A stretch of DNA of 43,434 nucleotides from Sulfurimonas sp. (GTDB lineage: Bacteria > Campylobacterota > Campylobacteria > Campylobacterales > Sulfurimonadaceae): positions 1 through 43,434 of the forward strand of contig JADGEZ010000019.1 of assembly GCA_016744115.1 (NCBI GenBank), given 5' to 3'. The stretch's first letter is position 1. Each line of letters begins with the position of its first letter. A model generated the notes under the pieces. That model did not search any database. It was not told the origin of the DNA and was given only the letters and a program-made list of their open reading frames with translations. The position numbers and the translations under genes are program-made. Below, piece by piece: positions 1-43,434 of this stretch.

Positions 1-50
1 GGTTCTTCTATGTCCTCTAAACTTTTTAAGACAGCTTCTTTTATAGTCAT
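1..50 (-). CDS. Start of an unidentified gene running off the left edge
   Basis: An ATG on the minus strand at 50-48 opens a frame of 16 codons reading MTIKEAVLKSLEDIEE before the window ends. A purine-rich stretch (AGTGAGAA) lies about eight bases upstream as a possible ribosome binding site. A minus-strand TATAAT sits at 115-120. The N-terminus resembles those of small winged-helix (HARE-HTH type) proteins, but 16 residues cannot establish that. Its position is notable: it diverges from the intI remnant, exactly where the first gene cassette of an integron would start. Cassette status is inference, because no attC can be seen within the window. Confidence 0.5.
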   Translation of the reverse strand, partial: MTIKEAVLKSLEDIEE

Positions 51-375
51 TTTTTAATTTCTCACTTTTATCTTTAAATGTGTCTTTTTGTAAGGTAACT
101 ATTTATTCATTACCATTATAGTTGCTTCAACCTTAATAAACGGTATTAACAAGCGACAATTATGCACCAATAAAAGAAGAAATAACACTAAATTTAGTAA
201 ATTATATGTCAAAATGCAATATTTTTAAGATATTTACAGTTTTTTAACTATTATCCTTAAAGAAAGAGTGTGCTGTTTATACATTTATCGCCGTTATTGA
301 GGCATAAGTGGTGTGTTAATTGTAGATATTCCATTAAAAGAGCATACTTTAGCTTAAAATTTGAGGGGAAAAATT
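51..375. other. Intergenic region upstream of intI; possible attI region
   Basis: A 325-base A+T-rich region separates two divergent genes. In mobile and chromosomal integrons the attI site and cassette promoter lie here, between intI and the first cassette. I searched both strands for the GTTRRRY core and found no exact match. The nearest are GTTAATA (minus strand, around 150) and GTTAATT (plus strand, 314-320), both off consensus. An imperfect inverted repeat (TTATcGCC, eight-base loop, GGCATAA) lies at 285-307. No open frame of note was seen. The attI assignment is unproven. Confidence 0.35.
115..120 (-). promoter_or_regulatory. Candidate -10 box for the leftward gene at 1-50
   Basis: The minus strand reads TATAAT here, about 65 bases upstream of the ATG at 50. 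No good -35 is present, which is usual for sigma-70 promoters in Campylobacterota. If the left flank is a cassette array, this would be in the position of a cassette promoter (Pc). Confidence 0.35.
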
Positions 376-1142
376 ATGGAAGTTAAAAAAAAATTACTTG
401 ATATTGTACGAGATACTATACGGTTTAAGCATTATAGTTTATCTACTGAGCGGACTTATATACACTGGATAAAGCAGTATATATTTTTTCACAACAAGAA
501 GCACCCAAAGGATATGGCTAAAGCGGAAATTGAAGAATATTTAACATCATTGGCTATTGAAAATAGAGTTGCGTCGAGTACACAAAACCAAGCTTTTAGT
601 GCTTTGTTGTTTCTTTATAAAGAGGTTCTAGGGATTGATACTAGTGAGTGGAATATCCAAGCTTTGAGAGCTAAAGAGAGAAAAAGAATACCTGTTGTCT
701 TGACAAAGGATGAAGTGAATTTAGTTATGGAGAATTTAAAAGGGATTTATAAGCTTATTACTATGCTTATGTATGGTTGTGGTTTGAGAATGAATGAGGT
801 AATTAAACTTAGAGTAAAAGATATTGACTTAGGATTTGACAAAGTATATATATTCGATTCTAAATCCTTGCAAGATAGGGTAGTGCCATTGCCTTTGAAA
901 ATAAAACAGAGAATAGCTGTTCAGTTAGAGGCGACAATGGAGCTACATGAAAAAGATATAAAAGATGGATTTGGTGCTGTTTATTTGCCCTATGCTTTAG
1001 AGAAAAAATATAAAAATTCTCAATTTGAAACTAAATGGCAATATCTTTTTCCTGCTGTAAACACATCAACAGATCCACGAACAAAGGTAAAAAGAAGACA
1101 TCATATACTTGCAAATACTCTAGGGCGAAACATAAAGTTATA
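376..1142 (+). pseudogene. intI: Truncated integron-type tyrosine recombinase (IntI-like)
   Basis: The reading frame aligns by eye with integron integrases through most of its length. The N-terminal SAM-like domain has YSLSTERTYIHWIKQYIFFH, followed by PVVLTKDEV, YGCGLRMNEV with the first catalytic Arg, and the IntI-specific insert around GAVYLPYALEKKY, then STDPRTKVKRRHH. The start is the ATG at 376, preceded by GAGGGG; an in-frame TTG at 361 is less likely. Similarity ends near TLGRNIKL (about 1138). The remaining roughly 85 residues, carrying the HxxR, H/W and nucleophilic Tyr motifs, are absent. From there the frame reads antisense through a FecR gene until a stop at 1257. The motif corresponding to the beta2-3 lysine reads SLQDR rather than GSKDR. 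The product cannot be an active recombinase. Confidence 0.85.
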
Positions 1143-2084
1143 TCTTACTTGTTCTTTGGGATCTGCAAAACTACCAAGACCTAACCAAGCGGTATCCTTT
1201 CCAAAATCTATAGTCATAGCAGCATCACCAGACTTATTTAGTGTACCTTCTGAATAAGAGGAGGTATATCTTCCCCTATACTCTGCGTGTTCCATAGAAT
1301 AAGAAGATATAGTGGAACTATCAGTTTTACTGTAATTATCTCTGAGAATATTATCAGATGCTGTCTTGATTAAGTATTGTAAAGTGAGCTCATCTTCTTC
1401 AAACTTCAAATCAAGTCCATCTTTGGTCTCTTGATTACTTAGGCTAATATCATTAATATTTATGGTGTTTAGTTCTTCTTCTTGATCGACTTCAAAATGT
1501 TTTTTTTTCATAAGATTGAGCTTACTTGGGTCAAAAGAGTTTAGATTGACTCGCCCAGTAGGAGAGACTGACATAGTGTAGCTTTGTTTAATGATATGTT
1601 GTTTTGAATTATGTATCGCAGATGTAGCACCATAAGTACAGTAGAGTTTAAATGCACCATTAGGTTTTACAATAACAGTAAAGTTTGTACCACGGATGCC
1701 AATGGTAGCAGTTTTTGTTTGTACACTAAACTTATGAGGGGCGATTTTACCGATACCACCTGTGATAACTCGCATAGCACCTTTAAGCATTTCAAACCTT
1801 GCTGCTGGTTCTTGGTTATCTTCATATAGATAATCTTCTATAGATAAATGGGAGTTCTTGCCAACAGTTAAAATAGTGTCATCTAAAAAAATTACTTGCA
1901 TTTTAGAATTATCTGCTGTGAAGATATTGTCTTTATTTTCTAGTTTACTAGCAAGCTTAGCCTGAAGTATCTGTGTGTCTCTTTTTATCTCGGCTGAACC
2001 TTTTAGGGCTGTTATTGTTGCGACAATATTCGCAGATAAACTGATGTTCCAAAGGAGTAAGATAATTATGTAAAATTTTTTCAT
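1101..2084 (-). CDS. FecR-domain envelope protein, probably truncated at its C-terminus
   Basis: A signal peptide (KKFYIIILLLWNISLSAN) is followed by a FecR-type domain at about residues 20-170. This includes TILTVGKNSHLSIEDYLY and a TKTATIGIRGTNFTV core, typical of periplasmic FecR-fold proteins that read out glycans or signals. The C-terminal part is Ser/Thr-rich with a beta-strand pattern (AAMTIDFGKDTAWLGLGSF). The last ten or so codons are antisense to the intI remnant, so the natural C-terminus appears lost. I chose the ATG at 2084, seven bases after AAAGG; a GTG at 2087 is the alternative. It is the last gene of a leftward set with the TPR and FG-GAP genes, ten bases behind the TPR stop. 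FecR-domain genes next to TPR genes are common in Campylobacterota. The exact function is unknown. Confidence 0.75.
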   Translation of the reverse strand: MKKFYIIILLLWNISLSANIVATITALKGSAEIKRDTQILQAKLASKLENKDNIFTADNSKMQVIFLDDTILTVGKNSHLSIEDYLYEDNQEPAARFEMLKGAMRVITGGIGKIAPHKFSVQTKTATIGIRGTNFTVIVKPNGAFKLYCTYGATSAIHNSKQHIIKQSYTMSVSPTGRVNLNSFDPSKLNLMKKKHFEVDQEEELNTININDISLSNQETKDGLDLKFEEDELTLQYLIKTASDNILRDNYSKTDSSTISSYSMEHAEYRGRYTSSYSEGTLNKSGDAAMTIDFGKDTAWLGLGSFADPKEQVRYNFMFRPRVFASI

Positions 2085-2094
2085 CACTATGCCT

Positions 2095-3408
2095 TTAAAA
2101 TATTTTTATTAAACCAGCAGAAGCTGTATATTTTATATAAGAGAATCTTTTTTGATTAGAAACAACATATTCATACGATGTTGAGAGTTTGAGTTTGAGT
2201 TTATGCCTAAGTTTTATTGTTAAGTCTGCACTTGTATATCCACTAATCTCTTCTCTTACTGACTCAAAACCATGGCTGTAATCTTTATAGTTTCTCCCTC
2301 TTATTTTAGAAAAAAAATCTAAACTATAATTCATTCGGTATTGATTTACATATCTTATATTTGCTTCTAGTTCATCAAAATCAACATATATATTATCGGC
2401 AGATTTTTTTCTTTCTGCAATTACTAGGATATTTGCTTCCACAAAGGAACGAGGAGAAAGTATGTTTTGTAAACCATATGATAGCTCATATCTCGTAGCA
2501 TCAAGCCCTTTTTGTTTTGCTTGTGCAAAGTCTTTAGATTGGTATTTTGCATAGAATAGACTGCGGATAGTGTTTGAGTGTTTAAGCTCGAATTTAGGTT
2601 GAAGATAAATACTAGAGAGGTAACTTTTCCCTCCTAAATTCAGAGTATTGAGACCAAGTATGAGTTCAGTTATAAAGTAAGTTTCTTGATAGACTAAGCT
2701 AGGCATGTATGTTAAAGAGATTAAATCGCAATCATCATAATTTGTATAATCTTTGATGTAAGCATCAAGAGTATTTTTAAGAGAAAAACCATTTTTATCA
2801 CCTATATCATAAATATTGACAATATTCACATAGCCTTGAATTGCAATGTCAGATATTTGAGCAAGCTTAGATAATTTAGCTCTTGCATAGTAGTAATCAT
2901 CAATAGAACCATAGTTAATGTTTGAATCATAAAGAACATCTAGCATGAGAGTAGCATATGTAAACGATTTTTTCTGTACCTTAGATACTCTTGAGAGTGC
3001 TAACTCAAGATTTGTTCGGATATTTTGGGGGAGACTTTGAGTATCTAAAACTTCTTTAAAAGCATTATGTGAATCTTCATACATTTTGAGGATATAGTAA
3101 GTTCGTCCCATCTCGATTTTGTTTCGTAAATTTGCAGTATCTAGTAACTCAACTCTCTCAAAAGCAGCTATAGCATGTTCATAATGCCCTGTTTCATAAG
3201 CACTCCGACCAAAGTAAAAGTTAAACTTAACATTTGAGAGCTTTTTGAGATAAATAGTGTAAAAGAGTTCATAAGAGCTTGTAAAATCTTTATTTTTATA
3301 GAAGACCATAGCCTTAGCATAGGTATCATCTAACTTTATCTTTTGTGAAGCATGTGCTGAAAAAAAATAAAGAGAAAATATCAAAAAGATAATGCTTAGT
3401 TTTTTCAT
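2095..3408 (-). CDS. Secreted TPR protein with a C-terminal outer-membrane beta-barrel-like region
   Basis: The N-terminus is a signal peptide ending near FFSAHA. Residues of about 25-150 form TPR-like helix pairs (YAKAMVFYKNKDFTSSYELF, FYFGRSAYETGHYEHAIAAF, EMGRTYYILKMYEDSHNAF). The remainder, about 150-437, alternates polar and aromatic residues in strands, ends in Phe, and looks like an outer-membrane barrel. The start has AGGAAAACAA directly before the ATG. It lies 18 bases after the FG-GAP gene's stop and ten before FecR, so the three are probably co-transcribed leftward. The architecture recalls TPR-plus-barrel surface-export proteins (Slam/DUF560 type), but that is a fold-level guess. 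It is the only one of the three genes that looks complete. Confidence 0.65.
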   Translation of the reverse strand: MKKLSIIFLIFSLYFFSAHASQKIKLDDTYAKAMVFYKNKDFTSSYELFYTIYLKKLSNVKFNFYFGRSAYETGHYEHAIAAFERVELLDTANLRNKIEMGRTYYILKMYEDSHNAFKEVLDTQSLPQNIRTNLELALSRVSKVQKKSFTYATLMLDVLYDSNINYGSIDDYYYARAKLSKLAQISDIAIQGYVNIVNIYDIGDKNGFSLKNTLDAYIKDYTNYDDCDLISLTYMPSLVYQETYFITELILGLNTLNLGGKSYLSSIYLQPKFELKHSNTIRSLFYAKYQSKDFAQAKQKGLDATRYELSYGLQNILSPRSFVEANILVIAERKKSADNIYVDFDELEANIRYVNQYRMNYSLDFFSKIRGRNYKDYSHGFESVREEISGYTSADLTIKLRHKLKLKLSTSYEYVVSNQKRFSYIKYTASAGLIKIF

Positions 3409-3426
3409 TTGTTTTCCTATTTTTAT

Positions 3427-5932
3427 TTAAGGTACTTGGTTAGCATCTTTGATAAACATATATGCCTTACCTTTAGATGTTTGAGTGCTTGAGTCTGTAT
3501 TGTTATAGTCCATACCAATGGCTAAGCTATCATCACTAAGCGATACAAACCTAGCAAAATTTTTGTAAATTCCTGCATCATCTGCATAAATTTTATCTAT
3601 TTGTCTAAATATGTCCCCTTCTCTTTTAAACATATAAGCACTCCCCGCATTTGGTGCAATAGTGCTATCTCCACTTGCTCCAATGAGTAGATAATCTCCC
3701 TTTAGAGATACTGAGCTACCAAAAAGAGCATTTGATGTGACATCATGAACTTGAATTTTTGTCATTTGAGTAACATCATTTCCATTTTTTTCAAAGATAT
3801 AAACACTTCCCTTTTCATCATTATTTGGAGCACCAATAGCTATGTAATCACCACTGATAGAAACACAAGAAGAGAAGTTATCATCATTCACACCATCTTG
3901 TGCTTCTATACTTTTAATGCGGCGAATAGGATTTTTGGAAGAATTTTGATCTATTTTATAAAGATAGGCTTGTCCTTTTGAATCTCCTCTTGCATTTTTT
4001 GTGCTTCCTACAACAATAAAATTTCCATCTATTGATACAGACTTACCAAAGAAATTATTATCCTGATATGCGGGAGAGCTTAGTATCCCAATTGGACGAA
4101 TAGTACCATTTGCATCTTTTTTGAACAATGTTGCATTACCAGCATGAATGAATGTTCCAATATTTGTATGATCTGCACCAATAACTATATAGTCTCCACT
4201 CATAGAAACAGCATTAGCAAATTTATCGTTTTGTGTACGGTTATTATCCATAAAGAGAGTTACAAAGGTATCAGAATCTTTTTTAAAAAGATACGCTTCT
4301 CCGTTAAAATCTTCATTTTCAGCACCAACCAGGATATAATTTCCATCAATGGCTACTGAATTTCCAAAGTTAGCATTTGCACTTGGGATAGGAGCTTTGA
4401 GTTTTGAAATAAGTGTATGAGTGCCATTATATAATTTTTTGTATAAATAAGCAGCACCAGAATTAGAGTGGAGTGTATCTTCTCTTGGAACACCTATTAT
4501 AGTATAAAGCCCATCAGTTGCTACTGCATATGCAAAAGCATCATCTTGTCTTGCATCATTTGCTACAAAACTTTCCATCGCCAAATATGTTTTATCTACT
4601 ACTTGTATACTTATATCTAAGGCATTAGTATTACTATGAGAATCAGTTGCTGTGAGAGTTATATGATAGTTATTATTACTTTCATTATCTAATAAATTTT
4701 CATGATCGGGAGCTTGTTTAAAAGAAAGACTGTCATTTTCAAATGAAAAGAGAGAACTATCTAAACCACTCAAAGAGTAATTAATAATGCTATCAAAGGT
4801 ACTAGAAGAAACAAATCCATTAAAAACAGGGCTATTGGAAAAGGATTCATTTATATTTAGTGTAGTAAATGGAGCTATGTAAAAGTAGGGTTTTTCTTCT
4901 GCTTCTATATCAAATAGATAAGCACTTCCAGTATTTTTTGCACTTGTATTTTTATGATGAGCACCAACGACAAAGAAGTTTTTACTTATCGCAGTAGATA
5001 TACCGAAGTTATCACCTTCACTATTATTATGAGCCGTTATTTTTTTTTATCAGTTTTATACTTGTATCAGACTCTTTTTGGAATAGATAGGCATATCCAG
5101 CATTTTCTTTAATAAGTCCAATATCCTCTCCATACGCTCCTATAAGTATATATTGAGAATCAATTGAAACAGAACTGCCAAAATAGCTTTGAGCAAAGTC
5201 ACCTTCTAATGTTTTTAAAAGGCTCAGGCTCGAACTAGAGTTTATTTTGTAAATATAGGCTAAGCCTTTCCCTCCAACAGTACTATTTTGATCAGCTCCA
5301 ACGACAATATAATCTCCACTAATGGAAACAGAAGTCCCAAAGCTGTTATCTTTAGAGTCTATCGGTTTAAATATTTCTCCTTTATTTACCATATCAGTAT
5401 TGCTATCCAGAGTAAATAAATAAGCGGCACCAGTTTTATCTCCTATAACTATATACTCAGTATCTATTGATACTGAAAATCCAAAATCATCATCCCTTGT
5501 GCTAGTAGGAGCTTCAAGTTTAGCAATCTGATTTGCTTTTTTATTTACCGTATCAATCTTAAATAGATAGGCACTCCCTCTATTTTTATATGAATCAGCA
5601 CCTATAATAATATAGTTTCCATCTATGGAAACGGCAGATCCAAAATTATCATCGCGTTTGAGATTAGCTGCTTCAATTATATCTACTTGATTTATAATGT
5701 CACTAGAGCTTATTTCAAATAAATAATCAAGTGTTTGAAGAAGTCTTGCTAGATTTATAGCTGTATCTATATCATTTGGAAATAGCGTATAAGGAGTAGT
5801 TATTTTTTTTTGAACTATAGCTTTACCAATAGGGAAATTACCTATATAAAATGTTACATCATCCCATACTCTACATGTGTATTCGCCTTTAGCATTTGTT
5901 TTATTGGTGTCCCCAGATTCACATTTATGCAT
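3427..5932 (-). pseudogene. FG-GAP repeat surface protein, frameshifted in an A9 tract and lacking a signal peptide
   Basis: Two open frames (5932-5027 and about 5040-3427) are pieces of one gene. With one base removed from the nine-A run (plus-strand T's at 5040-5048), translation runs without interruption for 834 codons across the join (LIKK then ITAHNNSEGDNFG). The product carries about 12 FG-GAP-like repeats, for example DNFGSAVSIDGNYIIIGA, of the type that builds beta-propellers in integrin-like surface proteins. A cadherin-like segment sits in the middle (around 4600-4800; ITLTATDSHSNTNALDISIQ). The first residues (MHKCESGDTNKTNAKGEY) start inside a domain and have no signal peptide, so the 5' end also looks lost. 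The 4773 start sometimes suggested is an internal TTG. Either a decayed gene, a phase-variable gene currently off, or a sequencing error. Confidence 0.75.
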
Positions 5933-6031
5933 TAAAATTATCTGATTATAGCATAGTGCAGTATTTTCTAAAGTTTAATTAATACTATTTATTTACAATA
6001 TGATATCAAAGGCAGCTGAAAAAGGAAAAAA

Positions 6032-7945
6032 ATGAATCATCTTAGAACTTTAGATGCAAATGAAACACTTGAACTTATATTTGTTTATTTAACCCAAGTC
6101 TCATCTCTTAAAAAACATGAAGACATTATTAAAGTATTAGCAAACATGGGAAAAGCACTTACTAGTGCTGATAGATGTAGTGTTTGGGTTGTAAGTGATG
6201 ATAAAAAGACTATATGGACGAAAGTAGCCCATGGCATTGACGCTATAGAAATACCAACAGACTCTGGGATAGTTGGTTCAGCTATCACAAATAAAGAAAA
6301 GATACTTATTAATGATGTGTATAAAGATAAAAGATTTAACTCTACTATAGACAAAAAAACAGGCTACCGCACAAAAAGTATGATGGTAATACCTATGTTT
6401 GATAATGATAATGAAATTATTGGTGCATTCCAAGTTATAAACTCTAAAAGTATAAAAGGAGTATTTAATGATAGTGATATGTCGAGATTGATGTTATCAA
6501 GTACTTATGCAGCAGAAACGCTTATATCTACGAAATTAGCTCATGAAATTGTAGAAACGCAACGAGAAGTTGTTTTCACTATGGGTGCTATCGGTGAAAG
6601 TCGTTCTAAAGAAACTGGAAATCATGTAAAAAGAGTTGCAGAATACTCTAAGATCTTGGCATTAGCGTATGGCATTAACAAAGATGAAGCGGAACTTTTA
6701 AAGCAAGCTAGCCCTATGCACGATATAGGTAAAATTGCTATACCCGATGCAGTGCTAAATAAACCAGGTAAATTAAATGTGCAAGAGCGTCGTATCATGG
6801 AAACACACGCTAAACTTGGTTATAACATTATAAGTAGTTCAAACCGTCCACTTCTTAAGGCCGCCTCTATTGTGGCTCACGAACATCATGAAAAGTGGGA
6901 TGGAACAGGTTATCCACAAGGAAAAATTGCAGCTGACATACATATTTATGGGCGTATAACAGCAGTTGCTGATGTGTTTGATGCTGTAGGCTCAGATAGA
7001 GTATATTAAAAAGCTTGGGATGATGAAAAGATATTTAAACTCTTTAGAGAAGAGAAGGGAAAACATTTTGACCCTGACTTAGTAGATATATTTTTTGAAA
7101 ATTTAGATAAATTTCTTGCGATAAGAGATACTTTTAAAGACGAATACCCTAAAAAAGAAGAATATACAGGAAATTGTATAAAAATTCTTGGAGCATTTGG
7201 AACAAAAGCACAAGGTCATGGGACAAGTTCTTTTTATCTAAATGAAAGAAATGTAATTGATGCTGGTAATCTTTTAGATAGTCTCAAAGAAGAATCAGCA
7301 AATATTCATAAAATATGGATAACACATACTCATTTAGACCATATATGCGATATAGCCTATATAGTAGATAATTACTATCCACTTTTAAAAAAACCTATAG
7401 TTATATGTGCCTTAGCCCCAACCATAGAAGCTATACAAACTCATTTTTTAAATGATATTATATGGCCTGATTTTTCTAAGATAAAATTAAAAGATGGTTC
7501 AGCCAATTGTATAGAATATATGGAGATTGATTTTGATAAAGAATATATGCTCTCACATAATGAGTCAATTAAGGCATTTAAAACAGATCATACCGTACCT
7601 AGTTGTGGATATATCTACAAAAAAGAGAACACTTCAGTGCTCATAACAGTAGATACTTATTCTTTAGAAAATGCAATTAAAATAATTAATGATGATAATG
7701 CAATTAAATCCATTATTGTAGAATGCTCTTTTCCCTCAAGTATGCAAATTCTTGCAAGGGAGAGTAAACACCTCACTCCTAAATTATTATCAGAGATGTT
7801 AGGTGATGTTCAAAGAGAAGATATACAATTATATATCAACCATATAAAGCCCTCTTTTGTTGATGTAATAACTCAAGAGTTAGAACAATATTGCAAAAAA
7901 TGGAAGCCAATTATTTTGATGGATGGAGAAATTATAAAATTTTAG
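6032..7945 (+). pseudogene. GAF-HD-GYP-class II cyclic nucleotide phosphodiesterase fusion with an in-frame stop
   Basis: A 637-codon frame is broken only by TAA at 7007-7009 (codon 326). Domains in order are a GAF sensor (about 20-170), an HD-GYP c-di-GMP phosphodiesterase (about 180-345; HDIGK near 230, HHEKWDGTGYP near 285) and a metallo-beta-lactamase-fold domain (about 380-637) with ITHTHLDHI near residue 432. That motif matches class II cAMP phosphodiesterases. After SDRVY the frame continues KAWDDEKIFKLFREEKGKHF, the normal HD-GYP tail, so the stop is probably a Lys AAA changed to TAA. The second fragment alone could start at an ATG at 7520, but would then lack the HxHxDH motif. RBS: AAGGAA before the ATG at 6032. 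No membrane segments are seen, so the intact product would be cytosolic. As it stands, a GAF-HD-GYP protein cut within the C-terminal HD-GYP helices could be made. Confidence 0.8.
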
Positions 7946-7955
7946 CCAATAACTC

Positions 7956-7984
7956 TTGACATTAATTTTATTTAGGGCTATAAT
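7956..7984 (+). promoter_or_regulatory. Consensus sigma-70 promoter of the tRNA cluster
   Basis: TTGACA at 7956-7961 and TATAAT at 7979-7984 are separated by exactly 17 bases. Both hexamers match the consensus perfectly, which is rare in this phylum and fits a strong stable-RNA promoter. The expected start is near 7991, just before tRNA-Thr. Confidence 0.9.
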
Positions 7985-8001
7985 TGCGGTTCAATTTCGA
8001 T

Positions 8002-8078
8002 GCCGACATAGCTCAGTTGGCTAGAGCAGCTGATTTGTAATCAGCAGGCCCGGGGTTCAAATCCTCGTGTCGGCACCA
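8002..8078 (+). tRNA. tRNA-Thr(UGU)
   Basis: A complete cloverleaf: acceptor GCCGACA pairs with TGTCGGC, the D-arm has GCTCAGTTGG, the anticodon loop is TT-TGT-AA on a GCTGA/TCAGC stem, and the T-arm has GGTTCAAATCC. CCA is encoded. First gene behind the consensus promoter. Confidence 0.96.
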
Positions 8079-8135
8079 TTGAAATTTGAATATTAGAAAC
8101 AGTGTTAGACCAGAAAAAATATAATTACATATGAT

Positions 8136-8220
8136 GGTGGGATAGTCAAGTGGCCAACGACGGCAGACTGTAAATCTGCTCCCTATGGGTTCAGAGGTTC
8201 GACTCCTCTTCCCACCACCA
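8136..8220 (+). tRNA. tRNA-Tyr(GUA)
   Basis: Class II tRNA with a long variable arm (about CTCCCTATGGGTTCAGAG). The acceptor GGTGGGA pairs with TCCCACC, the anticodon GTA sits in GACTGTAAATC, and the CCA is encoded. It is 57 bases after tRNA-Thr and eight bases before tRNA-Gly, in the same likely transcript. Confidence 0.95.
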
Positions 8221-8228
8221 CCTTTGAT

Positions 8229-8304
<76 letters not shown>

Positions 8305-8418
8305 TCAAACTTCTGGAAGCTGAAGTACAATTTTTACCTTACTTCAATAAAACTATATAAATTTCTATATAGCTATTCTAAACACTATAAAACTAATAAA
8401 ATTGTTAGATAAAGAATT

Positions 8419-8560
8419 ATTCAATTATTGCTTCTATTCATCTCTATTGCTGTCGTGGCTCAGGGGTAGAGCACTTCCTTGGTAAGGAAGAGGCCGTGGG
8501 TTCAATTCCCACCGTCAGCACCATAAAGTAAGTTTCTCTTATTTTAAGCAATAATTGAAT
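8419..8560. repeat. 15-base perfect inverted repeat enclosing tRNA-Thr(GGU)
   Basis: ATTCAATTATTGCTT at 8419-8433 is the exact reverse complement of AAGCAATAATTGAAT at 8546-8560. The 112 bases between hold the whole tRNA-Thr(GGU) gene. In RNA the arms could pair and present the tRNA at the tip of a stalk, a plausible processing signal upstream of tuf. Alternatively, they mark an insertion. The right arm abuts the tuf promoter. Confidence 0.75.
8449..8523 (+). tRNA. tRNA-Thr(GGU), with an acceptor-stem mismatch
   Basis: The anticodon loop TT-GGT-AA on a CTTCC/GGAAG stem gives Thr(GGU). The T-arm GTGGGTTCAATTCCCAC is intact and CCA is encoded. The acceptor strands GCTGTCG and CGTCAGC pair at six of seven positions; position 5:68 is U-U. 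The rest of the molecule is regular, so it is probably functional. Second tRNA-Thr in the cluster, just ahead of tuf, as is common in this phylum. Confidence 0.93.
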
Positions 8561-8570
8561 GATTTTTGGA

Positions 8571-8576
8571 TATAAT
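8571..8576 (+). promoter_or_regulatory. -10 box of the tuf promoter
   Basis: TATAAT follows a T-rich stretch (GATTTTTGGA), as in the phylum's sigma-70 promoters, which lack a strong -35. It is 36 bases before the tuf ATG and next to the right arm of the inverted repeat. Confidence 0.6.
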
Positions 8577-8612
8577 TCCATTTTAACTTCACAAATTAAG
8601 CAGGAGAACACT

Positions 8613-9812
8613 ATGGCAAAAGAAAAATTTGAACGTAATAAACCGCATGTTAATATCGGTACTATTGGTCACGTAGATCATGGTAAAACAACACTAACGG
8701 CGGCTATTACAGCAGTATTAGCAGTTACAAATGGCGCAGAGCTTATGGATTACGATCAAATCGATAACGCTCCAGAAGAAAGAGAACGCGGTATCACTAT
8801 TGCAACTTCACATGTTGAGTATGAGACTGATATCCGTCACTATGCACATGTTGATTGTCCAGGTCACGCGGATTATGTTAAAAACATGATTACTGGTGCT
8901 GCACAAATGGATGGTGCTATTTTAGTTGTTTCAGCAGCTGATGGTCCTATGCCTCAAACTCGTGAGCATATCCTTCTTTCTAAGCAAGTTGGTGTTCCAT
9001 ATATCGTTGTTTTCATGAACAAAGAAGATATGGTTGATGATGAAGAGTTAATGGAGCTAGTTGAAATGGAAATTCGTGAACTTCTAGATATGTATGATTT
9101 TCCAGGTGATGATACTCCAATCACTGCTGGTTCAGCAACGATGGCTCTTGAAGAAGCTAAATCTGGTAGTCTTGGTGAGTGGTCAGACAAAATTATTGCA
9201 CTTATGAAAACAGTTGATGAATATATCCCTGAACCAACTCGTGAAACTGATAAAGATTTCTTAATGCCTGTTGAAGATGTTTTTTCTATCTCTGGTCGTG
9301 GAACAGTTGTTACTGGTCGTATTGAGCGTGGAACAGTGAAAATTGGTGAAGAAATTGAGATTATTGGAATTCGTGATACACAAAAAACTACAGTTACTGG
9401 TATTGAAATGTTCCGTAAAGAGATGGATGAGGGTGTTGCAGGAGATAACTGTGGTATTCTAGTTCGTGGTATTGGTAAGGATGATGTTCAACGTGGTCAA
9501 GTACTTTGTAAGCCAGGTTCAATTACTCCACACACTAAATTTACTGCAGAGATTTATGTTCTAAGTAAAGATGAGGGTGGTCGTCATACTCCATTCTTCT
9601 CCAATTACCGTCCTCAGTTTTATGTTCGTACTACTGATGTTACAGGTGCAATTACATTACCAGAAGGTACTGAGATGGTAATGCCAGGTGATAATGTAAG
9701 TATTACTGCTGAACTTATTCATCCTATTGCAATGGAAAAAGGTACTAAGTTCGCTATCCGTGAGGGTGGTAGAACTGTTGGTGCTGGTGTTGTTGCTGAA
9801 ATATTAGCATAA
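8613..9812 (+). CDS. tuf: Elongation factor Tu
   Basis: A 399-residue GTPase that delivers aminoacyl-tRNA to the ribosomal A site. The G-domain motifs are GHVDHGKT at residues 19-26, DCPGH near 81-85 and NKED near 136-139; domains 2 and 3 follow in full, ending in VVAEILA. The start is the ATG at 8613 after CAGGAGAAC. An in-frame ATG at 8559 lies upstream of the -10 box and is not used. It precedes rpmG, trnW, secE and nusG in the usual bacterial order. A hairpin directly after the stop may partly terminate its transcript and give tuf a higher level than its neighbours. Confidence 0.98.
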
Positions 9813-9830
9813 TCAAGTATCTATATTTTA

Positions 9831-9870
9831 GCTTGTAGGAACTTTTGGTTCTTACAAGCTTCTAAATTTT
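9831..9870 (+). terminator. Hairpin after tuf, probable (partial) terminator
   Basis: GCTTGTAGGAAC (9831-9842) pairs with GTTCTTACAAGC (9848-9859) over 12 base pairs with one G-U. A weak T-rich tract (TTCTAAATTTT) follows. Without a long U-run, readthrough into rpmG is likely. Confidence 0.6.
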
Positions 9871-9926
9871 AAAATATTTTATTTTGAAATTAGAAAATGT
9901 TAAACAATAACTAAAGGTAAAATAAC

Positions 9927-10079
9927 ATGAGAGAAGCAATTCACTTAGGTTGTGAGAAATGTACAAGACGTAATTATCACACAACAAAAAATAAAAAAAT
10001 TCATACTGAAAAGTTTTCAGTAAGAAAATATTGTAAGTTCTGTAGAGAACATACAAGTCATAAAGAGATGAAACTGTAG
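9927..10079 (+). CDS. rpmG: Large ribosomal subunit protein bL33, zinc-binding form
   Basis: A 50-residue protein with the bL33 pattern MREAIHLGCEKCTRRNYHTT and YCKFCREHTSHKE. Both CxxC pairs (C9/C12 and C36/C39) are present, so this is the zinc-binding (C+) paralogue type. AAAGG precedes the ATG by eight bases. It sits between tuf and tRNA-Trp, the standard location in Campylobacterota. A short GAGC-TTCG-GCTC hairpin lies between its stop and the tRNA. Confidence 0.96.
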   Translation: MREAIHLGCEKCTRRNYHTTKNKKIHTEKFSVRKYCKFCREHTSHKEMKL

Positions 10080-10110
10080 TCATAGTTTTGTTTTGAGCTT
10101 CGGCTCTTAA

Positions 10111-10186
10111 AGGCGTGTAGCTCCAATGGTAGAGCACCGGATTCCAAATCCGGGTGTTGGGAGTTCGAGCCTCTCCACGCCTGCCA
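10111..10186 (+). tRNA. tRNA-Trp(CCA)
   Basis: The acceptor AGGCGTG pairs with CACGCCT, the discriminator is G, and CCA is encoded. The anticodon CCA sits in the loop of GGATTCCAAATCC, and the T-arm has GAGTTCGAGCCTC. It is embedded between rpmG and secE, so its 3' processing shapes the secE leader. Confidence 0.96.
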
Positions 10187-10198
10187 ACATTTATTATG

Positions 10199-10305
10199 AG
10201 TGAATCTTTAGAGATTTATTTATAATAAATGATTTGTCAAGAATAACTTTATTTACACCTAGTGTAAAGTTTACTAAGCGAATTTTTAAGAGATTCACTT
10301 TTTTT
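10199..10305 (+). promoter_or_regulatory. Structured secE leader, candidate attenuator
   Basis: AGTGAATCT (10199-10207) can pair with AGATTCACT (10291-10299), and the second arm runs into T7 (10299-10305). A nested perfect hairpin, TTTACAC/GTGTAAA with loop CTA (10252-10268), lies inside. The secE ribosome binding site follows at once. The layout resembles an intrinsic terminator between trnW and secE-nusG. A TATAAT at 10221-10226 could be a secE promoter inside the same region. Function is inferred from structure only. Confidence 0.45.
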
Positions 10306-10324
10306 GAAAGAGGAAATATATATA

Positions 10325-10504
10325 ATGAATATTAATACACATATTAGAAATGCAAAAGCAGAATTGACTAAGGTTATTTTCCCAACTAAAGGTCAGGTTA
10401 AACAAGCGTACATAGCTGTAATGATAGTTGTTGTAGTAATAGCTTCTTTTTTAGCACTCGTTGATTTACTTATGTCATCAGTTATGACAGCAATTTTAGG
10501 TTAA
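10325..10504 (+). CDS. secE: Preprotein translocase subunit SecE
   Basis: A 59-residue, single-membrane-helix protein of the short SecE type. The amphipathic N-terminal part (NAKAELTKVIFPTKGQVKQA) is followed by a hydrophobic helix (IAVMIVVVVIASFLALVDLL). It clamps the SecY channel in the inner membrane. The start is the ATG at 10325, ten bases after AGAGGA. It lies ten bases before nusG, the near-universal pairing. Confidence 0.93.
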   Translation: MNINTHIRNAKAELTKVIFPTKGQVKQAYIAVMIVVVVIASFLALVDLLMSSVMTAILG

Positions 10505-10514
10505 GGGAGAGATT

Positions 10515-11042
10515 ATGGCTCATCAATGGTATTCAATTCAAACTTATGGAAATGATCGACTTGTTAGAGATGCAATCTTAAATATGATTGAAGAGTTTGC
10601 TTTGCAAGAGTTTATAGAAGAGGTTATTGTTCCAACGGAAGATGTTATAGAAGTAAAAGATGGCAAGAAAAAAGTAACTGAGCGTTCTTTATACTCAGGA
10701 TATGTTTTTGCCAAAATTGACTTGAATACTGAAGTACAACATATGATTCAATCTTTACCAAAAGTATCTGGTTTTATTGGTGAATCAAACATACCGACAC
10801 CTTTGAGCGAACATGATATTAATGTTATTTTAGACCGTATTAATAATCGTGCAGCTCCCAAACCAAAAGTTTATTTTGAAAGTGGAGAAACTGTTCGTAT
10901 TACAGAAGGCTCATTTGCAAACTTTACAGCAACTGTAGATGAATATGATTTAGAACATGGTACATTAAAACTAAATGTATCTATATTTGGAAGAGCTACA
11001 CCAGTAGATATTCCTTATACTCAAGTCGAAAAAATAATTTAA
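10515..11042 (+). CDS. nusG: Transcription termination/antitermination factor NusG
   Basis: A 175-residue protein. The NGN domain opens with [18 protein letters not shown] and contains [16 protein letters not shown] domain near 125-160 holds [20 protein letters not shown], matching the F-x-N-F-x-G region of NusG with small changes. It binds RNA polymerase and couples to Rho or ribosomal S10. GGGAGA precedes the ATG. The gene is followed 19 bases later by rplK. Confidence 0.97.
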
Positions 11043-11061
11043 ATTTAACAAAGGATATACA

Positions 11062-11487
11062 ATGGCAAAAAAAGTTATGGATTACATAAAACTACATATT
11101 GATGCTGGTAAAGCAAACCCTGCACCACCAGTTGGACCAGCTTTAGGGCAACGTGGTGTGAACATCATGGAATTTACAAAAGCATTTAATGAAACAACAA
11201 AGGATAAGATGGGATTTAAAGTTCCTGTTGTAATTACTGTTTATACAGATAGAAGTTTTACTTTTATCACAAAACAACCACCAGCATCAGCACTACTTTT
11301 AAACAAGGCAGGGCTTAAAAAAGGGACTGACAATCCACTTAAAAATATTGTTGGACAAATCACCAAAGCTCAGTTGATGGAAGTTGTTGAAGCTAAAATT
11401 GCTGATTTAAATACTGACAACAAAGATATGGCTGCGAATACTTTAGCAGGAACGGCTCGTTCAATGGGTATTAAAGTAGTAGATTAA
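11062..11487 (+). CDS. rplK: Large ribosomal subunit protein uL11
   Basis: A 141-residue protein with the L11 signature: [20 protein letters not shown] near the N-terminus, [19 protein letters not shown] in the middle, and a C-terminal RNA-binding domain ending [12 protein letters not shown]. It binds the GTPase-associated centre of 23S rRNA. An AAAGGA ribosome binding site precedes the ATG. Confidence 0.98.
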
Positions 11488-11564
11488 GTCTCTAAGTTAT
11501 GCTAATGATCGCACACCACAGTGATATAAAACAATGTGGAAGAATTACATAAGGAAATTTGAAA

Positions 11565-12257
11565 ATGAGTAAAAGATATAAATCATTATTAGAAAAAATT
11601 GATAATACAAAACAATATACTGTAGCTGATGCAGCCACAATGATGGATACTTTAAAGAGTGCGAAATTTGATGAAACTATTGAAATTGCAATGAATTTAA
11701 ATGTAGATCCACGTCACGCAGACCAGATGGTTCGTGGTGCAATAGTACTTCCTAATGGGACAGGTAAAACAGTTCGTGTAGCAGTATTTGCAAAAGGTGT
11801 TAAAGCTGATGAAGCTAAAGCAGCTGGTGCTGACATTGTTGGAACTGATGACTTAGTTGCTGATATTAAAGCAGGAATATTAAACTTTGATGTAGTTGTT
11901 GCTGCACCAGATTGCATGGGACTTGTTGGGCAAATTGGTCGTATCCTAGGGCCTAAAGGTTTAATGCCAAATCCTAAAACAGGAACAGTAACACCAGATG
12001 TTGCAACTGCTGTCAAAAATGTTAAAGGCGGTCAAGTAACGTTTAGAGTTGATAAAAAAGGTAATATTCATGCAGGTATTGGTAAGGCAAGTTTTGCTAC
12101 TGATAAAATTGCTGAAAATATTACAGCCTTTGTTGTCGCAATCAACAAACAAAAACCTGCATCAGCAAAAGGTCGTTACATCACAAACGCAGCTCTTAGT
12201 TTAACTATGAGTCCATCTATAAAATTTGATCTTTCTGAATTAGCAGATATTAAGTAG
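11565..12257 (+). CDS. rplA: Large ribosomal subunit protein uL1
   Basis: A 230-residue L1 protein. It shows [20 protein letters not shown] near the N-terminus and [20 protein letters not shown] in the middle, and ends [19 protein letters not shown]. In other bacteria L1 also represses its own operon by binding the mRNA. A short CCACA/TGTGG hairpin in the 77-base rplK-rplA gap could be such a site, but this is not established. The start is the ATG at 11565 after AAGGAAATTTGAAA; an in-frame TTG at 11559 is rejected. Confidence 0.97.
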
Positions 12258-12264
12258 TTTTTAG

Positions 12265-12407
12265 TGTATCACCGTATGGTGATACATCCTAAAGTTACTC
12301 AATGAAAACCTTCAAAATCTCAAAAATTTATTTTTGTAGCTTTAGAAGGTTGTAGGAACATTATGTTCCTGCCATTATAATGGGCTTTGCTCATTATGAT
12401 GTACAAC
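12265..12407 (+). promoter_or_regulatory. L10-type ribosomal protein leader
   Basis: The 240-base rplA-rplJ gap is rich in structure. A 9-bp perfect hairpin TGTATCACC/GGTGATACA with loop GTAT lies at 12265-12286. Further on, GTTGTA (12349-12354) pairs with TACAAC (12402-12407) and closes a junction with two hairpins: GGAAC/GTTCC (12355-12369) and ATAATGGGC/GCTCATTAT (12377-12397, one G-U). Bacterial rplJ leaders bind the L10-L12 complex to repress translation; the position and branched shape fit this. Sequence homology to the known family was not tested. Confidence 0.6.
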
Positions 12408-12497
12408 AATAGTAACTGCATTTTATGGACTAGAGATATGGGCGTGTATTTATACACTTAATTTCCTGTTGAAGATTGTCTAAAAGGAGAAAAATTT

Positions 12498-12980
12498 ATG
12501 ACAAAAACACAAAAAGCTGAAATTATTGAAGTACTTAGTACTGAATTTAAAGATGTTCAAGCCGTAATCCTATGTGATTACAAAGGTTTAAGCGTTAGCG
12601 ATTTAGAAGAATTAAGATCAATAGCCCGAACTAAAGAAGCAAAAGTTCAAGTTGTTAAAAATACTTTAGCAACAATTGCACTTAAAAATGTTGATTTAGA
12701 AGGTATTGAGATTAAAGATACAAATATTTTTGTTTGGGGCGAAGATTCGGTTGCTACTTCTAAAGTAGTTTCTGAATTTGCTAAGAAAAATGAAAAATTT
12801 GTAATTAAGTCCGCTTATATAGACCGTGAAGTGGCTGATGCTGCGAAAGTTGAAGCATTTGCTAAACTTCCAGGACGAGAAGAGTTACTCGGTATGCTTG
12901 CTGCTACTTGGATGGCTCCAGTTGCGAACTTTACAATCGGACTTAACGCTCTTAAAGAGAAAAAAGAAGAAGCTGCTTAG
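12498..12980 (+). CDS. rplJ: Large ribosomal subunit protein uL10
   Basis: A 160-residue stalk-base protein that carries the L7/L12 dimers and binds 23S rRNA. The N-terminal L10 core (AVILCDYKGLSVSDLEELRS, VQVVKNTLATIAL) is clear, and the C-terminal helix that binds L12 ends LNALKEKKEEAA. AAAAGGAG precedes the ATG by nine bases. It lies behind the structured leader at 12265-12407. Confidence 0.97.
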   Translation: MTKTQKAEIIEVLSTEFKDVQAVILCDYKGLSVSDLEELRSIARTKEAKVQVVKNTLATIALKNVDLEGIEIKDTNIFVWGEDSVATSKVVSEFAKKNEKFVIKSAYIDREVADAAKVEAFAKLPGREELLGMLAATWMAPVANFTIGLNALKEKKEEAA

Positions 12981-13057
12981 CAGATTCTAAAGATTGTCTG
13001 TTAATCAGATTAAAAGGGAAGTTTAAATCGTATTAATGCGATGATCTTCCCGCTGAG

Positions 13058-13126
13058 GGAAACCTAGCATTAGCATTAGGTAAAGGAATTACTTCCTTTA
13101 CCGTACGATTAATGAACAAGGTTTCC
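13058..13126 (+). promoter_or_regulatory. rplJ-rplL intercistronic double stem
   Basis: GGAAACCT (13058-13065) pairs with AGGTTTCC (13119-13126) and encloses a perfect 10-bp hairpin, GGTAAAGGAA/TTCCTTTACC with loop TTAC (13079-13102). It ends 32 bases before the rplL ATG. A structure here may set the extra translation of L7/L12 needed for its higher copy number, or be a processing site. This is inference. Confidence 0.5.
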
Positions 13127-13158
13127 TTAAATTATGTAATAATTAAAGGAATTAAATT

Positions 13159-13530
13159 ATGGCTGTAACTAAAGAAGACGTATTAGAATTTATCTCAGGA
13201 CTTTCAGTATTAGAACTTTCTGAATTAGTAAAAGAATTTGAAGAAAAATTTGGTGTATCTGCACAACCTGTTGCTGTAGCTGGTGGTGCGGCTGCTGGTG
13301 GCGAAGCTGCTGCTGAACAAACAGAGTTTGATGTAGTACTTACTGATGTTGGTGCTAAAAAAATTGCTGTTATTAAAGCGGTTCGTGCTTTAACTGGCTT
13401 AGGGCTTAAAGAAGCAAAAGAAGCTTGTGAAGGTTTACCAAATACAATTAAAGAGGCTGTAGATAAAGATGCTGCACAAGAAGCTAAAACTGCTTTAGAA
13501 GAAGCTGGTGCAGTAGTAGAAGTTAAGTAG
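13159..13530 (+). CDS. rplL: Large ribosomal subunit protein bL12 (L7/L12)
   Basis: A 123-residue acidic stalk protein. The N-terminal dimerisation domain ([20 protein letters not shown]) leads to an Ala/Gly-rich hinge ([17 protein letters not shown]) and a C-terminal domain with [20 protein letters not shown] and [16 protein letters not shown], which recruits translational GTPases. AAAGGAATTAAATT precedes the ATG. The 138-residue frame on the opposite strand is only the shadow of its repetitive codons. Confidence 0.98.
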
Positions 13531-13549
13531 CAAAATATATATACTTTGA

Positions 13550-13616
13550 GTTGAGGGTTTTCTCTCAACTTCTGGGCGCTTTTACGAGAGGATTATGTCC
13601 CCTTGTAAAAGTGCCC
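13550..13616 (+). promoter_or_regulatory. rplL-rpoB intercistronic hairpins
   Basis: Hairpin one is GTTGAG (13550-13555) with CTCAAC (13564-13569). Hairpin two is GGGCGCTTTTAC (13574-13585) with GTAAAAGTGCCC (13605-13616), 12 pairs with one G-U. In E. coli the same gap holds an attenuator and an RNase III site that lower rpoBC relative to rplJL. The position suggests the same role here. No U-run follows. Confidence 0.55.
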
Positions 13617-13710
13617 TTATGTCGTTTATAAGCACTATAAAAAATAAGCTCTTCGTTTAGAGCCCTCACATAATCATTCAAGGACGCTTGAACTGATACT
13701 AATTACTTAG

Positions 13711-22378
<8,668 letters not shown>

Positions 22379-22397
22379 TTCTAAGCTTCAATTTTAG

Positions 22398-22425
22398 ATA
22401 TGGGAAATTTCTTCCCATATTTTTA
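22398..22425 (+). terminator. Rho-independent terminator of the tuf/rpl-rpoBC unit
   Basis: ATATGGGAA (22398-22406) and TTCCCATAT (22412-22420) form a perfect nine-pair stem with a five-base loop, followed directly by TTTTTAT. Confidence 0.85.
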
Positions 22426-22491
22426 TATCCCCCTTACCTCTTTTCTACTAATAAGCTAACTTTAATTCATATTTATGTACTATCCTTTGTC

Positions 22492-22497
22492 TATAAT
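22492..22497 (+). promoter_or_regulatory. -10 box of the rpsL-rpsG-fusA operon
   Basis: TATAAT in the context CTTTGTCTATAATTC, between the rpoC terminator and rpsL, 55 bases before the ATG. The gap region is T-rich upstream. The call rests on position and an exact hexamer. Confidence 0.6.
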
Positions 22498-22552
22498 TCT
22501 CTCTAAAGTAGTGAGAATTAAATTCTACTGGAAACTTATATAAAGGAATTGT

Positions 22553-22927
22553 ATGCCTACAATCAATCAACTGATTCGTAATGAGCGTAAACGTGTGATT
22601 AAAAAATCTAAATCCGCTGCTCTATTATCGTGTCCACAGCGTCGTGGTGTATGTACTCGTGTTTATACGACTACACCAAAAAAACCAAATTCAGCTTTAA
22701 GAAAAGTTGCAAAAGTTCGTTTAACTTCAGGTTTTGAAGTTATTTCATATATCGGTGGAGAGGGTCATAATCTTCAAGAACACTCAATCGTACTTGTTCG
22801 TGGTGGTAGAGTAAAAGATTTACCTGGTGTTAAATACCATATCGTTCGTGGTGCATTAGATACTGCTGGTGTTTCTGGTCGTATGGTTGCAAGATCAAAA
22901 TACGGAACAAAAAGACCTAAAAAATAA
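22553..22927 (+). CDS. rpsL: Small ribosomal subunit protein uS12
   Basis: A 124-residue decoding-centre protein. [20 protein letters not shown] and [20 protein letters not shown] are conserved, with wild-type Lys at both classical streptomycin-resistance positions. AAAGGAATTGT precedes the ATG. It is first in a separate operon with rpsG and fusA. Confidence 0.98.
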
Positions 22928-22993
22928 ACAATGTTCAATAGCTGCAGGATTAATTTTAAGTAATTAATTTTGAGTAAATTTGAAAAAAATTGA

Positions 22994-23479
<486 letters not shown>

Positions 23480-23494
23480 TTACTATTTTTAAAC

Positions 23495-23576
23495 CTTAAG
23501 AGAGTTTTCTCTCTTAAGAACCCTAATATTGACAGCTCTTTTGTAAATAAATACTAACTTCATTTATAAAAGAGCT
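23495..23576 (+). promoter_or_regulatory. Two strong hairpins between rpsG and fusA
   Basis: Hairpin one is CTTAAGAGAG (23495-23504) with CTCTCTTAAG (23509-23518), ten perfect pairs with a TTTT loop. Hairpin two is AGCTCTTTTGTAAAT (23534-23548) with ATTTATAAAAGAGCT (23562-23576), 15 pairs with one G-U. Neither is followed by a U-run, so they look like processing or regulatory structures rather than terminators. The fusA ATG is 35 bases further on. Confidence 0.6.
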
Positions 23577-23610
23577 TATCTCTGAACAAACTAATAATAA
23601 GGTACTAAAT

Positions 23611-25698
23611 ATGGCAAGAAGTCACAAACTTAATGATGTAAGAAATATCGGTATAGCTGCACACATTGATGCAGGTAAAACAACAACTACAGAAAGAATT
23701 TTATTCTATACTGGTGTTGAGCATAAAATTGGTGAGGTTCATGATGGTGCGGCTACTATGGACTGGATGGAGCAAGAACAAGAAAGAGGTATTACAATTA
23801 CTTCTGCTGCAACTACTTGTGAGTGGAATGGAAAACAGATAAATATTATTGATACTCCAGGTCACGTTGATTTTACTATTGAAGTTGAACGCTCTATGCG
23901 TGTTCTTGATGGTGCTGTTTCAGTATTTTGTGCTGTTGGTGGTGTTCAGCCTCAGTCTGAAACTGTTTGGAGACAAAGAAATCGTTATAAAGTTCCATCT
24001 ATTGTTTTTGTAAATAAAATGGATAGAACGGGTGCAAATTTTTACGAAGTTGAGCGTCAAATTCGTGATCGTTTAAAAGGGAATCCTATGCCTTTTCAAC
24101 TCCCTATCGGTGCTGAAGCTGAGTTTGAAGGTGTTGTAGATTTAGTGAAAATGAAAGAGATTGTTTGGGACGCAGAAGCTGAAATGGGTTCTGCTTATCA
24201 TGAGCAAGATATTCGTGACTCCTTAAAAGAAATTTCAAATGAATACAAAGAAAAAATGCTTGAAACACTTTCAGAGATTGATGGTAATGAAGAGTTTGCT
24301 GAAAAATTCTTAGAAGGTGAAGAGATTTCTCAAGAAGAGGTTAAAGCTGCGATTAAAGCTGCGACTCTTGGTATGCACATTGTTCCAATGACTCCTGGAA
24401 CTGCCTTTAAAAACAAGGGTGTTCAAACCTTACTTGACGCTGTTGTTGATTATTTACCATCACCTGTTGAATCCGCTCCAATTATGGGTACACTTTTGGA
24501 TGATGAAGAGCTAGAAGTTTCTATTCCTTCTGTAGACGATGGTGATTTTGCAGCCTTAGCTTTTAAAATCATGACAGATCCATTTGTGGGTGTTTTAACT
24601 TTTATCCGTGTATATCGTGGTTCTTTAGAGTCTGGTTCTTTTGTACACAATACTACAAAAGACAAAAAAGAGAGAATTGGTCGTATAGTTAAGATGCATG
24701 CTATTAAGCGTGAAGAAGTGAAAGAGATTTACGCTGGTGAAATCGGTGCTGTTATTGGTCTTAAATCAACTACAACAGGTGATACTTTAACAAATGGTGA
24801 AAAAGTAATTTTAGAGAGAATGGAATTTCCAGATCCAGTTATCTCTGTTGCAGTTGAACCAAAAACAAAGGCAGATCAAGAGAAAATGGGTATTGCCTTA
24901 AGTAAACTTGCTGCCGAGGATCCTTCTTTTAGAGTTCACACTGATGATGAAACTGGTCAAACTATTATTTCAGGAATGGGTGAGTTACACCTTGAGATTC
25001 TTGTTGATAGAATGAAAAGAGAATTTTCTGTGAGTGCTGAAGTTGGTGCTCCGCAAGTTTCTTACCGTGAGTCTATCAAAAAAGAAGTAAATCAAGAATA
25101 CAAATATGCAAAACAATCTGGTGGTCGTGGTCAATTTGGTCATGTATACCTAACTGTTAAGCCAGGTGAAGCTGACACTGGTTTTGTATTTACAAATGCT
25201 ATTAAAGGTGGGTCTGTTCCTAAAGAATTTATTCCAGCTGTTAGAAAAGGTTGTGAAGAAGCGATGAGTACAGGTGTTCTTGCTGGATATCCAATGGAAG
25301 ATGTTGATGTAACTTTATATGATGGTTCTTACCATGATGTAGATTCAAATGAAATGGCATTTAAACTTGCGGCTTCTATGGGTTTTAAAGCTGCTTGTCG
25401 TGTTGCTGAGCCTTCAATCTTAGAACCAATGATGAAAGTGGAAGTTGAAGTACCAGAAGAGAATATGGGTGATGTTATCGGAGACCTTAACAGACGCCGT
25501 GGACAAGTAAACTCTATGGGTGATCGTTCAGGCAATAAAATTGTTGATGCTTTTGTTCCTCTCTCTGAGATGTTTGGTTACTCAACTGATCTTCGTTCAG
25601 CAACGCAAGGGCGTGCTACCTACTCTATGGAGTTTGATCACTATGCTGAAGTTCCAAGAAATGTTTCTGAAGAAATTCAGAAAAAAAGAAACGGTTAA
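23611..25698 (+). CDS. fusA: Elongation factor G
   Basis: A 695-residue translocase GTPase with all five EF-G domains. The G motifs are [39 protein letters not shown] and [10 protein letters not shown]. Domains III-V follow with [18 protein letters not shown] and [12 protein letters not shown], ending [11 protein letters not shown]. It promotes ribosome translocation and, with RRF, recycling. AATAAGGTACTAAAT precedes the ATG. It closes the rpsL-rpsG-fusA operon ahead of a terminator. Confidence 0.99.
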
Positions 25699-25705
25699 TT
25701 TCTTT

Positions 25706-25733
25706 ATTATCCTCTCTTTTAGGAGAGGATAAT
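25706..25733 (+). terminator. Terminator after fusA
   Basis: ATTATCCTCTC (25706-25716) and GAGAGGATAAT (25723-25733) form 11 perfect pairs with a six-base loop. The following tract is only mildly T-rich (TCTTATATAAAT). Confidence 0.7.
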
Positions 25734-25763
25734 TCTTATATAAATCTACTCTTTGCTTTAATC

Positions 25764-25772
25764 TGCTATAAT
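25764..25772 (+). promoter_or_regulatory. Extended -10 promoter of the gene at 25799
   Basis: TGCTATAAT matches the extended -10 pattern TGnTATAAT. It lies 26 bases before the ATG. Confidence 0.65.
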
Positions 25773-25798
25773 TATAAATAATTAATTATAGGACTTTC

Positions 25799-26464
25799 AT
25801 GAAAAAAATATTACTATTTTTTATTTTCTCTACTACTCTTTTTGCAATTAATCCTAAGGTCTATTCTGCTCTTGGTGATATGATTTATAATAATACAATC
25901 ATAATACAATCATTGAAAAATTCAAAATATTATAATCAGTATGAAGAAGAGATAAATGAGTATGTATTGGATGTTAATGAGACAAGAAAACTTGGATTTG
26001 AGGTTCAATCAGGTAAAAAAAGTGATGAGCATCTAGTGTATCTTCAGAGGCTAAGGAAATTATCTGAGTACGATAATTATTTTAAAAGAATAATTAAGGC
26101 AGATTTTAAAACGGCTATTCAACTAGAGGATAGTAAGCTTTTTATTCTCGTCGTAAATTCCGGTCTATTAAATACAAGTAAAAATAAAGAAAAAATTATG
26201 AACTATTATAAAGCTCATAAAAAATTTATAAAAACTAAGGGAATCATTCAAAAGTATTTGGATGAAATAAAAGCTAAAACACATGTGGTGAAAATATATG
26301 TAAAATCAAAAAAAGAGATAGAAAAAGAAAAAGAACAAAGAATGGAAAAAATAAGAGAAAAAGATAAGATCAAACAAGAAGATTTTAAAAATAAAGTAGA
26401 TAAAGATTATCAAGAAAAGCATAAAGCGATTATAGAAGAACAAGAAAAAGAACTTAATCGTTAA
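25799..26464 (+). CDS. Secreted protein of unknown function with a charged coiled-coil C-terminus
   Basis: A 221-residue protein I do not recognise. It has a clear signal peptide (KKILLFFIFSTTLFA) and a helical middle part containing ALGDMIYNNTIIIQSLKNSK and LEDSKLFILVVNSGLL. From about residue 165 it is almost entirely Lys/Glu-rich (KSKKEIEKEKEQRMEKIREK), predicting a long coiled coil. AGGAC precedes the ATG weakly. It has its own promoter and stands alone between the fusA terminator and a convergent gene. Its stop codon overlaps the stop of the opposite-strand gene by four bases. Confidence 0.75.
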   Translation: MKKILLFFIFSTTLFAINPKVYSALGDMIYNNTIIIQSLKNSKYYNQYEEEINEYVLDVNETRKLGFEVQSGKKSDEHLVYLQRLRKLSEYDNYFKRIIKADFKTAIQLEDSKLFILVVNSGLLNTSKNKEKIMNYYKAHKKFIKTKGIIQKYLDEIKAKTHVVKIYVKSKKEIEKEKEQRMEKIREKDKIKQEDFKNKVDKDYQEKHKAIIEEQEKELNR

Positions 26465-27174
26465 GACCAAGTATATGGTGTATCCATCTTTGGACGACCA
26501 TGAAGTGTTACATAAGGCTTATAATTTGCCTTATAGTTTAATGATGAGCATTCTTCTACATAATAACCTAAATAAATCCATTTTTTATTTTCTTTTTTTG
26601 CAAGAATAATTTCTTGGAGTAAGGATAATTTTCCAAGCGAAAAAGAGGCATAAAGAGGATCATAATAAAAATATATAGAAGATATACCATCTTCTAAAAT
26701 ATCTATTAAATCAACAGCTATTAGCTTATCTTTATGAAAATACAGAACCTCATATCCAAAGTTCCCAGGAGCATCTACAAAAGAACCAAAGTAATGCTGA
26801 GCAGTAGTTACTTGATAATCCCAGCCTTTTTTTGAGTGCATGAAAAGATGGTAAGAATTAAAAAGATCAAGATGCTCTTGGGAAAGACTTGGTTTTTGTC
26901 TATATATTTCAATCTCAGCAGCTTTTTTGATTACCCTTTTTTCAGACTTGGAAAACTTATAGTTATTTATATCTATTTTAATGCTTTGACATTCATTACA
27001 GTTTTCACAAACAGGTCTAAAATACATTTTTCCAAATCTTCTATACCCTCTCTCAATATAATTTTGAGTAATGTCAGCTGAGCAATCATTAATAATTTTG
27101 TAATCCATAGTTTGTGTTTTATCCTCTAAATAGGAGCATTCGCTATTGTGCAAAAATTCGTTTAATATATTCAT
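26461..27174 (-). CDS. bpt: Aminoacyl-tRNA--protein transferase (Bpt/ATE1-like)
   Basis: A 237-residue protein of the ATE/Bpt family, which adds an amino acid from tRNA to acidic N-termini and so marks proteins for ClpS-ClpAP degradation. Family features visible are SECSYLEDKTQTMDYKII, a Cys cluster in RPVCENCNECQSIKIDINNY, the GNAT-like core with IYFYYDPLYASFSLGKLSLL, and WIYLGYYVEECSSLNYKANY. I set the start at the ATG at 27174 because family members begin at this point (MNILNEFL); an in-frame ATG at 27204 adds ten residues, and neither has a good ribosome binding site. Whether it transfers Leu or Arg cannot be told from the sequence. Confidence 0.88.
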   Translation of the reverse strand: MNILNEFLHNSECSYLEDKTQTMDYKIINDCSADITQNYIERGYRRFGKMYFRPVCENCNECQSIKIDINNYKFSKSEKRVIKKAAEIEIYRQKPSLSQEHLDLFNSYHLFMHSKKGWDYQVTTAQHYFGSFVDAPGNFGYEVLYFHKDKLIAVDLIDILEDGISSIYFYYDPLYASFSLGKLSLLQEIILAKKENKKWIYLGYYVEECSSLNYKANYKPYVTLHGRPKMDTPYTWS

Positions 27175-27288
27175 AGAGTAATTGTGACATAAATAACACA
27201 ACATTTAGTTATATTTAAAAAAACTTATAATACAATCTAAAATATTATAATAATATCTAATCTTATGATGTAATATAAAGGAGATAAA

Positions 27289-28269
27289 ATGTGTAAAATA
27301 TCTAAAAGTTTAGTTGTAGGTGTATTTGTAATGGTATCTAGTACACTTTTGCATGCAGGTGTTAGTAAGTCTTTGATCCATCCTAAAAGTAAAATTGATG
27401 ATGCTAAAGAGATTATGAAGCATGTGTATTATGTCAATCATTTTTTTGGATTTACAAACTATTCAATCCAGAAAAAGAAAAAAACAATCACTGTAATAGT
27501 TAAACGAAGTGAAGGTAAAAAGCCACTTACAGAAACTGTAGAGCGGTATTTAAATAATGATTATAATGATGGCACTATAAATTCAAGAGATTTAGCAATT
27601 TTTCGTGCTGGTAAGATGAAAGGTACAGGGATGCTCATTACTGATTATGTTGATGATGGAAAATCTCAAGAGTATTTATTATGGTTACCAGCACTTCGTA
27701 AGATAAGACGCTTTGCACAACCTGCACATGATGATGCTTGGGGTGGGACTGATTTTACATTTGGTGATGTAACATTGCGTAAACCTATACATGAAACACA
27801 TGAACTTTTAGGTACTCAAACATTTGGACGTACAATTGAGTCTATGGTTGTTACTAAAGATGTTCAAACTCGTAGAACTAAAAAATTACCAAAATCAACG
27901 GATGAGTTTAAAAATGCTCAAGTTTATAAGCTAAAAAGTACAACTAAATTTGCTGATTGGTGGTACGATTATAGAATTACTTATATAGACACCAATACAT
28001 TTGCTGATTATAGAACTGAGTATTATAAAGGAAAAGAGTTAGTAAAATATTTAGATAAAAACTGGCAAACTATCAAAGGTCAAGCAGATCCAAGAGCTTT
28101 GCGTTGGTACACATGGTATGCTAATGATTTAAAAACAAATCATGATTCACTTGCTTTTATTCCTGCCTCGGTCACAAATTTTAATGATAAGAGTTTTAAA
28201 GTAGGTGGTAAGAAATATACACCTAAAAAACTTTGGTCTAAAAAAACATTAACTAAAATCAAAAGATAA
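27289..28269 (+). CDS. LolA-like outer-membrane lipoprotein-sorting protein
   Basis: A 326-residue exported protein. The signal peptide ends near LLHA. The body matches the LolA-like family (PF17131 type) often annotated as outer membrane lipoprotein-sorting protein; visible features are SQEYLLWLPALRKIRRFAQ, DDAWGGTDFTFGDV and WWYDYRITYIDTNTFADYRT. Such proteins form a half-open beta-barrel that shuttles a lipid or lipid-anchored cargo through the periplasm. AAAGGAG lies six bases before the ATG. It is first in an operon with a DUF1302-like protein (ten-base gap), an MMPL transporter and a small membrane protein. This grouping recurs in proteobacteria. The cargo is unknown. Confidence 0.82.
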   Translation: MCKISKSLVVGVFVMVSSTLLHAGVSKSLIHPKSKIDDAKEIMKHVYYVNHFFGFTNYSIQKKKKTITVIVKRSEGKKPLTETVERYLNNDYNDGTINSRDLAIFRAGKMKGTGMLITDYVDDGKSQEYLLWLPALRKIRRFAQPAHDDAWGGTDFTFGDVTLRKPIHETHELLGTQTFGRTIESMVVTKDVQTRRTKKLPKSTDEFKNAQVYKLKSTTKFADWWYDYRITYIDTNTFADYRTEYYKGKELVKYLDKNWQTIKGQADPRALRWYTWYANDLKTNHDSLAFIPASVTNFNDKSFKVGGKKYTPKKLWSKKTLTKIKR

Positions 28270-28279
28270 GGTTGTTTCA

Positions 28280-30373
28280 ATGAAATTAAATAAAATACTA
28301 TTATCAAGTGTATTAATATCAAGCTTAATCCTTCCATCTACGGTATTTGCACAAGATGCTACTCCTGAAGTTGAAGAAGACTCTATAGAGTTAGATATAG
28401 CAGGTGTATTTAAAAACGAAACGGGTTTTTACACTAAGGATACTACTAATTATATAAAAAATCCTTTCAATAATGCTAATGTGTTGGGTCACGAACATGA
28501 TTCTGGAGATATGATGAAATTTGAAAACTCCTTAAATTTATTTATCAATGCCCAATTAACGGATGAAACGAGTGCTCATATGCAACTTAATTTTATCAAT
28601 GATTCTAAAGAGGTAAAAGGATACGAGCATCATCGTCTCAATACACAAAATGACTATTTGCGTGAATTTTATATTGATACAAGCATAAAAGATTGGGATT
28701 TACGAATAGGGAAACAGCAAGTAGTATGGGGTACTGCTGATGGGGTTAAATTTTTAGATATTATAAACCCTACTGACTTTAGAGAATGGGGTCAAAACAC
28801 TATGGAAGATAGTCGTATTCCATTATGGATGATGGTCGCTGAAACAGATGTTGGAGATGGTGATGGGTCAATTCAGTTACTATGGGTACCAGATTTAGAA
28901 TTAAATCAAATTCCAGGACTCCATAATACTCAAACTGGCGATAAGGATCAAAAATTTATAAGTCTTGGTGTTGATTCTATCACTGGTAAATATAATGGAT
29001 TTTTAAATATTGGTAAAGAGTTTGGTAAGGTATCTAGTGCTTTTAATGGTGCATTCAACGGTGCATTTGGTGCACCTATGAGCAATCCAATCTTAGCTGG
29101 ATTTGGTAATATGACCGTGAAAGATTTTACTCAAATTCCTGATGTTTCAGATTTTTTAAGTAATGCTGGTGGTGACCCCACAAAAGCAGGTCTCCCTGCT
29201 TCATCTGCCGATCACACCACAAATAAATTTGGTCAAATAACAACTCCAGGAACACAAGATGGTCCTACGGGTGAACAGATGTTAAGTGGAGTTGTAAATG
29301 GTCCCGCTTCAACTGGTGGAATAGAAGCTAAAACCAATCTATTTGATGGGAAATTATCAACTTCAAATCAAAATGATATTTTTGATTTTTTGCAAGGTAC
29401 AACTTTCGCTACATTTAATGATTTTCAAGGTATGAAAACAAAGTATCGTAAAAATCATGTATCTGAAACTGTTAAAAATCATAACTTAGGTTTTCGTTAT
29501 AAAGATAGTACAAAAAATGGTACAAACTACTCCTTTAATTATTATTACCATTGGGATAATAATCCAACGGTTGATATGCACTGGGAAGATGAAAACGGAA
29601 AAAAATTAACAGCAGATATATATGCTCAATCAGCTCAAAATCCAGCAGGGTATAAATCTGTTAAATTGATGAACTCAGATGCAACTGATTTTAATCCAAC
29701 TGTATCAGCAATGGGAGCAGTTACATCCTCGGCAACTTTAGTTTTTGAAGAAAATATGCATAGGGTGCATTCTATTGGTGCCTCTTTTGATACTGCAATA
29801 GACACAAGCTTTGCCCCGATTGTAGTCCGTGGAGAGCTAGTATATGACAAGGGAGCTAAACAGGTAGTAATGGATAAAGGTCTCTTAGATATTGGGGATC
29901 TTGCAGGGGCGATTGTATCAAAAGATGCAGATATGGTGAAGTTTGTTATAGGTTTAGATGTAACAGTTATGCGAAATTTATTTGTGAGTTTTCAGTATAT
30001 GCAATTAACAAACCTAAATTATGTTGAAGAAAGTTCAGCGTATGGAAATTCTGGTGCATTTAAAAAATACTCAGCAAATCCAGCAACTATGCACATAACA
30101 AATGGTTTTAAAGCAGCAGAGGAACATCAGATTGGATATACATTGTTTTTATCTAAACCATTCTTAGAAAATGATGCCTTGCGTGTTAATAATATTTTCC
30201 TTTATGAAAATGAAGATGGCGGAATGTGGAATCGCTTTGATTTAGAATACAGTTGGAGTGATGAAATAATTCTTACTGCGGAATATAATTATTATGGTGG
30301 CGATGATAATGCTGTATTTGGGCAGTTTGTTGAACAGTCAAATGCTCAATTAGGGTTTAAATACATTTTTTAA
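28280..30373 (+). CDS. DUF1302-like outer-membrane protein
   Basis: A 697-residue protein with a signal peptide (ILLSSVLISSLILPSTVFAQ). Regularly spaced amphipathic strands and an aromatic C-terminus (SNAQLGFKYIF) fit an outer-membrane barrel. The DUF1302 family resemblance is clearest in YIDTSIKDWDLRIGKQQVVW and FLDIINPTDFREWGQN. A Gly/Ala/Thr-rich insert spans about residues 255-360. Proteins of this type are encoded next to LolA-like and RND genes and may act as the outer-membrane acceptor or exit of that system. I know of no established biochemical function. Confidence 0.8.
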   Translation: MKLNKILLSSVLISSLILPSTVFAQDATPEVEEDSIELDIAGVFKNETGFYTKDTTNYIKNPFNNANVLGHEHDSGDMMKFENSLNLFINAQLTDETSAHMQLNFINDSKEVKGYEHHRLNTQNDYLREFYIDTSIKDWDLRIGKQQVVWGTADGVKFLDIINPTDFREWGQNTMEDSRIPLWMMVAETDVGDGDGSIQLLWVPDLELNQIPGLHNTQTGDKDQKFISLGVDSITGKYNGFLNIGKEFGKVSSAFNGAFNGAFGAPMSNPILAGFGNMTVKDFTQIPDVSDFLSNAGGDPTKAGLPASSADHTTNKFGQITTPGTQDGPTGEQMLSGVVNGPASTGGIEAKTNLFDGKLSTSNQNDIFDFLQGTTFATFNDFQGMKTKYRKNHVSETVKNHNLGFRYKDSTKNGTNYSFNYYYHWDNNPTVDMHWEDENGKKLTADIYAQSAQNPAGYKSVKLMNSDATDFNPTVSAMGAVTSSATLVFEENMHRVHSIGASFDTAIDTSFAPIVVRGELVYDKGAKQVVMDKGLLDIGDLAGAIVSKDADMVKFVIGLDVTVMRNLFVSFQYMQLTNLNYVEESSAYGNSGAFKKYSANPATMHITNGFKAAEEHQIGYTLFLSKPFLENDALRVNNIFLYENEDGGMWNRFDLEYSWSDEIILTAEYNYYGGDDNAVFGQFVEQSNAQLGFKYIF

Positions 30374-30397
30374 AAACTAGCCTTGAAGGAAATTCAC

Positions 30398-33157
30398 ATG
30401 AATAAAGAAAAACTCTCCTACCGCTATGCTATGATGGCTATGCAATATCGAAAACTTATTTTAACTTTGATATTTTTAGTGACGGTTTTTGCTGCAAGTC
30501 AGATACCAAATATAGACATTAGAAATGATCCAGATACACTGCTTCCTCAAACGAACCGTTATGTATCTACCAATGGATATATTGAGCAAAAATTTGGAAT
30601 GGGAAATATTTTTGTTGTTGGTGTTGAAGTGACTGGTGAGGGAGATATTTATCAAGATTGGTTTGTTAATATTGTTAAAGATATTAACGATAACTTGATG
30701 AATATGGATAATGCAAATAAGGCGAACTTTATTAGTATAGCAGCTCCTAAAGTTAAAAATATGGGAGTTACGGAAGATGGAAGTTTATTATTTAAACGCC
30801 TAATTCCAAATTCTGGAATTAGTACCGATGATGATAAACTTGCATCTTCGCAACTTAGCTTTATGAAAGAGGGGATAGACAATAATCCTGTTTTAAAACC
30901 TTTTATTGTGCATGAAATTGATCCAAAAAGTGGTAAAAAATGTCATAACAATGAGAAAGGATGTGTAGCAAAGGCTACCTTTGTTATTGCCGATTATAAT
31001 GATAAAATTAAAGCTACTTATGTTGATTGGGTTCGTTCAGCTGTAGCGATAACAGACAAATACGCAGATGATGACAGAGTTCGTATCTCTATAGCAGGAG
31101 AGCCTTATTTTCTTGCTTGGATGATGGTGCAGTTACTTGATCATTGGTATCTTTTTGTTGCTTCTATTTTTATCGCTTTTTTGATTCTTTATATGGAAAC
31201 AAAAACAATCAAAGGGGCTTTATTTCCATTGATTGGTGTTGGGATAAGTATTATATGGACCTTAGGTCTTATGGGCTTTACAGAGTTTAAACTCACAACC
31301 ATGATGGTCTTAACTCCTATGCTACTTCTAGCCGTTGGTATGGGTCATGCTATTCAGGTGACGAGGCGTTATATGCTTTCTCAAAGAAAAGGTGAAGATA
31401 ATCAGATGGCTTGCTGTAACTCTTTGAGTTTTACTATAGTTCCTGCTACCTTATCTATTGTTACCGATGCTGTTGGTTTTGCTACGCTTGCAACTGTAGA
31501 TATATCATTTTACAAAGCCTATGCGTATTTTGGCATGTTTGGTATGTTTACCTTACTTTTAACTACTACGACATTTATCCCTATACTTCTTACAATGTTT
31601 CCATCCAAAAAAGTTACTCAATCTTGTGATTCTTACGCATGGGAAAAAGCTATGGGTCGTGGTATTAGCTCAATGCTTCTAGGTAAGGGTAAGTTTATCC
31701 CTATTGGTCTTGTCGCAGTTATCATTATGACATCAATCCACTACACAAAAATTGGAGATGGTATTAGTAATATTATCAATGCTAAAGAGGATGTATCCCT
31801 CCATGATGTGATTAAAAGTGATAAATATGACTTGATGCCAGGTGTTGAAAAAGGAATAGACTATGCACAAGCCGCTTTTAAATCAAGCTCACCAGCAGTT
31901 CAAGACATCTTTAGACTCAGTGAATTGATGCCAGGTGTGATTACTTTTAATATTCCAATTCGAGCTAAAAAACCCTTACTTCCAGAGTGTGATGATGATT
32001 ATTTTGATGCACTTGAGCTCGCAGAAGAAGAGGGGCGAGATGCACCTATAAAGAATTGTTATGATCCAGAAGAGGATGAACCACAAGGTATTATCAATAA
32101 TTCTGATGTTGTTTTAGCGATGGAAAAAATGGATGATGATTTAAGAGCACATCCTTTCATCGGTTTTACAGCATCTTATGCACAGTATGTTAAAATTGCC
32201 AATATGTTACTTATGACAGAACCAGGGGATAAACCAAAACTCTCCGACTTTAAGGTACCTTCAGTTGCTTATTTAAAAGCTATGGACGCAGATGATGATC
32301 GCAATCCTACAGAAATAGTATCTATGTACAATGGTCTCTTAGAGTTAGCATCAAGCCCTGGTGATTTAGGCTCTATGGTCTTGCAAGATTATAACAATGG
32401 CGTAATTATGGGTTTTATAAATACTATGGATCCTGTAGAGACTCATGATACATTACGCTTTATTCAAAAGTATATTGAACAACATAAAGATGATGTAGGC
32501 TTTAGAAATGTTTACTTTGGGTATAGAAATGACGGAGTGAATGGCGATACGAGTGCTTTGGCAAATGAGGGAGAGAGTTCTTATGTAGAACCAGGTATTG
32601 GCGGTTTCTTGGGTGCAGTGGAAGCTACGAGAGAAATTACCTACGCTAACTGGATAGTTAATCCACTAGGAACGGCTTTAGCGATTTTTATTATCGTGAG
32701 TATTATCTTTAGATCATTTATTATTTCTGGTTTTTTAATGGTTATATTACTTACGACTTTATTTGCTCAATATGGATTAGCTGGTTATTTTACTTCAGTT
32801 GGAAACTGGTCAGGAAATTTACACTTTGGAAATTTAGTGACTTTAAGTATTGCCATGGGATTAGGGGTGGATTATTCGATATATATGATTTCAAAATTGC
32901 GTGAAGAGATGCAGTCTGGATTACAATGGAGCGAGGCACTTGAAAATACTATATCTACAACAGGCTCATCTGTACTTATCTCAGTTGTAGTCTTGTTAGG
33001 GAGCTTTATCCCTCTTGTTATGACAGACTTAGGCAATACATGGGGATTGTCAATGTATATAAGTGAAGCGATTCTTATTGATGTTTTTACCTCTTTAACA
33101 ATTTTACCTTTAATGATTTGGTGGTTTAAACCTAAGTATATTTTTGGCAATAAATAA
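30398..33157 (+). CDS. MMPL/RND-family transporter
   Basis: A 919-residue inner-membrane protein with the RND plan: a first helix near 16-35, a large periplasmic domain, then helices in two bundles (about 245-410 and 745-905). The conserved helix-4 motif appears twice, as MLLLAVGMGHAIQVTRRYM and LSIAMGLGVDYSIYMISKLR. The family includes lipid and hopanoid exporters (MmpL, HpnN). The start is the ATG at 30398 behind GAAGGAAATTCAC; a TTG at 30383 is inside the ribosome binding region and is rejected. The stop overlaps the next start (TAATG). With the LolA-like and DUF1302 genes it suggests proton-driven movement of a lipophilic substrate across the envelope. Confidence 0.9.
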   Translation: MNKEKLSYRYAMMAMQYRKLILTLIFLVTVFAASQIPNIDIRNDPDTLLPQTNRYVSTNGYIEQKFGMGNIFVVGVEVTGEGDIYQDWFVNIVKDINDNLMNMDNANKANFISIAAPKVKNMGVTEDGSLLFKRLIPNSGISTDDDKLASSQLSFMKEGIDNNPVLKPFIVHEIDPKSGKKCHNNEKGCVAKATFVIADYNDKIKATYVDWVRSAVAITDKYADDDRVRISIAGEPYFLAWMMVQLLDHWYLFVASIFIAFLILYMETKTIKGALFPLIGVGISIIWTLGLMGFTEFKLTTMMVLTPMLLLAVGMGHAIQVTRRYMLSQRKGEDNQMACCNSLSFTIVPATLSIVTDAVGFATLATVDISFYKAYAYFGMFGMFTLLLTTTTFIPILLTMFPSKKVTQSCDSYAWEKAMGRGISSMLLGKGKFIPIGLVAVIIMTSIHYTKIGDGISNIINAKEDVSLHDVIKSDKYDLMPGVEKGIDYAQAAFKSSSPAVQDIFRLSELMPGVITFNIPIRAKKPLLPECDDDYFDALELAEEEGRDAPIKNCYDPEEDEPQGIINNSDVVLAMEKMDDDLRAHPFIGFTASYAQYVKIANMLLMTEPGDKPKLSDFKVPSVAYLKAMDADDDRNPTEIVSMYNGLLELASSPGDLGSMVLQDYNNGVIMGFINTMDPVETHDTLRFIQKYIEQHKDDVGFRNVYFGYRNDGVNGDTSALANEGESSYVEPGIGGFLGAVEATREITYANWIVNPLGTALAIFIIVSIIFRSFIISGFLMVILLTTLFAQYGLAGYFTSVGNWSGNLHFGNLVTLSIAMGLGVDYSIYMISKLREEMQSGLQWSEALENTISTTGSSVLISVVVLLGSFIPLVMTDLGNTWGLSMYISEAILIDVFTSLTILPLMIWWFKPKYIFGNK

Positions 33158-33477
33158 TGATATCTTATAAAGTTATTTTAAGGACTTTAGGGGCAGTTAT
33201 GCTTATCATTGGATTTGTGATTCATTTTTGGGAAACTCCTAAAAAGATTTTGAGTGAAAATGATAAAGCAGCTGCGAGAGTTGCTAGAATGGAGGCTAAA
33301 ACCGAAGGTACTAGTTCAATAGCTCAAAAATCACAAGAAAAAGATACTTCAAAATTTGTAGATAAAATAAAAAGCACACAGGCACAGCAAATGAAGTATA
33401 TGACTGTTTTAGCTATGCTATTTGGACTTGGGTTTTTAGGCTATAGTTTTATACCTAAAAAAGAAGAAAATTCTTAA
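33157..33477 (+). CDS. Small two-helix membrane protein of the transporter operon
   Basis: A 106-residue protein of no recognised family. One hydrophobic segment lies at about 8-26 (RTLGAVMLIIGFVIHFW) and another at about 80-98 (YMTVLAMLFGLGFLGYSFI). Between them is a Lys/Glu/Ser-rich linker of about 50 residues. Its ATG overlaps the transporter stop by one base, so it is translationally coupled and is probably an accessory subunit. It ends six bases before the convergent prfB stop. Confidence 0.75.
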   Translation: MISYKVILRTLGAVMLIIGFVIHFWETPKKILSENDKAAARVARMEAKTEGTSSIAQKSQEKDTSKFVDKIKSTQAQQMKYMTVLAMLFGLGFLGYSFIPKKEENS

Positions 33478-33482
33478 AAAGT

Positions 33483-34580
33483 TTAGGATTTATTTATTGA
33501 GATTAAGACTCCCTCTATCATGGCATCTATATCGCCATCTAAAATTCCAGAAATATTTGAGAGTGCTTCCTTACTTCTCGTGTCTTTTACTTGCTGATAA
33601 GGTTGCATGACATAAGATCGTATTTGATGTCCCCAACCGATTTCACTTTTAGGTGTTCCATCTTGTTGGGCTTTTTGAGCTTCGAGTTCAAGTTCGTAAA
33701 GTCTGGATTTCAACATTTTCATAGCAGTAGCCTTGTTTTTATGCTGGCTTCTATCATTTTGGCATTGTACTACTACACCAGTTTCTATATGCGTTAAACG
33801 GATAGCGGATTCAGTTTTATTTACATGTTGTCCCCCTGCACCACTGGCTCTATAGGTATCAACACGAATATCTTTATCTTCAATGATAATATTTATATCA
33901 TCATCAACCTCAGGCGAAACCATTACAGAAGAAAAGGATGTGTGTCTTTTTGCATTAGAGTCAAAGGGCGAGATTCGTACAAGTCGGTGAATACCATTTT
34001 CTACTTTTAAATATCCATAAGCATTTTCACCTTTGATGATGATAGATACATCTTTAATCCCTGCTTCATCTCCTTTTTGATAATCAAGTATCTCTACCTT
34101 GAAATCACGCCTCTCAGCCCATCTTTTATACATTCTAAGAAGCATCTCTGCCCAGTCCTGAGATTCTGTTCCCCCAGCTCCAGGGTGGATGGAAAGGATA
34201 GCATTATTAGCATCACTCTCTCCACTTAAAAGTACTGCTATCTCCATACTACGGATTTGATTTTCTAAGTGAGTGGCATCATCATAAAGGGAAGTGATTG
34301 ATTCCTCGTCATTTTCCTCTTTAGCCATCTCGTAGAGTTCTATCGCGTCAGCTACCGCCTCATTTGCAATGGTATATTTATCTAGTTTTCTTTGAAGTTG
34401 TGTTTTTTCTTTTTGAATTTTTGCTGCATTGTCTGCATCATTCCAAAAGTCTTGATTTTCTTCTAATGTTTCTATCTCTTTTAAGCGCGTATCTATTTTT
34501 TTTGGTTCAACAACACCTGTAATATTTTTCATCTTAAGATTCATATTTTTTAAAAGTTCTGTATATTCGTAATTATCCAT
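33483..34580 (-). CDS. prfB: Peptide chain release factor 2
   Basis: A 365-residue class I release factor reading UAA and UGA. The SPF codon-recognition motif is at 204-206 ([12 protein letters not shown]) and GGQ at 249-251 ([20 protein letters not shown]), which triggers peptidyl-tRNA hydrolysis. The gene is one continuous frame, without the autoregulatory UGA frameshift near codon 26 known from E. coli. I chose the ATG at 34580, preceded by GGAATGAAAAT; the frame is open upstream but runs toward the repeat at 34613 and the added residues are not RF2-like. A minus-strand TATACT at 34597-34602 may be its -10. Confidence 0.97.
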
Positions 34581-34612
34581 ATTTTCATTCCATTGTAGTA
34601 TAATGAGATTAG

Positions 34613-34720
34613 ACTTCTTGCATAAATTAACAACTAGATTCCAAATCAAGTTTGGAATGACTCAAAACGGGTATTTTCGTCACCCTAAGCTTGATTTAGA
34701 GTCAAGATTTTACAAGAAGT
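34613..34720. repeat. Double-palindrome intergenic repeat, copy A
   Basis: Two hairpins lie side by side. The first is ATTCCAAA-tcaag-TTTGGAAT within 34634-34661; the second is GTCACCCTAAGC with GATTTAGAGTC at 34679-34703. The unit is bounded by an eight-base inverted repeat, ACTTCTTG (34613-34620) and CAAGAAGT (34713-34720). It is the reverse complement of copy B at 38677-38750 with modest divergence. A plus-strand TATAAT at 34599-34604 could drive panC through the element. Confidence 0.8.
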
Positions 34721-34745
34721 TTATTATATTAAATTAAGGCTTAAA

Positions 34746-35567
34746 ATGAAGATTATCTCTAATCCACTAGAGTTAAAAAAGTATTTAAAATCTAATTCAA
34801 AAATTATAGGTTTTGTTCCAACAATGGGAGCTTTACATGAGGGACATATCTCTCTTTTTAAAGAAGCTCGTCAAAATAATGAACTGCTTATTGTTTCAAT
34901 ATTTGTCAATCCTACACAATTTTTACATGGAGAAGACTTAGATAAGTATCCTAAAAAAGAGGAAGCAGATAAAAAAATATGTTCTCTTAGTGGAGTAGAT
35001 ATTTTATTTTTTCCTCATGCCCAAGATATATATACAGACGATGAGATAAGTCTTCAAGCTCCATCTCAACGAGGCTATATTTTAGAGGGTTATTCAAGAC
35101 CAGGACATTTTAATGGTGTTTTAACGGTTGTCAATAAGCTTTTTAATATTATCAATCCTACAAATGCTTATTTTGGGAAAAAAGATGCTCAGCAGTTACA
35201 TCTCATCTCTTTAATGGTAAAACAACTTTTTATGAGTGTAAATATTGTAGAGATGGACACCATGAGAGAGAGTGATGGTTTAGCACTGAGTAGTAGAAAT
35301 ATTTATTTAAGTCAAGATCAAAGAGTTGAGGCTTTAAAAATATCTTCATCCTTGCAAGTTGCTTTTGGTATGGTAAATAGCGGTATTTTGGATACAAAAA
35401 AGATTGTGAAGAAAATGAGAGAAAAGTTAAACTCTTTAGAAATTTTTTATATTGAAGCACTTAGTAGAGATTTTAAGCCTTTAACTAGCATTATAATTGG
35501 AAATAGTATTATACTAGTTGAAGTAAAGGTAGGAACTACAAGGTTACTTGACAATATCTACTTGTGA
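34746..35567 (+). CDS. panC: Pantothenate synthetase (pantoate--beta-alanine ligase)
   Basis: A 273-residue enzyme that joins pantoate and beta-alanine with ATP, the last step to vitamin B5. Landmarks are FVPTMGALHEGHISLFKEAR (ATP-binding HxGH), IFVNPTQF, YSRPGHFNGVLTVVNKLFNI and YFGKKDAQQLHLI. ESDGLALSSRNIYLS carries the KMSKS-like segment. TTAAGGCTTAAA precedes the ATG. Its 3' end overlaps the convergent PBP gene by 24 bases. Confidence 0.97.
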   Translation: MKIISNPLELKKYLKSNSKIIGFVPTMGALHEGHISLFKEARQNNELLIVSIFVNPTQFLHGEDLDKYPKKEEADKKICSLSGVDILFFPHAQDIYTDDEISLQAPSQRGYILEGYSRPGHFNGVLTVVNKLFNIINPTNAYFGKKDAQQLHLISLMVKQLFMSVNIVEMDTMRESDGLALSSRNIYLSQDQRVEALKISSSLQVAFGMVNSGILDTKKIVKKMREKLNSLEIFYIEALSRDFKPLTSIIIGNSIILVEVKVGTTRLLDNIYL

Positions 35568-37313
35568 GGGAGTAAGATAACCCTCTTCTATCAAAATATC
35601 TATAGTTTTTTTAAAAACTGGCACAGCCGTTTGAGAAGCAAACTGGCTTTTTTTTGGTTGAATTACGACAACACCCATCGTTAGATTAGTTTTTGTATCA
35701 TTTACAAAACCGATAAAAGAAGTATTGTACTTATTAACATACTTCCCCTTTTCTACAATGTGTGCAGTACCTGTTTTGCCACCAACAACTAAACCTTTTA
35801 CTCGTGTTTTCATACCAGTGCCTTTATTGACTGTTTTTATGAGTATTTGTTTTAATTTTGCAGCGGTGGCACTTTTTATTATTTGGATGCTTTGTTCATT
35901 TTCTATTTTAGTCTCATGCTTATATTCATCTATTAAACTCTCTACTATTTGAGGTTTTATTATCTTTCCATGGTTACTAAAAGCACTATAGGCACGCAAA
36001 AGTTGCATAAGGTTCACTCTCATGGAGTAGCCATAAGAAGAGGTTGCCTTATAAATCTCTTTATCTAAGCGATTAGCACTAGGGATAGAACCTTTTTTTT
36101 CATATATAAGATCAGGTGTAGAGAGCGTTGAAAAACCAAAACTTCTAAGCCCATCATGAAATTCACGACCTGATAATTTCTGAGCTAATTGAGCAATACC
36201 GACATTTGATGAATGTACTATAATATTCTCAGCAGAGAGCCAAGCAAATCTATGCTCATCGGTAATTACCTTATTTCCTATCTTAAATCTTCCATTATGA
36301 GTATTAACTAAATCATAAGGATTGATGAGTTTTTTATCTAAAAGCAGAGCAAAGGTAATAGGTTTAATAACACTTCCAGGTTCAAAACTATATTCTATAA
36401 TAGCACTGTTAAGTGAAGGATAATCAGCTCTTTTTATATGTTTTGGTAAGTACCTACTTGAACTAGCAGCAGTTAAAACCTTTCCATTTTTTGAATCCAT
36501 CACAACCACTATGATCTGCTTTGCACGCATCTCTTTTTTCATCTCATCAATCATCTTTTCTACTTTAACCTGCAGAGATATTGGAATACTTAGTTTTATA
36601 TTTAAACCATTGATACTAGGTTTTGTGAAACTGTCTTTATTTAAAATAATATAATGATTAACATCTCGTTTACCATGGCTAGAGCCATTTTGTTTAGCTG
36701 AGAGTTCATAATCAAATCTTTTTTCAATCCCTTTGATGCCTTTTATTTTAGTATATCCATCCTCCTCAGTTTTTTGTGGGTAACCAATAAGGGGGGTTAA
36801 AATATTTCCATAAGGATAGACTCTTGTTTCTCCACTTTCTAAAATATTTAAGCCATGTATAGATCTTATACCAGTTTTTGGATTTTTCAAATCCATAAAA
36901 ACCTTATAACTTCTAAGTTCATAGGTAAGGTTTTTTAAATACTGTGCTTGTTTTTTTTGTATCAGATAAGAAAGTACAACTAAACCTTTACGCTTTTGAA
37001 GTTTCCTTCGTACCTCTTTTTCATCAATGCCTGAGTATATACTAAAGAGCTGGATAAAGAGTTCTTTTTTTTGAGGGTCTATGTATTTTGTATTTACTAC
37101 GGCTTTGTAAAGTTTTTTGGTTGTGGCGATATGAAAACCATCTTGTGAGATTATACTTCCCCTCTCGGCTCTTGAACTTTTTTTTGCATAGAGGGACGGA
37201 GTATGCCGAGGACTTAGGGTAGTTGAGAGCATTGCACTCAAAAATATAAAAAATCCCAAGCTAATGAGAGTATAAAGTAGGAATATCTTTTTGCTTTTGT
37301 TTTCGTTGATCAT
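35544..37313 (-). CDS. ftsI: Division-type penicillin-binding protein (FtsI/PBP3-like transpeptidase)
   Basis: A 589-residue class B PBP. A single N-terminal membrane helix (about 9-30) is followed by a dimerisation domain opening with SSRAERGSIISQDGFHIATT. The transpeptidase domain has the three active-site motifs: SVIK at 314-317, SSN at 368-370 and KTG at 513-515. It cross-links septal peptidoglycan. It lies seven bases after fliE in a flgB-flgC-fliE-PBP order that matches Campylobacter jejuni. The name pbpB is also used in this phylum. Co-transcription with rod genes would tie a cell-wall enzyme to flagellar regulation. Confidence 0.92.
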   Translation of the reverse strand: MINENKSKKIFLLYTLISLGFFIFLSAMLSTTLSPRHTPSLYAKKSSRAERGSIISQDGFHIATTKKLYKAVVNTKYIDPQKKELFIQLFSIYSGIDEKEVRRKLQKRKGLVVLSYLIQKKQAQYLKNLTYELRSYKVFMDLKNPKTGIRSIHGLNILESGETRVYPYGNILTPLIGYPQKTEEDGYTKIKGIKGIEKRFDYELSAKQNGSSHGKRDVNHYIILNKDSFTKPSINGLNIKLSIPISLQVKVEKMIDEMKKEMRAKQIIVVVMDSKNGKVLTAASSSRYLPKHIKRADYPSLNSAIIEYSFEPGSVIKPITFALLLDKKLINPYDLVNTHNGRFKIGNKVITDEHRFAWLSAENIIVHSSNVGIAQLAQKLSGREFHDGLRSFGFSTLSTPDLIYEKKGSIPSANRLDKEIYKATSSYGYSMRVNLMQLLRAYSAFSNHGKIIKPQIVESLIDEYKHETKIENEQSIQIIKSATAAKLKQILIKTVNKGTGMKTRVKGLVVGGKTGTAHIVEKGKYVNKYNTSFIGFVNDTKTNLTMGVVVIQPKKSQFASQTAVPVFKKTIDILIEEGYLTPSQVDIVK

Positions 37314-37320
37314 GAACTTA

Positions 37321-37620
37321 TTATAACTGTGTACGACCTAGCTCTTTGTAAGCACTTAATGCTTTATTTCTGATTTCAAGCATAAGTTTCATATTAATTT
37401 CTGCTTTTCCTATAGCCATTGCTGCTTGATGAAGATCTTTTACCTGCCCACTTGCTAAATCAGCTACGGCAGATTCACTTTTGATGTTGAGTTCATTCAC
37501 TTCATTTATAGCAGATTTCAAATGTTTAGCAAAAGCGTCACCACCAGTTAGTTGTGTCGCAGTTTTTTGTTTGAGTAAGTCGGCAGTTGATGTGCCTGTT
37601 AGTCCAGTAATATTATTCAT
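37321..37620 (-). CDS. fliE: Flagellar hook-basal body complex protein FliE
   Basis: A 99-residue adaptor between the MS ring and the rod. GDAFAKHLKSAINEVNELNI, DLHQAAMAIGKAEINMKLML and the C-terminal RNKALSAYKELGRTQL are typical. AAAGGGCTTTAG precedes the ATG. It follows flgC by 21 bases. Confidence 0.96.
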   Translation of the reverse strand: MNNITGLTGTSTADLLKQKTATQLTGGDAFAKHLKSAINEVNELNIKSESAVADLASGQVKDLHQAAMAIGKAEINMKLMLEIRNKALSAYKELGRTQL

Positions 37621-37641
37621 CTAAAGCCCTTTTTAAACTTT

Positions 37642-38139
37642 TTATCTTTGTAATAATAATATAGCAGAATTTGCCATATCTTTTGCACTTTGAAACGCTG
37701 AAACATTTGCTTGATACGAACGCGTAGCTTCCACTAAGTCCGCCATTTCGATAACAGGATTGATATTTGGATATGCAACATAACCGTTTGTGTTGGCATC
37801 AGGATGTTGAGGATCATACTTCATCTTAGGTGCTTTATCATCGCGTGATATTTTATCAACAATGACGCTCATTATAGCAGGATTTACAATTTTACCAAAA
37901 TCACCCTCATCTAAAGGGTCTTGATATTTTGCACTCTTTGTACTCTCTCCTAAGGCTTTGTTGTAGTAATCATTAAAGTTTATCGCTTTAAATATAACCT
38001 CTTTTCTTCGATAAGGTCCACCCTCGTCAGTTCGTGTTGTTTGTGCATTAGCGATATTACTAGAGATAGTATTTACCCGAACTCTTTGTGCGGATAAGCC
38101 ATAACCGCTTATATCAAAACTATTTAAAAAATTAGACAT
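37642..38139 (-). CDS. flgC: Flagellar basal-body rod protein FlgC
   Basis: A 165-residue proximal rod protein. The N-terminal rod helix is FDISGYGLSAQRVRVNTIS with SNIANAQTTRTDEGGPYRRK; the C-terminal helix is MADLVEATRSYQANVSAFQS. GYVAYPNINPVIEMADLVEA is the FlgC-specific stretch. Its ATG overlaps the flgB stop by one base (TTAATG), so it is translationally coupled. Confidence 0.97.
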   Translation of the reverse strand: MSNFLNSFDISGYGLSAQRVRVNTISSNIANAQTTRTDEGGPYRRKEVIFKAINFNDYYNKALGESTKSAKYQDPLDEGDFGKIVNPAIMSVIVDKISRDDKAPKMKYDPQHPDANTNGYVAYPNINPVIEMADLVEATRSYQANVSAFQSAKDMANSAILLLQR

Positions 38140-38570
38140 TAATTAACCTTTTGTGAGGCTTCGATTACACCTGAGTATATTCGTCCCTCTGCTTTATTTG
38201 CTTGAATGAGTGCATTAAACATTATGGAGTTTTTACTCATCTCCGTTGTTTCTACATCTAAATCTACACTATTTCCATCATTTCTCGCCATATGTCCATC
38301 TCTAAAAAATGTAATAGGCTTATGAGAAGTTTTTTCACTTTGAAATGCTATATGACCTGCATCTGTTTGTGCAAGTTTTAAAGTATTTGTACCTCTTTTT
38401 TGTAAGTCATCAGCTTTTCTTGCAAGTGCATCTTCAAAGCGTATATCTCTTGGTCTATAAAAAGGGGTATCAGTATTTGCGATGTTAGAAGATATCATAT
38501 CTTGACGAGCAGCTCTATAATCAAGTGCTTCTTTGATTAGGCCATGAGTACGAGATATCGAAAGTGCCAT
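38139..38570 (-). CDS. flgB: Flagellar basal-body rod protein FlgB
   Basis: A 143-residue proximal rod protein, first gene of the leftward operon. YRAARQDMISSNIANTDTPF and YRPRDIRFEDALA are characteristic, and the C-terminal MFNALIQANKAEGRIYSGVI closes the rod helix pair. AAAGGGAAAAAT precedes the ATG. A sigma-54 promoter lies 33 bases upstream, which fits the middle class of flagellar genes in Campylobacterota. Confidence 0.97.
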   Translation of the reverse strand: MALSISRTHGLIKEALDYRAARQDMISSNIANTDTPFYRPRDIRFEDALARKADDLQKRGTNTLKLAQTDAGHIAFQSEKTSHKPITFFRDGHMARNDGNSVDLDVETTEMSKNSIMFNALIQANKAEGRIYSGVIEASQKVN

Positions 38571-38602
38571 ATTTTTCCCTTTTTAGTTCTTTAATCTACT
38601 AC

Positions 38603-38621
38603 AAGCAAATATAGTTCCAAA
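38603..38621 (-). promoter_or_regulatory. Sigma-54 (RpoN) promoter of flgB-flgC-fliE
   Basis: On the minus strand the sequence is TTTGGAACTATATTTGCTTG. GG (38618-38617) and GC (38606-38605) are separated by exactly ten bases, and TGGAAC/TTTGCTT match the -24/-12 consensus. The expected start is near 38593, upstream of the ATG at 38570. In C. jejuni these genes are known to be under RpoN with the FlgSR system. Confidence 0.88.
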
Positions 38622-38676
38622 CTAAAATATTATTTATGATATAATACTCCAATTAACATTAAAATTCTTACAAAAC

Positions 38677-38750
38677 CTAGACCCTAAATCAAGTTTAGGG
38701 TGACGAAATCTCCAACTTCCCGTCATTCCAAAACTTTATTTGGAATCTAG
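38677..38750. repeat. Double-palindrome intergenic repeat, copy B
   Basis: CTAGACCCTAAATCAAG-TTTAGGGTGAC forms hairpin one (38677-38703), and GTCATTCCAAA-actttat-TTTGGAATCTAG forms hairpin two (38722-38750). The whole is the reverse complement of copy A, with a divergent spacer. Outer flanks are partly complementary (TTCTTACAAA and TTTATGAAGAA). It lies between the flgB promoter and the Uma2 gene. Confidence 0.82.
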
Positions 38751-38782
38751 TTTATGAAGAAAACAATTAAAAGGGTTTTATT

Positions 38783-39331
38783 ATGGGTGCATTACAATTA
38801 GAAGACTTACCACACTATACTTATGAAGAATATAAAAACTGGGAGAGCAATGACTGGGAAATTATTTACGGTCAAGCCTACTGTATGAGTCCTGCTCCTA
38901 TGATTAAACATCAAAGGATTAGCAATAATGTTGGCTGGCAATTAAAAAATTTATTTGATTCTTGTAAAATATGTCAAGTTTTGATGCCAGTAGATTGGAA
39001 GATAGCAGATGATACTGTAGTCCAACCTGATAACTCCGTGATATGCCATGAACCTACAAATGAAGCCTATATAACAAAAGCCCCTAAGATAATTTTTGAA
39101 ATTCTTTCAAAAAGTACAGCAAAAAAAGACAAAGAATTAAAATATAAACTTTATCAGCAAGAGGGAGTGTCGTACTACATCATAGTCGATCCAAAAGAAG
39201 AGATAGCAAAGGTATATGAGTTAAAAGAGGGAAGATATATAAAAGTTTGTGATGCTAGTGATGAGCGTGTAGATTTTAAGATAAAAGAGTGTGAGGCTAG
39301 TTTTAGTTTTGATTTTTCTAAAATTTGGTAG
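38783..39331 (+). CDS. Uma2-family endonuclease-fold protein
   Basis: A 182-residue Uma2 (DUF820, PF05685 type) protein with a PD-(D/E)XK-like fold. Visible landmarks are WEIIYGQAYCMSPAPMIKHQ, the putative metal site VVQPDNSVIC with FEILSKSTAKKDKELKYKLY, and GVSYYIIVDPKEEIAKVYEL. The family is very abundant in cyanobacteria and scattered elsewhere; its role is unclear and is often linked to mobile DNA. The ATG at 38783 follows AAAGGG. Palindromic repeats B and C flank the gene, and it interrupts an otherwise flagellar and pilin neighbourhood, so it may be an acquired cargo gene. Confidence 0.85.
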   Translation: MGALQLEDLPHYTYEEYKNWESNDWEIIYGQAYCMSPAPMIKHQRISNNVGWQLKNLFDSCKICQVLMPVDWKIADDTVVQPDNSVICHEPTNEAYITKAPKIIFEILSKSTAKKDKELKYKLYQQEGVSYYIIVDPKEEIAKVYELKEGRYIKVCDASDERVDFKIKECEASFSFDFSKIW

Positions 39332-39390
39332 TGGATTAGTAAAATATAATAATTTCACGATAAATAAAAGTTAAGAAAATTGCTTAATTT

Positions 39391-39460
39391 GTCACCCTGA
39401 ACTTGGTTCAGGGTCTAGTTTACACGAAATAATGGACTAGATTCCCAGTCAAGTCAAGTT
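39391..39460. repeat. Double-palindrome intergenic repeat, copy C (partial)
   Basis: GTCACCCTGAACTTGGTTCAGGGTCTAG at 39391-39418 in two arms (ACCCTGAA/TTCAGGGT) is one full hairpin. The second unit begins CTAGATTCCCAGTCAAG at 39437, but its right arm (expected GGGAATGAC) is missing and is replaced by TCAAGTT and a GAGATT array. Together with the array and a promoter-like segment it fills the 311-base gap between Uma2 and the first pilin; no gene was seen there. Confidence 0.75.
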
Positions 39461-39502
39461 GAGATTGAGATTGAGATTGAGATTGAGATTGAGATTGAGA
39501 TT
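39461..39502. repeat. (GAGATT)7 hexanucleotide microsatellite
   Basis: Seven perfect tandem copies of GAGATT cover 42 bases. Such short perfect arrays change length by slipped-strand pairing. It lies 141 bases before the ATG of the first pilin gene and about 84 bases upstream of that gene's likely -10, in the position of a promoter-spacing or binding-site modulator. Because the array is a multiple of three and lies outside genes, no frame effect is expected. Confidence 0.95.
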
Positions 39503-39585
39503 AACTATGATTTACATGCCTTAATTTTAGTATGGGTATATCTTGTACATAAAAATTATTAAGCAAAAATTAATAAAAATGATTT

Positions 39586-39591
39586 TATAAT
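39586..39591 (+). promoter_or_regulatory. -10 box of the first pilin gene
   Basis: TATAAT follows GATTT in an A+T-rich region, 52 bases before the ATG at 39643. No clear -35 is present. Confidence 0.5.
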
Positions 39592-39642
39592 GAGTTTAAG
39601 ACTACTAGTGTAGTTCAAATTTTTTAATTTTAAGGAGTTCTT

Positions 39643-40098
39643 ATGAAAAGAACTGGTTTTACAATGATTGAATTGATCTTTGTTATCGTTATTTTAGGTA
39701 TTTTGGCTGCAGTTGCAGTACCAAAATTAGCAGCAACTCGTAATGATGCACAGATTGCAAAAAGTGCTTCAGCTATATCCACAGCTATTACGGATATAGG
39801 TTCTTACTATACAGCACAGGGTGTATTTGGCAATATGGGGGATATGACTAATGTTAAGTTTGAAACTGCTCAAGCTAAAAATTCTTCAGATGCAATAACA
39901 ACCGATCTTACTAGTGGCACAGTTTACTTTAAAGACTCTATTGGAACAGCATGTATTTCATTTGCAGGTTCTGCTACTGATGGTAACTTAACTGTTGCAG
40001 ATTTAAGTGGTGCTACTACAGAGTGTAAAGGTATGGCTGGTGCTCTTAAAGATGCAATCAAAGTACATCAATTTGGTGGTAGTGCTATTAAGTGGTAA
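39643..40098 (+). CDS. Type IV pilin/pseudopilin-like protein 1
   Basis: A 151-residue prepilin. The leader MKRTG is followed by FTMIELIFVIVILGILAAVA, with Glu at mature position 5 and cleavage after Gly5. After the hydrophobic helix comes a polar domain with two Cys (GTACISF and TTECKG) likely joined by a disulfide loop near the C-terminus. It belongs to the type IV pilin/type II secretion pseudopilin superfamily; no assembly genes are next to it, so the machine is encoded elsewhere. AAGGAG precedes the ATG. A terminator follows the stop. Confidence 0.9.
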   Translation: MKRTGFTMIELIFVIVILGILAAVAVPKLAATRNDAQIAKSASAISTAITDIGSYYTAQGVFGNMGDMTNVKFETAQAKNSSDAITTDLTSGTVYFKDSIGTACISFAGSATDGNLTVADLSGATTECKGMAGALKDAIKVHQFGGSAIKW

Positions 40099-40114
40099 GT
40101 AAATTTTTAGCTTC

Positions 40115-40150
40115 ATTCCTAATGAACTTTCTTTAGGAATATAGCTTTTT
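40115..40150 (+). terminator. Terminator after the first pilin gene
   Basis: ATTCCTAA (40115-40122) pairs perfectly with TTAGGAAT (40133-40140), followed by ATAGCTTTTT. Confidence 0.65.
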
Positions 40151-40327
40151 AAGCAAAACTTAGAAAGTATAAAGGTGTTCTCAAGTTCTAGATTTTGGGA
40201 ACGCATATAAGTTTAGTATAATAGAATATCTCCCCTCCCTACGAAAAAAAATATAAAAGCTAAAATAAATCAAAATAATGCTAAAATCATTTAAAATAAT
40301 TATTTTTTATATACAAGGATTTTCCCC

Positions 40328-40777
40328 ATGAAAAAATCAAAACATGCTTTTACAATGATAGAACTCATTTTTATTATAGTTGTATTAGGCATTTTAGCCG
40401 CCGTTGCTATCCCAAAACTTGCTGCTACAAGAGATGATGCAAAAATCTCAAAGGCTCGTGCAGATATAGCTTCTATACGCTCCGCAATAGTAAGTGAAAG
40501 ACAGTCTAGACTTATAAGGGGTGATAATGATTGGATTGATAATTTAAGTAATGGTGATGGGAATCTCTTTACAGGAGAGGATGCGAATAAGACCTTGTTA
40601 ATGTATGGCATTGCAGAGGGGAGTTCTAATGCTGGTGGGTGGGTTCAAACTCAAGGGGAAGAAAAATACACATTTTATCTTACTAGTAGTAAGAGTGCAG
40701 TTTTTGAATATGATGATGACGATGGAACATTTGACTGTACTATAACTGTTGATTTATGTAAAAAACTAGTTCAATGA
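40328..40777 (+). CDS. Type IV pilin/pseudopilin-like protein 2
   Basis: A 149-residue prepilin related to its neighbour. The leader MKKSKHA precedes FTMIELIFIIVVLGILAAVA; position -1 is Ala instead of the usual Gly, which prepilin peptidases can accept. The mature helix and the KLAATRDDAKISKARADIAS segment are close to pilin 1, suggesting a tandem duplication. The C-terminus has two Cys (FDCTITVDLCKKL). AAGGATTTTCCCC precedes the ATG. TATAAT at 40217-40222 may be its own promoter, downstream of the pilin 1 terminator. Confidence 0.88.
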   Translation: MKKSKHAFTMIELIFIIVVLGILAAVAIPKLAATRDDAKISKARADIASIRSAIVSERQSRLIRGDNDWIDNLSNGDGNLFTGEDANKTLLMYGIAEGSSNAGGWVQTQGEEKYTFYLTSSKSAVFEYDDDDGTFDCTITVDLCKKLVQ

Positions 40778-40826
40778 TATTTTTGGAGTCTTAGAAACGC
40801 TCTCTCATTTTAGCTTTTGAGAATTA

Positions 40827-40835
40827 TGTTATAAT
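40827..40835 (+). promoter_or_regulatory. Extended -10 promoter close to the ATG at 40841
   Basis: TGTTATAAT matches TGnTATAAT. Only five bases separate it from the ATG, so transcription would start at or next to the initiation codon. The mRNA would be leaderless, unless a promoter further upstream is used. Confidence 0.5.
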
Positions 40836-40840
40836 CTCTT

Positions 40841-41069
40841 ATGGTAAAGATAGATAAAATAAAAGAGCTAATTGGATTTTAAAAGCAATTTTTATTACTT
40901 TAATTATAATTGATACATCCCTTATCGCTTGGGAATTTAAAAATTATTTAGAAGTGCAAAACTGGAAATTGTATGTAGTCTTATTTTTAATAATTGTTTT
41001 GTCATTAGCAATAGCCAAATTATTTTTAATAATTTTAGAAAAATTACAAGCTTGGAGGATGTACAGTAA
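40841..41069 (+). pseudogene. Small two-helix membrane protein with two frameshifts
   Basis: The ATG at 40841 reads MVKIDKIKELIGF and then meets TAA. Adding one T to the run at 40877-40880 lets the frame continue LKAIFITLIIIDTSLIAWEF and a second hydrophobic segment (YVVLFLIIVLSLAIAKLFLI). Adding one A to the run at 41039-41043 then gives EKITSLEDVQ and a stop at 41067-41069. That stop overlaps the next ATG (TAATG). The restored product of about 76 residues resembles small membrane proteins beginning like MNKDKIKEQIGWLKV that I recall from Campylobacterota. Two one-base losses in homopolymers point to decay or sequencing error. The 63-residue frame starting GTG at 40954 is a fragment of it. 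Confidence 0.6.
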
Positions 41070-41158
41070 TGATCCCTTTAATACTATCTATTATGACTGG
41101 TTTAAGTTTACTAGTATTTATTATCTATACAATACAAACATTTGAATTAAATAAATAG
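41069..41158 (+). CDS. Very small membrane protein upstream of priA
   Basis: A 29-residue frame, MIPLILSIMTGLSLLVFIIY followed by TIQTFELNK, forms one membrane helix. GGAGG lies ten bases before the ATG, the best ribosome binding site in this area. The ATG overlaps the restored stop of the preceding gene, and its own stop is two bases before the priA start. This close packing supports translation, but no family is recognised. Confidence 0.55.
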   Translation: MIPLILSIMTGLSLLVFIIYTIQTFELNK

Positions 41159-41160
41159 CC

Positions 41161-42999
41161 TTGTTTTATTATAAAATCTCGATCATAGGCTCACCTCTTG
41201 AGCCTTTTACCTATCACTCTTTAAGATCTATAAACATTGGTACAAAAGTTCAAATAAGTTTTAACAATACTATCAAAGATGGGCTTGTTTTAGAGCTATG
41301 CGAAAAACCTAAGTTTGACACACTAGATATTTTGAAAATATATGAATTTTATTTTTCTCCCCTTCAAATAAAGTTAGCAGGTTTTATCTCCACTTATTAT
41401 ATCTGTTCTTTAGGAGATGCCTTTGCTTTAATGTCCGCTTATTCCACATCTTCCTCACCTTCTTTAATAACTCAGCAAAAGAGTGAGATTAGTTTATCAA
41501 CAAAACAAGAAAAAGCCTTTTATTTTTTAAAAAAATATCAAACTTCTCTTCTTTTTGGTGATACAGGAAGCGGTAAAACAGAAGTGTATATGAAACTTTT
41601 CTCGCAAGTTTTAAAATCAGGAAAACGAAGTATCTTTTTGATGCCTGAAATCTCTTTAACTCCTCAAATGAGCATTCGCCTAGAACATCATTTTGGCGAT
41701 GGGGTTCTTATGTGGCATTCAAAACTTAGCCCCCTGCAAAAGAAAAAATCTATGCAAAAAATCTATGATGGAACTGCATCTATCATTGCAGGACCTCGTT
41801 CAGCTTTGTTTTTACCTATACAAGATTTAGGGCTAATAGTAGTAGATGAAGAGCATGATGATAGTTATAAATCATCTTCAAGACCTCGATACAATGCTAG
41901 AGATATTGCTATTTATATGGGTAAAATATATGATATTACAGTAGTTCTGGGAAGTGCTACTCCTAGTTTAAACTCCTTTACGAAGTTCCCCCATGCAAGA
42001 TTAAAAGGGGGACATTTTCATGCAAATAAAGAGTTCATCTATGAAAAAAGTCCCCAAAGATTATCTCCTTTAATTATGGATGCGATAAAGACGACTTTAA
42101 AAGCAAAGGAGCAGTCTATAATCTTTCTTCCAACTCGTGCAAATTTTAAGTATTTGCAATGTGGGGATTGTGGGCATAAATACCAGTGTAAGTTTTGTAG
42201 TATTGGGATGAGTATTCATCTTAAATCAAAGGCTTTAAAATGTCATTATTGTAATTTTACTCAGTCCATTCCCCAGATTTGTTCTCAGTGTTTGAGTGCA
42301 AACTTAACAAGTGAGAGACTAGGAACTGCTCAGGCGGTTAAAGAGTTAGCACAAAAATTTAAAGATGCTAAAGTCGAGCAATTTGATAGAGATGTGATAA
42401 CAACACAGGCAAAATTAAAAAAAGCACTCAAGAGGTTCAATGATAAACAAACAGATATACTAGTAGGAACTCAGATGCTTAGTAAGGGGCATGATTATCA
42501 CGGAGTAACACTTGGAGTTGTTTTAGGTATGGACAATATGCTCAACATGAGTGATTATCGCTCACGAGAAAAAGCACTCTCTTCTTTGATACAAGTAGCA
42601 GGGAGAAGTGGAAGAAAACAAGATGCAAAAGTTATAGTACAAAGTTTTAATGAAGAATTTTTTAGTAAGTTTTTAGATGATTATGACGCTTTTTTAGAAG
42701 AGGAAAAAATCTTTAGACAAGGATTGTATCCACCGTATAAAAAACTATGTCGAGTTTTGTTTTCACACAAAAATGCTCAAAAAGCAAGGCAAGAGATGGA
42801 TACAATGTATTATGCTTTACTCAAAATGCCTAACATAGAGATAGTAGGGTTTGGAAAATGTGCCATTGAGAGAGTTGCAAACAAATTTCGTTTTGAGATA
42901 CTACTTCGTTCAGATAAAAGTACAGACTTGATTAAAGCGATAAAGGCAACAAAAGGTGCTTTAGCTGAAATAGACATGGATCCCATAGAGTTTGGATAA
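41161..42999 (+). CDS. priA: Primosomal replication restart helicase PriA
   Basis: A 612-residue 3'-to-5' helicase that reloads the replisome at collapsed forks. Walker A is LLFGDTGSGKTEVY and the DEEH box is VVDEEHDDSYKSS. The zinc-binding insert has eight Cys in CGDCGHKYQCKFCS, CHYCNF and CSQC, and helicase motif V/VI includes GTQMLSKGHDY and LIQVAGRSGRK. The N-terminal DNA-binding domain is short. The only plausible start is TTG at 41161, with no ribosome binding site of its own and two bases behind the previous stop, so translational coupling is likely. Confidence 0.93.
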   Translation: MFYYKISIIGSPLEPFTYHSLRSINIGTKVQISFNNTIKDGLVLELCEKPKFDTLDILKIYEFYFSPLQIKLAGFISTYYICSLGDAFALMSAYSTSSSPSLITQQKSEISLSTKQEKAFYFLKKYQTSLLFGDTGSGKTEVYMKLFSQVLKSGKRSIFLMPEISLTPQMSIRLEHHFGDGVLMWHSKLSPLQKKKSMQKIYDGTASIIAGPRSALFLPIQDLGLIVVDEEHDDSYKSSSRPRYNARDIAIYMGKIYDITVVLGSATPSLNSFTKFPHARLKGGHFHANKEFIYEKSPQRLSPLIMDAIKTTLKAKEQSIIFLPTRANFKYLQCGDCGHKYQCKFCSIGMSIHLKSKALKCHYCNFTQSIPQICSQCLSANLTSERLGTAQAVKELAQKFKDAKVEQFDRDVITTQAKLKKALKRFNDKQTDILVGTQMLSKGHDYHGVTLGVVLGMDNMLNMSDYRSREKALSSLIQVAGRSGRKQDAKVIVQSFNEEFFSKFLDDYDAFLEEEKIFRQGLYPPYKKLCRVLFSHKNAQKARQEMDTMYYALLKMPNIEIVGFGKCAIERVANKFRFEILLRSDKSTDLIKAIKATKGALAEIDMDPIEFG

Positions 43000-43385
43000 C
43001 AGGGCTTAATGAAACCTCTGCAGAAGTTTTTAAAATTAAATTAGTTTTTTTTTGGAATCTCTAAGTAGCTTTAAGAACTTTTAACGCAGTAGATTGTAGT
43101 GTATCTTTTCACCCTACGGACATCATTTAAAAGGATTATATTCTTCGTTGAACTTAAACCTTTTAAATGATGTTAGCTATGAAGTTATTTATGCCCTATT
43201 AGTTAATTGCTAATTTCTAAAACTGACTCAATAAATTTGGATTATAGTTTTTGTACGACAATGTAAGGCTTTTTTAGACTGTGCCATTAGTCAGTAATTT
43301 TATAATTTGTTTAAGCTAAACAATTTAATTTTATCAACATTAAGATAAACTACCCCACACATCAATACCTCAAAGGACAAACGCA
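43000..43385. other. Intergenic region after priA
   Basis: A 386-base region with no supported gene. It contains a T9 run near 43045-43053 that could help end priA transcription but has no strong hairpin before it, the inverted repeat at 43120-43173, and AAAGGA as ribosome binding site for the gene starting at 43386. No tRNA and no copy of the double-palindrome repeat were seen. Confidence 0.7.
43120..43173. repeat. 15-base perfect inverted repeat with a 24-base loop
   Basis: ACATCATTTAAAAGG (43120-43134) is the exact reverse complement of CCTTTTAAATGATGT (43159-43173). It has no U-run after it, so it is not a typical terminator. It lies between priA and a probable Rpn-family nuclease gene, a family found near mobile or rearranged DNA, and could be an element end or a remnant hairpin. 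Confidence 0.8.
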
Positions 43386-43434
43386 ATGCAAAGAAAACTA
43401 ATAAGCTTTGATTGGGCAATAAAGAGAATACTAA
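43386..43434 (+). CDS. Start of a probable Rpn-family recombination-promoting nuclease
   Basis: The ATG at 43386, behind AAAGGACAAACGCA, opens MQRKLISFDWAIKRIL before the window ends. The opening ISFDWAIKRIL is typical of Rpn/PD-(D/E)XK nuclease family proteins (often annotated as putative transposases), which begin with the phrase FDWAIK. Only 16 residues are visible, so the family call rests on that motif. Confidence 0.6.
   Translation, partial: MQRKLISFDWAIKRIL

Follow-up and report, generated by a model that had tools for sequence, protein, structure and literature searches.

Bacteria of the genus Sulfurimonas carry a conserved protein in which a GAF domain, an HD-GYP domain and a class-II cyclic-nucleotide phosphodiesterase are joined in a single chain, and in the window analysed here, an entire contig of 43,434 bases, the gene for this protein is interrupted by one in-frame stop codon. 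On balance, we consider it probable, if far from assured, that what the window carries is, in this assembled genome (2.05 Mb in 74 contigs, estimated to be 99.99% complete), an inactivated copy of an enzyme whose intact form is gated by cAMP and resets itself, and that the module to which it belongs is being lost. In the proposed mechanism, an external signal would act on the product of the neighbouring upstream gene, a CHASE2 class III cyclase, causing cAMP to be made; binding of cAMP to the GAF domain of the dimer would switch on hydrolysis of c-di-GMP; and the C-terminal domain would degrade the cAMP, ending the pulse and resetting the protein. More tentatively, we propose that Sulfurimonas and its relatives possess a self-limiting switch that has not been described, in which a membrane cyclase would supply cAMP to a partner that senses it, destroys c-di-GMP and then destroys cAMP, the fusion occurring in both domain orders and the switch being in the course of loss in the window lineage.

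Known connections between cAMP and c-di-GMP in bacteria involve separate proteins, or cAMP-sensing enzymes such as Bd1971. If the proposal holds, one conserved protein hydrolysing both messengers beside a cyclase gene would represent a compact, testable timer circuit, and a role would be assigned to a conserved tuf-side locus throughout Sulfurimonas, which is common at hydrothermal vents. The stop codon is in itself of little importance, except insofar as it shows that the module can be dispensable.

Conservation of the fusion and position of the stop codon

The window frame (6032-7945) extends for 325 codons to a TAA at 7007-7009 and for another 311 codons to a terminal TAG (Table 1). Pfam detects GAF and HD_5/HD 5' of the stop and PDEase_II 3' of it, all above cut-offs, and these assignments, together with the reading of the frame, bear out an earlier note, made from the letters of the window, in which one frame was said to join the three domains across a single TAA. 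The stop does not lie between domains: phmmer aligns window residues 9-325 with residues 7-322 of PmGH, a GAF-HD-GYP c-di-GMP phosphodiesterase of Persephonella marina (4mcw), and the first 45 residues past the stop with 324-368, where the PmGH HD-GYP domain ends, so that the TAA sits within HD-GYP.

DNA matching the window gene was found in 130 of the 135 genomes of the genus, often in HD-GYP paralogues only, and 60 loci were retrieved for comparison of gene architecture. Both halves lie in one open frame at 52 of these loci, a few of which are ended by contig edges; intact homologues of the kind that the note had recommended seeking thus exist, and the join of the two halves is real rather than a chance event. 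Two overlapping genes are present at five loci, a frameshift within the metallo-beta-lactamase (MBL) domain at one, and the MBL gene alone at two. Within the genus, the fused copy closest to the window gene shares 73% DNA identity with it, and a search of genome contigs returned 20 loci, none exceeding 62% identity across the whole second half, and no genome of the same species. Among the 47 complete, N-free fused copies that form the alignment set, the stop column is occupied by Lys without exception, the codon alternating between AAA and AAG.

Homologues encoded as two separate genes, which the earlier note would have counted as refuting its reading, do exist in five species (L078, L089, L116, L123, L125), although as overlapping genes that the fused forms outnumber by about 10:1. 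The first of these genes retains the HD-GYP tail, and the second begins at its own start beside the MBL domain, inside the 3' end of the first, an arrangement in which translational coupling is probable. A natural gene split was rejected as the origin of the window stop, given that in all five natural splits the break coincides with the domain boundary and the second start overlaps the first gene, whereas the stop falls inside HD-GYP. In a tree of the MBL domain, some inner branches of which are weak, solo copies are nested, strongly supported, among fused ones, and split copies arise at more than one point; loss, and fission or fusion, have therefore happened repeatedly.

Table 1. Features of the window around the interrupted gene, in order of position.
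Position	Strand	Feature	Basis
81..1136	+	Integrase gene, partial second copy, ending at the FecR breakpoint	95.7% identical to the longer copy on contig 44
1133..2087	-	FecR-domain gene, interrupted at about 1133-1136; the cyclase is next in relatives	
2095..3408	-	TPR protein of the TPR-FecR-CHASE2 cyclase cluster	
3427..4773	-	FG-GAP repeat protein, C-terminal piece	
5027..5932	-	FG-GAP repeat protein, N-terminal piece	Divided from 3427-4773 by a frameshift near 5045
6032..7006	+	First half: GAF (residues about 30-160) and HD-GYP (about 190-325), cut by the stop	Pfam; phmmer to PmGH 4mcw, E=1.5e-85; metal ligands kept
7007..7009	+	In-frame TAA; Lys in 47/47 complete fused homologues; equivalent to PmGH K317	Alignment
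7010..7144	+	C-terminal rest of HD-GYP, beyond the stop	phmmer, residues 1-45 against 4mcw 324-368; PmGH alpha11-alpha12
7166..7945	+	Class-II cyclic-nucleotide phosphodiesterase domain (MBL fold) and terminal stop	PF02112; model pLDDT 90; yeast PDE1 Z 25.8, 27% identity
about 7325-7342	+	HTHLDH motif of the MBL domain	
7520..7522	+	Earliest in-frame ATG/GTG/TTG past the stop; 3' of the HTHLDH motif	ORF reading
8002..8523	+	tRNA-Thr, Tyr, Gly, Thr, 5' of tuf; syntenic anchor	

Gene neighbourhood and condition of the window locus

Most copies of the gene, that of the window included, are located 5' of the genes for tRNA-Thr, Tyr, Gly and Thr and of tuf. Upstream DNA could be read at 54 loci, and at 33 of these the gene is preceded by a cyclase gene of the same orientation, separated from it by a median of 13.5 bp (measured at 26 of the 33, with an outlier of 1.65 kb at G078); for one of the 33, G026, Pfam confirmed both a CHASE2 and a class III cyclase domain. 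The G078 cyclase is itself split into two frames (G078:C34:9307-9838), possibly another case of decay of the module. Five other loci have a divergent TPR-FecR cluster upstream instead, followed in G103, G109 and G018 by a CHASE2 cyclase after FecR, and the window has this TPR-FecR layout with an FG-GAP gene in between. A class III cyclase is present in 52 of the 57 genomes that possess the GAF-HD-GYP-PDEase_II locus, the window's own genome being counted outside this group, as against 19 of the 78 that do not (Fisher p=1.3e-15, ignoring kinship). As the fusion is real, has been conserved and has a cyclase gene linked to it, the tie between two second messengers that had first been read from the domains is well grounded.

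Profile searches of the window genome returned no cyclase of class III (PF00211), class I (PF01295) or the CYTH type (PF01928), the controls elsewhere responding, and a protein search of the same genome with the G103 cyclase, run without a positive control, gave no match; one cNMP-binding protein is encoded. The FG-GAP gene (3427-5932) has an apparent single frameshift, which adjoins a run of A. Near the contig end, a truncated tyrosine integrase copy, whose identity to the contig 44 copy was calculated over 1,058 alignment columns, is joined to the cut FecR gene; insertion, rearrangement and misassembly would each account for this join. With no class III cyclase found in the genome and with FecR and FG-GAP both broken, the module is most likely being lost, and the clustering of lesions in one functional unit favours decay after loss of the cyclase. 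The link between decay and cyclase loss is suggestive only: no class III cyclase was detected in 17 PDEase_II genomes, including that of the window, and five of the others keep GAF-HD-GYP-PDEase_II, as an open fusion in G029, G082, G123 and G134 and at a contig end in G090, so cyclase loss need not bring decay. Stand-alone PDEase_II genes are also found in genomes where no class III cyclase was detected, mostly beside tuf (L151, L152, L153, L154, L126).

Whether the stop reflects such decay depends on whether it is real, and the possibility that it is a sequencing, assembly or strain-mixture error, with an intact gene in the cell, is unlikely yet deserves serious weight. The far half has neither another stop nor an indel, deviates at 1 of 74 near-invariant columns, and has diverged normally for its first half, ranking 34 of 48 in a regression of second- on first-half divergence. 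The ratio of second- to first-half terminal branches is about 1.54 for the window, below the ratio of medians over all sequences (about 1.75), and differences from near relatives concentrate at third codon positions in both halves. Relaxed constraint past the stop is therefore absent, a state that a very young pseudogene would share, and it follows either that decay set in very recently or that the stop is erroneous. The preservation of the downstream frame remarked on in the earlier note is upheld, the conserved columns and the divergence rank giving no indication of long decay. The neighbouring lesions, a frameshift by a run of A and a repeated-integrase join near the contig end, are also of the assembly type. 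Against an error, however, the apparent lesions cluster at 1.1-7 kb, within one signalling cluster, whereas 8.5-43 kb is free of obvious breaks at the level of the ORF list rather than of gene-by-gene comparison with homologues; moreover, single substitutions are a less usual kind of error in short-read assemblies. We therefore infer that the stop is a real mutation, and recent decay of the window copy is most likely.

Predicted substrates and the effect of the stop

The PDEase_II match in the window (PF02112) scores 51.9 bits against a cut-off of 23.7, and all residues of the MBL metal site are kept (H432, H434, D436, H437, H520, D541 and H604, plus H580). Among PDB sequences, the MBL part is matched best by the yeast cAMP phosphodiesterase PDE1 (E=7e-08). 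Structural comparison was based on a model of the MBL domain by itself, the model of the whole read-through protein being too poor (pLDDT 64, pTM 0.46), and here too PDE1 had the top Z (25.8; rmsd 2.3 over 251 residues, 27% identity). YhfI ties with it by Z (25.2, 18% identity) and RNase Z is also close, so the substrate is not fixed by fold alone. The domain also has HxHLDH, which PMC9293780 gives as the motif of typical class-II enzymes. From these features, the domain is probably a cAMP phosphodiesterase.

A different substrate, for example a cyclic mononucleotide other than cAMP or a product of c-di-GMP degradation, seems to us rather improbable. Such a substrate would be in keeping with the solo copies kept at the tuf locus where no cyclase was detected (G016, G060, G073, G113, G139), and with the appearance of Apyc1, an anti-Pycsar nuclease, among the structural matches. 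It sits poorly, however, with the combination of PF02112 and a typical HxHLDH motif, and with the adjacent cyclases, which have Lys within GMLDKYIGD and, in those where YT(V/I)IGDGVN could be located, Thr within it, a pair that we take to denote the adenylate type of class IIIb.

cAMP gating is suggested for the intact enzyme by the GAF domain, whose closest relatives after PmGH are the GAFs of the Anabaena adenylyl cyclase CyaB2 (E=8.3e-29) and those of PDE5/PDE2; the PmGH GAF, for which no reported ligand was found, is at least as similar to the window GAF as that of CyaB2. The contacts of the CyaB2 GAF with cAMP include R291, T293, I308, D356 and N359 (PMC4411481). R48 and D107, equivalent to R291 and D356, are invariant, T293 and I308 correspond to the conservative pairs S/T50 and V/I65, and N359 is mostly Thr. 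Gating of c-di-GMP enzymes by cAMP has precedents in Bd1971 and Lcd1 (PMC6717892).

The HD-GYP domain can be compared with PmGH residue by residue, as the offset of 9 between window numbering and that of the PmGH paper is constant and was verified at all metal ligands. The eight ligands (E194, H198, H230, D231, H259, H285, H286, D314) and the GYP motif (G293-Y294-P295) are identical in the window and the 47 homologues. In all of these sequences, Ser192 replaces the putative catalytic Asp (PmGH D183), an Ala mutant of which has strongly reduced activity in PmGH; this Asp may not be needed in every HD-GYP enzyme, but the presence of Ser means that c-di-GMP hydrolysis by the fusion is not assured. 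The stop column corresponds to PmGH K317, which hydrogen-bonds a guanine of c-di-GMP, and K317A alone does not substantially lower activity. PmGH ends in two additional helices, the second of which packs on helices 6 and 10; by alignment, the last two HD-GYP helices are present in intact homologues and fall past the stop in the window. The truncated product would accordingly retain every metal ligand and lose part of the fold, and would be expected to be less stable.

Two further ways in which the window gene might function despite its stop, both raised in the earlier note, find no support. Suppression of the stop, by readthrough or otherwise, yielding short and long proteins, is very unlikely: the frame is kept past the stop and the far half is apparently constrained, but TAA is normally an efficient terminator, and none of the other homologues has a stop at this site. 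Equally hard to credit is separate production of the second enzyme by internal initiation, as in the five two-gene species, for although such natural versions exist and an ATA codon preceded by AGGA lies near 7178, at about the start of the domain, no in-frame ATG, GTG or TTG occurs within 7010-7519, a stretch that contains the HTHLDH motif, so that a restart at a usual codon cannot rescue the second enzyme; the two-gene species, moreover, keep the HD-GYP tail in the first gene and a start beside the domain in the second, and the window first half would still miss the end of HD-GYP. Reinitiation at ATGATG (7020-7025) was also considered and rejected as out of frame.

Known systems and other domain arrangements

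PmGH shares with the Sulfurimonas protein the order GAF-HD-GYP over 317 residues (E=1.5e-85) and the eight metal ligands, but terminates with HD-GYP, whereas the Sulfurimonas gene adds a class-II phosphodiesterase and has Ser in place of D183. With the class-II phosphodiesterases (yeast PDE1, Aliivibrio fischeri CpdP; PF02112), it has in common the Pfam family, the HxHLDH motif and the MBL fold, PDE1 giving the top Z. The Sulfurimonas enzyme, unlike the class-II members described in the consulted portion of PMC9293780, for which no HD-GYP fusion is mentioned there, is fused to HD-GYP in either order. A literature search, with subscription journals mostly outside its scope, found no report of HD-GYP fused to a cAMP phosphodiesterase, and the conserved GAF-HD-GYP-PDEase_II fusion appears to be undescribed.

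Bd1971, a Bdellovibrio c-di-GMP phosphodiesterase of the EAL type that is activated by cAMP, resembles the proposed model in that cAMP controls c-di-GMP breakdown within one protein; however, it senses cAMP through a CRP-like domain and uses EAL, and no cAMP-degrading domain is described for it in the abstract of PMC6717892. Leptospira Lcd1 (GAF and GGDEF, cited in PMC6717892) and Anabaena CyaB2 exemplify cAMP-sensing GAF domains in nucleotide-signalling enzymes, as proposed here. Their output is synthesis of c-di-GMP or cAMP, in contrast to the predicted breakdown of both by the Sulfurimonas fusion.

The reverse order, MBL-GAF-HD-GYP, defines a second family of about 760-815 residues, mostly encoded beside a CHASE2 cyclase, and the association of phosphodiesterase with cyclase thus does not depend on one fusion. 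Proteins of this order adjoining CHASE2 class III cyclases include those at L135:3102-5522, L136:3409-5772, L137:3263-5605 and L149:2499-4778, and the carriers are several relatives within and outside the genus. In G110 and G084, MBL and GAF-HD-GYP are adjacent genes clustered with those for TPR, FecR and cyclase. G110 also has a single frame of 1106 residues (L144:5741-9058) matching FecR and CHASE2 cyclase, neighbours elsewhere that are fused here. Finally, G050, a genome from a different taxonomic family within the bacterial order of the window, has two PDEase_II-like genes in tandem after a GAF-HD-GYP gene (L148:1481-4211).
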